In this document: positions 1-64,000 of the stretch, in pieces
Numbering within the stretch: position 1 is the first letter of the stretch
How the letters are laid out: the number at the start of each line of letters is the position of its first letter
Source of the DNA: Olleya sediminilitoris
Lineage (GTDB): Bacteria; Bacteroidota; Bacteroidia; Flavobacteriales; Flavobacteriaceae
NCBI RefSeq assembly: GCF_016785945.1
Contig: NZ_JAEMEF010000015.1
Coordinates: 1-64,000 of the forward strand
Direction: 5' to 3'
Length of the DNA: 64,000 bases
The notes under the pieces: generated by a model
What the model was told of the DNA's origin: nothing
The model's database searches: none
What the model saw: only the letters and a program-made list of their open reading frames with translations
Made by a program: the position numbers and the translations under genes

Positions 1-168
1 AAAATAATGTAAATTTACCTGAACTTACAATTTAAGAACAAACCTAGTTCAAACTTTTTTTTGCATTCTAAACGGCTAAAAAAAAACTTTTGAACGTCTA
101 AATATTAACTAAAAAGAGTCAACCTATATCAGTATAATACACTCAAGACTTAATAAAGATAATAAATT

Positions 169-1245
169 ATGAGAAAATCTATTTTTTTAATTTTAACCCT
201 TTGGGTATTTCAAATCAAAGCACAAGATAATCCTAGATTATTAATAAATCATTTTGGCGGTGCTGGTGGAGTTTATGCTTACAACTTAAGAATTAACCAA
301 TCTATATTATTTCATCATTTTAACGATACAGATACTTACATTGATATTATTGGTCTAGATGTTACAGAACAGAATCCAACATCTATGATTATAGCGCAAA
401 ATGATAATTATGGAACTTCAGGTATATATGATGTAAATAATGATTATATTTTTATTTCTCAGCTTGCATATGATAAAATAGTGAAGAAAAATCGAGTATC
501 AGGTAGCATTAGTGATGTTTGTTTATTATCTAAAGCACGTTGGATGAGACAACATAACGATTACATATTCTTCATAGATGCAGATAATAACTTTTACAAA
601 ACCAACTATACAGATGCCAACTTAAATGATAAAGAATTAGTCTTAAATAATACCGTGAGTGAAATTGAGTTATTAACGTTTTATGGAGATGAGCTTTTTT
701 TCTTGAATAAATCAACTAATAAAATTTCTAAAATTGACATTAATAGCACGATGCCTCAAATTGAAGATGTTATTTCTTTTTCAATTAATGGAACCTTTAG
801 CATAAGTGAAAACTATCTATATTATTGTGATTTAATAAATAATAATTATTCATTATTGAGAATAAACTTACTTACCAATGCCCCACCTATTGTTTTGTCC
901 ACCAATTTTATAGCTAGTAGTATTGTTGTGGAAGGAGGTTATATCTATTACATAAAACAAAATGGAACAGGTCAATCTATTTATGAATCTAATTTAGGAT
1001 ATCTTTTGTCAACTGAAGAATATGAAAATAATAATGAAATTACATTAGAAACTACAGGAATAAATTTTATAAAAATAAATAACTTAAAAACATCCGAAAA
1101 ATATATCATTTATGATTTGTCAGGTAGAGAGGTAATAAAAGGTATGATATTTCCAAAAGAAGAAATTAATATTAGAAATATATCATCTGGCTTATGGATT
1201 TTAAAATTAGAAAATGGTAGTACTTTTAAATTTTTAAAAAAATAA
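169..1245 (+). CDS. secreted protein with T9SS type A sorting domain
   Basis: A 358-residue exported protein. Residues 1-18 form a Sec signal peptide (basic start, hydrophobic core, cut near QIKA-QD). The middle is rich in repeated Tyr/Ile-rich strands (YIFISQ, YIFFID, YLYYCD, YIYYIK) that resemble a beta-propeller of the DUF5050 or WD40-like kind. The last roughly 70 residues fit a T9SS type A sorting domain (IYDLSGREV, then ISSGLWILKLENG and a KFLKK end), so the protein should cross the outer membrane by type IX secretion and be surface-bound or released. Start is the ATG after an A/T-rich leader. Ligand or role is not recognisable. It stands alone and is followed by the first attC-like repeat. 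Confidence 0.8.
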   Translation: MRKSIFLILTLWVFQIKAQDNPRLLINHFGGAGGVYAYNLRINQSILFHHFNDTDTYIDIIGLDVTEQNPTSMIIAQNDNYGTSGIYDVNNDYIFISQLAYDKIVKKNRVSGSISDVCLLSKARWMRQHNDYIFFIDADNNFYKTNYTDANLNDKELVLNNTVSEIELLTFYGDELFFLNKSTNKISKIDINSTMPQIEDVISFSINGTFSISENYLYYCDLINNNYSLLRINLLTNAPPIVLSTNFIASSIVVEGGYIYYIKQNGTGQSIYESNLGYLLSTEEYENNNEITLETTGINFIKINNLKTSEKYIIYDLSGREVIKGMIFPKEEINIRNISSGLWILKLENGSTFKFLKK

Positions 1246-1250
1246 ACGAT

Positions 1251-1386
1251 TTGCCAACAGTGTATAAAAATAATAGCGGTTTAATAGCTAAAACGAAAGT
1301 AAGTTAATATAAAAAAGGTCTGTGTTTAACCAAAAAGTTAAAGCTTAAAATTCGTCACTATTCTTATACAACAACGTTGGCAATAA
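1251..1386. repeat. attC-like imperfect inverted repeat, copy A
   Basis: Left end TTGCCAACAGTGTATAA (from 1251) and right end TTATACAACAACGTTGGCAA (1364-1383) are inverted copies of each other: an outer box TTGCCAAC/GTTGGCAA and an inner box TGTATAA/TTATACA with a different spacer on each side (2 versus 5 bases). This is the general layout of an integron attC site (outer R boxes, inner L boxes, unpaired spacer, variable centre), although GTTGGCA is not a perfect match to the classical GTTRRRY core. It lies between the T9SS gene and the first small cassette-like gene. Confidence 0.5.
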
Positions 1387-1388
1387 TT

Positions 1389-1904
1389 ATGAAAAAACCG
1401 TATCTAAAGAAAATATTAGTTCTGATAATGATGTTGATTTCTTTCAACTCATTTGCTTGCGACTGTGATTGCAATGGAGATTGTTCATTTAGTGTCATTT
1501 CGAATCGGAATGAATTAGTTGCTCTTGTAAAAGTTATTGAATATTCTGATTTTCTAGATTATAAAATTGACGGATATGATAAAAAAATGCCTTTTTCAAT
1601 GACAGTTGAAATAATTAAAAAACACAAAGGAACTGAATCAAAAAAGCAAATTAAAATTTGGGGCGACAACGGAATTTTATGTAGACCATATATCTCGAAT
1701 TTTGAGGTTGGAAAATATTACTTAATCTCACCTTTACAAATTAAAAACAGCTCTGATGAAGGAAATAAGGGAGATTATGATTTTTTCGCTTGTTGGACTG
1801 ATTATCTGACTGTTGATTTTGAAAATGGAATTGCTCACGGAGAATACACAAAAAAGAAAAATAAAATATCGCTGAAAGAATTTGAAAACGGAATAAAAAA
1901 ATAA
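1389..1904 (+). CDS. exported NTR/TIMP-like domain protein
   Basis: 171 residues from the ATG at 1389; a TTG four codons upstream (1377) lies in the repeat end and is less likely. Residues 1-23 are a signal peptide. The mature chain starts with a Cys cluster (C24, C26, C28, then CNGDC), followed by a beta-rich stretch (VALVKVIEYSD, MTVEIIKKHKG, IKIWGDNGILC, YYLISPL). An N-terminal Cys followed by an OB-like barrel resembles netrin/TIMP-like (NTR) domains; this is a pattern-based suggestion. The single gene sits between attC-like repeats A and B with no partner, like a mobile cassette. Function unknown. Confidence 0.65.
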   Translation: MKKPYLKKILVLIMMLISFNSFACDCDCNGDCSFSVISNRNELVALVKVIEYSDFLDYKIDGYDKKMPFSMTVEIIKKHKGTESKKQIKIWGDNGILCRPYISNFEVGKYYLISPLQIKNSSDEGNKGDYDFFACWTDYLTVDFENGIAHGEYTKKKNKISLKEFENGIKK

Positions 1905-1907
1905 CTA

Positions 1908-2044
1908 TTGCCAACACTGTGTATATTTTATTGTTAGTTCTAGCCTACTTAAGAAAGTCCTCGCGGACTTTCTATCTGTGATTTATTTGCTAAATTTGGT
2001 GCTAAAACAACGCAACTAATCTTATACAAACACTTTGGCAGTAA
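1908..2044. repeat. attC-like imperfect inverted repeat, copy B
   Basis: Left end TTGCCAACACTGTGTATA (from 1908) is mirrored by TTATACAAACACTTTGGCAG (2022-2041): outer box TGCCAA/TTGGCA and inner box TGTATA/TATACA. The centre holds a perfect 9-bp hairpin, AGAAAGTCC (1952-1960), loop TCGC, GGACTTTCT (1965-1973). Central text around this hairpin (TTCTAG, CTTA, GAAA, TCTAT, TGTGATT, TTTGCT) is shared with copy C, so B and C are homologous elements rather than chance inverted repeats. Confidence 0.55.
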
Positions 2045-2103
2045 TTTGACGCAACCATTTCGGAATTTTCACATCTATAAAGTATAATCTAAAAACGGAA
2101 AAT

Positions 2104-2520
2104 ATGAAAATTGGAAAATTAAGTCTATTAATGGTTTTGAGTTTAGTCTTTTTGACAAGCTGTAACAATGACGATGATTCAACTCAACCAGAAACATTAA
2201 ACGGAATTTGGAATTTGAGCAAAGTTTGGGGCGGATTACAGGGAATAAATATTGATTATAATCAGGGTGAAGTTAAATGGGATTTTAACTTGAACAATAA
2301 TACTTTGACTGTCGAGAATAATTTAGTAACAACAGGCCCTGAGTATATTTATGCTGGACTTGAAAGCGGTACATATGATATTGAAATTATACAAAGTGGA
2401 GAAACTGAAACACTCTATATTGATAATAATGAAAGAGGAGTTTTAATTTTAACGGAAAATAATTTAAAAATAGATGACGGATTGGCCGCAGATGGATTTA
2501 TAAGAGAACTTAAAAGATAA
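2104..2520 (+). CDS. small lipocalin-like lipoprotein
   Basis: 138 residues. Residues 1-19 are a lipoprotein signal ending in LTS-C20, followed by an Asn/Asp-rich tether (CNNDDDS). The body opens with LNGIWNLSKVWGG, typical of the lipocalin-like lipoproteins of Bacteroidota, and consists of short beta strands (VKWDFNLNNNTLTV, YDIEIIQ, ETLYIDN, GVLILTENNLKI). No catalytic residues are evident. It is the only gene between attC-like repeats B and C, 60 bases after B and 7 bases before C, a spacing like that of an integron cassette. Function unknown; the lipocalin assignment rests on fold-like pattern only. Confidence 0.6.
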   Translation: MKIGKLSLLMVLSLVFLTSCNNDDDSTQPETLNGIWNLSKVWGGLQGINIDYNQGEVKWDFNLNNNTLTVENNLVTTGPEYIYAGLESGTYDIEIIQSGETETLYIDNNERGVLILTENNLKIDDGLAADGFIRELKR

Positions 2521-2526
2521 AAACTA

Positions 2527-2664
2527 CTTCCAACACCGTGTATGATTAATTGCTTGGTTCTAGACTGCTTACGAAAATTCCGCTGAAATTTTCTATTTGT
2601 GATTAGTTTGCTTACTTAGTTGCTTAACCACACAACTAATCATACACAAACTCGTTGTGGTACA
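2527..2664. repeat. attC-like imperfect inverted repeat, copy C
   Basis: Left end CTTCCAACACCGTGTATGATTA... is mirrored by TAATCATACACAAACTCG then TTGTGG; the inner pair TGTATGATTA/TAATCATACA is a perfect 10-bp match (right arm 2637-2646). The centre has a hairpin, GAAAATT with AATTTTC (about 2573-2593), at the same place as the hairpin in copy B, and shares several blocks of sequence with B. The outer right box TTGTGGTAC is more divergent than in A and B. Confidence 0.5.
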
Positions 2665-2719
2665 TTTACCAAAACGAACGCTGGAATCAAAAACTGACTT
2701 AAACCGAACTGAAATTTTA

Positions 2720-3097
2720 ATGAATTTTTCACGACATTGTGATTTATGCGAAAACCAAATAACGAGTCTTGAAAAAGGATTGACTTGTAATTTGACCAAT
2801 AAAAAACCTGATTTTAATAATACTTGCTCAAAAATTATACTTGATAAAAAATTTCAAGAAAAAATAGAAATTGCTAATCTCGAATTGGAAATAATACGCA
2901 GAAACCAAAAGTCAACACATCTGACTTTCTATGGCACAATATTTATTGGTTTTCTTTTAATACTTCTTGGGTCCTTTTTATCTGACTGGAAAATATTTAG
3001 CTTGTATATATGGTACGTGAAAATTGGAATGATTGGAGCTGGATTTTCATTTCTGGCAGCTGCTTATTCTAAACTGAATAAATATAGAAGAGAATAA
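2720..3097 (+). CDS. zinc-ribbon membrane protein, probably cut short by a stop codon
   Basis: 125 residues from the ATG at 2720 (the GTG at 2657 lies inside the repeat end). The N terminus carries CDLCENQ, then GLTC and NNTC, a four-Cys pattern fit for a zinc ribbon. Two transmembrane helices follow (about residues 65-88 and 95-116), ending NKYRRE. After the TAA the same frame stays open for 59 more codons of charged, coding-like sequence, see the next entry. I recall relatives in flavobacteria that read continuously from the KYR-end into such a tail, so this is likely a nonsense-interrupted copy. It is the third single gene of the cassette-like row. Function unknown. Confidence 0.55.
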   Translation: MNFSRHCDLCENQITSLEKGLTCNLTNKKPDFNNTCSKIILDKKFQEKIEIANLELEIIRRNQKSTHLTFYGTIFIGFLLILLGSFLSDWKIFSLYIWYVKIGMIGAGFSFLAAAYSKLNKYRRE

Positions 3098-3277
3098 AAA
3101 AAAGCGGAACTGGAAAAGAATAAAATGGATGAAGTCCTAAATAAATATGGAATTTCATATCAAGAAAACTTTGAGTTTAAAGAAAAAATTCACGGAACTC
3201 GAGAAGTAAATGTGAATATCGAATTTAAAAATTGGACAAAAATAAAAACAACAAACTCTTATAAATTTGACTATTAA
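3098..3277 (+). pseudogene. severed C-terminal tail of the zinc-ribbon membrane protein
   Basis: In frame with the gene ending at 3097 and separated from it only by the TAA at 3095-3097. It reads KKAELEKNKMDEVLNKYGI and continues to a TAA at 3275-3277. An ATG at 3125 could start a 50-residue peptide, but the nine codons before it are equally coding-like, which favours one original gene of about 185 residues over two genes. Confidence 0.5.
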
Positions 3278-3647
3278 AAGTAAAAAAAACGACACCAGAA
3301 CAAAGTACTGTCGTAAAAAAACAAGTAAAATCTTATTAATTTTTCAATAAAACACTTCTGTAATTAGTATCATAACTTAAACCTAATTTTGCAATAGTAA
3401 AAACCCTTTTAATAGCGTATTACAGATGCTATGATCCCTTTTTGTACTTTCTTGTGACTATTAACCGATTGTAAATTGCTTTGGAAGACTTGTTGTATTT
3501 ACAAGCAATAGACTTTCATTCAGACAATTAAATTTAATACCGTTTAAAACTCCTAGAAAAAGGAATAATTTCCGTCTGTTTTGACACAACATCACATCCA
3601 GTATAAACACATGTAAAACAGAGGTATAACAAATGTTTTAATACAGG

Positions 3648-3702
3648 TTATAGCGTGGTTATAACATGGTTATAGCGTAGTTATAGTATACTTATAGCAT
3701 AA
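3648..3702. repeat. 11-bp tandem repeat, five units
   Basis: Five consecutive 11-base units begin with TTATA: TTATAGCGTGG, TTATAACATGG, TTATAGCGTAG, TTATAGTATAC, TTATAGCATAA. Units 1 and 3 differ at one base. The period is close to one DNA helical turn, so the TTATA steps lie on one face. No CRISPR-like spacers. Confidence 0.85.
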
Positions 3703-3804
3703 ATAAAAGTAGGCGGTAAGATGTAATCTTAATAAACAAAGTCACAATTAAAGTATATAACGTTAAGAGGCATATATCTAATTTAATCGGTAATAGCCTA
3801 GTCT

Positions 3805-3829
3805 TAATATACCATCAAATGGTATATTA
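3805..3829. repeat. perfect inverted repeat, possible operator
   Basis: TAATATACCAT (3805-3815), loop CAA, ATGGTATATTA (3819-3829), with one more possible G:C pair further out. There is no T-run after it on either strand, so an operator or cruciform is more likely than a terminator. It lies 300 bases upstream of the AraC-family gene. Confidence 0.45.
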
Positions 3830-4129
3830 GGTTAGCAAGAACTAACTGTAATGCTTAAATCATCTAACAAACAATAAACAACCCACTATCCAGATAGAGT
3901 ATAACAAAAAAAGCATAAACTTAAAACTGTGCTTTTTGTAGCATCTAATTTTAAACAAAAAACTTTTATTTTTTTACAAATATTTAAATTCAACATTAAA
4001 AATTGTACTTTTCTAAATCATTTTTAATTATTCAAACTTCAAATTAACAAACAATATGACTGTATTACTTTTTTCAATTAACTTCATTTAATTTCTAATA
4101 ATTTATTAAAACATAATCATTTTCATTAC

Positions 4130-4939
4130 ATGTTGAATAAGATTAAAGAACAATCAAAAAAAGAAATGATTTTCGATACTATAGAAAGTATCACTATAGA
4201 AAACCAAACAACTGAATTCCCAAAGCATTATCACGAGACTTTTTGTTTTTCTCTTGTTTACAAAGGAGTTAATCAAATAGATTTTAAAAATCAAAGTGTT
4301 TTTAGTGAAGCTGGAAGTCTATCAATTGTTAATCCTTATCAAATACATTCAAATCCAATAATAGATAATGTATCTCATATAAAGTTTGACACAATTTATG
4401 TTCCAAAAGAAGTGCTAAAGTTTATAATGAAAGGTAAAAACATCAAGTTTACAGAACAGAGTATTAAAAGCAAAAAAGTGAAACATTTATTTTTGTCATT
4501 AAAAAGTGCCTTGCAGAAAAAAAATAACAAACTTATTGAAATTCATTTATCCAAATTCATAAATTCCTTAAAATTCTGTACTATAGAAAATGAACAAGAA
4601 TATTTAGGATTAAATTTTGATAATTTTAAACAAATTAACCAATATATTGAAGCTAACATTCAAGATAAATTTTGCTTAAATCAACTATCATCACAAGCAA
4701 ACATAAATAAGTTTGGTTTTAGTAAAAAATTTAAACTAACTACTGGTATGACACCTATGAATTATATTTTAATGAGAAAAGTTTTTTCAAGCAAAAAATT
4801 AATTCATACAAATTTAGAACTAACCGAAATTGCATATCTGTATAATTTTACAGACTTAGCACATTTCTCTAAAACTTTTAAACGGTTTATTGGTATTTCT
4901 CCTAAAAAGTATAAGGAAAGTATCTCAAAAAAAGCATAA
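4130..4939 (+). CDS. AraC-family transcriptional regulator
   Basis: 269 residues. The N-terminal half (about 15-105) is an AraC-type cupin sensor domain (FPKHYHETFCFSLVYKG, GSLSIVNPYQIHSN). The C-terminal 100 residues hold the two helix-turn-helix units: LNQLSSQANINKFGFSKKFK and LTEIAYLYNFTDLAHFSKTF, followed by the family signature GISPKKYKES. It binds DNA as an activator or repressor in response to an unknown small ligand. The S41 peptidase lipoprotein gene starts 63 bases downstream on the same strand with no terminator between, so co-transcription or direct control is likely. ATG start at 4130. Confidence 0.9.
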   Translation: MLNKIKEQSKKEMIFDTIESITIENQTTEFPKHYHETFCFSLVYKGVNQIDFKNQSVFSEAGSLSIVNPYQIHSNPIIDNVSHIKFDTIYVPKEVLKFIMKGKNIKFTEQSIKSKKVKHLFLSLKSALQKKNNKLIEIHLSKFINSLKFCTIENEQEYLGLNFDNFKQINQYIEANIQDKFCLNQLSSQANINKFGFSKKFKLTTGMTPMNYILMRKVFSSKKLIHTNLELTEIAYLYNFTDLAHFSKTFKRFIGISPKKYKESISKKA

Positions 4940-5002
4940 CGACCAAGATTATACAAATGCTTATCAAATAATAAATTTAGATTTGAAAAAAATAATTTTC
5001 AA

Positions 5003-6817
5003 ATGAAAAAAGCAAATAACTACAAGTCTTACAAGTATAAAATACCACTACTTATTACTTCACTTATACTTTTGTTTTGTTCCTGTAAAAACAATAACAA
5101 TATAATATCTATTGATGCACCTAGTCAGGAATTTAATATTTCAAATAAAGACTCAATCACCCATGATTTAAAATTAATAAAAGATAAATTTTACTCTTTT
5201 ACAATATATCAAAAAGGAATAGATGTAGTCGTTTACTTAATGAATAGTAAAAATGAAATTTTACAAGAAAAAGATAGTCCAAATGGCTCTTATGGATCTG
5301 AACAATTTTATTTTTATTGTGAAAATCAAGATGAATACAAACTTTTAATTAAACCACTTAACGAAAATAAAAATACTTTAAAAGGAAAGTACACTTTAGC
5401 TGTATCTGAAGTTTCTAAAGACACTAAAATCACTTTAGACAAATCAGATTATTTAAAAGATTTTAACACTTTCAAAGCTATTTTTGAAAAAGCAAACTCT
5501 GGACTATATAGATACTATTCAAAACAAGAAGTAGATAGTGTATTTTCTGTTAACAAAAACAAGATAAATAATAAAACTACATATCAAGAATTTTACAATT
5601 TAGTATGGAATGTAATAGACTATACTGGAAGTTGTCATAATAATTTAAGGCTTCCCAAATATTTAAAAACACTATTGTATAGAAAGGATATTTTTTTTCC
5701 TATTCCTATAAAATACATCGACGGAAAACTATATTCAAATATTAATTATAATAACATTCCTGCTGGAGCAGAAATTTTAAGTGTAAATGGAATAAAAGCA
5801 ACAGATTTTTCAAATCAGATTTCTAAATATAGAAGTACAGATGGTATAAATCAAACCTCCAAATATAATTTTATTCAAACCAATTGGGCGCCTTTATACA
5901 TTTATCATGCTTATGGTGAAAAAAATGAATTTAATATAATCTATAAATATAATACCGAAACTACATCTGTAGTCTTAAAAAGTATCAATTTTAATAATTA
6001 CTTGAAAAATTATAATAAAAGACACTCTAAAGTATATGACACAAAAGTAAATGATGCTTATCAATATCGATATATTGACAGTTTACACGTTGGAGTATTA
6101 TCTATCAAATCTTTTGATCTAGGAGAAAAAGGGAATGAAAGTTTTAAAAAGTACGAATCATTTCTAGACTCTGTTTTTATCTCCCTAAAAGACAAAAAAA
6201 ACTTAATTGTAGATATTCGTGGAAATGGAGGAGGCAGTGGTGATGCCCTTATGTTACTTACTAGTTATTTAAGTAATAGAAGTGTAAAAGAAAACATAGG
6301 TGCATACACTTTGTTTAACAAAATACCTTTTCCTGAGTTTTATATAGGATCAGTTCAAAACAATGAAAAAATTTTAAATGACTATGTTGATGACTTTAAA
6401 AATGGAAAATATTACCAAAATAGTAAATTCAATCCGCTTTGGAAACCAAATAAAAACAACTATAAGAAACATTTTATTTTACTAATAGATCCATTTGTTG
6501 CTTCTGCTGCTTCTCACTTTGCAGCACATATTAAAAGTGATAAAAGGGCTACTATTATTGGAGAGGAAACTGGAGGAGCATATTATGGGCATACTGGACA
6601 TTTCCCAGTGTTATATATATTGCCAAACTCTAAACTTGAATTAAGTTTTTCTGTGGTAAATTTAGAGCAAGATGTCATTAAGATAGCAGAAGAAAAATTT
6701 GGAAATGGTGTTATGCCTGATATTGAAATAGTGCAAAATCACGAAGATTTTATGGAGAATAAAGACACACAGTTAAACTTTGCTTTTGATTTTGTAAAAA
6801 AGAAAACACAAAAATAA
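5003..6817 (+). CDS. S41-family peptidase lipoprotein
   Basis: 604 residues. The N-terminal signal ends at a Cys-rich LLFCSC site, so the protein is probably a lipoprotein. Residues about 40-140 form a beta-rich domain like bacterial pre-peptidase C-terminal domains (YSFTIYQKGIDVVVYLMN). A PDZ-like region precedes the S41 (tail-specific/CtpA-like) protease core: YKYI-DSLHVGVLSI, LIVDIRGNGGGSGDALMLL and DPFVASAASHFAAH, where S501 is the likely nucleophile, then IGEETGGAYYGHTG. It probably hydrolyses peptides in the cell envelope. It follows the AraC regulator and ends at a strong bidirectional terminator. Length is usual for flavobacterial S41 lipoproteins. Confidence 0.88.
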   Translation: MKKANNYKSYKYKIPLLITSLILLFCSCKNNNNIISIDAPSQEFNISNKDSITHDLKLIKDKFYSFTIYQKGIDVVVYLMNSKNEILQEKDSPNGSYGSEQFYFYCENQDEYKLLIKPLNENKNTLKGKYTLAVSEVSKDTKITLDKSDYLKDFNTFKAIFEKANSGLYRYYSKQEVDSVFSVNKNKINNKTTYQEFYNLVWNVIDYTGSCHNNLRLPKYLKTLLYRKDIFFPIPIKYIDGKLYSNINYNNIPAGAEILSVNGIKATDFSNQISKYRSTDGINQTSKYNFIQTNWAPLYIYHAYGEKNEFNIIYKYNTETTSVVLKSINFNNYLKNYNKRHSKVYDTKVNDAYQYRYIDSLHVGVLSIKSFDLGEKGNESFKKYESFLDSVFISLKDKKNLIVDIRGNGGGSGDALMLLTSYLSNRSVKENIGAYTLFNKIPFPEFYIGSVQNNEKILNDYVDDFKNGKYYQNSKFNPLWKPNKNNYKKHFILLIDPFVASAASHFAAHIKSDKRATIIGEETGGAYYGHTGHFPVLYILPNSKLELSFSVVNLEQDVIKIAEEKFGNGVMPDIEIVQNHEDFMENKDTQLNFAFDFVKKKTQK

Positions 6818-6880
6818 AAACGTTGCCTAACAATATATATTATCTTAGGGTAGTTACTGTTTTATAATAAAAGTTAAATA

Positions 6881-6912
6881 AAAAAAGCACAATCCTAAGA
6901 TTGTGCTTTTTT
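6881..6912. terminator. bidirectional intrinsic terminator
   Basis: AAAAAAGCACAATC, loop CTAA, GATTGTGCTTTTTT: a perfect 14-bp stem with A- and T-runs at both ends. It lies between the convergent S41 peptidase and pepD genes and serves both. Confidence 0.9.
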
Positions 6913-6938
6913 ATGTTATGTAACAGGACTTAAAAAGA

Positions 6939-8399
6939 TTACTTTTTTGGTATCTCTTTTAATATCTCTAAAACAAACTTCCAGTATTTTTGAGCAGACG
7001 ATATTTGTGCACGCTCATCAGGACTGTGTGCGCCTTTAATGTTTGGCCCAAAACTAATCATTTCCATATCTGGATAATTTTGTCCTAAAATACCACATTC
7101 TAATCCTGCGTGACAGGCAGCAATATGTGCTTTTTCTCCGTTTAGTTTTTGATATAAATTATCTAACACTTTTAATATAGAACTATCCATATTTGGTGTC
7201 CAACCTGGATAATCTCCAGAAAGCTCAACCTCACAACCTGTAAGCTCAAATGCTGCACGTAATGTATTTGCTAAATCCATTTTACTACTTTCTACAGAGC
7301 TACGCGTTAAACATCCTATTTTTACATGTCCATCTTTAACAATTACGCGTGCAATATTATTAGAAGTCTCTACCAATTCAGGAATATCTGCACTCATACG
7401 ATACACGCCATTTAATGCAGCATAAATTGCACGTGTTAATCCTTCTTGTACACCAAGATCCATGATAAACTCTGGAGTTTCAGTTTTTAATACCTCAACA
7501 ACCAAATCAGGTTCCATGGTTTTAAGTTCGGTTTTAATACTATCTGCTAATAGTTGCATATCATTTACAAAAGCTGCTTCATGTACTGCATCAATAGCAA
7601 CTACTGCTCTACTCTCTCTTGGTATAGCATTACGTAAGCTTCCTCCATCAATCTCAGAGATACGTAAACCAAAATTTTCAAAACCATCAAATAATAAACG
7701 GTTCATTATTTTATTAGCATTACCTAAGCCTTCGTGAATTTGCATACCAGAATGACCTCCTTGTAAGCCTTTTACTTTTACTTCAAAACCTATTTTAAAT
7801 TCAGGTGTTTCTTCTTGCTCATAAGTTCTTGTTGCAGTTACGTCAATACCTCCTGCGCAACCAACACCAATCTCGTCATCTTCTTCTGTATCCAAGTTTA
7901 ATAAGATTCCGCCAGTTAACAAACCACCTTTTAATCCCATTGCACCTGTCATACCAGTTTCTTCATCAATAGTAAATAAAGCTTCAATAGCTGGATGTGG
8001 TATGTCTGTACTTTCTAAAAGTGCCATTATTGTTGCAACACCTAATCCGTTATCTGCACCAAGCGTTGTTCCTTTTGCTTTTACCCAGTCACCTTCAACA
8101 ACCATTTGGATGCCTTGTGTGTCAAAATCAAAATCGGTATCTGCATTTTTTTGGTGTACCATATCTAAATGCGATTGCATTACAATAGTCACACGATCTT
8201 CCATACCTGCAGTTGCTGGCTTTTTAATGATGACGTTTCCTACCTCATCTTCTATAACTTCTAAACCTAAATTAGTCCCAAAGTCTTTCATAAATTTAAT
8301 AACGCGCTCTTCCTTTTTTGAAGGTCTTGGTACTGCGTTTAAATCTGCGAATTTATTCCATAATGCTTTTGGCTCTAAAGCCCTAACGTCTTGACTCAT
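6939..8399 (-). CDS. pepD: aminoacyl-histidine dipeptidase (M20C, PepD)
   Basis: 486 residues from the ATG at 8399 (MSQDVRALEPKALW); the open frame runs 11 codons further upstream but without ATG and across a -7 promoter element, so that start is rejected. Metal and catalytic motifs of family M20 are in order: MQSHLDMVH, TTLGADNGLG, IDEETGMTGA (catalytic Glu pair), NLDTEEDDEIGVGCAGG, and the late HAGLECG. It cleaves Xaa-His and other dipeptides in the cytoplasm with two Zn ions. Single-gene unit; TATTTTTG at 8429-8422 (minus) is a good -7 promoter element. Confidence 0.93.
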   Translation of the reverse strand: MSQDVRALEPKALWNKFADLNAVPRPSKKEERVIKFMKDFGTNLGLEVIEDEVGNVIIKKPATAGMEDRVTIVMQSHLDMVHQKNADTDFDFDTQGIQMVVEGDWVKAKGTTLGADNGLGVATIMALLESTDIPHPAIEALFTIDEETGMTGAMGLKGGLLTGGILLNLDTEEDDEIGVGCAGGIDVTATRTYEQEETPEFKIGFEVKVKGLQGGHSGMQIHEGLGNANKIMNRLLFDGFENFGLRISEIDGGSLRNAIPRESRAVVAIDAVHEAAFVNDMQLLADSIKTELKTMEPDLVVEVLKTETPEFIMDLGVQEGLTRAIYAALNGVYRMSADIPELVETSNNIARVIVKDGHVKIGCLTRSSVESSKMDLANTLRAAFELTGCEVELSGDYPGWTPNMDSSILKVLDNLYQKLNGEKAHIAACHAGLECGILGQNYPDMEMISFGPNIKGAHSPDERAQISSAQKYWKFVLEILKEIPKK

Positions 8400-8452
8400 T
8401 TGTGTTGTTTTTATTGAAGTACAAAAATACAAATTGCAGAGGTATTTAGAAA

Positions 8453-8584
8453 CCTTTTCAGCTTAGAAATAATATTGGTATTGACTCAAATATCTGGTAT
8501 ATACGTTATGGACGCTCTGACGAAAAACTTAGTATAGATGGAGATTATAATTGTGATTTAGAGGATGTGTTTAGAAGTTTATAG
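8453..8584 (+). pseudogene. short relic of a coding sequence
   Basis: An open stretch of about 44 codons with no start codon and preceded by a stop; it ends IDGDYNCDLEDVFRSL and a TAG at 8582-8584. Codon use and the clean C-terminal end look protein-coding. Its neighbour is the decayed PAAR gene, so it may be the tail of another effector- or immunity-type gene. Family not recognised. Confidence 0.35.
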
Positions 8585-8679
8585 CTAAAAACTTTATCCA
8601 AACCTAATATGCTGTTTTTAGAAGAAAACATTATAAGAGCTAATCAGTCAAACAATATCATTTTTTTGTTTTTTTTTAA

Positions 8680-9272
8680 ACCAACCAAGCACTTATATCA
8701 GGAAATCCAGCTGCAACTATAGGGAGTAATCACCAATGTCCGATGTGCAGTGGCACTACACCTCATGTAGGAGGTCCCATATTAAATGGATCTCCAAATG
8801 TTATTATCAATGGAAAACTCGCAGCCCGAATGGGAGATATGTCTGCCTGTTCAGGATTGACAGAACATTTCATGCCATCGAACACATAGATGAAGCTTTA
8901 CATAAAATTGATGCAATGCTTGTAAACGCTGATATTATTGAAAATATAGCTGCTTTATTCGAAAGTAAAACTGCTGCTGAAAAGGATGCCACTGCAGTAA
9001 AAAGAGGTATAAAATCAGCAATTTCAAAAAGTCGAATTCAAACTGCAAGAGTTAAAGCAATACAAGAAAAATGGGACAAAAAATTTGCAAAACCGACCAG
9101 TTGTATAAAACAAACCTACAACTACACCATTAAAAATGGTGATCAATTAGAAATAATTGCAAAAAAAGCAAATACGACTATTTCAACAATAAAAAGATTA
9201 AATCCCATGATTACAGATGAAGAAACTATCTTTACGGGAACAATAATTAAATTACCTAACCCTATAAAATAA
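8680..9272 (+). pseudogene. decayed PAAR-LysM protein (effector-type)
   Basis: Two frames must be joined. Frame one (about 8680-8889) reads LISGNPAATIGSNHQCPMCS, then PHVGGPILNGSPNV and NGKLAARMGDMSACSG, a clear PAAR-repeat domain, but has no start codon (TAA at 8677-8679) and stops at 8887-8889. The other frame, open across 8736-9272, is out of register over the PAAR part and becomes meaningful from about IEHIDEALHKID on, ending in a LysM domain (YTIKNGDQLEIIAKKA, TISTIKRLNP, IFTGTIIKLP). So the gene lost its 5' end and took a frameshift near 8866-8889. PAAR proteins cap T6SS or related contractile spikes; LysM binds peptidoglycan. An ATG at 8736 would give a 178-residue protein whose first 45 residues are nonsense. 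Confidence 0.7.
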
Positions 9273-9274
9273 TT

Positions 9275-9958
9275 ATGAGAGTATTTTATTCTATTATTTT
9301 AAGCTGTTTTATTCTAACATCCTGTAAAGGACAAAAAGACAATATGAAAGCAAAAAACACTCCTGAAGTCACTCAAATGTTAGAATCATATAACAAACAA
9401 GAGCATCGTATTGCTATTAATGGATGTGAAATGACGTATAATGAAAAAGCTTTTACTTTAGGTATGACCGTTAAAGAACTTATTAAGGTCTTTGGAGAAT
9501 ATGATGAATTTACTAGAGGTTTTTTTATTTGGAAAGATGCAGGTTTTACAGCCTCTATTAATAGTGAAATGTTAGGTGAAAAATTAAATATAAATAAAGA
9601 AACAACATATCTATACATATACTTAAATACGAAAGTTAGCGAAAAATACAAACATAGTTTAGCTCATGAGTTAAATCATAAAAAAGATTATTTTTTGCTT
9701 GAAGGTATGCCTGTAATATACAATATGAAGATTAAAGATTTTATATCTAATTCTAAATTTAATTTGGGTGATTTCGGTGTATCTAATTCTGGTTATGAAT
9801 TAGACTACACTTGCAATGGAAAAAAAATTGGTTATCGCTTAAAAGCTGATAATTTATGGCTAAGTAAAGGGACTGGTCATTTAAAATTAAAAGACAAACC
9901 TAATCCTGAAAACAATACACCTTTCGAATTGATATATATCACAGAAATCAGTGAATAA
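9275..9958 (+). CDS. lipoprotein, immunity-like, copy 1
   Basis: 227 residues. Lipoprotein signal with the box ILTSC at residues 13-17. The conserved body, shared with the next gene, includes NGCEMTYNEKAFTLGM, a Trp/Asp-containing middle, HELNHKKDYFLLEGMPV, and a C-terminal KDKPNPEN...IYITEISE. I do not recognise the family securely (DUF7738-like is possible). It starts 2 bases after the PAAR-LysM relic, a position usual for immunity proteins of T6SS effectors; a periplasmic lipoprotein would suit a peptidoglycan-targeting effector. That role is inferred from position only. Confidence 0.7.
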   Translation: MRVFYSIILSCFILTSCKGQKDNMKAKNTPEVTQMLESYNKQEHRIAINGCEMTYNEKAFTLGMTVKELIKVFGEYDEFTRGFFIWKDAGFTASINSEMLGEKLNINKETTYLYIYLNTKVSEKYKHSLAHELNHKKDYFLLEGMPVIYNMKIKDFISNSKFNLGDFGVSNSGYELDYTCNGKKIGYRLKADNLWLSKGTGHLKLKDKPNPENNTPFELIYITEISE

Positions 9959-9995
9959 TATCATATCAACAATTACCCAAATTATTGAAATAATT

Positions 9996-10667
9996 ATGAG
10001 AGTCTTTTATTTTATTATTATAAGTTTTTTTATTCAAACATCCTGTAAAGAACAGAAAGACAATATAAAAATAAAAAACACACCTCAAGTCTCTCAAATG
10101 TTAGAATCATATAACAAACAAAAACATCGTCTAGCTTTTAATGGATGTGAAATGACATATAATGAAAAGCCTTTTTCATTAGGCATGTCACTTAAAGATC
10201 TTAATAATGTATTTGGTGAATACGAAACTACTGATTTAGGTGCTATAATATTTAAAGATATCGGGATTGTTTTTGCTGGAAATGACAAAAATGTAAAACC
10301 TTCTTCAACCATAAACATTATATACTTATATATGAATACTGAAGTCAGTAAAGGCTACGAAGAAAGTTTAAGACATAAACTAAACCATATAAACAACTAT
10401 TTTCTAATAGAGGGCATGCCTTTAGATAAGAATATGTTTGTTATGGATTTTATAGCTAATTCTGAATTTAAACTCAATGACTTTGCAATTTCTAATCAAG
10501 GTTATGAAATTGAATATAACTGTAACAATAAAAAAATGGGATATTTTTTAGATGCAGATGGCACATGGCTTCGAAAAGGATCTGGTCATTTAACATTTAA
10601 AGACAAACCTAATCCTGAAAATAAGAATCCTTTTGAGATGATATATATCACAGAAATTAGTGAATAG
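9996..10667 (+). CDS. lipoprotein, immunity-like, copy 2
   Basis: 223 residues from the ATG at 9996; the frame is open 15 codons further up, overlapping the previous gene, but the first copy starts at the exactly corresponding ATGAGAGT, so 9996 is chosen. It is a tandem duplicate of copy 1: same lipobox (IQTSC), NGCEMTYNEKPFSLGM, FLIEGMPL, GYEIEYNC and an almost identical end, with the middle (about residues 70-100) strongly diverged. The stop of copy 1 and start of copy 2 are 37 bases apart, so the two are likely co-transcribed. Divergence limited to the middle suggests different binding specificity. Confidence 0.7.
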   Translation: MRVFYFIIISFFIQTSCKEQKDNIKIKNTPQVSQMLESYNKQKHRLAFNGCEMTYNEKPFSLGMSLKDLNNVFGEYETTDLGAIIFKDIGIVFAGNDKNVKPSSTINIIYLYMNTEVSKGYEESLRHKLNHINNYFLIEGMPLDKNMFVMDFIANSEFKLNDFAISNQGYEIEYNCNNKKMGYFLDADGTWLRKGSGHLTFKDKPNPENKNPFEMIYITEISE

Positions 10668-10922
10668 TTAAATCTCTATTTTCTTTAATTTCTTTAATTT
10701 CTTTGCTCATGACTTTGTGATTTTGGTACTTATTCGTGATGATTTTTAAATTAACCCATAAAACTCAAAACCATATACATTGCAAAACTTAGAAACATCA
10801 ACACGACTAATAGTAATATAAATAGGTTTATATTTTTAAGATAAAACAATACTTTTTTCTGTAAGTAGAAGCGTTAATTCTTTTCGTTTTTTCTAGATAT
10901 GTGTTCATATAGTTTGTCTAAA

Positions 10923-12074
10923 TTAAACGGATTGTGGCATTATGTCATCCTCATTAAATTCTACAATTTTCTTTCTCATCATTTGATTATTTGTAAAATG
11001 TCTAGAAATATCCATTGTCTTATTTACAAATTCATTTTTATTATAATAATGGATTTTTATGGACTTGCAATTTTCATGTTCAAAAATTTCATTTAACATT
11101 ACTCGATCTGATAAACCACAAGAATGTCCATAAATTACAACTTGATAATCTTCTGAATTTAAAAACCTTAACAAGTCTCTATACCTTCCATTTTCCGCAT
11201 ACTTAAAAGACTTAATTCCTTTAAAAAATTCATTATCATTTAATTCTTCTATTTTTTTATATTCTTCATTCATTTCATCTCCATACCCAAAAACTAAAGA
11301 CTCTTCTTCTAAACTATTGTGGATATGGTTTACGATAATATTTTTAGAGCTCCTTAAGTTTTTGATTTTAGATGCGTTTATAACATTGTCTACTGTTTTA
11401 GTATAATTAAAATTCAAGAAAAATATAACATCAGTTTTTATATTTTGCCCTTTCCTTAATTTATCAATTATATCAGTTTCTCTTATATTTGAAGTTAATT
11501 GATTAATATATTTTTTTGATAATTCAAAGTCAAGCGATTTAGTATAGTCTAACTGGTTTAGATATTGATGAAGTAGTTTTTCTAATTGATTCAACTCTTT
11601 GTTTAATATTTTAATGTTTGTTTTCCCTTTTAAACAATCTTTCAATAATTCAAAATATGCATTTTCAATATCAACCCAACTATCTATTGAATCTTTAAAA
11701 ATTTTTTCTAATAATTTTGATTTAAATTCGTAATTAAATTTGTGAGGACCACTTAAAATGTAATCTTTAATTTTTTGATAACTATCCATGTCATGAGTAA
11801 ATGAAAGTATGTTTTTATCTTCAAACGAATAATTCCTTTTATTGTAAAAAGTAAATAATTCATCATCATTAAAACTAAACAACAAGTCTCCTTTTTTATT
11901 TCTCAAATTACCTCTTTTCTTTAAACTCTTAATTATAAAACTCTTAAAATACCAGAGTAAAAAATCTTCATATCGTGTTTTTAAACCCAATGACAAATCA
12001 AAGCCATTACCAACTAATACTAATTTATTAACGACTTTCTTTTTAGGTTGAAACTCTAATTTTGATTCTCTCAT
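10923..12074 (-). CDS. AbiH-family abortive infection protein
   Basis: 383 residues. The N terminus has the AbiH signature KLVLVGNGFDLSLGLKTRYEDFL, followed in order by FLNFNYTKTVDNV, IVNHIHNS, LVFGYGDEMNEEYKKIEE, and YQVVIYGHSCGLSDRVMLNEIF near the end. These are the conserved blocks of AbiH (PF14253), phage-defence proteins first found on a lactococcal plasmid, thought to act alone in abortive infection; the mechanism is not settled. The gene has no partner: upstream and downstream are short noncoding stretches. Its neighbourhood (decayed effector, duplicated lipoprotein) marks an accessory island. Confidence 0.85.
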   Translation of the reverse strand: MRESKLEFQPKKKVVNKLVLVGNGFDLSLGLKTRYEDFLLWYFKSFIIKSLKKRGNLRNKKGDLLFSFNDDELFTFYNKRNYSFEDKNILSFTHDMDSYQKIKDYILSGPHKFNYEFKSKLLEKIFKDSIDSWVDIENAYFELLKDCLKGKTNIKILNKELNQLEKLLHQYLNQLDYTKSLDFELSKKYINQLTSNIRETDIIDKLRKGQNIKTDVIFFLNFNYTKTVDNVINASKIKNLRSSKNIIVNHIHNSLEEESLVFGYGDEMNEEYKKIEELNDNEFFKGIKSFKYAENGRYRDLLRFLNSEDYQVVIYGHSCGLSDRVMLNEIFEHENCKSIKIHYYNKNEFVNKTMDISRHFTNNQMMRKKIVEFNEDDIMPQSV

Positions 12075-12280
12075 AAATCTAATTATTCTTTGTAATTTTA
12101 TTTGTACTTAAAGTCATACTTATAAACAACTCTAAACAATGACTATAGTAATTATTCATATAATCAATAAATGTATAAATATAAATTGATTCTGCTTTAC
12201 TATTCAGCTCAATAATATCTGATTTTCAAATCTTTAAACTAATTAGCATACCATTACAAATACAAAACAACCTTAGTCGC
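12075..12280. other. noncoding stretch upstream of abiH
   Basis: No gene is visible between the AbiH gene and the DUF3810 gene. This A/T-rich part presumably carries the AbiH promoter on the minus strand; no clear TAnnTTTG box was found. The rest of the gap is occupied by the hairpin element at 12281-12342. Confidence 0.5.
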
Positions 12281-12342
12281 TACTCCTGATGGTAGTGGCA
12301 TCCTTTTTTGCAAAAAAAGATATAACGGACAGCAGGTAGAAA
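12281..12342 (+). ncRNA. hairpin element, possibly a flavo-1-type RNA
   Basis: The outer ends CCTG (12285-12288) and CAGG (12333-12336) can pair, and the centre TTTTTTG-CAAAAAA (12304-12317) is a perfect palindrome, giving a long interrupted hairpin. I recall closely similar text (CATCCTTTTT...AAAAAGATATAACGGA...CAGCAGG) recurring in flavobacterial intergenic regions, which would suit the flavo-1 RNA motif known from these bacteria; the name is from memory and not verified. Function unknown. Confidence 0.35.
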
Positions 12343-12394
12343 CCTTTTAAATAAACCTAAGTGATTGGTCCTAATTTTTAATTATTTTTGAGTT

Positions 12395-13462
12395 ATGATT
12401 AAAAACAAAAAACTTTGGGTTGTCTTACTAATAATACCAATGTACATTGTTGTAAAATTAGCGACTAATTATCCTGAAACAGTCGAAGTTATTTACAGTA
12501 AAGGCATCTATCCTTACATTGCTAAATTGTTTAGATATACCTTAGGATGGATACCCTTTAGTATTGGTGATGTTTTTTTAGGTTTTTCTATTATTTATGC
12601 AATACGTTGGTTAATTCTAAATTTTAAACGCATCTGGAAAGACACTGTCAACTGGTTATTGGATGTAGGTGCTACTGTTAGTATTATTTTTATTGCTTTT
12701 CAGTTACTTTGGGGTTTAAATTATCATAGAGTTGCTTTACATAAAACTTTAGATCTTGAAGACGACTACTCTACACAACAACTAATAGAGGTTACCAAAC
12801 AACTTATTAAAAAATCAAACGCTTTACATTTAGATATTGTTAAAAATGATAGTATTAAAGTGGTGTTACCATTTACTAGATCGGAAATTTTAGAGTTAAC
12901 GCCAACAAGTTACGATGTTTTAAAAAATGATTTTCCAGAATTAGCTTATCATCCTAAGAGTTTAAAAAAATCACTATTTAGTTATCCTCAAGCTTATATG
13001 GGTTTTGCTGGTTATTTTAATCCTTTAACACATGAAGCTCAGGTTAATTACCTTATTCCTGTATACAAATACCCAACGACTTCTGCTCATGAAGTAGCAC
13101 ATCAATTAGGCTATGCAAAAGAAAACGAAGCTAATTTTATCGCTTTTTTAGCGACTATTAGTAATCAAAACATGTATTATAAGTATTCTGGTTACACTTT
13201 TGGATTAAGACATTGTTTGGGTGAAGTCTACAGACGTGATCCTGATTTGTATGATATATTATTAGCTGATATAAATAAAGGGATTATAAAAAACTTTCAG
13301 GAAAGTAGACAGTTTTGGCTAAAGTATATGAATCCGTTAGAACCTTTTTTTAGATCTACCTATACCACTTACCTAAAAGCTAACAATCAATCTAAAGGAA
13401 TGGATAGTTATAGCTATGTGGTGGCTTTATTAGTTAATTATTTAGAAAATAAAACCTTATAG
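12395..13462 (+). CDS. DUF3810 membrane protein with HEXXH motif
   Basis: 355 residues. Three hydrophobic segments lie in the first 115 residues (about 7-25, 50-75, 88-108), followed by a soluble domain. HEVAHQLGYAKENEAN (H232-x-x-x-H236 and a downstream Glu) is a zincin-type metal site, so the protein is a probable membrane-bound metallopeptidase-like protein, as in family DUF3810. The substrate is unknown. YSYVVALLVNYLE near the end is typical of the family. ATG at 12395. It is followed at 85 bases by the two amidohydrolase genes on the same strand. Confidence 0.85.
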   Translation: MIKNKKLWVVLLIIPMYIVVKLATNYPETVEVIYSKGIYPYIAKLFRYTLGWIPFSIGDVFLGFSIIYAIRWLILNFKRIWKDTVNWLLDVGATVSIIFIAFQLLWGLNYHRVALHKTLDLEDDYSTQQLIEVTKQLIKKSNALHLDIVKNDSIKVVLPFTRSEILELTPTSYDVLKNDFPELAYHPKSLKKSLFSYPQAYMGFAGYFNPLTHEAQVNYLIPVYKYPTTSAHEVAHQLGYAKENEANFIAFLATISNQNMYYKYSGYTFGLRHCLGEVYRRDPDLYDILLADINKGIIKNFQESRQFWLKYMNPLEPFFRSTYTTYLKANNQSKGMDSYSYVVALLVNYLENKTL

Positions 13463-13547
13463 AAACGTTAAAATAGCTTTTAGCGTTTGTTTAGCATATT
13501 GGCTATTGCGTATATTTAAGGTTTAAACAACCTTAAACTATCAACCA

Positions 13548-16538
13548 ATGATTAAAAAATGGGCAATATTAAGCCTACTACTGTGTGGTTATTTTTCTTT
13601 TGCACAGGAGTATGTACCTAAAAATGATGGTGTTAAAACTAACACTTCTAATTACACTGCATTTACAAATGCTAAAATTTATGTTACTGCAAATCAAGTT
13701 ATTGAAAACGGAACGTTATTAATAAAAGACGGTAAAGTTGTCTCTAGCGGAAACAATGTTACTATCCCTAAAAACACTGTTGTTGTTGATATTTCTGGTA
13801 AAACTATCTACCCTTCTTTTATTGATATTTATTCTGATTTTGGTGTTAAAAAACCAAGCAGTACTCCTGGTAACAGAAGAAACCCTCAGTATGATGCTGG
13901 TCGTGAAGGTTATTATTGGAATGACCACATTAGACCTGACCAAAACGCTGTAGATCATTTTAAGTTTGACAGCAAAAAAGCAGAGGCTTTACGTAAAGCT
14001 GGTTTTGGTGTTGTAACCTCACATATTGATGATGGTATTATCCAAGGGACTGGAGTTTTAGTTACTCTTGCTGCTAATGGTAATGATGCTACAAGACTAC
14101 TTGACCAAAAAGTGGGACAGTTTTCTAGTACTTCAAAAAGTAGAACCTCAAGACAAGCTTACCCAACGTCTTTAATGGGTACTATGGCTTTATTACGTCA
14201 AGTCAATCATGATGCCGATTGGTATGCTAAAGGTAATATTAAAGAAAAAGATAGAGCTTTAGAGGCTTATATAGCTAACAAAAATCTGGTTCAGTTTTTT
14301 GATGCTGGAAAAAAAGTCAACGCATTACGTTTTGACAAATTAGGCGACCAATTTGGTATACAATATGTATTTGTTGGTGGTGGAGATGAGTATGAACTTA
14401 TTAAAGACATCAAAAATACAAATGCAAAATTTGTACTTCCTATAAATTTTCCGGTTGCTTATGATATGGAAGATCCATTATTAGCACAATCTGTTAGTTT
14501 GGAAGATTTAAAAGCATGGAACCAAAGTCCTGCTAATCCTAAAATTTTAGCAGAAAACAATATCACATTTGCTTTAACAACTCATAAGTTAAAAGACGCA
14601 AAACAATTAATGCCTAATCTATTAAAAGCTATAAAATATGGTTTAGATAAAACTACTGCATTACAAGCATTAACTTCTGTTCCTGCAAGTATAATAGGAA
14701 AATCTAAAGAATTAGGACATCTTAAATCTGGTGCTTATGCTAACTTTTTAATTACCTCAGGAGATATTTTTGATAAAGAAACTACTATTTATGAAAACTG
14801 GATTACAGGTATTAAAGACCAACTAACAGACATGAATACCACAGATTTACGTGGTAATTATACTTTTAATTTAGACAATACAGACTACCAATTAGAAATT
14901 ACTGGTGATATTGAAAAACTTAAATCTAAGGTTAAAACCGAAACTAAAGCGTACGACGGAAAAATTAGTTTTGATAAAAACTGGATGCAACTAACATTTG
15001 CAACACAGGACACAACAAAAAAAGAGTTTTTTAGAGTTGTAAGTCACGTTACTAATACCAACACTTTAAATGGTAAAGTCTATTATCCAAACGGAAACGA
15101 AACAACCTTTTTTGCTACCAAACAAAACAAAGAAGATAAAAAAGGTAGTAAAAAAGATAAAAAGAATAAGAAAACAGACGCACCAAAAATATATCCTGTT
15201 ACCTACCCTAACATGGCTTATGGTACAGAAAACCTTCCTAAACAAGAAACGTTATTGTTTAAAAATGTAACGGTTTGGACCAATGAAAAGGATGGCATTA
15301 TAAAAAATACTGATGTTTTAATTAAAAACGGAAAAATTGCTAAAATAGGTATAAATCTAAGTGCTAGTAATGCAACTGTTATTGACGGAACAGGTAAACA
15401 CTTAACAGCTGGAATTATTGATGAGCATTCGCATATTGCTACAGAAAGTGTAAACGAAGCTGGACACAACAGTACTGCAGAGGTTACTATTGAAGATGTT
15501 ATTGATGCAGAAGATGTAGACATTTACCGTAACCTTGCTGGAGGTGTAACAAGTATTCAGATTTTACATGGATCTGCTAATCCAATTGGTGGACGCTCAG
15601 CAATTATTAAATTAAAATGGGGAGAAAAAGCCGATAACTTAGTGTACACAAACAGTCCTAAATTTATAAAATTTGCTTTAGGAGAAAATGTAAAACAATC
15701 AAATTGGGGAGACAATGCTAAAACACGTTTTCCGCAAACCAGAATGGGTGTAGAACAAGTTTTTACAGACTACTTCCAGCGTGCAAAAGAATATGACGCA
15801 CTTAAAAAAAGCGGTAAACCTTACCGTAAAGATTTAGAACTTGAAACTATTGCAGAGATTTTAAACAAAGAACGTTTTATTTCTTGTCACTCTTACGTAC
15901 AAAGCGAAATTAATATGTTAATGAAGGTGTGTGAAGCATTTGGATTTAACGTCAACACCTTTACACATATTTTAGAAGGTTATAAAGTCGCAGACAAAAT
16001 GGTACAACATGGTGCTGGAGGCTCTACATTTTCTGACTGGTGGGCTTACAAATATGAAGTTAATGATGCTATCCCTTTTAATGCACCAATCATGCATAAT
16101 GCAGGTGTTTTAGTAGCCATTAATAGTGATGATGCAGAGATGTCAAGACGTCTAAATCAAGAAGCTGCAAAATCTGTAAAATATGGTGACATTAGTGAAG
16201 AAGATGCTTGGAAGTTTGTCACATTAAATCCTGCAAAACTATTACATATTGACAATCGTGTTGGTAGTATTAAAGTTGGTAAAGATGCAGATGTAGTGTT
16301 GTGGACCGATAACCCTTTATCTATTTACGCTAAAGCGGAAAAAACAATCATTGAAGGTGCTGTTTATTTTGATTTAAAACGTGATGCAGAACTTAGAGAG
16401 GCTATCAAAAAAGAGAAAAACGAATTAACAATGTTAATGCTTGATGCTAAAAACAAAGGTTTAAAAACAAAACCAATTGAAAAGAAGGAGAAAGAATTAC
16501 TGCATTGTGACTCTATTGATCACCAACACATCCATTAG
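13548..16538 (+). CDS. exported double amidohydrolase-superfamily protein
   Basis: 996 residues with a signal peptide (1-19, cut near FSFAQ). Two amidohydrolase-like halves are joined by a Lys/Asp-rich linker (about 523-545). The N half (30-440) keeps the outer beta-sandwich (IYVTANQVIENGTLLIKDGK) but has IDIYSDFG where the metal-binding HxH should be. The C half (570-975) has IDEHSHIATE (H627, H629), FISCHSYVQ, FTHILEGYKV and INSDDAEMSRRLNQEAAK, consistent with an active metal-dependent hydrolase of the imidazolonepropionase-like group. The true substrate is unknown; periplasmic. The next gene is a relative and probably in the same transcript. Confidence 0.85.
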   Translation: MIKKWAILSLLLCGYFSFAQEYVPKNDGVKTNTSNYTAFTNAKIYVTANQVIENGTLLIKDGKVVSSGNNVTIPKNTVVVDISGKTIYPSFIDIYSDFGVKKPSSTPGNRRNPQYDAGREGYYWNDHIRPDQNAVDHFKFDSKKAEALRKAGFGVVTSHIDDGIIQGTGVLVTLAANGNDATRLLDQKVGQFSSTSKSRTSRQAYPTSLMGTMALLRQVNHDADWYAKGNIKEKDRALEAYIANKNLVQFFDAGKKVNALRFDKLGDQFGIQYVFVGGGDEYELIKDIKNTNAKFVLPINFPVAYDMEDPLLAQSVSLEDLKAWNQSPANPKILAENNITFALTTHKLKDAKQLMPNLLKAIKYGLDKTTALQALTSVPASIIGKSKELGHLKSGAYANFLITSGDIFDKETTIYENWITGIKDQLTDMNTTDLRGNYTFNLDNTDYQLEITGDIEKLKSKVKTETKAYDGKISFDKNWMQLTFATQDTTKKEFFRVVSHVTNTNTLNGKVYYPNGNETTFFATKQNKEDKKGSKKDKKNKKTDAPKIYPVTYPNMAYGTENLPKQETLLFKNVTVWTNEKDGIIKNTDVLIKNGKIAKIGINLSASNATVIDGTGKHLTAGIIDEHSHIATESVNEAGHNSTAEVTIEDVIDAEDVDIYRNLAGGVTSIQILHGSANPIGGRSAIIKLKWGEKADNLVYTNSPKFIKFALGENVKQSNWGDNAKTRFPQTRMGVEQVFTDYFQRAKEYDALKKSGKPYRKDLELETIAEILNKERFISCHSYVQSEINMLMKVCEAFGFNVNTFTHILEGYKVADKMVQHGAGGSTFSDWWAYKYEVNDAIPFNAPIMHNAGVLVAINSDDAEMSRRLNQEAAKSVKYGDISEEDAWKFVTLNPAKLLHIDNRVGSIKVGKDADVVLWTDNPLSIYAKAEKTIIEGAVYFDLKRDAELREAIKKEKNELTMLMLDAKNKGLKTKPIEKKEKELLHCDSIDHQHIH

Positions 16539-16599
16539 TAAACAGAAAAACACACTCATAAATTTTCGCTTTAAGCGGAAATAAAAACGATAATAAATC

Positions 16600-17895
16600 A
16601 TGAGAAAACTTAATATATTAATCCTTGCGTTGTTGATTTCGGTAATTAGTTTTGCCCAGCAAACACCAGGAGACAAACAATCTCAAGCCATTACAATTGA
16701 AGGTGCAACAGCACACATAGGTAATGGTCAAGTTATTGAAAATTCATTAATAATATTTGAAAACGGAAAACTAACCTTTGTTGGAAGTGCCAATACAAAA
16801 ATTGCAAGAAAAGGTAATGTGATCACTGCATCAGGTAAACATGTATATCCTGGTTTTATTGCACCAAACTCGACATTAGGTTTGGTAGAAGTCGATGCTG
16901 TTAGAGCAAGTGATGACGAGGACGAAGTTGGTGCAATGAATCCACACATACGAAGCTTAATTGCTTATAATACAGAGTCAAAAATAGTTGAATCTATGAG
17001 ACCAAACGGAGTCTTGATGGCACAAATTACTCCTAGAGGTGGACGCATTTCTGGTACGTCAAGTGTTGTACAACTAGATGCTTGGAACTGGGAAGATGCT
17101 GTTATTAAAGAAGACGATGCAATACATTTAAATTGGCCAAGAAATTACTCTAGAGGTCGTTGGTGGTTAGGAGAACCTAATGTTTTAAAAGAAAACAAAA
17201 ACTACTCAAAAGAAGTTGAAGAACTATCCAATTACTTTGCACAAAGTAAAGCATACAATGCCAACAAAACCAGTCCTAAAGACTTACCTTTTGAAGCTTT
17301 ACATGGTTTAATTGATGGTAGTAAAAAACTATTTGTACATGTAGATTATGAAAAAGGAATTACAGACGCTGTTAATTTTGCTAAAACGCAAAACGTAAAA
17401 TACCTTGTAATAGTTGGTGGATATGAAGCTAATAATGTTAGTGATTTATTAAAACAACACAATGTGCCTGTATTATTACAACGTGTACACTCTAGACCTA
17501 ATGGAGATGATCATGATTATGATTTACCTTATAAACTAGCAACACAATTAGTAAATAGTGGTGTTTTAGTTGGTCTAGAAAACGCTGGAGACATGGAACG
17601 TATGAATACTAGAAACTTACCATTTTTAGCTGGTACAACTGTTGCACATGGTTTAACCAAAGCGCAAGCATTAAGTTTAATTACATTAAATACTGCCAAA
17701 ATTTTAGGTGTTGATGATAGTGTTGGATCATTAGAAGTTGGTAAAGATGCAACCCTTTTTATAAGTGAAGGTGATGCTTTAGATATGAGAACCAACAAAC
17801 TTGACAAAGCGTTTATACAAGGTCGTGATGTAAGTTTAGAAACGCATCAAACAGAATTATACAAACGTTACTCTAACAAGTACAAGAAGCAATAA
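16600..17895 (+). CDS. exported amidohydrolase-like protein, probably lacking the metal site
   Basis: 431 residues, signal peptide ending near SFAQQ. The beta-sandwich start (ITIEGATAHIGNGQVIENSL, YPGFIAPNSTLGLVEVDAVR) and end (HGLTKAQALSLITLNTAKIL, GSLEVGKDATLFI) match the imidazolonepropionase-like amidohydrolases. At the place of HxH it has APNSTLG, and no obvious set of metal-binding His replaces it. It resembles the N-terminal half of the 996-residue neighbour more than the C-terminal half. It lies 61 bases after that gene, so the two products probably work together as a heteromeric periplasmic hydrolase; inferred. Confidence 0.82.
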   Translation: MRKLNILILALLISVISFAQQTPGDKQSQAITIEGATAHIGNGQVIENSLIIFENGKLTFVGSANTKIARKGNVITASGKHVYPGFIAPNSTLGLVEVDAVRASDDEDEVGAMNPHIRSLIAYNTESKIVESMRPNGVLMAQITPRGGRISGTSSVVQLDAWNWEDAVIKEDDAIHLNWPRNYSRGRWWLGEPNVLKENKNYSKEVEELSNYFAQSKAYNANKTSPKDLPFEALHGLIDGSKKLFVHVDYEKGITDAVNFAKTQNVKYLVIVGGYEANNVSDLLKQHNVPVLLQRVHSRPNGDDHDYDLPYKLATQLVNSGVLVGLENAGDMERMNTRNLPFLAGTTVAHGLTKAQALSLITLNTAKILGVDDSVGSLEVGKDATLFISEGDALDMRTNKLDKAFIQGRDVSLETHQTELYKRYSNKYKKQ

Positions 17896-17940
17896 AATAG
17901 CTATTTCAATTGTATTAATTGACATAACTAATTCATAGTT

Positions 17941-17976
17941 AAAAAAAAAGGCGACCCATTGGGTCGCCTTTTTTTT
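17941..17976. terminator. bidirectional intrinsic terminator
   Basis: Nine A, GGCGACCC, loop ATT, GGGTCGCC, eight T. It lies between the convergent amidohydrolase and lipoprotein genes. Confidence 0.92.
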
Positions 17977-17992
17977 ATTACTTGTAGTAAAA

Positions 17993-18796
17993 CTACTCTA
18001 CGACTTCAGCAGTTTCTGGTTTTGCAAATGTGCTTACAGGAAGTGCTGTTTTAAATAATTTAACATCAGTAAAAGGTAAATCGTTACGCTTTTTAACAGG
18101 TAAATTATCTTCAACTACATACCATGTTAATGTATCTGGTATAACTACACCTTCAATGGTTTGCCATTTTCCGTATTTAATAAACGACCATTTTTCACTT
18201 TTAGCTTTTGTATTAAAAGTAACAGTATAAGCTAACCATTCCATTTTAAATGTTTCAGGATTGTAGTAAACAATGTACTCATCGTCAGAAGACGATCCAA
18301 TACCATTATCATAACTAATTCTAATTCCTGGATACGTAACACCTTCAAATACTAATGGTTTAGCTTCTCCATAATTAATTCCGTTATCAGCTAAAACAAA
18401 AGGCATTGCATTAAAGTAAAACATTAAATTGTAGTAAAACTTAGGATTACCTTTGTACGCTTCTTCATTTTTACTGTTTAGCCAAACATTGTTACCATCA
18501 AAACCTAAAGTATGATTTGGCATAGTAATTACAGATTGTCTTGTTTTTAGGTTAACAGTTGTTACTTCTTTACCTGTTGGTTTTGTAATTGTAAATTCTA
18601 AAGCCTGTAATGCATTCCAGTTATCAATACCTCCATGAGCATCAAATACTTTAGTAATATTTTCTGGATAAGTTTTAGTCGCTACTGTTTTAGTAACCTC
18701 TTTTGGCATTAGTGAGTCTTTAGGTGTTGATTGTGTCTCATTTTTACATGATACAACAAGCAATGCAATACATAATGTGTAAAGTAAGTGTTTCAT
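17993..18796 (-). CDS. lipoprotein, DUF6503-like, copy 1
   Basis: 267 residues with a lipoprotein signal ending VVSC17. After a Thr/Lys-rich tether the domain begins KVFDAHGGIDNWNALQALEFTI and contains FDGNNVWLNS, YYNLMFYFNAMPFVLAD, GVTYPGIRISYDNGIGSSSD and EWLAYTVTF. It probably sits on the periplasmic side of a membrane and folds as a LolA/LolB-like or similar beta-structure; I associate it with flavobacterial DUF6503. It is followed downstream by the 17941 terminator. The next gene on the same strand (18906-19724) is a clear paralog, separated by its own terminator. Function unknown. Confidence 0.78.
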   Translation of the reverse strand: MKHLLYTLCIALLVVSCKNETQSTPKDSLMPKEVTKTVATKTYPENITKVFDAHGGIDNWNALQALEFTITKPTGKEVTTVNLKTRQSVITMPNHTLGFDGNNVWLNSKNEEAYKGNPKFYYNLMFYFNAMPFVLADNGINYGEAKPLVFEGVTYPGIRISYDNGIGSSSDDEYIVYYNPETFKMEWLAYTVTFNTKAKSEKWSFIKYGKWQTIEGVVIPDTLTWYVVEDNLPVKKRNDLPFTDVKLFKTALPVSTFAKPETAEVVE

Positions 18797-18852
18797 TTAA
18801 TTTATTGTTTTTATAATTCTGATTATAGTCGAAATTACCTCAGATACTTTAC

Positions 18853-18884
18853 AAAAAAAGCTTCAGTATTTAACTGAAGCTTTT
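18853..18884 (-). terminator. intrinsic terminator between paralogous lipoprotein genes
   Basis: Read on the minus strand: AGCTTCAGT, loop of five, ACTGAAGCT followed by seven T (complement of 18853-18859). It ends the 18906-19724 transcript ahead of copy 1. Confidence 0.82.
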
Positions 18885-18905
18885 AAGTATATTAATTATT
18901 GATTT

Positions 18906-19724
18906 TTAATCAACAAATTTTGCTTTTTCTGGTTTAACAAACATAGCTGCATCAGGAGCTGTTTTTGATAATTTTACATCAGTAAAAACGTTAGGCTTTT
19001 TTGGAGTTGTAGGTTGGTCGTTTTTAAAACCATAACCTGTAATTGTATTTGGTAAAAGTAAACCGTTTACTTCTTGCCAATCTCCATAACGTCTAAAGTG
19101 TAACTCTTTAGTATCAATTCCTGGTACAAAATTAACTGTATAACCTAACCATTCCATTGTATAAGTTTCAGCGTTATAATATAATATATAAATATCTTCA
19201 GGTGTTGCTCCTACACCACTATCATAAGAAATTTTAATTCCTGGATAAGTTACACCTTTAAAAGTTAATGCTTCAGCTTCAGAAAATGTAATTCCGTCGT
19301 CAGACAAAATAAAAGGCATTGCATAAAAATAGAACATTAAATTATATCCAAATTTAGGATCGTAACCTTTATATTCTTCATCTGTTTTATTTAATAACCA
19401 AGGTTTATCTCCATCAAAACCAATTGCGTGTTTTGGAGAGTCTAATAACGCTTTTCTGTTGTATAAATCTGTTGTAGTAACTAATTTACCATCTGGTTTT
19501 TCTTCAGTATACTCTAAAGTTCTCATAGACTTCCATACATCCAATCCTCCATGTGCATCAAAAATCTTAACCAAGTTTTCTGGATATTTTTTAGTCTCTT
19601 TAACTACTTTTTTAGTTTCTGATTTAGTCATTTCTTCAGCAACTGTAGTTGTTTCTTTTTTTGTTTCTGTTTTACAAGAAAACAATAATAACCCTAATGA
19701 TAAGGTGTAAAATAAATGTTTCAT
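18906..19724 (-). CDS. lipoprotein, DUF6503-like, copy 2
   Basis: 272 residues, lipobox LLFSC17 at the same distance from the start as in copy 1. Shared blocks: KIFDAHGGLDVWKSMRTLEYT, IGFDGDKPWLLN, GYNLMFYFYAMPFILSD, GVTYPGIKISYDSGVGA, EWLGYTVNF and the GDWQEVNGLLLPNTITGY segment matching copy 1. It is an old tandem duplication, since similarity spans the whole length with many substitutions. A terminator after the gene suggests separate expression from copy 1. Function unknown. Confidence 0.78.
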   Translation of the reverse strand: MKHLFYTLSLGLLLFSCKTETKKETTTVAEEMTKSETKKVVKETKKYPENLVKIFDAHGGLDVWKSMRTLEYTEEKPDGKLVTTTDLYNRKALLDSPKHAIGFDGDKPWLLNKTDEEYKGYDPKFGYNLMFYFYAMPFILSDDGITFSEAEALTFKGVTYPGIKISYDSGVGATPEDIYILYYNAETYTMEWLGYTVNFVPGIDTKELHFRRYGDWQEVNGLLLPNTITGYGFKNDQPTTPKKPNVFTDVKLSKTAPDAAMFVKPEKAKFVD

Positions 19725-19932
19725 TTTAAAATAAATTGGTTTAGTACTTTATACTCAGTCTAAATTAATCACAATAACTTACATAAAAAAGCTTAAAAAG
19801 TTATAATTAAATTCAGTAATCAATTATTACAAATTTCTCATTTTTCTACGCTTTTATTGATGATAACTCAGTGTAATGGAGTTCAGTTTTTAATCCAAAA
19901 AAGTGATACTATGTATACTGCAAGATTTAGCT

Positions 19933-19940
19933 TAAATTTG
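19933..19940 (+). promoter_or_regulatory. -7 promoter element of the SpoU methyltransferase gene
   Basis: TAAATTTG fits the Bacteroidota TAnnTTTG -7 consensus, 22 bases before the ATG at 19963. No good -33 TTTG is visible. Confidence 0.45.
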
Positions 19941-19962
19941 CAGTCTTCATTACAATTAATAG

Positions 19963-20760
19963 ATGGTAAATAAACAAATAAGCAGTACACAAAATCAATT
20001 AATAAAGCATATAGTTTTGTTAAAAGAAAAATCTCGTGAACGTAAAAAAACAAAGACTTTTGTTATTGAAGGCGAACGCGAAATACAATTAGCCATTAAT
20101 GGACTGTATACTATTGAAACCGTTTTATATTTTCCGGAAATTTATGATACTAATAAACTAAGTGCGCTTCCTGAAAATATAAATTGTATTGAAGTTACAA
20201 AAGAAGTCTATCAAAAAATTGCTTATCGTGCTACAACTGAAGGCATTGTAGCAATTGTAAAAAGCAGACCTCACCAATTAGACAGTATTAGTTTTACTAA
20301 CAAAACACCTTTAATATTAATTGCTGAAGCACCAGAAAAACCTGGTAATATTGGAGCCATTTTACGTACTGCAGATGCAGCAAACGTAGATGCTGTAATT
20401 ATTGCAAACCCTAAAACCGATTTATACAATCCAAATATAGTACGCTCTAGCGTTGGTTGTGTTTTTACCAACCAGATTGCAACAGGAAGCACCACTGATA
20501 TTATTACTTTTTTAAACCAAAATAACATCCATATTTATAGTGCTATTTTACAGGAAGCTGAAGAGTATCACACACAAGATTTTACTCAAGCATCAGCCAT
20601 AGTTGTTGGCACAGAAGCTATTGGATTGAGCGACGCATGGAGAGACGCCTCCAAACAAAATATAAAAATACCAATGCAAGGCGCAATTGACTCTATGAAC
20701 GTGTCTGTTGCAGCAGGAATTTTGATTTTTGAAGCTAAACGTCAACGTAATTTTAAATAA
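19963..20760 (+). CDS. TrmH/SpoU-family RNA 2'-O-methyltransferase
   Basis: 265 residues. The N-terminal 90 residues form a substrate-binding domain (KEKSRERKKTKTFVIEGERE). The SPOUT catalytic domain shows the three SpoU motifs: PEKPGNIGAILRTADAANVD (motif 1), IVVGTEAIGLSDAW (motif 2) and IPMQGAIDSMNVSVAAGIL (motif 3). It uses S-adenosylmethionine to methylate a ribose 2'-OH in rRNA or tRNA; which one cannot be told from sequence. ATG start at 19963; the Ste24-type protease gene starts 4 bases after the stop, so both are in one operon. Confidence 0.9.
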   Translation: MVNKQISSTQNQLIKHIVLLKEKSRERKKTKTFVIEGEREIQLAINGLYTIETVLYFPEIYDTNKLSALPENINCIEVTKEVYQKIAYRATTEGIVAIVKSRPHQLDSISFTNKTPLILIAEAPEKPGNIGAILRTADAANVDAVIIANPKTDLYNPNIVRSSVGCVFTNQIATGSTTDIITFLNQNNIHIYSAILQEAEEYHTQDFTQASAIVVGTEAIGLSDAWRDASKQNIKIPMQGAIDSMNVSVAAGILIFEAKRQRNFK

Positions 20761-20764
20761 TATT

Positions 20765-21997
20765 ATGACAACAAACACTCTATTTTACATCATCGTAGCC
20801 ATAATAATTATTAGTTTTTTAATTGATAAAGTTTTAGATGCACTTAACGCTAAACATTACAATAACATACTTCCAACAGAATTAGAAGATGTTTACGATA
20901 CTGAAGAATATAAAAAATCACAACAATACAAAGCCACAAACTATAAGTTTGGCCTGTTAACTTCTGGGTTTTCAATTATACTAACGCTTAGTTTTTTCTT
21001 TTTAGATGGTTTTGCTTTTGTAGACCAAATAGCACGTCAACTAACAAATAACTCCATTTTAGTTACTCTTATATTTTTTGGTATTATAATGTTGGGTAGT
21101 GATATTTTAACAACTCCGTTTTCTTATTACAAAACCTTTGTTATTGAAGCAGAATTTGGTTTTAATAAAACCACAAAACAAACCTTTATTTTAGATAAAA
21201 TTAAAGGTTGGATAATGACCATAATTGTAGGAGGAGTAATTTTAGCTGCATTAACATGGTTTTATCAAACTACAGGATCTAATTTTTGGTTATATGCTTG
21301 GCTACTAATAACAGTATTTACGGTATTTATTAATTTATTTTACTCTAAATTAATTGTACCTATTTTTAATAAACAAAGTCCTTTAGAAGACGGTAGTCTA
21401 CGTACTGCAATATCTGACTATGCTAAAACTGTTGGTTTTAATCTAGATAAAATTTTTGTTATTGATGGCTCTAAAAGAAGTACCAAAGCCAATGCCTATT
21501 TTTCTGGTTTTGGAAGCGAAAAACGTGTCACACTATACGATACTTTAATTAATGATTTAAATGAAGATGAAATTGTTGCTGTATTAGCTCATGAAGTTGG
21601 TCATTATAAAAAGAAACACATCATTTTTAATCTAGTAACTTCTGTATTACTTACTGGATTTACATTATACATTTTATCTTTATTAGTAGGAAATCCAATG
21701 TTAAGCGAAGCATTAGGTGTTTCTACACCAAGTTTTCATATAGGATTGATAGCTTTTGGTATTTTGTATTCACCTTTATCAGAAATAACAGGTTTATTAA
21801 TGAATTGGTTTTCGCGTAAATTTGAATATCAAGCTGATAATTATGCTAAAAACACCTATAAGCGAGAACCTTTAATTACCTCTCTTAAAAAATTATCAAA
21901 AAACAGTTTAAGCAATCTAACACCACATCCAGCTTACGTTTTTATGCATTATTCTCATCCTACTTTATTACAACGTATCTCAAAATTAAAGGGTTAG
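20765..21997 (+). CDS. M48 metallopeptidase, CAAX prenyl protease (Ste24) type
   Basis: 410 residues from the ATG at 20765; an upstream in-frame start would overlap the previous gene. Several transmembrane segments occupy the N-terminal 200 residues. The catalytic HEVGH is at residues 276-280 (VAVLAHEVGHYKKKH), and the third zinc ligand is the Glu in FEYQADNYA. The whole arrangement, including the N-terminal DUF-like extension of M48A, matches integral-membrane Ste24 homologs. In bacteria without prenylated substrates it probably serves membrane protein turnover. Operon with the preceding methyltransferase. Confidence 0.9.
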   Translation: MTTNTLFYIIVAIIIISFLIDKVLDALNAKHYNNILPTELEDVYDTEEYKKSQQYKATNYKFGLLTSGFSIILTLSFFFLDGFAFVDQIARQLTNNSILVTLIFFGIIMLGSDILTTPFSYYKTFVIEAEFGFNKTTKQTFILDKIKGWIMTIIVGGVILAALTWFYQTTGSNFWLYAWLLITVFTVFINLFYSKLIVPIFNKQSPLEDGSLRTAISDYAKTVGFNLDKIFVIDGSKRSTKANAYFSGFGSEKRVTLYDTLINDLNEDEIVAVLAHEVGHYKKKHIIFNLVTSVLLTGFTLYILSLLVGNPMLSEALGVSTPSFHIGLIAFGILYSPLSEITGLLMNWFSRKFEYQADNYAKNTYKREPLITSLKKLSKNSLSNLTPHPAYVFMHYSHPTLLQRISKLKG

Positions 21998-22013
21998 ATT
22001 AAAATCTAAAAAT

Positions 22014-22069
22014 ATTATTTAGAATTATTATAAATAATTTGGTTAATCCAAAGTACATAGATATTTTTG
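22014..22069 (+). promoter_or_regulatory. promoter and inverted-repeat operator of the TonB receptor gene
   Basis: TTTG (22038-22041), 20 bases, TATTTTTG (22062-22069) is a good Bacteroidota promoter, 40 bases before the ATG. Just upstream and overlapping the -33 box is ATTATTTA (22014-22021), nine bases, TAAATAAT (22031-22038), a perfect 8-bp inverted repeat in the size range of a Fur-type operator. Iron control is an inference from the receptor gene. Confidence 0.5.
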
Positions 22070-22109
22070 CACAAAATCAACTATTTATATTAAGTCTAAA
22101 TAAAGATAA

Positions 22110-24479
22110 ATGAAAAATTTATTACTATTACTAACCCTATTTTTAGTTTCATTTGTATCAATTGCACAAAGTACAGCAATCGAAGGAACTATATTGGATA
22201 ATAATCAATCACCTATAATTGGTGTTAATGTGTTAATTAAAAACACAACAAAAGGTTCAACATCTGATGTAGATGGAAACTTTGAAATAAAAAATATAAC
22301 CAATGGAGACTATGTAATCTCTGTTTCTTACTTGGGATATAAAACTAAAGAAATAGAAGTTTCAATTATTAATAATGAAAGCGTAGCCTTAGGAAACATA
22401 ACCATGTACGAAGGAAACGAAATACTAAATGAGGTAGTTATAGATATTGACAGAAAAAATAAGTTTTCAAGAAAACAGAGTGCTTATGTTTCTAAATTAC
22501 CATTAAAAAACATTGACAACTCACAAGTATATAACACAATTACAAACCAATTACTAATATCACAGTCTGTAAATACTTTTGAAGATGCTTTAAAAAATGC
22601 GGCTGGTATAACAAAATTATGGTCATCAACTGGTCGTAGTGGTGATGGTGCTGGTTATTATTCTAGTCGTGGTTTTGCAGTACAACCTCAATTGGTAAAT
22701 GGTGTTGCTGGTATTACTAATGGTTTTATAAATCCTTCTAACGTTGAGCGTGTAGAGGTTATTAAAGGACCTGCTGGAACATTATTTGGAAGTTCTGTTT
22801 CTTCATACGGAGGATTAATTAATATTATTACTAAAAAGCCATACAATAAAACTGGTGGAGAAATAACTGTTTCTGGTGGATCTTTTGATTTTGCTAAGTT
22901 TAATGCAGATGTTAATGTTAGTCCAAGCGATAAATTATCGTTTAGAATAAACACAGGTTTTCAACAAGAACATAGTTTTCAAGATGCTGGATTTAAAAAA
23001 TCTGTATTTGTAGCGCCTTCAATTTCTTATAAGTTAAACAATAACTTGACTTTTAACTTTTCTTATGAAGCCTCAGATAACGAACAAACAAATGAAACAT
23101 TTTTATTTTTAAACAGATATGCACCTTTAGCGTTTAGCTCGATTGACGAGTTAAATTATAATACAGACTTATCTTTTACAAATGATGATATTAGTATTAA
23201 AAATATTACTCAGAATTATCGTGGTGAAATCGCTTGGAAAATATCTGACCAATGGTCTTCTCAAACATTAATTTCTGGTGGATTAGCTAAATCTTTAGGG
23301 TATTACACCTATTTATGGAATGGATCTGAAGCATTATTTAACTTATATGCTCAAGATACAGATGCAAGAACTAAAACTAGAAATTTACAACAAAACTTTA
23401 CTGGTACTTTTAAGATTGGTGATATTGAAAACAAATTGTTAGTTGGAGCAGATTATCTAGATTATAATACCATTGATAATAGTTCAAATTGGGGATATTT
23501 ACACACCATAAATATTGATGGAGATTTAGTTTATGGCGAGCCAGAAATTAACGAAGAAAACTTAAGCGCAGCATTAACTGGTATTGGTTATTTAGATAGT
23601 GACATACGCCAAAATATATTAGGCTTTTATGTGTCTGATGTAGTTAAGGTCTTACCTAGCTTATCTGTAATGGCTAGCTTACGTTACGACAGATTTGACT
23701 ACCAAGGAGACAGACAAACAAATGCTGATGATGATACGGAATATACGGAGTCTACTTTTTCTCCAAAATTTGGTGTTGTGTACCAACCTATAGTTGATCA
23801 GTTATCAATATTTGCTAACTACCAAAATGGTTTCTCTTATGTTAACCCTCAATATATAACAGATTTTGATACTGGTATTGTAACATTACAAAGCTATGAC
23901 GTAGAGCAAGCAAACCAATATGAATTTGGAGTGAAAACAAACCTATTTAATAACAAATTAGAAACGACTTTAAGTTATTACAACATAAACGTAGACAACA
24001 AATACTATTGGGCAACTCAAACTCAAGATTTAGCTATTAATAGTCAAGGTATAGAATTAGAAGTAAATGCTAATCCTATTGATGGATTAAACATCCATAC
24101 TGGATTTAGTTATAATGATTCTGAAATTACAGACTCTCCTTCTGCAAGATTTTTAGAAGGCAATCGTTATGGAGAATCTGGAGCAGATATAACCTACAAC
24201 TTCTGGGCAGACTATAAGTTTTTTGAAAACTTTGGTGCTGGTGTAGGATTTAATGGTCAATCAGAATATGATACAATGGTAGATTACAAATCTGTTACAG
24301 GTAGTTTTGATATACCTGCTTACACAATATTTAATGCCTCTTTATATTATGAAACTAATACATTTAGAGCTAGTATAAAAGCTAACAATATTACAGATAA
24401 AACTTATTTCTCTGGATGGAGTACGGTAACACCACAGAGACCAAGAACAATTCTGGGAAGTGTTACATTTAAATTTTAA
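22110..24479 (+). CDS. TonB-dependent siderophore-type receptor
   Basis: 789 residues. Signal peptide 1-19; residues 20-100 are a carboxypeptidase-regulatory-like beta-sandwich (GTILDNNQSPIIGVNVLIKN, DGNFEIKNI) typical of Bacteroidota receptors. The plug follows (AAGITKLWSSTGRSGDGAG, YYSSRGFAVQPQLVNGV, VERVEVIKGPAGTLFGSS, GGLINIITKKP), then a 22-strand barrel ending in a C-terminal aromatic residue (LGSVTFKF). The plug text RGF, VERVEVIKGPAGTLFG is that of FhuA/FpvA-like siderophore receptors. It imports an iron complex across the outer membrane using TonB energy. The PepSY membrane protein downstream is a usual partner for iron release. Confidence 0.9.
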   Translation: MKNLLLLLTLFLVSFVSIAQSTAIEGTILDNNQSPIIGVNVLIKNTTKGSTSDVDGNFEIKNITNGDYVISVSYLGYKTKEIEVSIINNESVALGNITMYEGNEILNEVVIDIDRKNKFSRKQSAYVSKLPLKNIDNSQVYNTITNQLLISQSVNTFEDALKNAAGITKLWSSTGRSGDGAGYYSSRGFAVQPQLVNGVAGITNGFINPSNVERVEVIKGPAGTLFGSSVSSYGGLINIITKKPYNKTGGEITVSGGSFDFAKFNADVNVSPSDKLSFRINTGFQQEHSFQDAGFKKSVFVAPSISYKLNNNLTFNFSYEASDNEQTNETFLFLNRYAPLAFSSIDELNYNTDLSFTNDDISIKNITQNYRGEIAWKISDQWSSQTLISGGLAKSLGYYTYLWNGSEALFNLYAQDTDARTKTRNLQQNFTGTFKIGDIENKLLVGADYLDYNTIDNSSNWGYLHTINIDGDLVYGEPEINEENLSAALTGIGYLDSDIRQNILGFYVSDVVKVLPSLSVMASLRYDRFDYQGDRQTNADDDTEYTESTFSPKFGVVYQPIVDQLSIFANYQNGFSYVNPQYITDFDTGIVTLQSYDVEQANQYEFGVKTNLFNNKLETTLSYYNINVDNKYYWATQTQDLAINSQGIELEVNANPIDGLNIHTGFSYNDSEITDSPSARFLEGNRYGESGADITYNFWADYKFFENFGAGVGFNGQSEYDTMVDYKSVTGSFDIPAYTIFNASLYYETNTFRASIKANNITDKTYFSGWSTVTPQRPRTILGSVTFKF

Positions 24480-24497
24480 GTTCAATTAGTCTAACTT

Positions 24498-24527
24498 AAA
24501 AGGACAACTTTTACTAGTTGTCCTTTT
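24498..24527 (+). terminator. intrinsic terminator after the TonB receptor
   Basis: AAAAGGACAACT, loop of six, AGTTGTCCTTTT. It sits between the receptor and the PepSY gene 15 bases further on, so the PepSY gene would rely on read-through or its own weak promoter. Confidence 0.8.
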
Positions 24528-24542
24528 GGTATTTAAAAAAAT

Positions 24543-25670
24543 ATGTCCTTTAAAAAAATCATTTTTCAATTACATAAAATTTTAGGTTTAGCAACAGGTT
24601 TAGTTGTGTTTATAGTTGCTATAACAGGTTGTTGTTGGGCTTTCAAAGAAGAAATTGAAAGCCTATACAACGACTATAAAAAGGTAGAACCACAAGACAA
24701 GCCAATCTTAACACCTACACAAGCTAAAGACTTTGCCAAAGCGGTATTACCAGATCACCATATACATGGTACATTGTTTAAAAAAGCTGATGATGCTATT
24801 GAAGTTATATTTTATGATGCAGAACCAGAATTTTATCAGAGTGTTTTTTTAAATCCTTACTCAGGTAAAGTCATACAGGTAGACGACCATATGTCTGGTT
24901 TTTTTGCCTTTACACTCAAAGGGCATATGCGTTTATGGCTACCAAAAGCTATAGGCGAACAAGTTGTAGCTGCTTCAATTTTAATTTTTATCTTAATTAT
25001 TATTTCAGGATTTGTTTTATGGATTCCTAAAAAGCGTAAAAACTTAAAACAACGATTAAAATTTGATTGGAAAAAAACGACCAGATGGAAACGTAAAAAC
25101 TTTGATTTACATACGGTTATTGGATTTTACATTTGCTCCTTTGCATTAATATTAGCATTTACAGGATCTGTAATATCTTATAATTGGTTAAAATATGTAG
25201 TGTATGTATCTACTGGTGGAGATAAAGTACCTGCTTTTATTATTCCTAAAAACAATAGTGAAATTACTAAAAACGACAGCATTAAACCTATGGATTACTT
25301 AATTGAAAAACTATTGAAGGAGTCTCCTGATGCAGAAAGTTATGAACTACATTATCCTACCAATGATGAAGAAAGTATTTATGTTGAAGTCTCAAATAGT
25401 AAAGGCTTGTATTATGATTCTGATTACAGATTTTTTGATCAAAACACATTAGAAGAAATAGAAACTCCTGCCATATACGGTAAATACAAAGACGCTAAAT
25501 TTGCAGATAAAATACTGCGTATGAATTATGATATACACATTGGTGCAATTGGTGGTATAGCAGGAAAAATTCTTGCGTTCTTAATTAGTTTACTTACAGC
25601 AACTTTACCTATAACAGGTATATTATTATGGTATGGAAGAACTTACAAGAAAAAGAAACCTAAAGTATAA
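24543..25670 (+). CDS. PepSY-domain membrane protein, iron-uptake associated
   Basis: 375 residues. Four main transmembrane segments (about 12-32, 140-162, 192-215, 345-368) enclose two periplasmic PepSY-type domains (YNDYKKVEPQ...GTLFKKADDAIEVIFYD and the ESYELHYPTNDEESIYVEV region). Conserved His occur in the membrane part (LHKILGLATG, GHMRLWLPKAIGEQV, FDLHTVIGFY, YDIHIGAIGGIAGK), consistent with heme or ferric reductase-like PiuB/FpvG-type proteins. Probably it reduces or releases iron from the siderophore imported by the receptor encoded just upstream. Convergent with the next gene, three bases apart. Confidence 0.85.
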   Translation: MSFKKIIFQLHKILGLATGLVVFIVAITGCCWAFKEEIESLYNDYKKVEPQDKPILTPTQAKDFAKAVLPDHHIHGTLFKKADDAIEVIFYDAEPEFYQSVFLNPYSGKVIQVDDHMSGFFAFTLKGHMRLWLPKAIGEQVVAASILIFILIIISGFVLWIPKKRKNLKQRLKFDWKKTTRWKRKNFDLHTVIGFYICSFALILAFTGSVISYNWLKYVVYVSTGGDKVPAFIIPKNNSEITKNDSIKPMDYLIEKLLKESPDAESYELHYPTNDEESIYVEVSNSKGLYYDSDYRFFDQNTLEEIETPAIYGKYKDAKFADKILRMNYDIHIGAIGGIAGKILAFLISLLTATLPITGILLWYGRTYKKKKPKV

Positions 25671-25673
25671 AGT

Positions 25674-26576
25674 TTAATACTCTTCCTCTAAAGCGCTTTG
25701 CACATTATAGTGTTTAAAATGAAACCCTGTATCTTCTATTTTTTTAGAACTTACACGTTGACTTTCGAATAGTAAAATGTGCATTTCGCCTAAAACCAAT
25801 CGCATCGCAAATCTAGGAATATTTGGTAAAATTAAAGGTCGTTTTAACTGTTTTGCTATAGCTTTTGTTAACTCTTTATTAGTTTCTGGATTTGGTGCTA
25901 CACCATTATAAATACCTTCTAATCTATTGGTCAATACGTGTAAAAACAGACTTGAAAGATCCTGTACATGAATCCATGATTGCCATTGTTTACCAGAGCC
26001 AAAAGCTGCTCCAGCTCCAAATTTAATAGGTTTAGCCATTTCTGGTAAAGCGCCTCCTTTGGAAGACAATACCAAGCCTATTCTTATTTTTGAAACTGCA
26101 ATATCTAAAACAGAAAAAGCATTTACTGCTTGTTCCCATTGTTTAACCACTTGTCCTAAAAATGAAGTACTAACTTTATTAAAATCTTCTGTATAATAAT
26201 TGGTCAAAGAGTGAGGATAAATACCAATTGCACTTGCTGAGACAATATGCTTAACTTGATGTGCTGTATTTTTTAAGGTATTAAATAATAACTGAGAGGT
26301 TTGAATACGACTTAAAACAATTGTTTTTTTATAAGCTTCTGTCCAACGCTTAGAAATACTTGCTCCTACTAAATGTATAATTGCTTCAACATCTTTTAAA
26401 CACTCTTCATCAATTTCATTTTTAGAGGGATTCCATAAAAACCCTTTATAATGATCTGCATTTGATAACTTAGATTTACTTGTTGTAAGATAGTTTACAT
26501 CAATGTTTTGGTTATGACATTGCTTGACTATTTCAGTTCCAATTAATCCTGTTGCACCAGTTATAAGTATACGCAT
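25674..26576 (-). CDS. TIGR01777-family NAD(P)-dependent sugar epimerase-like oxidoreductase
   Basis: 300 residues. GATGLIG at residues 7-13 is the Rossmann dinucleotide-binding loop of extended short-chain dehydrogenases. EAIIHLVGASISKRWTEAYK, SRIQTSQLL and VSASAIGIYP (in place of the catalytic Tyr motif) mark the SDR39U1/TIGR01777 group, and the end (NIPRFAMRLVLGEM) matches the DUF1731 C-terminal domain. Cytoplasmic; the substrate is not known for this family in bacteria. Stop is adjacent to the PepSY gene stop. Confidence 0.88.
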   Translation of the reverse strand: MRILITGATGLIGTEIVKQCHNQNIDVNYLTTSKSKLSNADHYKGFLWNPSKNEIDEECLKDVEAIIHLVGASISKRWTEAYKKTIVLSRIQTSQLLFNTLKNTAHQVKHIVSASAIGIYPHSLTNYYTEDFNKVSTSFLGQVVKQWEQAVNAFSVLDIAVSKIRIGLVLSSKGGALPEMAKPIKFGAGAAFGSGKQWQSWIHVQDLSSLFLHVLTNRLEGIYNGVAPNPETNKELTKAIAKQLKRPLILPNIPRFAMRLVLGEMHILLFESQRVSSKKIEDTGFHFKHYNVQSALEEEY

Positions 26577-26671
26577 TCTTTTTTTATTAAAAATACAATT
26601 TTAAACACGCATTATGTAGGTGTTTAAGTAAGGTTTAACGTTTATTTAAAATCAGAAAAAGAAACAAGTAA

Positions 26672-27361
26672 TTAACAACTTTTAATGGCTCTTAAAATAT
26701 GACGTTTACTTGGTGGTCCTGGTAATCTGGTTACTGTAAAACCAGCACTTTGCATAGCTCGTCTGGCTGCACCTTGTGCGCAATACGTCATTAAAACGCC
26801 ATTAGGTTGTAATGCCTCAAACATTCTTTTGAAAACAGATTCTGTCCAAAGTTCTGGCTGTTCAGCAGGTCCAAAAGCATCAAAATAAATAACATTATAT
26901 TCATTTTTAACCTTTAAATCCATGATGTCTTGCTTGCGTTTTTCTAATACAAATTGTTTAGTAATCTGATTGGGTTGCTCCCAAATAGTTTGGTGCATCG
27001 TTTTAAAAACTTCAGTTTTATGACTTGCTAAGAGTTGTTCTGGATAATTTAATTGCGATATAATATCCATTGGTACAGGATCTGTTTCTATACCTAAATA
27101 ATGGATGTTTAACGGTAAATCTTCCGTTTTTAAAAGTGTATTAAAAGCATTAAGTCCTGTACCAAAACCTAATTCTAAAACAGAACAGGACTGTTTTAAA
27201 TTCTGCCCACTTTCAGTTGACAAAAAATATAACAATCCTGTGTTTATATAAACAAAATCTGACTCTTCGATTGCTCCAAAAGTGGAATGATAATGTGCAT
27301 TATATTTGTGATGCACTAAGGTGGAAGAACCGTCTTTTGTAATTTCTATTTTTGGTTTCAA
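26672..27361 (-). CDS. mnmD: tRNA 5-methylaminomethyl-2-thiouridine methyltransferase MnmD
   Basis: 229 residues. This is the stand-alone methyltransferase domain of the MnmC type: GSSTLVHHKYNAHYHSTFGAI at the start, the SAM-binding VLELGFGTGLNAFNTLL, VIYFDAFGPAEQPELWTESVF and TYCAQGAARRAMQSAGFTVTRLPGPPSKRHILRA at the end. It methylates the aminomethyl group of nm5(s2)U34 in tRNA to mnm5(s2)U; the FAD domain of MnmC is absent, as in many non-proteobacteria. The gene starts five bases before the stop of the upstream heme-motif lipoprotein gene region and belongs to the same minus-strand run. Confidence 0.93.
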   Translation of the reverse strand: MKPKIEITKDGSSTLVHHKYNAHYHSTFGAIEESDFVYINTGLLYFLSTESGQNLKQSCSVLELGFGTGLNAFNTLLKTEDLPLNIHYLGIETDPVPMDIISQLNYPEQLLASHKTEVFKTMHQTIWEQPNQITKQFVLEKRKQDIMDLKVKNEYNVIYFDAFGPAEQPELWTESVFKRMFEALQPNGVLMTYCAQGAARRAMQSAGFTVTRLPGPPSKRHILRAIKSC

Positions 27362-27366
27362 CGTTA

Positions 27367-27795
27367 TTATTTAATTAAAAGTTTTTTTATTTTGGGTATT
27401 GGACCTGTACATATTTTACTGTGACAAGCAATACATGTATTGATCGTGTTGTTAAATCTATCTTTTAAATTTAAAGTAGATGTTGTATTGTAAATCTCCT
27501 TTTGAGCTGTTATAAATAGATTTGAAAAACTTTTAAATTGTTGATCTCTAATTTGAAAATCTGACAACTGAGCTGAATGAATATTTAAGAAATGGTTTGG
27601 AAATTGTGTTGGGCTTTGGCCATTAATAATTTGCTGTTTAAGCTCTAAATTATGCGTATACATGTCCAACATTAATTTTGACATTTCTGAAGGCACATAC
27701 ATATCATACACCTTTTTAGCTTTAACTGGAGTTTCTGTTTTAGAATTGCATGACGTTAAAACCACAAATAAAATTATCCAAACACGTTGTTTCAT
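27367..27795 (-). CDS. small lipoprotein with a CxxCH heme-binding motif
   Basis: 142 residues from the ATG at 27795 (the open frame continues five codons to a TTG). The lipobox VVLTSC sits at residues 10-15. The protein is helical and ends with NTCIACHSKICTGPIPKI, where CIACH is a c-type cytochrome heme-attachment motif, so it may be a monoheme cytochrome-like lipoprotein of the periplasm. A single CxxCH with no clear distal Met makes this a family-level guess. The start overlaps the last 2 bases before the end of the DUF4920 gene upstream, so the two are translationally coupled. Confidence 0.7.
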   Translation of the reverse strand: MKQRVWIILFVVLTSCNSKTETPVKAKKVYDMYVPSEMSKLMLDMYTHNLELKQQIINGQSPTQFPNHFLNIHSAQLSDFQIRDQQFKSFSNLFITAQKEIYNTTSTLNLKDRFNNTINTCIACHSKICTGPIPKIKKLLIK

Positions 27796-27796
27796 T

Positions 27797-28324
27797 TTAT
27801 TGTTTTTCAACTAATAAAACACCATCTGCTTGAAATGAGAATGTACGTTTAGGTTCTGTTATTTTTTCAATATCGGCTTTAGCTGCACCTTTATCTTCAA
27901 GATAATGACGTTGGTCATCTACAGATACTTCTTCTATATATGCTAAACCATTTACAATCACCTCTTCTCCTGCTATATTTTTAGGCATAAAAAAACCATA
28001 GTCTTTAAACTTAACCATAACTTCTTTACCATCTCCTAAATCTGCTGTCATCCAACATCCTTTAGCTTGGCATACTTCTTTTACTTTTAAAGTGACTTTA
28101 GCTGGAATACTATCTCCTGCTTTTAAACTCATGTAATGGTCTACCATTGATGCAGATGCTATAGCGTCATCAGATATAATTTCTTTTCCAAAAGTTTTAT
28201 AAGTTACAGCTTCTGTTTTAGCAGTAACATCTTCTTTTTTAACAGTTTCTGTTTCGGTTTTAGTTTCGGTTTTACAAGCAACTATTGTGATCAATAATGC
28301 TATAAGTATTACATAATTTTTCAT
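27797..28324 (-). CDS. DUF4920 lipoprotein
   Basis: 175 residues. Lipobox ITIVAC17 followed by a Thr/Glu/Lys-rich tether. The domain carries FGKEIISDDAIASASM, VKEVCQAKGCWMTADLGDGK and MVKFKDYGFFMPKNIAGEEVIVNG, the hallmarks of DUF4920, with the two-Cys CQAKGCW loop that could bind a metal or form a disulfide. Periplasmic; function unknown. The cytochrome-like lipoprotein gene is directly coupled downstream, which hints at an envelope redox task. Confidence 0.85.
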   Translation of the reverse strand: MKNYVILIALLITIVACKTETKTETETVKKEDVTAKTEAVTYKTFGKEIISDDAIASASMVDHYMSLKAGDSIPAKVTLKVKEVCQAKGCWMTADLGDGKEVMVKFKDYGFFMPKNIAGEEVIVNGLAYIEEVSVDDQRHYLEDKGAAKADIEKITEPKRTFSFQADGVLLVEKQ

Positions 28325-28373
28325 GTTATAATTTGTTAGATTCGTATTTCCAAAGATAGTATTTTAAGGTTAA

Positions 28374-28408
28374 TTGCTTACTTTCTAAGTAATAATTCTG
28401 TATTTTTG
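28374..28408 (+). promoter_or_regulatory. promoter of ilvE
   Basis: TATTTTTG (28401-28408) fits TAnnTTTG; a TTG at 28374-28376 is a possible but distant -33 element (24 bases apart). The ATG follows at 28432. Confidence 0.4.
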
Positions 28409-28431
28409 TAAAAGAAATTCAACCACAATAT

Positions 28432-29499
28432 ATGGCTACTTTAACCAAAAACGATATAAAAATTACTAGAACAGAAACGTCTAAAATAAGCTCGATTGAT
28501 TTTAACAATTTAGCGTTTGGACAAGTGTTTTCTGATCATATGTTAACCTGCGATTATAAAGATGGCAAATGGCATAAGCCAGAAGTTGTGCCTTATGGTC
28601 CAATTACATTAGACCCATCGTCTAAGATTTTTCATTATGGACAATCTATTTTTGAAGGTATGAAAGCCTACAAAGACAACAATGGTGACCGTTTTTTATT
28701 TAGACCAATGGACAATGTTAAGCGATTAAACTTGTCTGCAAAGCGTCTAGCTATTCCAGAATTACCTGAAGATTATTTTATGGAAGGTTTAAAAGCCTTG
28801 TTAGATGTAGACCAAGATTGGATACCTACAAACGAAGGTAGCTCGTTATACATTAGACCATATGTTTTTGCAACAGGTAACGGATTTCATGCTTCACCTG
28901 CAGATGCTTATAAATTTATTATTGCTACAGCACCTTCTGGAGCTTATTTTTCTGGAAAAGTTAATGTTTTAATAGAAGAACAATACTCACGTAGTGCTAA
29001 TGGTGGTGTTGGTTTTGCTAAAGCTGGTGGTAATTATGCTGGACAATTTTATCCAACACAATTAGCTAAAGATAAAGGTTACCAACAAGTTATTTGGACA
29101 GATGATACCACACATGAATATATTGAAGAAGCTGGAGCGATGAATGTATTTGTACGTATTAATGATACCCTTTTAACGTCTCCTGTTAGTGACCGTATTT
29201 TAGATGGAATTACAAGAAAAAGTATTTTACAATTAGCGGAAGCTGAAGGTATAAAAACTGAAGTTAGAAAAGTTAAAGTAAGTGAATTGGTTGAAGCCTC
29301 TAAAAACGGAAGTTTAAAAGAAATGTTTGGAGCTGGTACAGCTGCAGTTATTTCTCCAATTTCTGGTTTTGGTTTTAGAGGAGATGATTTTGAAATCCCT
29401 GAACAAGACCAATCTTTTGCTTCACAATTGAAAAATCGTATTGTAGCTATACAAACTAATAAAGCTGAAGATCCTTTTGGATGGAGAGTTAAGCTTTAA
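28432..29499 (+). CDS. ilvE: branched-chain amino acid aminotransferase
   Basis: 355 residues, class IV (fold type IV) PLP enzyme of the long BCAT II type. HYGQSIFEGMKAYKD, FLFRPMDNVKRLNLSAKRL, SLYIRPYVFATG, and FAKAGGNYAGQFYPT, in which the Lys is the PLP-binding one, followed by EYIEEAGAMNVFV. It transfers the amino group between Leu/Ile/Val and 2-oxoglutarate in the cytoplasm, in both synthesis and degradation. Single-gene unit closed by a strong terminator. Confidence 0.95.
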   Translation: MATLTKNDIKITRTETSKISSIDFNNLAFGQVFSDHMLTCDYKDGKWHKPEVVPYGPITLDPSSKIFHYGQSIFEGMKAYKDNNGDRFLFRPMDNVKRLNLSAKRLAIPELPEDYFMEGLKALLDVDQDWIPTNEGSSLYIRPYVFATGNGFHASPADAYKFIIATAPSGAYFSGKVNVLIEEQYSRSANGGVGFAKAGGNYAGQFYPTQLAKDKGYQQVIWTDDTTHEYIEEAGAMNVFVRINDTLLTSPVSDRILDGITRKSILQLAEAEGIKTEVRKVKVSELVEASKNGSLKEMFGAGTAAVISPISGFGFRGDDFEIPEQDQSFASQLKNRIVAIQTNKAEDPFGWRVKL

Positions 29500-29522
29500 G
29501 TTCAAAACTCTAATTTATATAT

Positions 29523-29552
29523 AAAAAAGCAACCATAATGGTTGCTTTTTTT
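29523..29552. terminator. bidirectional intrinsic terminator
   Basis: AAAAAAGCAACC, ATAAT, GGTTGCTTTTTTT between the convergent ilvE and MazG-like genes. Confidence 0.9.
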
Positions 29553-29581
29553 ATGATCCATAATTTTAAAACAGTACTAGA

Positions 29582-29968
29582 CTACTTATCTAAAATAGCT
29601 TTGATATCAGGTTTAAAATAATTAGGCCCTTTTAAAACTTTACCATCTTCACGATAAATTGGCTCTCCATTTTCACCCAATTTACTCATGTTACTTTTTT
29701 GTATTTCGTTAAAGACTTCTTCTATTTTATGCTGCATACCATGTTCAATAATAGTACCACATAAAATGTAAAGCATATCTCCTAAAGCATCTGCTACTTC
29801 TACCAAATCATTATTTTCTGCTGCTTGAAGGTACTCAGCATTTTCTTCGCGCATTAACTCGTGACGAAGCTTGTTTTTTTCCGTACCTAAATTAGCTTTT
29901 GGAGTTTCTAAATGTCCAATTTTAAATGCTGTATGAAAGGCTTTTACTGCTTCTATTTTATCTTGCAT
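29582..29968 (-). CDS. MazG-like/HisE-like nucleotide pyrophosphohydrolase
   Basis: 128 residues, all-alpha NTP pyrophosphatase fold. The Mg-binding signature is present: EENAEYLQAAENNDLVEVAD, i.e. ExxE followed by ExxD, and then ALGDMLYILCGTIIEHG. The tail (KLGENGEPIYREDGKVLKGP) is typical of a phage- and bacterium-wide PF01503 subgroup that hydrolyses (d)NTPs to monophosphates, probably for pool cleaning. It is not the histidine-pathway HisE since no his genes are nearby. Confidence 0.85.
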   Translation of the reverse strand: MQDKIEAVKAFHTAFKIGHLETPKANLGTEKNKLRHELMREENAEYLQAAENNDLVEVADALGDMLYILCGTIIEHGMQHKIEEVFNEIQKSNMSKLGENGEPIYREDGKVLKGPNYFKPDIKAILDK

Positions 29969-30031
29969 ATTATTATTATTTATTCCTTGACGTTAGTCCT
30001 TAGTTTTAGTAATTTTGCTTAAAAATAAATT

Positions 30032-30217
30032 ATGTTTAGTAAAGGACAAATCGTTTTTGGAATTTTATTCGCTATTGCTTTTATTTTAGTTTTAATAAGA
30101 ATGTACAGAAAAGATTTAAACTTACATAAAGTCCATTACAAAGGTGTATTATGGATATTACTAGCCTTTCTTGGTTTTATAGGTATGATTGTGGCTATAA
30201 AAGTTATTTTCAAGTAA
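30032..30217 (+). CDS. small two-helix membrane protein
   Basis: 61 residues with two transmembrane helices (about 7-23 and 38-58) joined by a basic loop (RMYRKDLNLHKVHYKG). Conserved-looking, with an ATG after a 60-base divergent gap from the MazG-like gene and followed by a DUF5723 gene 61 bases on. Family not recognised. Coding status is supported by the clean two-helix topology. Confidence 0.6.
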   Translation: MFSKGQIVFGILFAIAFILVLIRMYRKDLNLHKVHYKGVLWILLAFLGFIGMIVAIKVIFK

Positions 30218-30278
30218 AAAATAGTTAGTCAGATTACTTAATATTAGTTTTATTTGCAATAAAACTAATATATTAATC

Positions 30279-31607
30279 ATGAATTATTTTAAGTCACTAA
30301 CCACGATTACATTTTTCTTATTTTCTTATTTAGGTCTATCTCAAAGTTACGTAGGGCACTCTATTGACAACTATTCTGGAATAATAGGTGTTATAGATAA
30401 TCCTTCTAACATTGTTGATTCTAGATTTAAAACCGATATAAACCTTATGTCTGCAAGTACCTTTATAGGTAGTGATTATTACGCTATAGATTTTGGAGAA
30501 TTATTTGGTGAAGATGTAGATATTGATAACACAGCACAAATATCTGCTTCTGAAAAAAACAACTTTTTTTCTAATGCAGATATTATAGGGCCTTCATTTA
30601 TGTTTAATATTAATGCTAATAACAGTATTGGTGTTATTACTAGATTAAGAGTATTTGCCAACATCAATAATATTAATGGCTCATTATTTGAGAGTTTAAA
30701 CGAATCGTTTGATGAAACTAATGATTTTGATTTTGATTCTAGTAACTTAGTTTCTACAACTCATGCTTGGGCAGAACTTGGTATAAGTTATGGTCGTATT
30801 TTGTATGATGATTATGATCACTTTTTAAAAGGAGGTATTACTTTAAAACTATTACAAGGTGCTGGTGTATCGTTTTTTAATAGTCCAGGATTTTCAGGAA
30901 ATTATGATGCATCTGCACAAACTATAGCAACTGCTGGTAGTATTAATTATGGGAGTAGAAACGATATTTATGAAGATGATCCTATAGATTTTGAGGACTT
31001 AAAAACTGGTTTTGGTGCTGATTTAGGTTTTACATATGAGTGGAGAAGAAATAATACGACGGATGGCAAAGGGCATAATAAATACTTATTAAAAGTAGGA
31101 TTAGCAGTTACAGATATAGGATCAATTACTTATGATGATGTAACACAATATAACTATGACTTAAACAACCAAACTGAAAGTACCATAAATTATAATGATA
31201 CTGAAGAGTTTTTAAATGAAAACTATAGTTTTACTGAAATTACAAAAAAAATTAAAGTTAATTTACCCACTGCATTACGTCTTAGTGCGGATTACCATAT
31301 TGACCGATCTATATATTTAAGCTTACAAGGTGCTTTCTCATTAATTAAAAACAACACTCAATTTACTAACAAAATTAACAATGCGGTTACAATATCACCA
31401 CGCATTGAGACTAAATGGTTTAGCTTTTACACTCCTGTTAGTTTTAGACAATATGATGATACTGCTTGGGGAGCAGGTTTTAGATTAGGACCTTTAACAC
31501 TTGGATCTAGTTCTATTTTATCAAATGTTATCTCAGATAATTCAAAATCAACTGACCTTTATGTAGGATTAAAAATACCAATTTACCAAAGTAAAAAATA
31601 CAATTAA
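30279..31607 (+). CDS. DUF5723 outer-membrane beta-barrel-like protein
   Basis: 442 residues. Signal peptide 1-21 (SYLGLSQS). GHSIDNYSGIIGVIDNPSNIVDSRFKTDINLMS is the DUF5723 start, and the rest alternates amphipathic strands and Asn/Asp-rich turns up to a C-terminal LYVGLKIPIYQ, as for outer-membrane barrels of Bacteroidota (FadL/OmpP1-like). Function unknown. The gene ends at a strong terminator. Confidence 0.82.
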   Translation: MNYFKSLTTITFFLFSYLGLSQSYVGHSIDNYSGIIGVIDNPSNIVDSRFKTDINLMSASTFIGSDYYAIDFGELFGEDVDIDNTAQISASEKNNFFSNADIIGPSFMFNINANNSIGVITRLRVFANINNINGSLFESLNESFDETNDFDFDSSNLVSTTHAWAELGISYGRILYDDYDHFLKGGITLKLLQGAGVSFFNSPGFSGNYDASAQTIATAGSINYGSRNDIYEDDPIDFEDLKTGFGADLGFTYEWRRNNTTDGKGHNKYLLKVGLAVTDIGSITYDDVTQYNYDLNNQTESTINYNDTEEFLNENYSFTEITKKIKVNLPTALRLSADYHIDRSIYLSLQGAFSLIKNNTQFTNKINNAVTISPRIETKWFSFYTPVSFRQYDDTAWGAGFRLGPLTLGSSSILSNVISDNSKSTDLYVGLKIPIYQSKKYN

Positions 31608-31611
31608 TATC

Positions 31612-31649
31612 AAAAAAAAAGCCTTAATCTAATTGGATTAAGGCTTTTT
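31612..31649. terminator. bidirectional intrinsic terminator
   Basis: A-run, GCCTTAATC, loop of six, GATTAAGGC, T-run, between the DUF5723 gene and the convergent M49 peptidase gene. A second small hairpin (CCGCT/AGCGG) follows at about 31655-31667. Confidence 0.88.
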
Positions 31650-31677
31650 AATTTCCGCTACAGCGGTATTATTTTTT

Positions 31678-33726
31678 TTAATTTTCTTCTGGTAAGAAGT
31701 TGTAGTTTTTACTGTAAAATAACATTTGACCTTCAAAACTTTCTGGTTGTGTTACTTTAATAGCTTTAATGTTTCCGTCTGCATCAGTTTCTGGTACTAA
31801 AACAGGATTAACAAAACCACTGTAAGGAGGAGATTTAAATTGCTTGTTACGCTCTAAAACCTCAGCATGAATTGCTTGATCTACTTTTACACCATAACCT
31901 TCTACTAAATCTTCTACAGCCTTATAATCTCCTTCTGACTTAATACGTTGTGTTTCGCGTAATAATTGTCCAAATAAGTCATGTAATTTTTCGTAATCGT
32001 TGATGTTAAAATATGTTTTACCATCACGAGTCACTTTTTCAATAACATTGTCTGCTTGTCCTTTTTCAAAAACCCAAGCACTAACCCATTGTCTGTTTCG
32101 CATGTGAGCTTCTTCTACGTCATCACCAAGTTTAAGTCTAATTAATTGAGACATTAATCCGTTACGAATGTAGCCATCATAAGCAGCCATACCTACTTTT
32201 TTCCAATCTTCAACTAAACCTAATTCTTGTAATTTAGGGTTGTATAAATAATATAATCCAACTAAATCTGCACGACCTTCTTCAAGTGTTGAAGCATAGT
32301 TTTTAAGTGTTTCTTTAGTTTCTCCAACACCTGGATTTAATTGTCCTGAAGCATGACCAATAACTTCGTGTAAAGCTGTATGTAATTTATCTGCTAATTG
32401 TCCATAATTTTCTTCTAGTTCATACTCTTCATCATCATGTACAAACTCTTTTAAACGACCTGTACTTCCTGCATTATTATAGGCATGAATAATGTTTCCT
32501 AAAGACACAGATTTACTTCCAACTGCTGCACGAATCCAGTTAGCATTTGGTAAGTTTACACCAATTGGTGTACTTGGTGAGGCATCTCCAGCTTCTCCTG
32601 CCACGTTAACAACTTTGTACGTTACACCAACAACGTTTTCTTTTTTATGTTCTTTCATTAAAGGAGAATTATCTTCAAACCATTGTGCATTTTCAGATAA
32701 AACAGCCATTTTTGCTGACATATCAAAATCGTTTATTTGTACAATAGTTTCATAAGACCCTCTATAACCTAATGGGTCATTATAAACTTCAATAAAACTA
32801 TTTATATAGTCTACATTTCCTGCAGTTGCAGCAGTCCATGCTACATTATAGTCATCCCATGTTTGTAGGTCTCCTGTTTTGTAATATTTAATTAATAAAC
32901 TTAGGGCATTACCTTGAGCTTCGTTTTCTGCTACTCCTTGAGCTAATTCTAACCATTTTACAATTTCATCAATTGCACTACCATATAAACCTCCTGATTT
33001 ATAAACACGTTCTTTTAAAGTTCCGTTTTCTTTAACCAACTGAGAGTTTAAACCATAAGACAATGGTTTTTTAGGATCCGGAGATTTCATTTTACCATAA
33101 AAAGACTCGACATCTGCATTAGTCACATCAGGACCATAAAAGTTAACAGCACTTTCTAACACATTATCTACACCTTTAGCTTGGTTTACTTTTTTTGTGT
33201 CTTGTGTATTAAAAATAACATCAAAAGCTTCACCTTCTAAAACTGTATTAGTCTCAGCTAAAATACTTTTTAAATAATCTTGAGAAAATTCTGGAGTTAA
33301 TTTATCATTTGAATAATGGTGATGTATCCCATTACTAAACCAAACACGCTTTAAATAAGTAGTAAAAGCAGACCAATTGCCTGAGCTTTTATCTCCTTTA
33401 AATTTTGTATAAACATTTTCTAGAGCTGTTCTAATTTTTAAATTATGTCTGTAATTTTGGTCCCACATTATGTCGCGACCAGCTAATCCTGCTTGTGTTA
33501 AATAATACACTAGCTTTTGCTCTTTTAAAGTTAGTTTATCCCATCCTGGAATTTGATAACGTAATATTTTAATGTCTGCAAATTCTTCGACATTAAAGTT
33601 AAAAGCAGTCTCAACACTCTGCTTTTTTTCTGTTTTAGGTGTTTCCTCCTGTTTGGTCTTTTCGTTTCCGCAAGACACTAAAAGTGTAGCTACAAAAGCT
33701 GCACTTAATATTGATTTTAATTTCAT
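31678..33726 (-). CDS. M49-type (dipeptidyl-peptidase III-like) lipoprotein
   Basis: 682 residues. Lipobox TLLVSC19. The catalytic HEXXXH variant is HEVIGH at residues 453-458 (TALHEVIGHASGQLNPG), with the third ligand and family signature in STLEEGRADLVGLYYLYNP some 30 residues later. This spacing and the long helical N-terminal domain match dipeptidyl peptidase III, which removes dipeptides from the N terminus of small peptides, here at the envelope. Length is near the usual 650-700. Single gene; strong terminators at its end. Confidence 0.9.
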   Translation of the reverse strand: MKLKSILSAAFVATLLVSCGNEKTKQEETPKTEKKQSVETAFNFNVEEFADIKILRYQIPGWDKLTLKEQKLVYYLTQAGLAGRDIMWDQNYRHNLKIRTALENVYTKFKGDKSSGNWSAFTTYLKRVWFSNGIHHHYSNDKLTPEFSQDYLKSILAETNTVLEGEAFDVIFNTQDTKKVNQAKGVDNVLESAVNFYGPDVTNADVESFYGKMKSPDPKKPLSYGLNSQLVKENGTLKERVYKSGGLYGSAIDEIVKWLELAQGVAENEAQGNALSLLIKYYKTGDLQTWDDYNVAWTAATAGNVDYINSFIEVYNDPLGYRGSYETIVQINDFDMSAKMAVLSENAQWFEDNSPLMKEHKKENVVGVTYKVVNVAGEAGDASPSTPIGVNLPNANWIRAAVGSKSVSLGNIIHAYNNAGSTGRLKEFVHDDEEYELEENYGQLADKLHTALHEVIGHASGQLNPGVGETKETLKNYASTLEEGRADLVGLYYLYNPKLQELGLVEDWKKVGMAAYDGYIRNGLMSQLIRLKLGDDVEEAHMRNRQWVSAWVFEKGQADNVIEKVTRDGKTYFNINDYEKLHDLFGQLLRETQRIKSEGDYKAVEDLVEGYGVKVDQAIHAEVLERNKQFKSPPYSGFVNPVLVPETDADGNIKAIKVTQPESFEGQMLFYSKNYNFLPEEN

Positions 33727-33763
33727 GTTAGTTTGTTTTTAATAGTGCCTAAAGATAAGATTA

Positions 33764-33792
33764 TTTGACATATTATAATTTGATTATCTTTG
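33764..33792 (+). promoter_or_regulatory. promoter of the SRPBCC/GyrI-like gene
   Basis: TTTG (33764-33767), 17 bases, TATCTTTG (33785-33792): a canonical Bacteroidota promoter 32 bases ahead of the ATG at 33825. It argues against starts upstream of 33825. Confidence 0.6.
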
Positions 33793-33824
33793 AAATAATA
33801 AACCTTTCAATACTCCCAAAACCA

Positions 33825-34874
33825 ATGAAATACTTTAAATACATATTATTTTTATTGCTAATTGCTATCATCGCAATTGCTATTTATGTTGCTGTACAAC
33901 CAAATGATTACAGTGTTTCAAGAACCAAGACTATACAAGCTCCTACTAGTTTAATTTATAAAGAAGTTATTGATTTTAAAAATTGGGAAGATTGGAATGC
34001 TTGGGTTGAAGAAAAACCAGACATGACTATTACATATCCTGATAAAACGGAAGGGATTGATGGCTCATACTCTTGGATTGATAATACAGAAACTGGCACA
34101 ATGACTACTACAGATACCAATCCAAATAAAACCATAACACAAACTATGCAATTTGGAGAATATCCTAGCTCTGAAGTGACTTGGTTATTTGAAGATAATA
34201 AAGATGGTAGTACTGATGTAACTTGGACAATTTCTGGTAATAATCTTCCTTTTGGATTTAAAGCATACAATGCTTTTAATGGTGGAATGGATAAGCAAAT
34301 TGGACCTTATTATGAGCGTAGTTTAGAGTTATTAGATAAAAAAGTGGTTGAAAGCATGAAACAATACAGCGTAAAAGTAAATGGTGTTACAGAACATGGT
34401 GGAGGGTTTTACTTGTACAATACCACATCTGCTAAAATGGATAATTTTAAAGATAAGATAAAAGAAATGTTACCTAAAGTTGGACAGTATTTTACAAAAA
34501 ACAACATTATTCCATCTGGAGCACCTTTTGTAATTTATCATAAATGGGATTTAGAAAACAACTCAGTCATGTTTTCTTGTGCTATGCCAACTGCTGATAA
34601 AGTTATAACTACTGAGGATGATATATTAACAGGTCAACTGCTACCTTTTAAAGCTTTAAAAACCACTTTAAAAGGAAATTACTCAAATCTTGAAGAAGCA
34701 TGGAACACTGCTATGGCTTATCAAAAAGACAACAATTTAATTACAGATCAAACTGGTGTTGCTTTAGAAGTCTACTTAACAGACCCAACAAATACTGCTA
34801 ATCCTGCGGAATGGATTACCGAAATTTATTTACCATTAGCACCTAATAATAATAACACACTACAAAGTCATTAA
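33825..34874 (+). CDS. SRPBCC plus GyrI-like domain membrane-anchored protein
   Basis: 349 residues from the ATG at 33825. One N-terminal transmembrane anchor (4-23). Residues about 32-165 form an SRPBCC (START-like) ligand-binding domain (VSRTKTIQAPTSLIYKEVID, WEDWNAWVEEKPDM). Residues about 185-345 match the GyrI-like/AraC effector-binding domain (VNGVTEHGGGFYLYNTTS, WITEIYLPL). The combination suggests binding of a hydrophobic small molecule at the membrane; the ligand is unknown. The gene lies two bases before crcB and shares its transcript. Confidence 0.85.
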   Translation: MKYFKYILFLLLIAIIAIAIYVAVQPNDYSVSRTKTIQAPTSLIYKEVIDFKNWEDWNAWVEEKPDMTITYPDKTEGIDGSYSWIDNTETGTMTTTDTNPNKTITQTMQFGEYPSSEVTWLFEDNKDGSTDVTWTISGNNLPFGFKAYNAFNGGMDKQIGPYYERSLELLDKKVVESMKQYSVKVNGVTEHGGGFYLYNTTSAKMDNFKDKIKEMLPKVGQYFTKNNIIPSGAPFVIYHKWDLENNSVMFSCAMPTADKVITTEDDILTGQLLPFKALKTTLKGNYSNLEEAWNTAMAYQKDNNLITDQTGVALEVYLTDPTNTANPAEWITEIYLPLAPNNNNTLQSH

Positions 34875-34876
34875 AA

Positions 34877-35248
34877 ATGAAACAACTTGTATTAGTTTTT
34901 ATTGGTGGTGGATTTGGAAGTGTACTACGTTATATTATTGGAAAGACTTTAAACAACTCGGAAAACGGAATACCATATGGTACCTTTTTAGCCAATATTA
35001 TAGGGAGTTTATTAATTGGTTTAATTTTAGGTTTAGCGCTTAAAAATAATACACTTAGTAATAATCAAACCTTATTATTAGCTACAGGGTTTTGTGGTGG
35101 TTTTACAACGTTTTCAACCTTTGCCTATGAAAATCATATGTTTTTAAAATCTGGAGACTTCACCAGCTTTGCTATATATACCATAGCTAGTTTTATTCTA
35201 GGCTTTTTAGCTGTTTTTTTAGGCATTTGGTTAGCCAAGCAGTTTTAA
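34877..35248 (+). CDS. crcB: fluoride channel CrcB (Fluc)
   Basis: 123 residues, four transmembrane helices. The family signatures GGGFGSVLRYIIG, YGTFLANIIGSLLIG and TGFCGGFTTFSTFAYE are all present; the last contains the central Na+-site/phenylalanine-box region. It exports fluoride as a dual-topology dimer and confers fluoride tolerance. No fluoride riboswitch can precede it, because the previous gene ends two bases upstream. The 3' end overlaps the convergent DUF1684 gene by 4 bases. Confidence 0.95.
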   Translation: MKQLVLVFIGGGFGSVLRYIIGKTLNNSENGIPYGTFLANIIGSLLIGLILGLALKNNTLSNNQTLLLATGFCGGFTTFSTFAYENHMFLKSGDFTSFAIYTIASFILGFLAVFLGIWLAKQF

Positions 35249-35856
35249 GGAATAACTTTGGTGTATTTTTTTACGCCAGCCTCAATACGAACATATAAAA
35301 TATTGTCATTGGGTACAATAGGACAAGAATACATACTATTGTATGCGCAATATGGATTGTAAGCTGTATTAAAATCGATAAACATTTGATTATTTTTAGG
35401 CAACTTCACATCTATATAACGACCTCCTTTATAAGTTTCGACTCCATTGGTATTATCCATAAACGGTAAAAACAAAGCTTCCTCCTCTCCTAATTCTGCA
35501 GCCATTTCAATATCTTGATATACATTTAATTTAAGTGTTTTATTATTTAAATTAAAAGTTACTTCGCCATACTTTTTATAATCCACTACTCTATCTGTAG
35601 TCGTTTTCATTTTAAAAGACGGTTGGTTTGGAGTGCTTTTAAAATTAGCAGTAACAACATATAAGCTATCAAATTTAAAAAAATCAAGCGTAGAAAACAC
35701 TTTACGATCTCTATCTGTTAATGGAGATTTTGCTGCATCTTTAAAATCTGCATTCATTTTACGTTGGAAAGCGGTATCACCTAACAATGGTTTTTTGTCC
35801 TGACCACAACCAATAGTAACAAAAACTATTAAAAAGAAAGTTAAATATCGTACCAT
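35245..35856 (-). CDS. DUF1684 lipoprotein
   Basis: 203 residues. Signal ending TIGC17 (lipoprotein). SPLTDRDRKVFSTLDFFKFD, YVVTANFK, GEVTFNLNNKTLKLNVYQDI, LFLPFMDNTNGVETYKGGRYID and the C-terminal FNTAYNPYCAYNSMYSCPIVP are the conserved DUF1684 blocks. Envelope protein of unknown function, common in Bacteroidota. Convergent with crcB. Confidence 0.88.
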   Translation of the reverse strand: MVRYLTFFLIVFVTIGCGQDKKPLLGDTAFQRKMNADFKDAAKSPLTDRDRKVFSTLDFFKFDSLYVVTANFKSTPNQPSFKMKTTTDRVVDYKKYGEVTFNLNNKTLKLNVYQDIEMAAELGEEEALFLPFMDNTNGVETYKGGRYIDVKLPKNNQMFIDFNTAYNPYCAYNSMYSCPIVPNDNILYVRIEAGVKKYTKVIP

Positions 35857-35945
35857 TACTTTTGAAAAACTATTTTAAAAATTTGTTTCAAAAATACAAC
35901 TTATTCAAAATTTTGATTAGCTTTGACTTAACAAATTGAAGAAAA

Positions 35946-36026
35946 ATGAATTTAGTCATTACATATTTAAGTAAACAAACCTCTTGTAGAGATACAAGTA
36001 GTTGGACTTGCTATATGTTATTATGA
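35946..36026 (+). CDS. putative 26-residue leader peptide
   Basis: ATG to TGA, 26 codons, starting MNLVITYLSK and ending SSWTCYMLL. The frame spans the small hairpin at 35983-35998 and its codons for SWT lie on the proposed antiterminator strand 36001-36009, so ribosome position would decide which hairpin forms. Coding status is inferred only from this geometry and from the promoter element 20 bases upstream; no homolog is known to me. Confidence 0.4.
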   Translation: MNLVITYLSKQTSCRDTSSWTCYMLL

Positions 36027-36050
36027 TATAAATATCAATTAATACAATAC

Positions 36051-36082
36051 AAAAAAGTCCAACCTAACGGTTGGACTTTTTA
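36051..36082 (+). terminator. intrinsic terminator upstream of the MFS gene
   Basis: AAAAAAGTCCAACC (36051-36064), loop TAAC, GGTTGGACTTTTT (36069-36081). No full-length gene precedes it on the plus strand, so it must act on a leader transcript, which supports regulated read-through into the MFS gene. Confidence 0.85.
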
Positions 36083-36105
36083 CATTTATAACAACAACCA
36101 AACCA

Positions 36106-37317
36106 ATGAAAAAACTATTAAAAAATTACATTAGTACTTTTGACGGACTGTCAAAAGAAGTATGGTGGCTATCTTTAATTACCTTAATTAATAGAGCAGG
36201 TACTATGGTTATTCCTTTTTTATCGTTGTACTTAACCGAAGACTTAGGTTTTACATTATCTAACGTTGGGACAATCATGACCGCTTTTGGATTAGGATCT
36301 GTGTTAGGGTCTTGGTTAGGCGGAAAACTAACAGACAAAATTGGCTATTACAAAATCATGGTTTTTAGCTTGTTTGTTTCAGGCTTCATGTTTATTGCCT
36401 TACAGTTTTTAAAAGATATATTTAGTTTATCTCTAGGTATTTTTATACTAATGATAGTTGCAGATATGTTTAGACCTGCCATGTTTGTAGCCTTAAGTGC
36501 TTACAGTAAACCCGAAAACAAAACACGAAGCGTTACTTTAATTAGACTGGCTATTAACCTTGGGTTTTCAGCTGGACCAGCTGTTGGTGGATTAATAATT
36601 GTTGGATTGGGTTATGGTGGTTTGTTTTGGGTAGATGGTATTACTTGCATTGCAGCAACATTACTTTTAATTAAAGTTTTAAATCCTAAAAAAACACGCA
36701 TTCAAGATAACATAATTGTAGACAATCCATACTCTGCTTACAAAGACAAACCGTTTATTATATTCTTGTTTGCATTGTTTTTATTTGGATTTATATTTTT
36801 ACAGTACTTTTCTACAATGCCTTTATATTATAGAGAAATTCATGTTTTAAGTGAGCTTCAAATAGGATTATTACTTGGTGCCAATGGTTTTTTTATATTC
36901 CTTTTAGAAATGCCATTAATTAAATATTTAGAAAGTACTCGTTTTACAAAAACTACTTTAATATTGTTTGGTGCCTACTTAACAGCCATTAGCTTTTTAA
37001 TATTAAACTTTACTAGTTGGACTGGAATATTAATTTTCGGAATGTTTTTAATGACAGTTGGAGAGATGATTGCCTTCCCTTTTGCCAACGCGTTTGCATT
37101 GCAGCAAGCCAAGAAAGGAAATCAAGGCGAATATATGGCTTTGTATTCTATAGCCTTTTCTTTTGCTCATATTTTTGGACATAAATCAGGTATGGAACTA
37201 GTGGAAGGCTATGGTTATGACAACACGTGGTACATCATGACAAGTCTAGGTGTATTATGCATGTTATTACTATTTATATTAAAACAATACATGAAAGCAA
37301 AACCAAATGTAGCATGA
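36106..37317 (+). CDS. MFS transporter, multidrug-efflux type
   Basis: 403 residues with 12 predicted transmembrane helices. The loop 2-3 motif of the major facilitator superfamily is seen in GSWLGGKLTDKIGYYKIMVF (GxxxDxxG), and motif C-like NLGFSAGPAVGGLIIVGLG lies in helix 5, typical of drug-proton antiporters (DHA1/YdgE-like). It probably exports a toxic compound from the cytoplasm. The VOC-family gene overlaps its stop by 4 bases (ATGA). Expression is likely controlled by the attenuator-like leader upstream. Confidence 0.85.
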   Translation: MKKLLKNYISTFDGLSKEVWWLSLITLINRAGTMVIPFLSLYLTEDLGFTLSNVGTIMTAFGLGSVLGSWLGGKLTDKIGYYKIMVFSLFVSGFMFIALQFLKDIFSLSLGIFILMIVADMFRPAMFVALSAYSKPENKTRSVTLIRLAINLGFSAGPAVGGLIIVGLGYGGLFWVDGITCIAATLLLIKVLNPKKTRIQDNIIVDNPYSAYKDKPFIIFLFALFLFGFIFLQYFSTMPLYYREIHVLSELQIGLLLGANGFFIFLLEMPLIKYLESTRFTKTTLILFGAYLTAISFLILNFTSWTGILIFGMFLMTVGEMIAFPFANAFALQQAKKGNQGEYMALYSIAFSFAHIFGHKSGMELVEGYGYDNTWYIMTSLGVLCMLLLFILKQYMKAKPNVA

Positions 37318-37691
37318 ATTTAAACCAAGTGACTGTTTCGTCAAGAAACCTAAAAAAAGCTGTTGCCTTTTACAAACAATTAGGCCTTAAACTTATTGTT
37401 GACGCTTTACCACGTTACGCAAGGTTTTTATGTCCTGATGGTGATGCTACATTTTCTATTCATTTAAATGAAAGTATGCAAAATAACGACAATACTACAA
37501 TTTACTTTGAAGATGATAATTTAGAATCATTAGTTATTCAACTACAACAAAAAGGAATTACTTTTACATCTCAACCTGAAGATAAATCTTGGCTTTGGAA
37601 AGAAGCCAAATTATTAGATCCTGACGGAAATCAAATTATATTATTTAAAGCTGGTAATAACAGAATACATCCACCTTGGCGCATTGATTAA
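37314..37691 (+). CDS. VOC-family (glyoxalase/bleomycin-resistance-like) protein
   Basis: 125 residues starting at the ATG at 37314, which overlaps the MFS stop codon as ATGA; the frame is open upstream inside the MFS gene but that is a shadow. The vicinal-oxygen-chelate beta-alpha-beta repeat is clear: LNQVTVSSRNLKKAVAFYKQ, FLCPDGDATFSIHL, TTIYFEDDN, LLDPDGNQIILFKAG. Such small proteins bind or modify metabolites or antibiotics such as bleomycin-like compounds. Coupling to an efflux pump suggests a joint role in resistance; inferred. Confidence 0.82.
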   Translation: MNLNQVTVSSRNLKKAVAFYKQLGLKLIVDALPRYARFLCPDGDATFSIHLNESMQNNDNTTIYFEDDNLESLVIQLQQKGITFTSQPEDKSWLWKEAKLLDPDGNQIILFKAGNNRIHPPWRID

Positions 37692-37694
37692 ATT

Positions 37695-38450
37695 ATGAAA
37701 AACACATTATATATTTTGACTCTAATATTATTAGTAAGCTGTAATAATATTGAAAACAAAAAAGTAGATCTTAATAATACCAACAAAAAAGACGTTGTTA
37801 AAACTAAACAATTTCCTGACTTAAAACCCAACAGGTATAATGTAGCGTTTTTAATTATGGATGGTACTTTTAATACTGAATTGACTGCTCCTTTTGATAT
37901 TTTTCAGCACACTATTTTTAGAGAGAATATTAAAGCTATGAATGTCTTTACTGTAGCTAATACAGACCAAGCTATTACCACTTTTGAAGGCATGCGTTTG
38001 TTACCAGACTATAATTATGTAACAGATAGCTTACCTAAAATTGATATTTTAGTAGTACCAAGTGCAGAGCACCATTTAGACACAGACCTTGAAGACAAAG
38101 CTATGATTGACTTTGTAAAACAAATTGACAAGGAAGCCCAATTTGTAACCTCACATTGTGATGGTGCTTTTGTCTTAGCCGAAGCAGGACTTTTAAATAA
38201 TAAAGTGTCCACAACGTTTCCGAGTGATATAGATAAAATGCGCCAACGTTATCCAGATTTAGACATTAAAAAAGACGTTCTATTTGTTCATGATGGTAAA
38301 TATATCACGTCTGCTGGAGGCGCAAAAAGTTTTGAGGCTGCTTTGTATTTATGCGAATATCTATACGGTAAAGAAATCACACAATCTTTAGCAGGAGGTT
38401 TAGTTATTGATTGGGATTTAAATACGATTCCGCATTTAATTGTAGATTAG
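37695..38450 (+). CDS. DJ-1/PfpI-family lipoprotein
   Basis: 251 residues. Lipobox LLVSC near residue 16, so it is exported. The flavodoxin-like DJ-1/PfpI domain has NVAFLIMDGTFNTELTAPFDIF (the metal/acid Glu region), ILVVPSAEHHL, and TSHCDGAFVLAEAGLL, where the Cys in SHCDG is the nucleophile-elbow Cys. The subgroup resembles the N-terminal amidase-like domain of GlxA-type AraC regulators. Starts 3 bases after the VOC gene, so it is the third member of the MFS operon. Substrate unknown. An exported DJ-1 protein is uncommon. Confidence 0.82.
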   Translation: MKNTLYILTLILLVSCNNIENKKVDLNNTNKKDVVKTKQFPDLKPNRYNVAFLIMDGTFNTELTAPFDIFQHTIFRENIKAMNVFTVANTDQAITTFEGMRLLPDYNYVTDSLPKIDILVVPSAEHHLDTDLEDKAMIDFVKQIDKEAQFVTSHCDGAFVLAEAGLLNNKVSTTFPSDIDKMRQRYPDLDIKKDVLFVHDGKYITSAGGAKSFEAALYLCEYLYGKEITQSLAGGLVIDWDLNTIPHLIVD

Positions 38451-38891
38451 TTAATGCTTTGTAATCGCATTATTTTTAACCACATGTGACAAAATAATTT
38501 GTGTTTTACATTCGCCATAAATAATTAACTGATCAATAAAAGCTTCTAAATGTTTGTGGTTTTTTAATATGACTTCCATTACAATATTTTCATTACCTGT
38601 AATACGATAGCAATTTACCACCTCGTCAAAAGTTTTTACCTTTTCTAAAAACGGTTTGAGTTTACCCATAAAAGCTTGCAGAGTAATCAAAGCTTTTAAT
38701 TGGTAACCGACTTCATAAGGTGAAATTAAAGTAATATGATTTTGGATAATTCCTAAATCTTCCATTTTTTTAATACGCTCTGAAACAGCAGGAGAGGTTA
38801 TTCCTACCTGTCTGCCAATTTCGGCATTAGACTGTCTTGCATTTTGCTGCAAACACTTTAAAATTTTCCAATTCAGACTATCAACACTCAT
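38451..38891 (-). CDS. Lrp/AsnC-family transcriptional regulator
   Basis: 146 residues. N-terminal winged HTH (LNWKILKCLQQNARQSNAEI, GRQVGITSPAVSERIKKMED, LGIIQNHITLISPYEVGYQL) and C-terminal RAM/AsnC ligand-binding domain (VVNCYRITGNENIVMEVIL, HKHLEAFIDQLIIYGECKTQ). It probably controls amino-acid-related genes as a multimer. The stop is directly adjacent to the stop of the convergent DJ-1 gene. Confidence 0.92.
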   Translation of the reverse strand: MSVDSLNWKILKCLQQNARQSNAEIGRQVGITSPAVSERIKKMEDLGIIQNHITLISPYEVGYQLKALITLQAFMGKLKPFLEKVKTFDEVVNCYRITGNENIVMEVILKNHKHLEAFIDQLIIYGECKTQIILSHVVKNNAITKH

Positions 38892-39006
38892 ATTAAAGTA
38901 AAACTAATAAATAATTTAATAACTAAAGCAAATATAGCTTTTTGATTTAAAATCGAAAGCAAAATATGTTGTCTTGTGATTATTTTTGATAAAAAGAAAA
39001 ATTTAA

Positions 39007-39402
39007 ATGTCTGTACAACCACCTTCGCATCTTTCGGATTTGCCAATTTATAAGCAAGCTATGCAGATTTTTGTGCTATCTAGAAGTATTTCTAGTTATT
39101 TAAGTCAAGACTTATCTTACTTATATGACGACGGAACAGAAGATGCTAATATTTATTTTTCTGGCGACCTAGTACAACATTCAGAATCTCTTGCTCCAGA
39201 AATTATTAATGCCGAATTAGAGCATTGTCAAGACAAGAAGCATAGACATATTGCTTCTGTAGTTAGATTAACTAACAGACTTTATAAAAACTGTAATCGT
39301 TTAGAAACTTGCAATAGTAACGGTAAAGATTATGTCCCAATATTAAAAAGAGAAATCAGAAAGTTTAGAAAACTTCAGACTACCTGGATGCTAACTCTTT
39401 AA
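39007..39402 (+). CDS. helical protein of unknown function
   Basis: 131 residues, no signal peptide. Predicted mostly helical (IYKQAMQIFVLSRSISSYLS; IASVVRLTNRLYKNCNRLE; LKREIRKFRKLQTTWMLTL), resembling a four-helix bundle such as the S23-type rRNA-intervening-sequence proteins, but I cannot assign the family. A few Cys (CQDKK, KNCNRLETC) are present. It is transcribed divergently from the Lrp gene and is convergent with the half-helicase gene. Confidence 0.7.
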   Translation: MSVQPPSHLSDLPIYKQAMQIFVLSRSISSYLSQDLSYLYDDGTEDANIYFSGDLVQHSESLAPEIINAELEHCQDKKHRHIASVVRLTNRLYKNCNRLETCNSNGKDYVPILKREIRKFRKLQTTWMLTL

Positions 39403-39411
39403 GTATTAAAC

Positions 39412-40026
39412 TTAACTAAAATCAACAACTCTTGCGTTGTACATAAATGAATCTTGAAATGCTTTAAGTTTTGGATTAAAAGTTTCAGAAAAGATTGCAA
39501 ATTTAGCTTTCGGTACACTTTCACTTAATCTTAAAACATAGTTATGTAAATTGTTTCGTGCAATAAAATCTGCATCATGAATCATAAACAACTGCAGTTC
39601 TCCTAAATGCAAACTATTTAAATGGTATAATTTACTTAGTCGTTTTGGTGTTGAAATTAAAACATCAACGCCATAATACACTTCCTCACGTTGTTTTTCT
39701 AAATCATATTCCTCGTAAGCACAATACACACGTAAGTCTGTTCTTTTAGTAAAAACATCAAAACGCTCTTTTAAATCTAAAGCTGCCTGTTTGTCTTTAA
39801 CTACAACCAAAGCTCTTGGAGAGTCTTCAAATGCTTCGGCTCCTAATTTTTGAATAGCACTAATAATCATAGCTGTTGTTTTACCACAACCTTTTGGTCC
39901 TATTGCATACACATCATTACCTCCTTTAATTAAAGGCATAACTTGTTTTTGAAATGCATTTGTAGTTTCTAAACCTGCTTTTTCAATATTTTCTTTAAGT
40001 GAAGGATGGTATTTTTTAAAAGACAT
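39412..40026 (-). CDS. stand-alone RecA-1 half of a DEAD-box helicase
   Basis: 204 residues covering only the first RecA-like domain: a Q-motif-like FQKQVMP, motif I GPKGCGKTTAMII, LVVVKDKQAALDL, VDVLISTPKRLSKL (Ib), a degenerate motif II (IHDADF rather than DEAD) and SET in place of SAT (motif III). The whole second RecA domain is missing, and the gene ends with a normal stop. It could be a regulatory or RNA-binding remnant fixed as a functional protein. It follows the sigma-factor gene with 58 bases between and might be in its transcript. Confidence 0.75.
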   Translation of the reverse strand: MSFKKYHPSLKENIEKAGLETTNAFQKQVMPLIKGGNDVYAIGPKGCGKTTAMIISAIQKLGAEAFEDSPRALVVVKDKQAALDLKERFDVFTKRTDLRVYCAYEEYDLEKQREEVYYGVDVLISTPKRLSKLYHLNSLHLGELQLFMIHDADFIARNNLHNYVLRLSESVPKAKFAIFSETFNPKLKAFQDSFMYNARVVDFS

Positions 40027-40084
40027 GTCTTGTATAATATTATAAGTAAAATATGGTAAAAACCATAGTTTACAAAGATACTAA

Positions 40085-40624
40085 TTAATGACACATTTTG
40101 CAGTCTGCTTTGTCTTTAACTTCTCCAACCAAAAATCCTTGGTCATTAATTACAAAATCACAACAGTCTACAAAACCTTGAACAATCATTTTTCGACCAC
40201 GTTGTATTTGAGACTTAACCGTTGGCAAAGCTAAATTTAATTGGTTTGCTATTTGCTGTTGTTTTAATCCTTTTATGTCGCTTAAAAATAAAGGATCTCT
40301 GTATTTTTTTGGTAAGCTTTTAATAATACCTGGTAAGCAATCGGCTTCAGTATGTTCTAACTTTTGTTCTTCAAAAACAAAGTCTTCTTCTGTAGTTTCA
40401 TACACTATTTTTTTACTTCTAAAATAATCTAAAACCGTATATCTAGCAATCGAGAACACCCAAGATTTAAGCTTATCTTCCTCTTTTAGCGTGTTTAATT
40501 TAGTGTGTACCTTTATAAAGGTTTCTTGTAACAAATCTTCTGTAATTACTTCATCTTTCACTTTACTAAAAATAAAATATTTGATATCGTCAGCATGTAA
40601 TTTCCAAATGTCTTGAGTATCCAT
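40085..40624 (-). CDS. ECF sigma factor, SigZ-like, with Cys-rich C-terminal tail
   Basis: 179 residues. Region 2: DLLQETFIKVHTKL and WVFSIARYTVLDYFR; region 4: LPKKYRDPLFLSDIKGLKQQ, QIANQLNLALPTVKSQIQRG. The last 27 residues form an extra tail with four Cys (C154, C155, C175, C178) and a final His, fit for a zinc or redox switch; I associate this with the SigZ-type ECF group. No anti-sigma gene is adjacent, so the tail may make the protein its own sensor. It is preceded by the Cys-rich peptide gene and a long inverted repeat. Confidence 0.85.
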   Translation of the reverse strand: MDTQDIWKLHADDIKYFIFSKVKDEVITEDLLQETFIKVHTKLNTLKEEDKLKSWVFSIARYTVLDYFRSKKIVYETTEEDFVFEEQKLEHTEADCLPGIIKSLPKKYRDPLFLSDIKGLKQQQIANQLNLALPTVKSQIQRGRKMIVQGFVDCCDFVINDQGFLVGEVKDKADCKMCH

Positions 40625-40641
40625 AATTATGTATTAAAAGA

Positions 40642-40679
40642 AACGCTAATCTTAGTATAAAATTACTAAAACTAGCGTT
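40642..40679 (-). promoter_or_regulatory. 38-base two-stem inverted repeat ahead of the sigma-factor gene
   Basis: Outer arms AACGCTA/TAGCGTT and inner arms TTAGTA/TACTAA are both perfect, separated by symmetric 3-base bulges and a 6-base loop. It lies 17 bases upstream of the sigma-factor ATG and 25 bases after the stop of the Cys-rich peptide gene (minus strand). It may be a leaky terminator, operator or RNA stabiliser. Confidence 0.55.
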
Positions 40680-40703
40680 ATTAATATCTGTTTTAAGTCT
40701 TAC

Positions 40704-40805
40704 TTAACAATTACAAGTCGTACAAGTACAATTCTCGCAAGTGCAGTTTTGACAATTTCCTTTAGCGCAACCATCACAGTTACATGTGCATTCTATATTT
40801 TTCAT
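40704..40805 (-). CDS. 33-residue Cys-rich peptide (metallothionein-like)
   Basis: ATG at 40805 to TAA at 40706-40704, reading MKNIECTCNCDGCAKG, then NCQNCTCENCTCTTCNC. It has 11 Cys in 33 residues, spaced CxC and CxxC, with no aromatic residue, which is a metallothionein-type composition. It is too short for ordinary gene calling. On the minus strand it lies between the OsmC gene and the ECF sigma-factor gene, 82 and 79 bases from them. It could buffer Zn/Cu or act as a thiol sensor for the sigma factor's Cys tail. Clean start, stop and biased composition support a real gene. Confidence 0.72.
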   Translation of the reverse strand: MKNIECTCNCDGCAKGNCQNCTCENCTCTTCNC

Positions 40806-40833
40806 ATTATTTGTTTTTAATGTTCATATAATA

Positions 40834-40859
40834 GACGGAAGAAACACTAAAAAGATGCA
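40834..40859 (-). promoter_or_regulatory. candidate ECF-type promoter of the Cys-rich peptide and sigma gene
   Basis: On the minus strand TGCATC (40859-40854), 16 bases, CGTC (40837-40834), 29 bases upstream of the peptide ATG. CGTC-type -10 elements with a spacer of 16-17 are usual for ECF sigma factors, so this may be an autoregulated promoter. Not confirmed by a second copy in the window. Confidence 0.35.
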
Positions 40860-40887
40860 AAAATTCAGAACTTTTTTTAAAATGAAA

Positions 40888-41361
40888 TTATTCCACTTGT
40901 ATTATAGCGTCATGTAAGATTGGAAAATTACAAGAATTAGCAATAAAACACAGTTGATTAGCTTTACTATGAAGGCTTTGTGCTAACTCTTTTTGAGTTT
41001 CATTTTTTATAGTCACTACAGGTTTTAATCGTACTATTTTAAAACTTCCGCTTCCTGAAGCCAATACTTCTAGATCACCTTCAGCGTCATCTGTATAGCT
41101 TAAAACTTCAATATTATGTTGTGCACAGATATATAAATAAGACATCATATGACAAGAAGCTAAAGCCGACAATAATAAATCTTCAGGGTTGTATAACGTA
41201 TCATCTCCTCTAAAAATTTTTGCTGCAGACACGGATAAATCCGAAACTTTATTAGCAATCGTTACTTTATGATTTCTACTAAAAGTCCTTGGGTTACTTG
41301 TACTTTCTCCTTTGTTAATTGTCCAATTTACTTCTGCTTTAAAGGTGTGTTTCATTGACAT
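40888..41361 (-). CDS. OsmC-family peroxiredoxin-like protein
   Basis: 157 residues. The two reactive cysteines of OsmC/Ohr proteins are in LLSALASCHMMSYLYICAQ and LCFIANSCNFPIL, and the NPEDLLLSALASC motif is typical. It reduces organic hydroperoxides in the cytoplasm. It lies upstream of the Cys-rich peptide and sigma-factor genes on the same strand, fitting a thiol/oxidative-stress cluster. The frame begins MSMKHTF; ATG at 41361 is used, although the second Met is also possible. Confidence 0.9.
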   Translation of the reverse strand: MSMKHTFKAEVNWTINKGESTSNPRTFSRNHKVTIANKVSDLSVSAAKIFRGDDTLYNPEDLLLSALASCHMMSYLYICAQHNIEVLSYTDDAEGDLEVLASGSGSFKIVRLKPVVTIKNETQKELAQSLHSKANQLCFIANSCNFPILHDAIIQVE

Positions 41362-41376
41362 ATTTTTATTGAAAGT

Positions 41377-41408
41377 AAAAAAAGCGTTTCAATTTGAAAC
41401 GCTTTTTT
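41377..41408 (-). terminator. intrinsic terminator after icmF
   Basis: AAAAAAAGCGTTTCA, loop ATT, TGAAACGCTTTTTT. On the minus strand it follows the hairpin repeats beyond the icmF stop and precedes the OsmC gene. Confidence 0.85.
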
Positions 41409-41458
41409 GTTTAATGTATTGCTATTCTTTGCTATACTCAAAATAACAAAAGTTATAA

Positions 41459-41521
41459 TGAGATCCCAAAACAAATTTGGGATAAGTGATTCACGCTCTT
41501 TTTTCAAGAAAGAAAAAAGAG
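41459..41521. repeat. palindromic intergenic repeats downstream of icmF
   Basis: Two hairpins: ATCCCAAA (41463-41470), loop of five, TTTGGGAT (41476-41483); and CTCTTTTTTC (41496-41505), loop of six, GAAAAAAGAG (41512-41521). The first, with flanking GAG, resembles one hairpin of the palindromic repeat inside icmF (GAGATCCTGAA.../TTCAGGAT) with paired base changes that keep the stem. Confidence 0.6.
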
Positions 41522-41530
41522 GTTCTCTGC

Positions 41531-44500
41531 TTACATGTTTCTGCGATACTGACCACCAACTTCAAACAACGCTGAAGTAATTTCACCTAAACTACACACT
41601 TTACAGACATCCATTAGGGCTTCAAAAATATTCTCGTTATTAATGGCTTTGTGCTGTAAATCTTTAAGCATCGCTTTAGTATCATTTGCTTTATGCAAAT
41701 TCTCTAAAGTTTTTATCTGGAATTGCTTCTCTTCTTCTGTTGCTCTAATGACTTCCGCAGGAATTACTGTTGGCGAACCTTTAGAACTTAAAAACGTATT
41801 TACTCCAACAATTGGGAATTTTCCGTTATGTTTTAACGTTTCATAATATAAACTCTCTTCTTGAATTTTACTACGTTGGTACATGGTTTCCATAGCTCCT
41901 AAAACACCACCACGTTCTGTAATTCTGTCAAATTCTTGTAAAACTGCTTCTTCAACTAAATCGGTTAATTCTTCAATAATAAAAGAACCTTGAATTGGAT
42001 TTTCGTTTTTATTCAGTCCTAATTCTTTATTTATAATTAATTGAATAGCCATTGCACGTCTAACCGATTCTTCAGTTGGTGTTGTAATAGCTTCGTCGTA
42101 CGCATTGGTGTGTAATGAGTTACAATTATCGTAAATAGCATACAAAGCTTGTAGCGTTGTACGTATATCATTAAAGTCAATTTCTTGAGCGTGTAAACTA
42201 CGTCCAGACGTTTGAATATGGTATTTAAGCATTTGTGCTCTTGCATTTGCACCATACTTGTGCTTCATTGCTTTTGCCCAAATTTTTCTGGCAACGCGAC
42301 CAATTACTGCATATTCTGGATCAATTCCGTTTGAGAAAAAGAACGATAAGTTTGGTCCAAATTTATTGATGTCCATACCACGACTTAAATAATATTCCAC
42401 GTAAGTGAAACCATTAGATAACGTCAATGCTAATTGTGTAATTGGGTTGGCTCCTGCTTCTGCAATGTGATATCCAGAGATAGAAACCGAATAGAAATTA
42501 CGCACATTATTCTCAATAAAATACTCTTGTACATCTCCCATTAATCGTAATGCGAATTCAGTAGAGAAAATACATGTGTTTTGTGCTTGATCTTCTTTTA
42601 AAATATCTGCTTGAACGGTTCCTCTTACTTGTGCAATGGTATTCTTTTTAATCTCTGCATACACATCTGCTGGTAGTACTTGATCACCAGTAACACCTAA
42701 AAGCATCAATCCTAAACCGTTGTTTCCTTCAGGTAAATCGCCATTATAAGTAGGACGTTCTTTATCTTTATAAAGCTTCGCTATTTTTGCTTCAACTTCT
42801 TTTTCAAGACTATTTTCTTTAATGTAAAATTCACATTGTTGATCTATGGCAGCATTCATAAAGAAACCTAACAACATTGGTGCTGGTCCATTAATAGTCA
42901 TACTTACCGACGTCATTACATTGGCTAAATCGAAACCAGAATATAATTTTTTAGCATCGTCTAAACAGCAAATTGAAACTCCTGCATTACCAATTTTACC
43001 GTAGATATCTGGACGTAAATCTGGATCGTTTCCGTATAATGTTACACTATCAAAAGCAGTCGATAAACGTTTTGCTGGTAAACCTGCACTTACGTAGTGA
43101 AAACGTCTATTAGTACGCTCTGGTCCACCTTCTCCTGCAAACATACGTGCTGGATCTTCACCTGTACGTTTAAATGGATATAATCCTGAAGTATATGGGA
43201 ATTCTCCTGGTACATTTTCTTGCAACGTCCAACGTAATAAATCTCCCCAAGCTTGGTATTTTGGTAAAGCTACACGCGGAATTTGTAAGTGAGATAATGA
43301 CTCAGAATGTGTTTCAATTTTAATCTCTTTATCTCTTACTTTAAACGTATAAATTGGATTTTTATATTTGTTTACCTTTTCATCCCAACCAGTAATAACT
43401 TCCCAATTGTATGGATCCAAGTTTAATTTAACACGGTCAAATTCTGCAATAAGTAACTTTATAAAGTCTTTATTGTCATCCTGAACTTGCTTCAGGATCT
43501 CATCTTGATCCAGTCCTTGCTTACCAATAAGAGACATTTCGACTGCGCTCGATGTGACATCCATTACTGAACAAATAGTTTTATAAATTCCGTAAAGTTT
43601 TTGAGCAACTTCAACCTGAGTGTTAGCAGTTTTATCATAAGCACGATTATTTTCCGCAATTTCAGATAAATAACGTGTTCTACTTGGAGGTATTACAAAA
43701 ATCTTCTCGCTCATTTCATCAGAAATATGGAAGGTAGATTTTAAGTCTGAATCTGCTTTTTCAACCAACTTATCCATGATGGCTTTGTATAGCGTATTCA
43801 TTCCTGGATCGTTAAATTGCGACGCAATGGTACCGTAAACAGGTAATTCTTCTTGAGGTGTATCCCAAAGATTATTGTTACGCATGTATTGTTTTTTTAC
43901 ATCACGTAAAGCATCTAAAGATCCTCGTTTATCAAACTTATTAATGGCTACTAGATCTGCAAAATCTAGCATATCAATTTTTTCTAATTGTGTTGCAGCA
44001 CCAAATTCTGGTGTCATAACATAAAGAGAAACATCAGAATGCTCAATAATTTCGGTATCCGATTGTCCAATTCCTGAAGTTTCTAGGATGATTAAATCGT
44101 ATTCGGCAGCTTTTAAAACCTCAACCGCTTCATTAACATATTTAGATAATGCTAAGTTAGATTGACGCGTCGCCAAACTACGCATATATACTCTTGGAGA
44201 ATTGATAGCATTCATACGAATACGATCTCCTAAAAGTGCACCTCCTGTTTTACGTTTAGAAGGATCTACAGACACTAAACCAATGGTTTTTTCTGGAAAA
44301 TCTATTAAAAAACGACGAACTAATTCGTCAACCAAACTAGATTTTCCTGCGCCTCCAGTTCCTGTAATTCCTAAGACTGGTGTTTTTGAAGCTTTATTTT
44401 TATTGTGAATTTTATCTAAAGTGTCTTTTGCAACTTCTGGGAAATTTTCGGCAGAAGAAATCACTCTAGCAATTGCTTTTGGATTTTTGGTTGGTAAAAT

Positions 44501-44968
44501 ATCTAATTCGCCATTTAAAGCATCTCCAATAGCAAAATCAGACTGTTCTACCAAATCATTAATCATACCTTGTAATCCCATTGCACGACCATCGTCTGGA
44601 GAATAGATTCTAGCAATACCATAATCCATAAGTTCTTTAATTTCGGAAGGAAGGATTACTCCTCCTCCACCTCCAAAAATCTTTATATGCTCTGCACCTC
44701 TTTCTTTTAAAAGATCGTACATATATTTAAAATACTCGTTATGACCACCTTGATATGAAGTCAAACAAATTGCATTTGCATCTTCTTGAATAGCTGTATT
44801 TACAACCTCATCTACACTTCTATCATGTCCTAAATGGATCACCTCTACTCCTGTAGATTGAATGATACGACGCATGATATTTATCGAGGCATCGTGACCA
44901 TCAAATAATGCTGCTGCAGTTACAATTCTAACTTTATGTTTTGGCTTATATGGTGTTGCTTGTGTCAT
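41531..44968 (-). CDS. icmF: fused B12-dependent acyl-CoA mutase IcmF
   Basis: 1145 residues. N-terminal cobalamin-binding domain (DGHDASIN, lower ligand H25; [12 protein letters not shown]), then a MeaB/ArgK-like G-protein chaperone (GTGGAGKSS, about 203-211; NKFDKRGS), then the acyl-CoA mutase barrel ([71 protein letters not shown]). This order is that of IcmF, which isomerises isobutyryl-CoA and n-butyryl-CoA. Residues 471-498, between the GTPase and mutase parts, are encoded by an inserted palindromic repeat (43475-43558). Length exceeds the usual 1090-1120 by about that insert. Confidence 0.92.
43475..43558. repeat. 84-bp palindromic repeat element inserted in the icmF coding sequence
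   Basis: Ends GTCA...TGAC. It contains two hairpins: ATCCTGAA, loop of five, TTCAGGAT (perfect 8 bp) and CATTTCGA, CTGCGC, TCGATGTG. This text (GTCATCCTGAAC..., GACTGCGCTCGATGTGAC) is that of a dispersed intergenic repeat often met in flavobacterial genomes. Here it is exactly 28 codons long and in frame, adding residues 471-498 ([10 protein letters not shown] ... KQVQDD). Confidence 0.8.
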
Positions 44969-45111
44969 TCTTAAAATATAATCTGTTTTAGACTTGCAAT
45001 TTACGGAATATTCAAAAATATTGCTATATAATCTGTAATTATCTAAAAGTTAAAAGCAAAAATAATAGCCTTGTAATTTTAGACTAAATTAGTAGTCAAT
45101 ATGTTATCAAA

Positions 45112-45966
45112 ATGAAAAAACTTACTATACTTATAAATTGTGATGATCAATCAGGAATTATTGCAACAGTGACCAATTTTATTGCTAATAACAACGGTAA
45201 CATTGTATATATAGATCAACATGTAGACAGAGAACAAGACATATTTTTTATGCGTTTGGAAGGTGAATTTGAAACCGATCATTTTGATATAGATGCGTTT
45301 AAAAACAACTTTAAAATAAATCTAGCTGAACATTTTAAAATGAAATGGCGCATTTATGAAGCTAATAACAAACCTAAAATGGCATTGTTTGTATCCAAAT
45401 ACGACCACTGCTTGTATGATATATTAGGTCGTTATAATTCTGGTGAGTTAGATTTAGAAATTCCGTTTATTGTTAGTAACCATAATACTTTAAGACCTAT
45501 TGCAGATAGCTTTAACATTCCGTTTTACCATATTCCTGTTACAAAAGATACTAAAGCTGAAGCTGAGGATGCGCAATTAAAATTATGCAAAACTTTTGAT
45601 ATAGATTTTATAGTACTTGCACGTTACATGCAAATTGTATCTAGCAAAATTATAGACCAATATCCAAACAAGGTAATAAACATACATCACTCGTTTTTAC
45701 CTGCTTTTGTTGGTGCCAAACCTTATCATTCTGCTTACAAAAGAGGTGTGAAAATTATTGGAGCAACAAGTCATTATGTGACCGAGGAATTAGATGCTGG
45801 CCCAATTATTGAACAAGATGTAACACGAGTATCACATACACACGCCATAGAAGATTTAATTGCCAAAGGACGTGATCTGGAAAAAATAGTGTTGGCTAAT
45901 GCCATAAAGCTTCATCTTAAACGAAAAGTAATGGTGTTTAATAATAAGACTGTAATTTTTTCTTAA
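45112..45966 (+). CDS. purU: formyltetrahydrofolate deformylase PurU
   Basis: 284 residues. An N-terminal ACT domain (LTILINCDDQSGIIATVTNF) senses Gly/Met; the C-terminal formyl-hydrolase domain shows ALFVSKYDHCLYDILGRY, FIVSNHNTLRPIADSFNIPF, LARYMQIVSS and INIHHSFLPAFVGAKPYHSA, with GATSHYVTEELDAGPIIEQD for the catalytic Asn-His-Asp set. It hydrolyses 10-formyl-THF to formate and THF, supplying formate for purine synthesis and balancing one-carbon units. Divergent from icmF. Confidence 0.95.
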   Translation: MKKLTILINCDDQSGIIATVTNFIANNNGNIVYIDQHVDREQDIFFMRLEGEFETDHFDIDAFKNNFKINLAEHFKMKWRIYEANNKPKMALFVSKYDHCLYDILGRYNSGELDLEIPFIVSNHNTLRPIADSFNIPFYHIPVTKDTKAEAEDAQLKLCKTFDIDFIVLARYMQIVSSKIIDQYPNKVINIHHSFLPAFVGAKPYHSAYKRGVKIIGATSHYVTEELDAGPIIEQDVTRVSHTHAIEDLIAKGRDLEKIVLANAIKLHLKRKVMVFNNKTVIFS

Positions 45967-46091
45967 AACAATAAATGATACTTATTAGCAAGTATTTTCA
46001 TTTAAATTAAATTATAGTTAACATAAAACGCAGTTTTTGCATAAAAAAAACATCATAAGATTAAGTATATTTACACCATAAATTATAGAAC

Positions 46092-46793
46092 ATGAAAAAA
46101 ATATTGACCTTTATTATTATTTTAAATTTTACTGCTTGTGCAGAATTACAACAGGTTGTTAACCAATTACCACAATCTGGAAGTGTTAGCGATTTAGATA
46201 TTGCAGGCGGACTAAGACAAGCTTTGGACCTAGGTATTGACAAGCAAGTGACTAAACTAACCCAAACTGATGGTTTTTTTAAAAACGAATTAGTTAAAAT
46301 TTTACTTCCTGAAGAATTACAAAAAGTAGACAAAGCTTTACGTGATATTGGATTAAGTAATTTAGCTGATGAAGGATTAAAAGTGTTAAACAGAGCTGCA
46401 GAAGATGCAGTAGGTGAAGCTACACCAATATTTGTAAATGCTGTTAAAGAGATTACATTTACTGATGCTAAAAACATATTATTAGGTAATAATGATGCTG
46501 CAACACAATACCTAACAAGTAAAACACAAACTGCTTTATATGACAAATTTAATCCTGTGATTAAAGCCTCTTTTGACAAGGTTGGAGCAGATCAAATCTG
46601 GTCTAATCTAATTAACAAATACAACGCTATACCTTTTACAAGTAATGTAAATCCTGACTTAACAGATTATGTTACAAGTGAGGCTTTAAAAGGTGTTTAC
46701 ACAATGATAGCTGTTGAAGAGCAAGAAATAAGAACTAAAGTTGGATCTAGAACCACAGCTTTATTACAGAAAGTATTTGCTTTACAAGATTAA
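46092..46793 (+). CDS. DUF4197 exported protein
   Basis: 233 residues. Signal ending NFTAC, a probable lipoprotein (C16). The mature domain is helical: GGLRQALDLGIDKQVTKLTQ, DGFFKNELVKILLPEELQ, NRAAEDAVGEATPIFVNAVK, NILLGNNDAATQYLTSKTQ, and EGEQEIRTKVG-like TMIAVEEQEIRTKVGSRTT. All blocks match DUF4197 of Proteobacteria and Bacteroidota. Function unknown. Confidence 0.88.
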   Translation: MKKILTFIIILNFTACAELQQVVNQLPQSGSVSDLDIAGGLRQALDLGIDKQVTKLTQTDGFFKNELVKILLPEELQKVDKALRDIGLSNLADEGLKVLNRAAEDAVGEATPIFVNAVKEITFTDAKNILLGNNDAATQYLTSKTQTALYDKFNPVIKASFDKVGADQIWSNLINKYNAIPFTSNVNPDLTDYVTSEALKGVYTMIAVEEQEIRTKVGSRTTALLQKVFALQD

Positions 46794-46854
46794 TCTTTAA
46801 GTTAATCTTAGAATAATATTTACTTAACATTTAAACTAAACTTATGTAAGATAT

Positions 46855-46957
46855 TTGCAGCGTAAAAGAAAACTTCTCACAACTTTCTTTTACTGAGTTA
46901 GTTTAGTTAGTTAATAGAGTCTGTTTTTTTGAGAAAGGAATAGACTCTTTTATTTTT
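46855..46957 (+). ncRNA. candidate small RNA or leader with terminator
   Basis: A near-consensus -7 box (GATATTTG, about 46851-46858) is followed by a perfect 10-bp hairpin GTAAAAGAAA (46862-46871)/TTTCTTTTAC (46884-46893) and a terminator-like stem AGAGTCT (46916-46922)/AGACTCT (46942-46948) with a T-rich tail. No reading frame of note lies inside. The length would be about 100 bases. It could be an sRNA or an attenuator leader of the small gene at 47039. Confidence 0.4.
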
Positions 46958-47038
46958 TACGATATTTTATAATGAATTATTTTTTTTATTTAAATAAAAA
47001 AAGTAATTTAATTATCTGAAAATCAAACAACTAAACTA

Positions 47039-47236
47039 ATGACTCGTAGAGACTTACTACAACAACATCAAAACAAGCTAAACAAACGCTATAAACAGTT
47101 AGTTGAGCAAGCTTACAACTTACGTCAAACAGATCACGAAGCCAGTGATGTGTTTGCTTATAAAGCTATTAAAATTTTAGACAAACTAAATAGACTTAGT
47201 TATTTAGCCAGAGATGTTTCACAAACTGCCTCTTAA
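47039..47236 (+). CDS. small basic helical protein
   Basis: 65 residues, highly charged and helical (MTRRDLLQQHQNKLNKRYKQ, LVEQAYNLRQTDHEASDVFA, YKAIKILDKLNRLSYLARDV). No Cys, no membrane segment. A DNA/RNA-associated role is conceivable but not shown. The 3' end overlaps the convergent BtuF-like gene by 18 bases. Family not recognised. Confidence 0.55.
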   Translation: MTRRDLLQQHQNKLNKRYKQLVEQAYNLRQTDHEASDVFAYKAIKILDKLNRLSYLARDVSQTAS

Positions 47237-47998
47237 TTGTTTAAAATAATTAAACGCCAAAATCAATCTTGATCCATACCACGAAAAATATTCGCCATCT
47301 ACTAAAATTGTTTTTGTGTTTTTAAATTCGGTTTTATGCTTATCACTAAAAGGATAAGGCTCACTTGATAATAAAACTAAATCGGTTGACAGATTGTTAT
47401 TTAACTCTTCTATACTAACCTCTGGATAACGACTAAGGTTAGCATAAACGTTTTCAAATTTATTTAATTCTAATAAATAATTAATAAAAGTGCTATTTGC
47501 TGCAACCATCCAAGGATCTTTCCATATAAAGTAAGCCACTTTTAGCGTAGGTTTATCTTTTATATAGTTATTAAAATCTAATACATTAGCCTCTATTTTA
47601 GTTACAATAACTTTTGCTTGATCTATTTTATTGAATATTTGACCATACTGATTGACTACCTCAACACAATCTTTAATTGTAAAAATATCTGAAACATGAA
47701 CTTGACAAATGGATTGACAATCTTTAACAATGGCTTGCGTATTCTCTTCTTTATTACATAAAATCAAATCTGGTTTTAAAGCTTTAATTTTATCTAAATT
47801 AATCTGCTTTGTTCCGCCTACAATTTGTTTTTCTTTTTTTAAATGAATAGGATGCACACAAAACTTAGTCAAACCTACGATACTATCTTCTAAACCTAAA
47901 TCATATAACAATTCGGTTTGAGAAGGCACTAACGATATGATGCGTATTGGTGTAGCATCTATGTTAAGTGTATTACCTATTTGGTCTGTAAGTAGCAT
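47219..47998 (-). CDS. BtuF-like substrate-binding protein without signal peptide
   Basis: 259 residues. Helical-backbone metal-receptor fold (class III binding protein): RIISLVPSQTELLYDLGLED, FCVHPIHLKKEKQIVGGTK, LKPDLILCNKEENTQAIV, VAYFIWKDPWMVAANSTFIN, TILVDGEYFSWYGSR. These match the BtuF/cobalamin-binding-like and siderophore-binding proteins. The N terminus, however, lacks a signal sequence (MLLTDQIGNTLNID), so the protein should stay in the cytoplasm unless the start is misjudged; no upstream in-frame extension was seen. Ligand unknown. Confidence 0.78.
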   Translation of the reverse strand: MLLTDQIGNTLNIDATPIRIISLVPSQTELLYDLGLEDSIVGLTKFCVHPIHLKKEKQIVGGTKQINLDKIKALKPDLILCNKEENTQAIVKDCQSICQVHVSDIFTIKDCVEVVNQYGQIFNKIDQAKVIVTKIEANVLDFNNYIKDKPTLKVAYFIWKDPWMVAANSTFINYLLELNKFENVYANLSRYPEVSIEELNNNLSTDLVLLSSEPYPFSDKHKTEFKNTKTILVDGEYFSWYGSRLILAFNYFKQLRGSL

Positions 47999-48077
47999 TT
48001 AGTTTTGGCTTAAAATAATAGTGATTTTTTAATATGAGATATTAAAATAAATTTAGCATGACAAAACATGCAATTGT

Positions 48078-48896
48078 TTATTTACTATTTAAAATAACTT
48101 CCATTTGCTGTTGTAATTCTTTTGCTTTAGCTGCTGCTGCCTCAGCAAAATCATTATTATTAGAAGCATATATAATTCCTCTAGAAGAATTTATTAATAA
48201 GCCTACATTATCACTAATACCATATTTACAAACGTCTTGAAGATTTCCGCCTTGAGCTCCAACACCTGGAACTAACAAAAAACTATTAGGACTAATTTTT
48301 CTAATATCAGTAAAGTATTCGGCTTTTGTAGCGCCAACTACGTACATTAGGTTTTCGCTATTTTCCCAAGATTTGGACGTTTCTAAAACGTGTTTGTACA
48401 ACTCTTTTCCTTCAACCGTTTTAGTCTGAAAATCAAAAGCACCTTGATTAGACGTTAGTGCTAACATAATAGTATGTTTGTCTTTAAAAGCTAAAAACGG
48501 TTCTACCGAATCTTTACCCATATAAGGAGCTACAGTTACACTATCAAATGCTAAATCTTCAAAAAAAGCTTTGGCATACATTGTACTTGTATTACCAATA
48601 TCACCACGTTTAGCATCTGCAATTGTAAAAATATCCGGATGGTTTGTGTTTAGATAATTAATCGTTTTCTCTAATGCTTTCCAACCTTTTAAACCATAGG
48701 CTTCATAAAAAGCTGTATTTGGTTTATAGGCAACACATAAATGGTGAGTGGCATCTATTATTGCTTTATTAAACTCGAAAATAGGATCTTCGGTTTGTAA
48801 TAAATGTTCCGGAATTTTATTTAAGTCGACGTCTAATCCAATACATAAAAAAGACTTCTTTTTAATAATTTGTGCTGTTAGTTGTTGTGTTGTCAT
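48078..48896 (-). CDS. pyrF: orotidine-5'-phosphate decarboxylase (type 2)
   Basis: 272 residues. The catalytic DxKxxD is in [37 protein letters not shown] and [20 protein letters not shown], with [15 protein letters not shown], are as in the type 2 (archaeal/mycobacterial-like, PyrF2) subfamily with the inserted phosphate-binding segments. It makes UMP from OMP, the last step of pyrimidine synthesis. It starts four bases before the stop of the upstream lipoprotein gene, so they are co-transcribed with prfA further up. Confidence 0.95.
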
Positions 48897-48899
48897 TGC

Positions 48900-49454
48900 T
48901 TAATTTAAATAAAAAGAAATACTAAAAATAGTAGATTCTTTTTCTGTTTCGTAATCAAAAGTATACATTTCATATATTTTAGAATCCATAAAATTACCAT
49001 ATAAACCATTTTCGGTTTTTGTAAACGTCATCTTATCTTCTATTATACATTTTTTAATAACCTCATTTTCAAAATCTTCATTTAATATTGAAGTGATCCA
49101 AATTATTTTATCTAATATGTATTCTTTATTTGCTTCAAATTTCAACTTTCTGTCATATCTGAATTCAGCAGATAATAAAAAATGATCGCATCCACCTCTA
49201 GTTATGGTCAAAAACCAATGTTCGTTTAAAATTATTTCAGCTGATTTAGTTTCATCATGCCATACATAATCCTCTAACTCTTTTTTATCTTTTAAAAAAG
49301 CATCCGTTTGTGTAGTCTGGTCAAAAACACATTCTTGATCTACTATACTATTATGAGCTATAAATTGTGTACCTATTTTAAAATCATTAATCACATTCTC
49401 TTTTTTACAAGAAAACATAAAAATTAGAAACATGAATATAAATAGCTTTTTCAT
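48900..49454 (-). CDS. lipoprotein of unknown function
   Basis: 184 residues with a lipoprotein signal ending IFMFSC16. The rest has acidic and aromatic strands (GTQFIAHNSIVDQECVFDQT, YVWHDETKSAEIILNEHWFL, TITRGGCDHFLLSAEFRYD) without a recognised motif. It is encoded between prfA and pyrF in a minus-strand run, three bases before pyrF. A terminator (49484-49508) separates it from prfA. Confidence 0.7.
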   Translation of the reverse strand: MKKLFIFMFLIFMFSCKKENVINDFKIGTQFIAHNSIVDQECVFDQTTQTDAFLKDKKELEDYVWHDETKSAEIILNEHWFLTITRGGCDHFLLSAEFRYDRKLKFEANKEYILDKIIWITSILNEDFENEVIKKCIIEDKMTFTKTENGLYGNFMDSKIYEMYTFDYETEKESTIFSISFYLN

Positions 49455-49483
49455 TTTAAAAATTTTAGGATAAACTAGCCTTT

Positions 49484-49508
49484 AAAAAAAGCCTCAATTA
49501 AGAGGCTT
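49484..49508 (-). terminator. intrinsic terminator after prfA
   Basis: On the minus strand AAGCCTC, loop of six, GAGGCTT then a run of T. Confidence 0.78.
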
Positions 49509-49512
49509 GTTA

Positions 49513-50589
49513 TTAAATATGTTCGTCGCTAGCTTTTAACTTTTCGGTATTATCAGCTAATTGTAATTCGTCAATAATTTTTTGGATATCTCCATTTACA
49601 ATATTGGATAGATCATACAGTGTTAATCCAATTCTGTGATCGGTTACACGACCTTGTGGATAATTGTATGTTCTAATTTTTGCACTTCTATCTCCAGAGG
49701 TAACCATTGTACCACGTAAAGCTGCATCTTCTTCCATTTTTTTAGCCAACTCTAAATCATACAATCTAGAACGTAATACTTTAAAGGCTTTTTCTTTGTT
49801 TTTATGCTGAGATTTTTGGTCTTGACATTGTGCTACCAAACCTGTCGGAACGTGTGTTAAACGTACTGCTGAGTAGGTTGTGTTTACCGACTGTCCTCCA
49901 GGTCCTGATGAACAGAAAAAATCTATACGTACATCTTTTGGATTGATTTCTACATCAAACTCTTCTGCTTCCGGAAATACCATAACGGTTGCTGCACTTG
50001 TGTGCACACGACCTTGAGTTTCGGTTTGAGGGACACGCTGTACACGATGCACACCTGCTTCAAATTTTAAAGTACCATAAACATCTTCACCTGAAACTTC
50101 AAATTGGATTTCTTTAAAACCACCATTTGTACCTTCACTATAATCTACGGTATCTACTTTCCAGCCTCTACCTTCACAGTATTTGGTATACATTCTAAAT
50201 AAATCTCCTGCAAAGATACTAGCTTCATCACCACCTGTTCCAGCACGAAGCTCGACTACCGCATTTTTAGAATCTTGTGGATCTTTAGGGATTAACAACA
50301 CTCTAATTTCTTCTTCTAATTTAGGAATACCTTCTTTAGCTTCGTCATATTGCATTTTAGCCATATCTACCATTTCGGCATCACTACCATCTGCAATAAT
50401 TTCTTCTGCTTCTTTAAGGTTATCTGTAAACTCGATATATTGCTCACGCTTATCCATTAAAAGTCGTAAGTCTTTGTATTCTTTATTTAGCTCGACATAA
50501 CGCTTTTGATCCATGATAATATCTGGTTGGATAATTAAATCACTAACCTCGTCAAAACGTTGTTTTACTATTTGTAATTTCTCTAACAT
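49513..50589 (-). CDS. prfA: peptide chain release factor 1
   Basis: 358 residues from [14 protein letters not shown] (ATG at 50589); eight upstream codons would extend it without family support. The GGQ motif that triggers peptide release is at residues 231-233 ([20 protein letters not shown]). The stop-codon-recognition motif of RF1 is PQT ([19 protein letters not shown]), a PxT like the usual PAT. Recognises UAA and UAG. First gene of a minus-strand run with the lipoprotein and pyrF. Confidence 0.95.
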
Positions 50590-50695
50590 CTTCTTCTTAA
50601 AATTGTGAAACAAAAATACGATAATTAATGAACTAGCAATACTTTTATATACAAACTATAAGCATCTTAATAAAAATTATTGAGGATAAAAGCTA

Positions 50696-51388
50696 TTATT
50701 TTTTTGAAGTTTTAATAACTTTAGTTGTGCATTTTTCGGCATATTTAATAAGAAAAATCAATCCAAAAACATAAAAAGTTCTGTCTATATATTGAAACAG
50801 AGAAAAATCAAAATAATAACCCACTAAAGCACATAAATCTGCAAATGCTAAAGCAAAAATAAAGAAAGCTCCAAATAAGGATTTACCAGTAGTCTGATTA
50901 AAATTATTGTTTCCTGCATAAAAACAAGCTGCAATAAGCACTAGACCATGGACATAAACATTATACTCTTTTATAACTGTAAAACTTGAAGTATTATAAA
51001 CGTAATTGGTTACTAAATGCAATCCAAATAAATTAATTAAACCTAAGATTACAAAAACAGCTACTGCAATTTTATCTGACGCTTTATGATCATACAACTT
51101 CTTGAAGTGATTTAACACTAGTAAATAACCTGCAACTCTTGACAAACTTGTTAATAGTTCATACAAAGGGGTTTCGTAAAAAAACAAAAACACATCTGCC
51201 AATAAAAAAAACAAGAATATATACAACACAAACCTGTTAGCTTTATTTCTAATATTTAAGTAAAATCCAAAACAAATTAAAGTGATAATTATTCTAATAA
51301 TCCTACTATAAAACAGTGGATACATAAAAATAATACAGTAATTTACTAATAGTATAGCAGCTAATAAATAGAATTGTTTTTTACCCAA
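50696..51388 (-). CDS. multi-pass membrane protein, YhhN/lysoplasmalogenase-like
   Basis: 230 residues with about eight transmembrane helices. The acidic motif in the fourth helix region (YIFLFFLLADVFLFFYETPL) and the ALAFADLCALVGYYFDF region recall YhhN-type lysoplasmalogenases (TMEM86), but similarity is weak. It is a paralog of the product of 52448-53134, which shows the same helix order and a corresponding FVFTDLCGFIANF motif. The genes flank a small ABC unit in opposite orientation. Function not established. Confidence 0.65.
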   Translation of the reverse strand: MGKKQFYLLAAILLVNYCIIFMYPLFYSRIIRIIITLICFGFYLNIRNKANRFVLYIFLFFLLADVFLFFYETPLYELLTSLSRVAGYLLVLNHFKKLYDHKASDKIAVAVFVILGLINLFGLHLVTNYVYNTSSFTVIKEYNVYVHGLVLIAACFYAGNNNFNQTTGKSLFGAFFIFALAFADLCALVGYYFDFSLFQYIDRTFYVFGLIFLIKYAEKCTTKVIKTSKK

Positions 51389-51486
51389 ATGACAACTAAC
51401 TTTATTTAAAATTTTAACAACTGTTAAATTATATATTCATAAGCAATTATACTATAAATATATCATTATTCGTTATTGATAAGCAT

Positions 51487-51780
51487 ATGATAAGTCAATT
51501 ATTCGCTATACTACACTATTATCGCACGTTTGCCACGTGGTCTATTGCTATTAATATTTTATTATTAGTTTTTGGAAGTCTAAATATATTAGTCGCTTTA
51601 ATAACTAAATTATTTTTGATAGTCTTACTTTGGTATATTGTTAACCAGACTGAAGCCAAGCAAAAACTGACCTTTTATAAAAATTTAGGAGTATCTGACT
51701 TTAAATTATTTGGTATTGTATATTGTATTGACGCCATTATTACAGTAGTATTTTTAAGTTTAATTAACCAATTTATTTAA
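51487..51780 (+). CDS. small membrane protein, partner of the ABC ATPase
   Basis: 97 residues, three hydrophobic segments (about 20-37, 38-52, 75-95). It reads FGSLNILVALITKLFLIVLL and KNLGVSDFKLFGIVYCIDAI; the FYKNLGVSDFKLFG stretch resembles the EAA-like coupling loop of ABC permeases. It may thus be a miniature permease. The ATPase gene starts seven bases downstream. Function unknown. Confidence 0.6.
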   Translation: MISQLFAILHYYRTFATWSIAINILLLVFGSLNILVALITKLFLIVLLWYIVNQTEAKQKLTFYKNLGVSDFKLFGIVYCIDAIITVVFLSLINQFI

Positions 51781-51786
51781 ACCATT

Positions 51787-52446
51787 TTGATTTTTGAAAT
51801 CGATAGTGTAGAACTTTATTTTAAAGAAAAAACAATCCTTAACGGGATTTATTTAAAAACTGAGACAGGTAAAACCACTAGCCTTTTAGGTCGAAATGGC
51901 TCTGGCAAAAGCTGTGTTTTAAATATTGCTTTTGGTACGCTTATCGCGAAATACAGCCACATTAGACTAAACAACAAACCATTAAAAAAACCTTTATACC
52001 AAACCCAGTTAGCTAGTTTTTTACCACAATACCATTTTACACCAAACCAAGTAAAAGTTAGTGTTTTGTTTAAATTATTTAATGTTAAATGGAAGGATTT
52101 TATAGTAGAATTTCCTGAACTTACTAAATACAAACAGTATAAAATAAACACATTATCAGGAGGAGAAAGACGTCTTATTGAAATTTATTTAATATTAAAA
52201 AAGAATGCCAAAATTATATTATTAGACGAACCATTTAATGGCATCTCTCCTTTATATATTGATAAAATTAAATTATTGATTGAAATTAAAAAAAAACATA
52301 AAGCCATTATTTTAACAGACCATAGATATCAAGATGTTATTGCTATTTCTGATACAATTTACTTAATTAAAAACGGCTGTTCTAAACTAATTAATAATCT
52401 TACAGAATTAGAAGATTATAACTATTTACTTCAAGGAAGCTTATAG
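51787..52446 (+). CDS. ABC transporter ATP-binding protein
   Basis: 219 residues. Walker A GRNGSGKS (about 35-42), Q-loop FLPQYH, signature LSGGERRLIEIY, Walker B IILLDEP, and the switch His in ILTDHRY are all present. No ATG is available near the start; TTG at 51787 is used, seven bases after the small membrane gene, and the two are clearly coupled. With a 97-residue membrane partner this would make an unusually small transporter. Substrate unknown. Confidence 0.85.
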   Translation: MIFEIDSVELYFKEKTILNGIYLKTETGKTTSLLGRNGSGKSCVLNIAFGTLIAKYSHIRLNNKPLKKPLYQTQLASFLPQYHFTPNQVKVSVLFKLFNVKWKDFIVEFPELTKYKQYKINTLSGGERRLIEIYLILKKNAKIILLDEPFNGISPLYIDKIKLLIEIKKKHKAIILTDHRYQDVIAISDTIYLIKNGCSKLINNLTELEDYNYLLQGSL

Positions 52447-52447
52447 C

Positions 52448-53134
52448 TTAAGAGACTTTAATTCTATCTTTTATTTGATCAAAAAACAGGTATTGACTTA
52501 AAAAGAAAAAACCTAATAAATACAGTAGTCTTTCTCCGTAATAAAAACTAGGCACCTCTATAAAATTAGCTATAAACCCACATAAGTCTGTAAACACAAA
52601 CAAAAAGGTAAAAATTATAATATAAACTGCTTTAGAAGACTCTGTACAAAAATAATATTTAGCAGCTAGAGCTGCAGCCACAACACAAAAAAACCAATAT
52701 ACTTGAATAGAGAGAAGTTGACTAGCAGTCATTCCTCCAGATACACCAGAAACTGTGATATAACCAATAAGTAAATTTATAATCATAACAATTATAAATA
52801 AAACAGATAATGAATTACCTAATTTTTTAGTCTTCATTTTTTTATAAAGACTAAAACAAAGCAAACCAAATGCTAGTGTTTTAACAACAGAATACGCTTC
52901 TATAATATATGGTGAGTTATAGTACAAATCTAAAGCATCTGCTATAAATAATAGACTGGTAAATGCAATAAACAACTTGTCTTTAACATCAAAATTAAAA
53001 AACATAAACAAAAATAAACCACTTGAAATTAACCTTACTATTTGACTATTAAAAAACTCAAGACAAATTAGTGCTACTATGTTTATAATAGCAAGCGTAA
53101 GCGTAAAGATTTTTATGTTTTGTTGTTTATACAA
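52448..53134 (-). CDS. multi-pass membrane protein, paralog of 50696-51388
   Basis: 228 residues, about eight transmembrane helices (e.g. SSGLFLFMFFNFDVKDKLFI, LLFIADALDLYYNSPYIIEA, FVFTDLCGFIANFIEVPSFY). The Asp-containing helices match those of the paralog upstream of the ABC unit. Convergent with the ABC ATPase gene, one base apart. Lysoplasmalogenase-like is a suggestion only. Confidence 0.65.
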   Translation of the reverse strand: MYKQQNIKIFTLTLAIINIVALICLEFFNSQIVRLISSGLFLFMFFNFDVKDKLFIAFTSLLFIADALDLYYNSPYIIEAYSVVKTLAFGLLCFSLYKKMKTKKLGNSLSVLFIIVMIINLLIGYITVSGVSGGMTASQLLSIQVYWFFCVVAAALAAKYYFCTESSKAVYIIIFTFLFVFTDLCGFIANFIEVPSFYYGERLLYLLGFFFLSQYLFFDQIKDRIKVS

Positions 53135-53168
53135 GATTATTGATCAAGGCTTCTTATAAATATAAGAA

Positions 53169-54113
53169 TTAAAAATCTACTACTACACCTATACCCAAAA
53201 GTTGTTTCCATTGTATAGAGGCTCCTTTTTCTACAAATTCGTCTTCAACTTCAGTTTCTTCAATTATTTTAATGTCATTATCGTATTTTAGATGAGATCC
53301 TAACGTTGCTTTTACAAAATCATTGACTTTAAAATCAAACACGACTTCCCAATCGACATCAATGTTTCCGAAACTATTTAAATAATCTGTATAAAAGCTT
53401 AATCTGTTTTTTATGTAAATATTTTCAAGCACTTCTGTTTCGTATGAATTGGTTAAAAGTATACCCATTTCGGTACGTGTATTTTCACCATCCTTAATTT
53501 TATTTCCTAAGGCATCATACACAGCTGGTTCTACTCCAAAAGAACCATCATCTGCTAAATCTTGATCTAGAACAAAAGTTGCTTTAAAGGTTAAAGGTGA
53601 CATGTAAAATGACAATTTTTCGATGTTTTTACCATATTCTGCTCCACCTCCTAAAAACAAATAACCAGGAGTCATAAAACTTGAAATTGAATTATCTCTA
53701 TTTGGATAATTAAAACCGTTAGTATACTGTGTTTTAAAATTAAAACGTCCAGAAAAATACCAATTAGTTAATGTGTCTTTTCTAAATCCTAAAGTAGAAA
53801 TTAGCTCAAGCTCGTCTTCTGTTTTTCTTAATCTTTGGTTTTCTTGCTTGTTAACACCATATCGTGTTCTAAGCTCATTAAACCATATTAGATTATTTTT
53901 TTTGTAGCGTAAACTAGACTGAATAGCTAGTAATGCTGAAATTGAATTTGCTCCTCCTGCATTCCAATTAACAAAAGTTACCTCGTTAATATCTACGCCT
54001 AATTTATTTGCTTGTTTCCATGCAGTTGTGTCAACCACTTTTACTTTTGTTACAATTTGTGCTGTCGTAACCTTGATAAAACACATAAAGCACATTATAA
54101 AAATGTATCTCAT
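53169..54113 (-). CDS. DUF3078 outer-membrane-associated protein
   Basis: 314 residues. Signal peptide 1-18. Blocks WKQANKLGVDINEVTFVNWN, AGGANSISALLAIQSSLRYK, NNLIWFNELRTRYGVNKQEN, LGFRKDTLTNWYFSGRFNFK and WKQLLGIGVVVDF are those of DUF3078 and the overall beta-strand pattern is that of an outer-membrane barrel. Function unknown. It follows purM on the same strand, 22 bases after. Confidence 0.88.
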   Translation of the reverse strand: MRYIFIMCFMCFIKVTTAQIVTKVKVVDTTAWKQANKLGVDINEVTFVNWNAGGANSISALLAIQSSLRYKKNNLIWFNELRTRYGVNKQENQRLRKTEDELELISTLGFRKDTLTNWYFSGRFNFKTQYTNGFNYPNRDNSISSFMTPGYLFLGGGAEYGKNIEKLSFYMSPLTFKATFVLDQDLADDGSFGVEPAVYDALGNKIKDGENTRTEMGILLTNSYETEVLENIYIKNRLSFYTDYLNSFGNIDVDWEVVFDFKVNDFVKATLGSHLKYDNDIKIIEETEVEDEFVEKGASIQWKQLLGIGVVVDF

Positions 54114-54135
54114 AGTATAAAATTTAGTTTAGCAT

Positions 54136-55314
54136 TTAATATACAAACGTACCATACTGACTTTCTATTGTCAGTTTTTTTGTTTCCGAAGCTTCAACTT
54201 TACCAATCACCTGAGCATTAACTCCATATGACTTAGAAATTTCAATGATTTGTTCTGCAACTTCAGGAGAGACATATAATTCCATTCTGTGTCCACAATT
54301 AAACACTTGGTACATTTCTTTCCAATCTGTTTTTGATTGCTCTTGGATTAACTTAAATAAAGGTGGAATTGGAAATAAGTTATCTTTTACAACATGTAAG
54401 TTATCTACAAAGTGTAAAATTTTGGTTTGTGCTCCTCCACTACAATGCACCATACCATGTATGTCTTGGCTATTGTACTTTGACAAAATCTCTTTTATAA
54501 TTGGCGCATAAGTCCTTGTTGGAGATAATACTAATTGGCCTGCATCAATAGGAGAATTTTCTACTTTGTCTGTTAATTTAATGTTACCAGAATAAACTAA
54601 ATCTTCAGGTACTGAAGCATCAAAACTTTCAGGATATTTCTTAGCTAAGTAATTATCAAACACATCGTGACGTGCAGACGTTAAACCGTTACTACCCATT
54701 CCTCCGTTATAGCTTTTCTCGTAAGTAGCTTGTCCAAAACTTTCTAACCCAACAATAACATCTCCTGCTTTTATGTTAGCATTATCAATAACATCACTAC
54801 GTTTTATTCTTGCTGTAACTGTAGAGTCTACAATTATTGTTCTAACCAAATCACCAACATCTGCAGTTTCGCCTCCTGTACTATGTATAGTAACTCCAAA
54901 ACTTTTTAAGTCTTCAATTAATTCTTCGGTACCATTGATTATAGCAGAAATAACTTCTCCTGGAATTAGATTTTTATTACGACCAATGGTTGAAGACAAC
55001 ATGATATTATCTGTAGCACCAACACAAAGTAAGTCGTCAATATTCATTATTAATGCATCCTGAGCAATACCTTTCCAAACAGAGACGTCTCCTGTTTCTT
55101 TCCAATACATGTATGCTAAAGAAGATTTTGTTCCTGCTCCATCTGCATGCATAATTAAGCAGTATTGATCATCATTAGTTAAATAATCTGGTACAATCTT
55201 GCAAAAAGCCTTAGGAAATAAGCCTTTGTCAATATTTTTAATTGCATTATGTACATCTTCTTTAGATGCAGATACACCTCTTTGGCTGTAACGTTTTGAA
55301 ATTTCTGAACTCAT
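54136..55314 (-). CDS. purM: phosphoribosylformylglycinamidine cyclo-ligase
   Basis: 392 residues. HADGAGTKSSLAYMYWKETG, WKGIAQDALIMNIDDLLCVG, IHSTGGETADVGDLVRTIIV and VIVGLESFGQATYEKSYNGG are the AIR-synthase core; IHGMVHCSGGAQTKILHF is in the C-terminal half. It converts FGAM to AIR with ATP in purine synthesis. This is the longer Bacteroidota-type version. A canonical promoter lies just upstream (55332-55362), after a small terminator. Confidence 0.94.
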   Translation of the reverse strand: MSSEISKRYSQRGVSASKEDVHNAIKNIDKGLFPKAFCKIVPDYLTNDDQYCLIMHADGAGTKSSLAYMYWKETGDVSVWKGIAQDALIMNIDDLLCVGATDNIMLSSTIGRNKNLIPGEVISAIINGTEELIEDLKSFGVTIHSTGGETADVGDLVRTIIVDSTVTARIKRSDVIDNANIKAGDVIVGLESFGQATYEKSYNGGMGSNGLTSARHDVFDNYLAKKYPESFDASVPEDLVYSGNIKLTDKVENSPIDAGQLVLSPTRTYAPIIKEILSKYNSQDIHGMVHCSGGAQTKILHFVDNLHVVKDNLFPIPPLFKLIQEQSKTDWKEMYQVFNCGHRMELYVSPEVAEQIIEISKSYGVNAQVIGKVEASETKKLTIESQYGTFVY

Positions 55315-55331
55315 TGTGTTGTGTTAAGCAA

Positions 55332-55362
55332 CAAAGATATTTATAAATAAAAAGCACACAAA
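55332..55362 (-). promoter_or_regulatory. promoter of purM
   Basis: On the minus strand TTTG (55362-55359), 19 bases, TATCTTTG (55339-55332): an exact Bacteroidota consensus, 18 bases before the ATG. The -33 box lies inside the stem of the terminator-like hairpin 55350-55378. Confidence 0.65.
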
Positions 55363-55378
55363 TAATATGTGCGCTTTT
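55350..55378 (-). terminator. terminator-like hairpin upstream of purM
   Basis: On the minus strand AAAAGC-CACA, loop, TGTG-GCTTTTT with one mismatch (A:C), followed by TTTATTT. It would end transcription of the short relic frame at 55405-55530. Confidence 0.55.
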
Positions 55379-55404
55379 ATAATTAATTTGATGTTTAGGT
55401 ACAT

Positions 55405-55530
55405 TTATTTCCAATCTGGTATTTTACCATTACTAATTAATAGTGTTCTATTTTCATCTAAATCAAGCGTCATTTTGTAAATATTGTTTTGAGATATACT
55501 ATCGTAAAGCAATCCTTCATTTTTTTCCAC
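55405..55530 (-). pseudogene. 41-codon C-terminal relic
   Basis: GTG to TAA, ending LDLDENRTLLISNGKIPDWK; stops lie immediately upstream, and the peptide reads like the end of a larger protein. A terminator follows. It is most likely what remains of a gene between glnN and purM. Family not recognised. Confidence 0.35.
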
Positions 55531-55580
55531 TTATTACACCCAAGAATATTATTGTTTAACTAGATTTAAATACAAATCAC

Positions 55581-55607
55581 AAAAAAAGCCTCAAATGAGG
55601 CTTTTTT
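55581..55607 (-). terminator. intrinsic terminator after glnN
   Basis: AAAAAAGCCTCA, AA, TGAGGCTTTTTT directly after the glnN stop. Confidence 0.88.
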
Positions 55608-55624
55608 AATTCTTTTATTTTTCT

Positions 55625-57811
55625 TTATTTAGTAAACAGTAACTCTCTGTATTTTGTTAAAGGCCAAAGCTCGTCATCAACTAGCAGCTCTAACTTATCA
55701 CAGTGGTACCTAATATCTTCAAACAAAGACTTGACATTATTACAGTAAGCCATTGCTTTTTTATCCAAATCTTTACTATTATTAGAAGCTTTTCTTGCTG
55801 CTGTCATTTTTGTGACATTTGAATTTATTGAAGCAATATGCTCAGAGATTTCTTCAATTAAATTTAATTGCTCTTGTGCAAACTTTTTAAAGTCTTTACC
55901 ATAAATCTCTTTTAATCCTTTTACATTTTTGATTAAAATGTTTTGATATCTAACTGCTGTTGGTACTACATGGTTACGTGCTATATCACCTAACACACGA
56001 CTTTCAATTTGAATACGCAAAACATATTCTTCTATTTCAATCTCATATCTAGCTTCAGATTCAATTGTATTCATCACACCTAGCTCTTCAAAAAGCTGTA
56101 ATGTTTGTTTCGATATTTTTGCTTTTAAAGCCTCTGGTGTTGTTTTATTATTACTAAGTCCGCGTTTTTTTGCTTCTTTTTCCCAAGCTTCACCATAACC
56201 ATTTCCTTCAAATAAAATATTTTTGGACTTCTTGATATACTCTCTTAAGACATTAAATATAGCATCATCTTTTTTCATATCCTTTTTATCAATCAAGGCA
56301 TCAACCTCAACTTTAAAGTCTATTAATTGTTTAGCGACAATACTATTTAAAACTGTCATTGGGTTAGCACAATTAGCTGTAGATCCTACTGCTCTAAATT
56401 CAAATTTATTTCCTGTAAAAGCAAAAGGAGACGTCCTGTTTCTATCTGTATTGTCCAACAACACATCAGGAATTTTACCAACAACGTTTAGTTTTAAATC
56501 TGTTTTTTCTTCAGGAGACAATTTACCATTAGTCACGTTTTCTAACTCATTTAAAGTCTTAGTTAATTGCTGACCTATGAATACAGAAATAATTGCTGGA
56601 GGTGCCTCGTTTGCTCCTAATCTATGATCATTACTCGCTGAAGCTATAGCTGCACGAAGCAACTCTTCATTATCATTAACTGCTTTTATTGTATTTATAA
56701 AAAAGGTTAAAAACTGAAGATTACTCATTGGTGTTTTTCCTGGTCCTAATAAGTTGACACCTGTATCTGTACTTAAACTCCAGTTATTATGTTTACCAGA
56801 ACCATTAACGCCTGCAAATGGTTTTTCATGAAATAGCACTTTAAAATTATGTCTATCTGCAATTTTATCCATCACATCCATTAGTAATGAATTATGATCT
56901 ACCGCTAAATTAGCTTCGTCAAAAATTGGCGCTAATTCAAATTGATTTGGAGCGACCTCGTTATGTCTTGTTTTAACAGGAATACCTAACAACATACATT
57001 CGGTTTCAAGGTCACGCATGTAAGCCATAGCACGATTAGGGATAGTTCCAAAATAATGATCATCAAGCTGTTGTCCTTTTGCAGGTGCATGACCTAACAA
57101 TGTACGTCCTGTTTGTACAATATCTGGTCTAGACATTGCTAAATCACGATCTATTAAAAAGTATTCTTGCTCCCATCCTAAAGACGCATTCACTTTTTTT
57201 ACATTTTTATCAAAGTATTTACAGACTGCTACAGCTGCGCTATCTACAGCTTGTAGAGCTCTTAATAAAGGGGTTTTATAATCTAACGCTTCACCTGTGT
57301 ATGACACAAAAACGGTTGGTATACATAATGTTGTACCATAAATAAATGCTGGAGATGTTGGATCCCAAGCGGTATACCCTCTAGCTTCAAAAGTGTTTCT
57401 TATTCCTCCATTTGGAAAACTAGACGCATCAGGTTCTTGCTGTACTAATTGTCCTCCTCCAAATTTTTCGATAGCTAATCCACCTCCAATTGTTTCAAAA
57501 AAAGCATCATGCTTTTCAGCTGTTGCTCCTGTTAAAGGTTGAAACCAATGTGTATAATGCGTCGCTCCTTTAGAGATTGCCCATTCTTTCATTCCTGTAG
57601 AAATATGATCAGCTACAACTCGGTCAATTTTTTTACCTAACTGTATAGCATCTCTAACGCTTTCAAAAGCTTCTTTAGTTAAATACTGACGCATTGTGGA
57701 TTCATTAAAGACATTGCTTCCAAAGATTTCAGAACGACGATGGTTTTCTTGGATAACAATCGGTTTATGTTTTAATGATTCTTTTATAGCATGAAATCTT
57801 AATGTTGACAT
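55625..57811 (-). CDS. glnN: glutamine synthetase type III
   Basis: 728 residues, the length of GSIII (about 700-730). FNESTMRQYLTKEAFESVRD, THWFQPLTGATAEKHDAFFE, LGWEQEYFLIDRDLAMSRPD, RHNEVAPNQFELAPIFDEAN, FAGVNGSGKHNNWSLSTDTG and GNKFEFRAVGSTANCANPMT give the metal, ATP and glutamate sites in family order. It makes glutamine from glutamate and ammonia with ATP as a large double-ring enzyme. Divergent from the GSII-type gene. Confidence 0.95.
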   Translation of the reverse strand: MSTLRFHAIKESLKHKPIVIQENHRRSEIFGSNVFNESTMRQYLTKEAFESVRDAIQLGKKIDRVVADHISTGMKEWAISKGATHYTHWFQPLTGATAEKHDAFFETIGGGLAIEKFGGGQLVQQEPDASSFPNGGIRNTFEARGYTAWDPTSPAFIYGTTLCIPTVFVSYTGEALDYKTPLLRALQAVDSAAVAVCKYFDKNVKKVNASLGWEQEYFLIDRDLAMSRPDIVQTGRTLLGHAPAKGQQLDDHYFGTIPNRAMAYMRDLETECMLLGIPVKTRHNEVAPNQFELAPIFDEANLAVDHNSLLMDVMDKIADRHNFKVLFHEKPFAGVNGSGKHNNWSLSTDTGVNLLGPGKTPMSNLQFLTFFINTIKAVNDNEELLRAAIASASNDHRLGANEAPPAIISVFIGQQLTKTLNELENVTNGKLSPEEKTDLKLNVVGKIPDVLLDNTDRNRTSPFAFTGNKFEFRAVGSTANCANPMTVLNSIVAKQLIDFKVEVDALIDKKDMKKDDAIFNVLREYIKKSKNILFEGNGYGEAWEKEAKKRGLSNNKTTPEALKAKISKQTLQLFEELGVMNTIESEARYEIEIEEYVLRIQIESRVLGDIARNHVVPTAVRYQNILIKNVKGLKEIYGKDFKKFAQEQLNLIEEISEHIASINSNVTKMTAARKASNNSKDLDKKAMAYCNNVKSLFEDIRYHCDKLELLVDDELWPLTKYRELLFTK

Positions 57812-57845
57812 ATAAATATTTTAAGTTATTAATTTTACGAATTTA

Positions 57846-57968
57846 CAAAAATAAGCACTCTTAAAATAAGATACCCTAAAAAATACAGGGTTATTAACAG
57901 TCTTTTAATAAATATTACATTTAGACCTCTATTTTTTAATGGGTCAATTTATTTTTATTTTATATTTG
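57846..57968. promoter_or_regulatory. divergent promoters of the two glutamine synthetase genes
   Basis: Minus strand TATTTTTG (57853-57846) serves glnN; plus strand TATATTTG (57961-57968) serves the GSII gene. Between them ACCCT (57873-57877) and AGGGT (57887-57891) form an inverted repeat placed at the -33 region of glnN, a possible operator. Confidence 0.45.
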
Positions 57969-58000
57969 TGTAAACAAATAACTAAAAAAGAGTTTTTATC

Positions 58001-59020
58001 ATGAGTAAATCTAAATTAGAATACATCTGGTTGGATGGCTATTTTCCAACACAAAACATGAGAAGCAAAACTAAAGTTGAAAATGACTTTAGCGGAAAAT
58101 TAGAAGACTGCCCAATCTGGTCTTTTGATGGATCTTCTACAAAACAAGCATCAGGAGGATCTTCTGATTGTCTTTTAAAACCAGTTGCCATTTATCCTGA
58201 TCCTGCAAGAAGAGACGGTTACTTAGTAATGACTGAAGTTTTAAATGCAGATGGAACACCACACGTATCTAATGGAAGAGCGACTATTGAAGATGAAGAT
58301 AATGACTTTTGGTTTGGTTTTGAGCAAGAATACTTTATCATGGATACAAAAACTCAATTACCTCTAGGTTTCCCTATTGGTGGTTATCCTGCACCACAAG
58401 GTATGTACTACTGCTCAGTAGGTGGAAAAAACACTCATGGTAGAAAATTAGTAGAAAAACATGCTGATTTATGTATAGATGCTGGTTTAAACTTTGAAGG
58501 AATTAACCAAGAGGTTGCTTCTGGACAATGGGAATTCCAATTATTTGCTAAAGGTGCAAAAAAAGCTGGTGACGAAATCTGGATTGCAAGATACCTTCTT
58601 GACAGATTAACAGAAGACTATGGTTATTATATAGATTACCACCCAAAGCCATTAGGTAAAGATATGGACTGGAATGGTTCTGGTATGCACGCCAACTTCT
58701 CTAACACTGTTTTAAGAACTTGTGGTAGCCAAGAAACTTACGAGAAAATTTGTGAAGCATTTAGACCAGTAGTTAAAGAGCACATTGCTGTTTATGGAGA
58801 GTTTAACGACCAACGTTTAACTGGTGACCATGAAACTGCTTCTATAAACGATTTCTCATATGGTGTATCTGACAGAGGTGCATCAATACGTATACCAATT
58901 ATTACCGTTGAAAAAGGTTGGAAAGGATGGTTAGAAGACCGTCGTCCAGCATCTAATGGTGATCCATACAAAATTGCAGGTCGTATTATCAAAACGGTAA
59001 AATCTGCAAATATTAGTTAA
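58001..59020 (+). CDS. glutamine synthetase type II (eukaryote-like)
   Basis: 339 residues. The GSII pattern is clear: EYIWLDGYFPTQNMRSKTKV, WSFDGSSTKQASGGSSDCLL, FWFGFEQEYFIMDTKTQLPL, INQEVASGQWEFQLF, WNGSGMHANFSNTVLRTCGS and ASIRIPIITVEKGWKGWLED. GSII is compact and decameric, and lacks the adenylylation site of GSI. It makes glutamine in the cytoplasm. It is divergently arranged with glnN, so nitrogen supply may favour one or the other. Confidence 0.93.
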   Translation: MSKSKLEYIWLDGYFPTQNMRSKTKVENDFSGKLEDCPIWSFDGSSTKQASGGSSDCLLKPVAIYPDPARRDGYLVMTEVLNADGTPHVSNGRATIEDEDNDFWFGFEQEYFIMDTKTQLPLGFPIGGYPAPQGMYYCSVGGKNTHGRKLVEKHADLCIDAGLNFEGINQEVASGQWEFQLFAKGAKKAGDEIWIARYLLDRLTEDYGYYIDYHPKPLGKDMDWNGSGMHANFSNTVLRTCGSQETYEKICEAFRPVVKEHIAVYGEFNDQRLTGDHETASINDFSYGVSDRGASIRIPIITVEKGWKGWLEDRRPASNGDPYKIAGRIIKTVKSANIS

Positions 59021-59047
59021 TATTTGATTACATAGTTAAATCCAACT

Positions 59048-59083
59048 AAAAAGGCTTTCTAAATAACTAGAAAGCCTTTTTTT
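59048..59083. terminator. bidirectional intrinsic terminator
   Basis: AAAAAGGCTTTCTA, six-base loop, TAGAAAGCCTTTTTTT between the convergent GSII and Na+/Ca2+ exchanger genes. Confidence 0.9.
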
Positions 59084-59107
59084 ATATCTTATTGTAATTA
59101 TATTGTT

Positions 59108-60052
59108 TTAACCTTTAAAGACCAAAACAATAAACACACTATATAATATAACCAATGCAAAACCTTTAAACTTATTAATCTCATTACGCTTAGGCAATAA
59201 ACCTAAAGGTAAAATAGCAGCAGCAAATAATAACATCCAAAATATATCTCTAGACAAAATTAGTGGCTCTGTAACAGGAATAGTTTTTATCATAGACGTT
59301 AAACCTAAAACAGATCCAATATTAAAAATGTTAGAACCAATTAAATTACCTAAAGAAATTGCTTTCTCTTTTTTAGCTGCAGCAATTACAGATGCTGCTA
59401 ATTCTGGTACACTTGTACCAATAGCAATCATTGTAACACCTATAACAGCCTCACTAACACCTAAATTTGTTGCAATCTGAGTTGCTCCTTTTACTAGCCA
59501 TTCACTACCAAAATACAACGCAGCAGCACCAATAAGTAACCAAATAATTATTTTAAAATTTGACACAACCGCTAAAGTATCATCCACTTCTTCTAAATCA
59601 TCAGCACTAGGTTTTTGTCCTTTTATTAAATACACTACAAAAATCAATAATGCTGTAAATAACACCATACCTTCAATAGCTATTAATTGATTATCATTCC
59701 ATAAAAAATAATATAAAGCACCAGAAAATAACATCATAATTGGCCATGTCATTCTATAAAAAGACTTATCTATAGCAATAGCACCAACAATTGCTGTAAT
59801 ACCTAAAACTAATCCAATATTAGCAATATTAGATCCTACCACATTATTAATTGCAATTGCAGGACTACCTTTTAAAGCTGCCTGAAGACTTACTAATAAT
59901 TCAGGTGCAGAAGTAGCAAAAGACACTACTGTCATACCTATTACTATTTTAGAAATATTAAGTTTAAAAGACATAGCTACAGATGATCGTACCAAAAACT
60001 CTCCTCCTACTACCAATAATACAAACCCTAAAATAAGAAAGACTATACTCAT
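59108..60052 (-). CDS. Na+/Ca2+ exchanger, CaCA family (YrbG-like)
   Basis: 314 residues with ten transmembrane helices and two inverted halves. Each half carries the alpha repeat: FATSAPELLVSLQAALKG...NVVGSNIANIG and IGTSVPELAASVIAAAKK...NLIGSNIFNIG, containing the Ca2+-binding Glu/Asn residues. It exchanges Ca2+ for Na+ or H+ at the inner membrane. Full length. Convergent with the GSII gene. Confidence 0.93.
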   Translation of the reverse strand: MSIVFLILGFVLLVVGGEFLVRSSVAMSFKLNISKIVIGMTVVSFATSAPELLVSLQAALKGSPAIAINNVVGSNIANIGLVLGITAIVGAIAIDKSFYRMTWPIMMLFSGALYYFLWNDNQLIAIEGMVLFTALLIFVVYLIKGQKPSADDLEEVDDTLAVVSNFKIIIWLLIGAAALYFGSEWLVKGATQIATNLGVSEAVIGVTMIAIGTSVPELAASVIAAAKKEKAISLGNLIGSNIFNIGSVLGLTSMIKTIPVTEPLILSRDIFWMLLFAAAILPLGLLPKRNEINKFKGFALVILYSVFIVLVFKG

Positions 60053-60146
60053 AAATATTAATTTTTAGCGAAGATACATTTTGAATTTTTAATTAAGAAT
60101 TTGACTGTCTATTTTTTACGCTTTCACGGAAATAAAGCCAAGTAAC

Positions 60147-60209
60147 AACTAAAAAAATAGTTAAAAAACTATAAATTTAGTTATATAACTATTTTTTTAG
60201 TTATGTTTG
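60147..60209 (+). promoter_or_regulatory. BlaI-type operator and promoter
   Basis: AACTAAAAAAATAGTTA (60147-60163) and TAACTATTTTTTTAGTT (60186-60202) are a perfect 17-bp inverted repeat, with further ACTA/TAGT half-sites between them (60164-60185). The right arm abuts the -7 box TATGTTTG (60202-60209). BlaI/MecI-type repressors bind such ACTA/TAGT dyads, so this is the likely autoregulatory operator of the next gene. Confidence 0.75.
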
Positions 60210-60236
60210 TTTTGTAATATAAACTTGATACTCAAC

Positions 60237-60596
60237 ATGCAAAAGCTAACAAATAAGGAAGAAGAAATAATGCACATATTATGGAAGCTAGAACACGCTT
60301 TTGTAAAAGACGTTATGGCAGAAATAAAGACAGATAAACCACATTACAACACACTATCTACTATGATAAGAAATCTAGAAGACAAAGGTTATGTTAGTTA
60401 TGAAGCTTTTGGAAAAACACATCGCTACTTCCCTATTGTTACTAAAGAAGCGTATCGTAATAAGTTTATGAATACTGCAATTGACAACTTTTTTAACAGC
60501 TCTTATAAAAACGTCGTTTCGTTTTTTGCTAAAGAAGAAAAAATTAGTGTTGACGAGCTTAAAGAGATTATTCGTTTAATAGAAAATCAAGAATAA
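60237..60596 (+). CDS. BlaI/MecI/CopY-family repressor
   Basis: 119 residues from the ATG at 60237; a TTG ten codons up overlaps the promoter. Winged-helix domain: LTNKEEEIMHILWKLEHAFV, KDVMAEIKTDKPHYNTLSTM, IRNLEDKGYVSYEAFGKTHR. The C-terminal part (FFAKEEKISVDELKEIIRLI) is the dimerisation region. It represses its own operon and others, and is inactivated by proteolysis triggered by the M56 sensor encoded three bases downstream. The conserved cleavage context is not evident. Confidence 0.92.
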   Translation: MQKLTNKEEEIMHILWKLEHAFVKDVMAEIKTDKPHYNTLSTMIRNLEDKGYVSYEAFGKTHRYFPIVTKEAYRNKFMNTAIDNFFNSSYKNVVSFFAKEEKISVDELKEIIRLIENQE

Positions 60597-60598
60597 CC

Positions 60599-61963
60599 AT
60601 GGAATACATTTTAAAAGCTTCGGCAATTATTATATTATTTTACACTTGTTACAAGTTGTTTCTTCAAAGAGAGACCTTTTTTCAAGCCAATCGTTGGTTT
60701 TTATTAATTGGTTTATTCACAGCTATAGCACTACCATTAATCGTAATCCCAATTTATATTGAATACACTCCAACACCCATACAGTACCACCAGACAACAA
60801 ACAACACAACTATTACACAACCTATAATTCAAGAAACAACATTTGATTATTGGACACTACTACCTATTGTTTACCTATTAGGAGCACTGTTTGTGACTAT
60901 AAAAATAACGCTTCAATTTTGGTCATTACACAAGCTATTAAAGCATCAAAAAACAATAAAACAAGGTGCATTTAAACATGTACAAATAAACAAGCAAATT
61001 GCACCTTTTTCTTTTTTTAAAACAATTGTCTACAATCCTTATCAGTTTTCTAAACAAGAATTAAAACATATTATTACTCATGAAAAAATCCATGCATCAC
61101 AAAACCATACAATAGACAACATAATAGCCCAAATAGCAACAATACTATTCTGGTTTAATCCTTGTATTTGGTGGTATAAAAAAGCACTACAACAAAACTT
61201 AGAATTTATAGCAGATCATGAGGCTCAGAACAAAACAGAATGCGCTAAAAGCTATCAAACCGCATTATTAAAAGCTAGTTTAAATACTAGTCAACTAGCA
61301 ATAACCAATAATTTTTATCAATCATTAATCAAAAAACGAATTGTTATGTTACAAAAATCAAAATCAAAAAAAAGCAACCTTTTAAAACTTACAATCATTC
61401 TACCCTTTTTAGCCTTGTTTTTAATGAGTTTTAATACAAAAGAGGTTTATATCGCTAATGCGGAAATACAACAACACCCAGTTAATACCGAAACTTTTAT
61501 TATCACCTCCAAGTCCACTGACCAAGAGATTCAAGCAATTAAAAGCAAACTAGAATCTAAGCTGAACCATTTAGAAGTTAAATTTTCTAACATAAAAAGA
61601 ACCCAAAATCAGGACATTATATCCTTAACAATAGCAACAAAAAACATAGATCAATTTGAGTTTACAAAACATGTTGCTTTTGATAAATTAGATAATTCAC
61701 CTATTAATACTACTATTTTAAAAGTTGTTGACAAACAGTTATTAATAAATAATGACAAAAACAAATCAGTGATTACTATTACAGAAGATTGGATTACAAC
61801 ATCTCCTGTTACCATGAAACAAGCCAGCGGTAATACCAATGTGATACATGTCCCAAATAATGGAGATAACATCAAATTAAAAACAGATAATACAAAAGAA
61901 GAACCTTTAAATGTTGTAAATGGTAAAATTGTAAATAAAAAAGAAACTAACTTAAACACCTAA
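60599..61963 (+). CDS. M56 (BlaR1-type) membrane metallopeptidase, probably cut short
   Basis: 454 residues. Transmembrane helices at about 4-18, 32-53, 85-105 and 262-280; the zincin motif HEKIH at residues 161-165, with the downstream WYKKALQQNLEFIADHEA supplying the third ligand. This is the BlaR1/MecR1-type peptidase that cleaves BlaI-like repressors. After the last helix comes a periplasmic region without a penicillin-binding domain. The frame stays open beyond the TAA at 61961-61963 for 258 codons with further family-like sequence, so the gene is likely interrupted by a nonsense change. The repressor gene lies three bases upstream. Confidence 0.85.
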   Translation: MEYILKASAIIILFYTCYKLFLQRETFFQANRWFLLIGLFTAIALPLIVIPIYIEYTPTPIQYHQTTNNTTITQPIIQETTFDYWTLLPIVYLLGALFVTIKITLQFWSLHKLLKHQKTIKQGAFKHVQINKQIAPFSFFKTIVYNPYQFSKQELKHIITHEKIHASQNHTIDNIIAQIATILFWFNPCIWWYKKALQQNLEFIADHEAQNKTECAKSYQTALLKASLNTSQLAITNNFYQSLIKKRIVMLQKSKSKKSNLLKLTIILPFLALFLMSFNTKEVYIANAEIQQHPVNTETFIITSKSTDQEIQAIKSKLESKLNHLEVKFSNIKRTQNQDIISLTIATKNIDQFEFTKHVAFDKLDNSPINTTILKVVDKQLLINNDKNKSVITITEDWITTSPVTMKQASGNTNVIHVPNNGDNIKLKTDNTKEEPLNVVNGKIVNKKETNLNT

Positions 61964-62737
61964 AACACAGACTCTGTTGATACATTAAAAGTAGAAACCG
62001 CTAGTGCAAAATATGGAGACAAAGGTAAAAATGATGTTGTCGAAGTAATATCGAAAAAAAACAATCCATGGTCTATTAACAACTATGAAGTAACTGAAAT
62101 TAACACAATTAATACCAACTCAAAGGAAGATGATGCTTTTATAAACAATCAATTAAACACTATTTATTCAAATAAAACAAATTCTAGAAAAGCACTATTA
62201 ATTGTTAATGGTAAAAAGACAAATTTAAAAGATTTCAACTCAATAGATCCAAAGAGCATCTATAATATAAGCGTATTAAAAGTCAAAAATGCGATTGATG
62301 CTTATGGTGAAGAAGGCAAAAATGGAGTTATAATAGTTACAACTAAAAAACAAAATAATTGGAGAGCAACCTATGAAGCTAACAGTACAAAAAACAAAGA
62401 TTCAATAAAAAAAGACGGTCCTTGGCATGTCATGTACAATCTTTCAAGCACAACTTACTCAGATGATGAAGATTCTTCCAAAAACTTCACAAAATTAGAG
62501 ATAACTAAAAATACACCTGACACAGTTTTAGATCAACATAAAAAACACATTTCGTCTTTAGGACAAACTTTAGAGTACATAACGCTAAGAAGAAATAGAA
62601 AAAAAGAAATCACAAAACTTAAAATGCTAATTACCAACTCTAGCGGTCAAAACAACAAAGTATTATACCAGTCCTCAAAAGGTATTCCTAATACAACAAT
62701 AAACATTGATGCAGAGGGAGTTATAAGCATCGACTAA
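61964..62737 (+). pseudogene. severed periplasmic C-terminal part of the M56 protein
   Basis: Same frame as 60599-61963, separated only by one TAA, and free of stops up to 62737. It holds two repeats of the kind seen at the end of Bacteroidota M56 proteins: YGDKGKNDVVEVISKK and YGEEGKNGVIIVTTKK, both like the TonB-receptor plug edge, then a region ending NIDAEGVISID. The first ATG is at 62432, too late to make these repeats. Alternative: read-through of the TAA. Confidence 0.6.
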
Positions 62738-62773
62738 AACCCAAACTTCTAAAATATTTATTTAGTAAACAAT

Positions 62774-62803
62774 AAAAAAGACCTTCAATTGAAGGTCTTT
62801 TTT
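62774..62803. terminator. bidirectional intrinsic terminator
   Basis: AAAAAA, GACCTTCAATTGAAGGTC (62780-62797), TTTTTTT between the convergent M56 and endonuclease genes. Confidence 0.9.
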
Positions 62804-62826
62804 TGTTCTATAAACAGATATTACAT

Positions 62827-64000
62827 TTATTCAATAACAATCTTTTTGGTAATACTTTCTCCATTAGTTTCAATAGTAACCATATATAAACCACTAGCTA
62901 ATTCTAAATCAAGATAACTATTATTATCAACTTTTTGCGTTAAAACAACTCTACCTTCAGCAGAAAAAACTGAGACATTATACTGTTGTTTATTTCCTGA
63001 AATATATAATTTATCTTTAACAGGGTTTGGATACACCTTGATAGTTTCGGCTGTAAACTGATCAACACTTAAAGGATTATTCCATACGTTACCCATTTGG
63101 TTTCCCCAAATATATTCAACTAAATCAGGGTTGTCTATAAATGGATTTCTGTTAATTTGCCATTCATAAATAACATTGTTTCTGTTCATTTCAAAATCGT
63201 CAGGAGGATCATTTCTGTGCCAATCTAAAAGTGTCGCTAAATCTCCCATTTGGCCAGACACATCAGGAAACCCATTTTCTACACTTAATCCATTATAACG
63301 AATTTGCATGTATAACACACTTCTAGCAACATCACCTTTAAAGCTTCCTGCTGTAGCTGTTGGTCCATTATATTGTCCATAATGCTGATTGTTTCTTGTA
63401 CTGTTTTCTGGTCCATCTGCAGCACGCAAAGCATGACCATCACTATTACCATGCCTTAAGGAATCTGCTGTAGTATTCCAAAACGTATTTTTACCATCTC
63501 TAAAATCGTCTAAATCAATGCTGTTATAACCAGCTAAAGACCTAGGAAAAGTATGCTCTCTATTCCATGTTCCAACATTATTAGATGTGGTTTGGTAATC
63601 TAATTTAGCACGACCTTGCTCTGTATACACTAACCAAACCTGGTTTGAATTTTCAGGGTTTTGGTCTGCTTCTTCAAGTATATCAATAATATCAGAATAG
63701 GTTTGTGCACGTACAACACCTTCCTCAGCAATAATATCTTGTAGCGCTTGCTCTAAAGCTGCACCAGACAAACCATCAATAGAATTATAATAACCATCTG
63801 GCTGAGTACTAGACACTATACCAAAAGTAGGATTTAAAGGCGTACCATAAGCAGCCACTACAAAATCGTTATCAACCACTCGTCTTTCAATATTATTATT
63901 TAATCTTACATAATTATTTGGTACTGTTTGCAAAACAACTTTAAACTCCTCGTCACCTTCATCCATTGTATCATCTACCAAAGTAATTGTAGATGTTATA
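62827..64000 (-). CDS. secreted endonuclease I with T9SS sorting domain, 5' end outside window
   Basis: The frame is open to the right edge, so the N terminus is missing. The visible start (STITLVDDTMDEGDEEFKVVL) is the end of a Calx-beta domain. It is followed by the endonuclease I domain (PF04231): YYNSIDGLSGAALEQALQDI, VWLVYTEQGRAKLDYQ, TWNREHTFPRSLAGYNS with the catalytic His, and DWHRNDPPDDFEMNRNNVIY. The C-terminal 75 residues (IKVYPNPVKDKLYISG, SVFSAEGRVVLTQKV, LASGLYMVTIETNGESITKK) are a T9SS type A sorting domain. A secreted Mg-dependent DNase/RNase for nutrient use; single gene ended by the terminator at 62774. Confidence 0.9.
   Translation of the reverse strand, partial: ITSTITLVDDTMDEGDEEFKVVLQTVPNNYVRLNNNIERRVVDNDFVVAAYGTPLNPTFGIVSSTQPDGYYNSIDGLSGAALEQALQDIIAEEGVVRAQTYSDIIDILEEADQNPENSNQVWLVYTEQGRAKLDYQTTSNNVGTWNREHTFPRSLAGYNSIDLDDFRDGKNTFWNTTADSLRHGNSDGHALRAADGPENSTRNNQHYGQYNGPTATAGSFKGDVARSVLYMQIRYNGLSVENGFPDVSGQMGDLATLLDWHRNDPPDDFEMNRNNVIYEWQINRNPFIDNPDLVEYIWGNQMGNVWNNPLSVDQFTAETIKVYPNPVKDKLYISGNKQQYNVSVFSAEGRVVLTQKVDNNSYLDLELASGLYMVTIETNGESITKKIVIE

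Follow-up and report, generated by a model that had tools for sequence, protein, structure and literature searches.

The window analysed here is a 64-kb stretch (64,000 nucleotides) of the Olleya sediminilitoris genome, which comprises 3.42 Mb in 37 contigs. On its minus strand lies icmF (41531..44968), an ORF for a fused isobutyryl-CoA mutase of 1145 aa. Pfam matches (PF02310, PF03308, PF01642) place a B12-binding domain, a MeaB-type GTPase and the mutase in one chain, the arrangement that identifies IcmF. The homolog from Cupriavidus metallidurans (PDB 4xc6) is the same fused enzyme with the same domain order, but at the linker, the position of which is described in a passage of PMC10481361, it has ~34 residues where the window protein has ~62, both lengths depending on the edges of local alignments. 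Elsewhere in the window, an AbiH-type abortive infection gene (PF14253) on the minus strand at 10923-12074 adjoins two diverged direct duplications at 9250-10620, and 13548-19724 holds two neighbouring amidohydrolase genes (996 and 431 aa) followed by two similar tandem genes, one of which matches DUF6503.

Two palindromic repeats around a native core

Between the GTPase and mutase domains, the 84 bases at 43475-43558 (minus strand) read GTCA...TGAC and encode residues 471-498 with no stop in the used frame. A check on the sequence upheld the initial annotation in this, and also in its statement that a palindromic repeat of a mostly intergenic type is here translated in frame in the GTPase-mutase linker. 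Its reading of the 84 bases as a single element had to be given up, as the stretch consists of two different repeats around a native core. On the minus strand, the 5′ repeat (43532..43558, 27 nt, residues 471-479) encodes VTSSAVEMS and has a TGTC tag, a bulged stem and a GCGCAG loop. The core that follows (43505..43531, residues 480-488) encodes LIGKQGLDQ; across 30 IcmFs, some carrying repeats and some lacking them, G485 is invariant and K483 is at least 90% conserved. The 3′ repeat (43475..43504, residues 489-498) belongs to another family and is inverted; its 26-nt part at 43475-43500 reads GTCATCCTGAACTTGCTTCAGGATCT on the plus strand. We refer to the two families as F1 (5′) and F5 (3′), and these names, like F2 and F4 below, were coined in this analysis. 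In folding, the 8-bp hairpin of the 3′ repeat is far better than its shuffles (z −3.4) while the 5′ hairpin is not (z −0.24); the middle 33 nt show no fold (z +1.4 vs. shuffles), and the whole 88 nt gave z −1.86 as DNA and −1.19 as RNA.

Identity with dispersed copies elsewhere is at the DNA level. Using exact patterns of 20 and 26 nt, respectively, F1 (GTCWNNNYGAGCGMAGYCGA) was found at 19 sites in the 3.42-Mb genome, and F5 (GTCATYCTGAAYTTGNTTCAGRATCT) at two sites in the same genome and, when 17 genomes were searched, at 33 sites spread over 10 of them; both own-genome counts include the window copy, and the reversed control for F1 and the control for F5 gave zero matches. The whole 84-mer is different. 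Among 26 blastn matches in the genome the only one of full length was the window itself, and the remaining 25 were fragments, mostly of the 5′ or 3′ end and a few of them chance-like. The expectation of further genomic copies therefore holds for each end and fails for the 84 bases as a unit. As to MITE-like features, the only terminal inverted repeats seen are the 4-nt GTCA/TGAC ends, and the comparisons gave no clean empty site at which a target-site duplication could be read.

In four genomes, almost all F1 copies form a stem of bases 5-10 and 17-24 with a 2-nt bulge, and their end tag is mostly TGTC (17/19, 31/34, 14/15 and 15/17 sites) rather than the CGTC of the GTAG/CGTC REP superfamily, which was seen at 1, 0, 1 and 1 sites. 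In the source genome, 13 of the 19 F1 sites sit in two regions of less than 10 kb each (G000:C1:283813-291392 and G000:C22:288086-293180), with several facing pairs. Looking for a Y1 transposase as the mobiliser gave no lead: Y1_Tnp (RAYT) matches numbered zero in the source genome, and F1 was present near only one of eight Y1_Tnp loci, ~900 bp distant. Y1_Tnp matches occurred in 4 of 10 genomes of the genus. With the Y1_Tnp search of the source genome empty, neither a mobilising enzyme nor the repeat-flanked Y1 transposase of REP-with-RAYT systems was found there.

Repeats inside other genes

Every site of a stricter F1 pattern was examined in four genomes (the source genome G000, and G001, G004 and G077), and a site was taken as intragenic when it lay in an ORF of 150 aa or more that continued for 40 aa or more to either side of it. 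F1 is a short dispersed palindrome of the REP kind, with 66 of the 83 sites outside ORFs; the other 17, about one fifth, lie inside ORFs at 11 gene positions. Another scan covered 129 sites, with overlaps, in a mixed sample, and the counts given here come from the four-genome set. The positions fall in genes of unrelated function, namely icmF, leuS (two positions), valS, metG, polA, pyrD, metH, a menE-like ligase, an hsdM-like methylase and a topoisomerase-like gene. These names come from profile searches, with several scores under the curated cut-offs because the ORFs are fragments, and the topoisomerase-like gene was named by eye. Thirteen of the 17 in-gene copies are read as V-x-x-S-A-V-E-x-S, three as S-x-R-A-Q-S-R and one antisense (8, 2 and 1 by position). 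By eye, the repeat stands at the same place in polA and pyrD of G001 and G077, and in metG of G053 and G077.

For LeuRS, 38 sequences were compared, namely the 30 best-scoring loci (own included) out of 53 family genomes with a match, and eight more of the genus. At site A we found F1 in six, an F5 pair in four, F2 in three, the related repeat F2b in one, and an empty or unassigned site in 24; at site B, F1 in six, F4 in one, F5 in one, and empty or unassigned in 30. The species of the genus differ at site B: three of them (L415, L417, L422) have it empty, the source genome and four others have F1 there, and G001 has F4. The states at site A require 10 changes on the LeuRS tree (shuffles: mean 13.3, minimum 11), and the six at site B are no fewer than shuffles can give (mean 7.7, minimum 6). 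The LeuRS of G005 (L418) has ~40 extra aa (NIDGCLDAKGNILKKYVNEDGS...) after its QHP motif that are absent from the sister sequences compared.

Distribution and genealogy of IcmF linkers

Linkers were extracted from 224 loci in all. In Flavobacteriaceae, 177 IcmF loci gave 172 rows after merging those with an identical protein core; at class level, where 101 genomes had a match, linkers were read at 29 loci and at 20 chosen for length or split matches, a non-random sample. F1 is present in 18 of the 172 family rows, F2 takes its place at the 5′ end in three (L066, L069, L076), and an F5-like motif ends the linker in 30. Neither repeat occurs in 137 rows by the motifs used. Full-length icmF was found in nine of ten genomes of the window's genus. 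Six of these genes carry F1 (L027-L031, L035) and the other three have a shorter linker, for example TPELDKAGIASES, and so the insert is not particular to one genome. Nor do the orthologs show a clean gap at residues 471-498, since repeat-free IcmFs of the family hold ~20 other residues there, for a net difference of ~8. Occurrence of the 28 residues in other genera, which the initial annotation named as counting against its reading, was observed in part: some orthologs of other genera (L145, L071) match the segment at 23 of 28 residues, because repeat-bearing linkers turn up repeatedly in the family and their genealogy differs from that of their flanks.

Several linkers hold other material. 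A further family, F4, translated as VIPTEGGMTDEES or the like, comes after the F1/F5 part in L035, L062 and L157, and occurs in a loop of a CusA-type pump (L304) that carries F1 too. Among other Bacteroidia, the linkers of L244, L251, L264 and L273 (RSQKPEVRSE, TPSGEGAGG, LASGSWPLAASGE and SDEWRVASAASD) look like other dispersed repeats. That of L269 (G187:C95:23106-26915, ~1402-1870) is ~145 aa longer and contains an in-frame DUF559 endonuclease-like domain (PF04480, E 3e-29) between palindromic-looking SPPLKGGG and HPLQGGE; no long paired flank was seen around this insert, and the flank repeats at one weak second place in its genome.

Carriers, which were picked by protein motif, use the same codon for identical residues at a rate of 0.718 within the F1 segment and 0.645 within the F5 segment vs. 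0.511 in the rest of the gene, and the F1 window ranks 14th of 1071. In an alignment of 17 carriers, from which L030 (with Ala in place of Ser) and L155 (a duplicate) were left out, covariation of stem pairs 6-23 and 8-21 scores 0.275 vs. 0.152 when shuffled, with none of 500 shuffles as high. The number of covarying pairs (2 vs. 2.0, 444/500 shuffles as high) and of pair types (6 vs. 6.8, 467/500) do not exceed shuffles, making two of the five measures used, and kinship of the rows can inflate the others. High codon agreement and covarying arms are as expected if subtypes of one DNA repeat occupy the same codons, though covariation by itself would be no proof of such subtypes at one place.

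On the icmF gene tree, the F1 state requires 14 changes (100 shuffles of the 172 rows: mean 17.4, minimum 15); there is therefore some inheritance, but little, and the state is very labile. The 3′ state requires 26 changes (shuffles: mean 28.2, minimum 23) and is no less scattered than shuffled labels; a part of the F5-like linker ends may thus be accidental. These counts, like those for LeuRS, refer to FastTree gene trees and not species trees, with many weak forks (62 of 168 inner branches below 80 for icmF). L030 and L033 have flanks that are 97.5% identical in DNA, and dense differences only from ~codon 449 to ~508 (~60 codons). These ends define the tract that we propose as the unit of exchange, which in the window is 43445..43624 on the minus strand (codons 449-508). 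The window's own tract (~452-508) is nearest that of L071, a Winogradskyella (0.842), while its flanks are nearest the repeat-free L137 (0.939). These mismatches between tract and flanks lead us to infer that the linker was replaced as a cassette through short-tract recombination, and linkers in Flavobacteriaceae seem to be exchanged as short cassettes in this way. No genome pair differing in the repeat alone was found, and thus no insertion was caught in the act.

Origin of the translated repeats and comparison with known systems

Our preferred reading, which we consider probable, is that two REP-like palindromes of different families, F1 and an inverted F5, stand in frame on either side of the native IcmF linker core and are translated as a spacer, a state reached by random entry, tolerance and linker exchange. 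Repeats would enter genes more or less at random and would survive only where a loop, assumed to be exposed, tolerates extra residues, and only in a stop-free, harmless frame, which for F1 is mostly V-x-x-S-A-V-E-x-S. Linkers carrying repeats would then be swapped among Flavobacteriaceae via short-tract recombination and later lost again.

It is very unlikely that one 84-bp inverted-repeat element arrived in a single insertion into icmF. The geometry is BIME-like, and one other inverted F1-F5 pair was seen in the loci scanned, of 78 nt and outside any long same-strand ORF in G077 (C1:1878140-1878217), so such pairs do exist. However, its spacer is unrelated to the icmF middle, which is native and conserved, and the two ends occur apart (the 3′ motif without the 5′ repeat in 14 of 172 IcmF rows, F1 without the 3′ motif in 4). 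With the native core inside it and no second copy in the source genome, the single element was rejected. We regard as highly improbable that mRNA or DNA hairpins are selected at the domain boundary, where they would slow translation or regulate the transcript. The covarying stem arms, the high codon identity and the stable 3′ hairpin would fit, as would the finding that in the 3′ repeat the synonymous choice of Ile codon is associated with whether Asp or another residue stands seven codons later (Fisher p 0.0009; 35 rows, some chance-like or related). Yet different repeat subtypes at one place would give the same covariation and codon signals, the 5′ hairpin is weak, and most IcmF rows (137/172 by the motifs used) have neither repeat. 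If the hairpin were the thing kept, pairing should persist in icmF; yet 6 of the 11 icmF copies with an exact core retain the four outer pairs vs. 61 of 65 copies outside genes (p 0.002). Because the arms are more broken in icmF, a tolerated spacer peptide is favoured and hairpin selection was rejected as the main driver; the repeat is probably tolerated and otherwise of little function. In-gene copies overall are not clearly more decayed in the four genomes (12/14 intact vs. 61/65, p 0.29), and arm decay is therefore no rule for all genes. This count used 79 of the 83 sites (65 outside and 14 inside genes), omitting the in-gene loci L172, L173, L305 and one more, and two of its 14 in-gene copies are icmF copies also among the 11. 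That an ordinary linker merely resembles a repeat by chance or protein convergence is hardly credible. The linker is variable, some weak 3′ motif matches may be accidental, and the 3′ state scatters like shuffled labels, but the exact 20- and 26-nt patterns have no control matches, carriers are conserved at the codon level, and chance is already contradicted for the window's own copy.

Exchange itself could be dispensed with if each lineage acquired its repeats by independent insertion, the same loops accepting new repeats repeatedly. This would agree with F2 standing in F1's place in three icmF genes and with the alternation in LeuRS, where site A holds F1, an F5 pair or F2, and site B holds F1 in the source genome and G004 and F4 in G001. 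We think it rather unlikely, as the core KQGLDQ and many codons are common to carriers of different genera (L027, L028, L030, L031, L071, L145) and synonymous sites near the icmF linker change together with it, both of which point to exchange. A broader proposal is that Flavobacteriaceae hold a pool of palindromic repeats serving as exchangeable peptide cassettes in housekeeping proteins. A resident repeat would mark the site and other families would replace it in place by repeat-into-repeat replacement or conversion. Within one genus, loops such as the IcmF linker and LeuRS sites A and B would thereby change their peptide, with the remainder of the protein left as it was. We put this forward as a doubtful but possible extension.

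The preferred reading, of tolerated and exchanged spacers, would make these loci a natural experiment, run repeatedly, on the conversion of selfish DNA into protein, as the same loop is empty or differently filled in sister species. The cost of each peptide could be measured in an otherwise similar enzyme, and the repeats are a pointer to insertion-tolerant sites in essential proteins. About one fifth of ‘extragenic’ F1 palindromes are in fact intragenic (17/83 sites, four genomes).

A BIME is a repeated unit of two inverted REPs, which face each other with their GTCA ends outward. The icmF pair is likewise inverted with GTCA ends outward, but its members come from different families and its spacer is native coding sequence. 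Sections of the RepRanger paper state that REPs seldom overlap coding regions, and a table there names Flavobacterium genomes (PMC12306157). In-frame translated palindromes are nonetheless a known kind, since both Rickettsia palindromic elements (RPE) and intragenic GTAG/CGTC REPs have been described. In the accounts drawn on here, RPE stand in frame in many Rickettsia genes and are translated (PMC10969869), and they are ~150 bp long, CGTC-tagged in some families and found in an obligate intracellular genus (PMC10969869, PMC3733652). The parallel with RPE drawn in the initial annotation is apt, as palindromic repeats are translated in frame in genes of unrelated function in both cases. Compared by description, the repeats here differ in being 26-27 nt long, TGTC-tagged and of Flavobacteriaceae, with several families alternating at one protein place. 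For intragenic GTAG/CGTC REPs, passages of Di Nocera et al. 2013 (PMC3733652) report coding of 20-30 aa and count tRNA synthetases and DNA polymerase I among the proteins affected. They also report CGTC repeats in Bacteroidetes, said to be without a dedicated transposase, and an intragenic REP at the same site, roughly, only for recB of two Xanthomonas. Our searches of open-licence papers turned up no report of repeats read in frame in Flavobacteriaceae, nor a description of what our data suggest, namely that in a bacterial family of this kind repeats of several families take turns at a single position of a protein and linkers are exchanged. Going by those passages, F1 resembles the intragenic GTAG/CGTC REPs in having tRNA synthetases and DNA polymerase I among its hosts, and differs from them in its TGTC tag and in the switching of families at the same loop.
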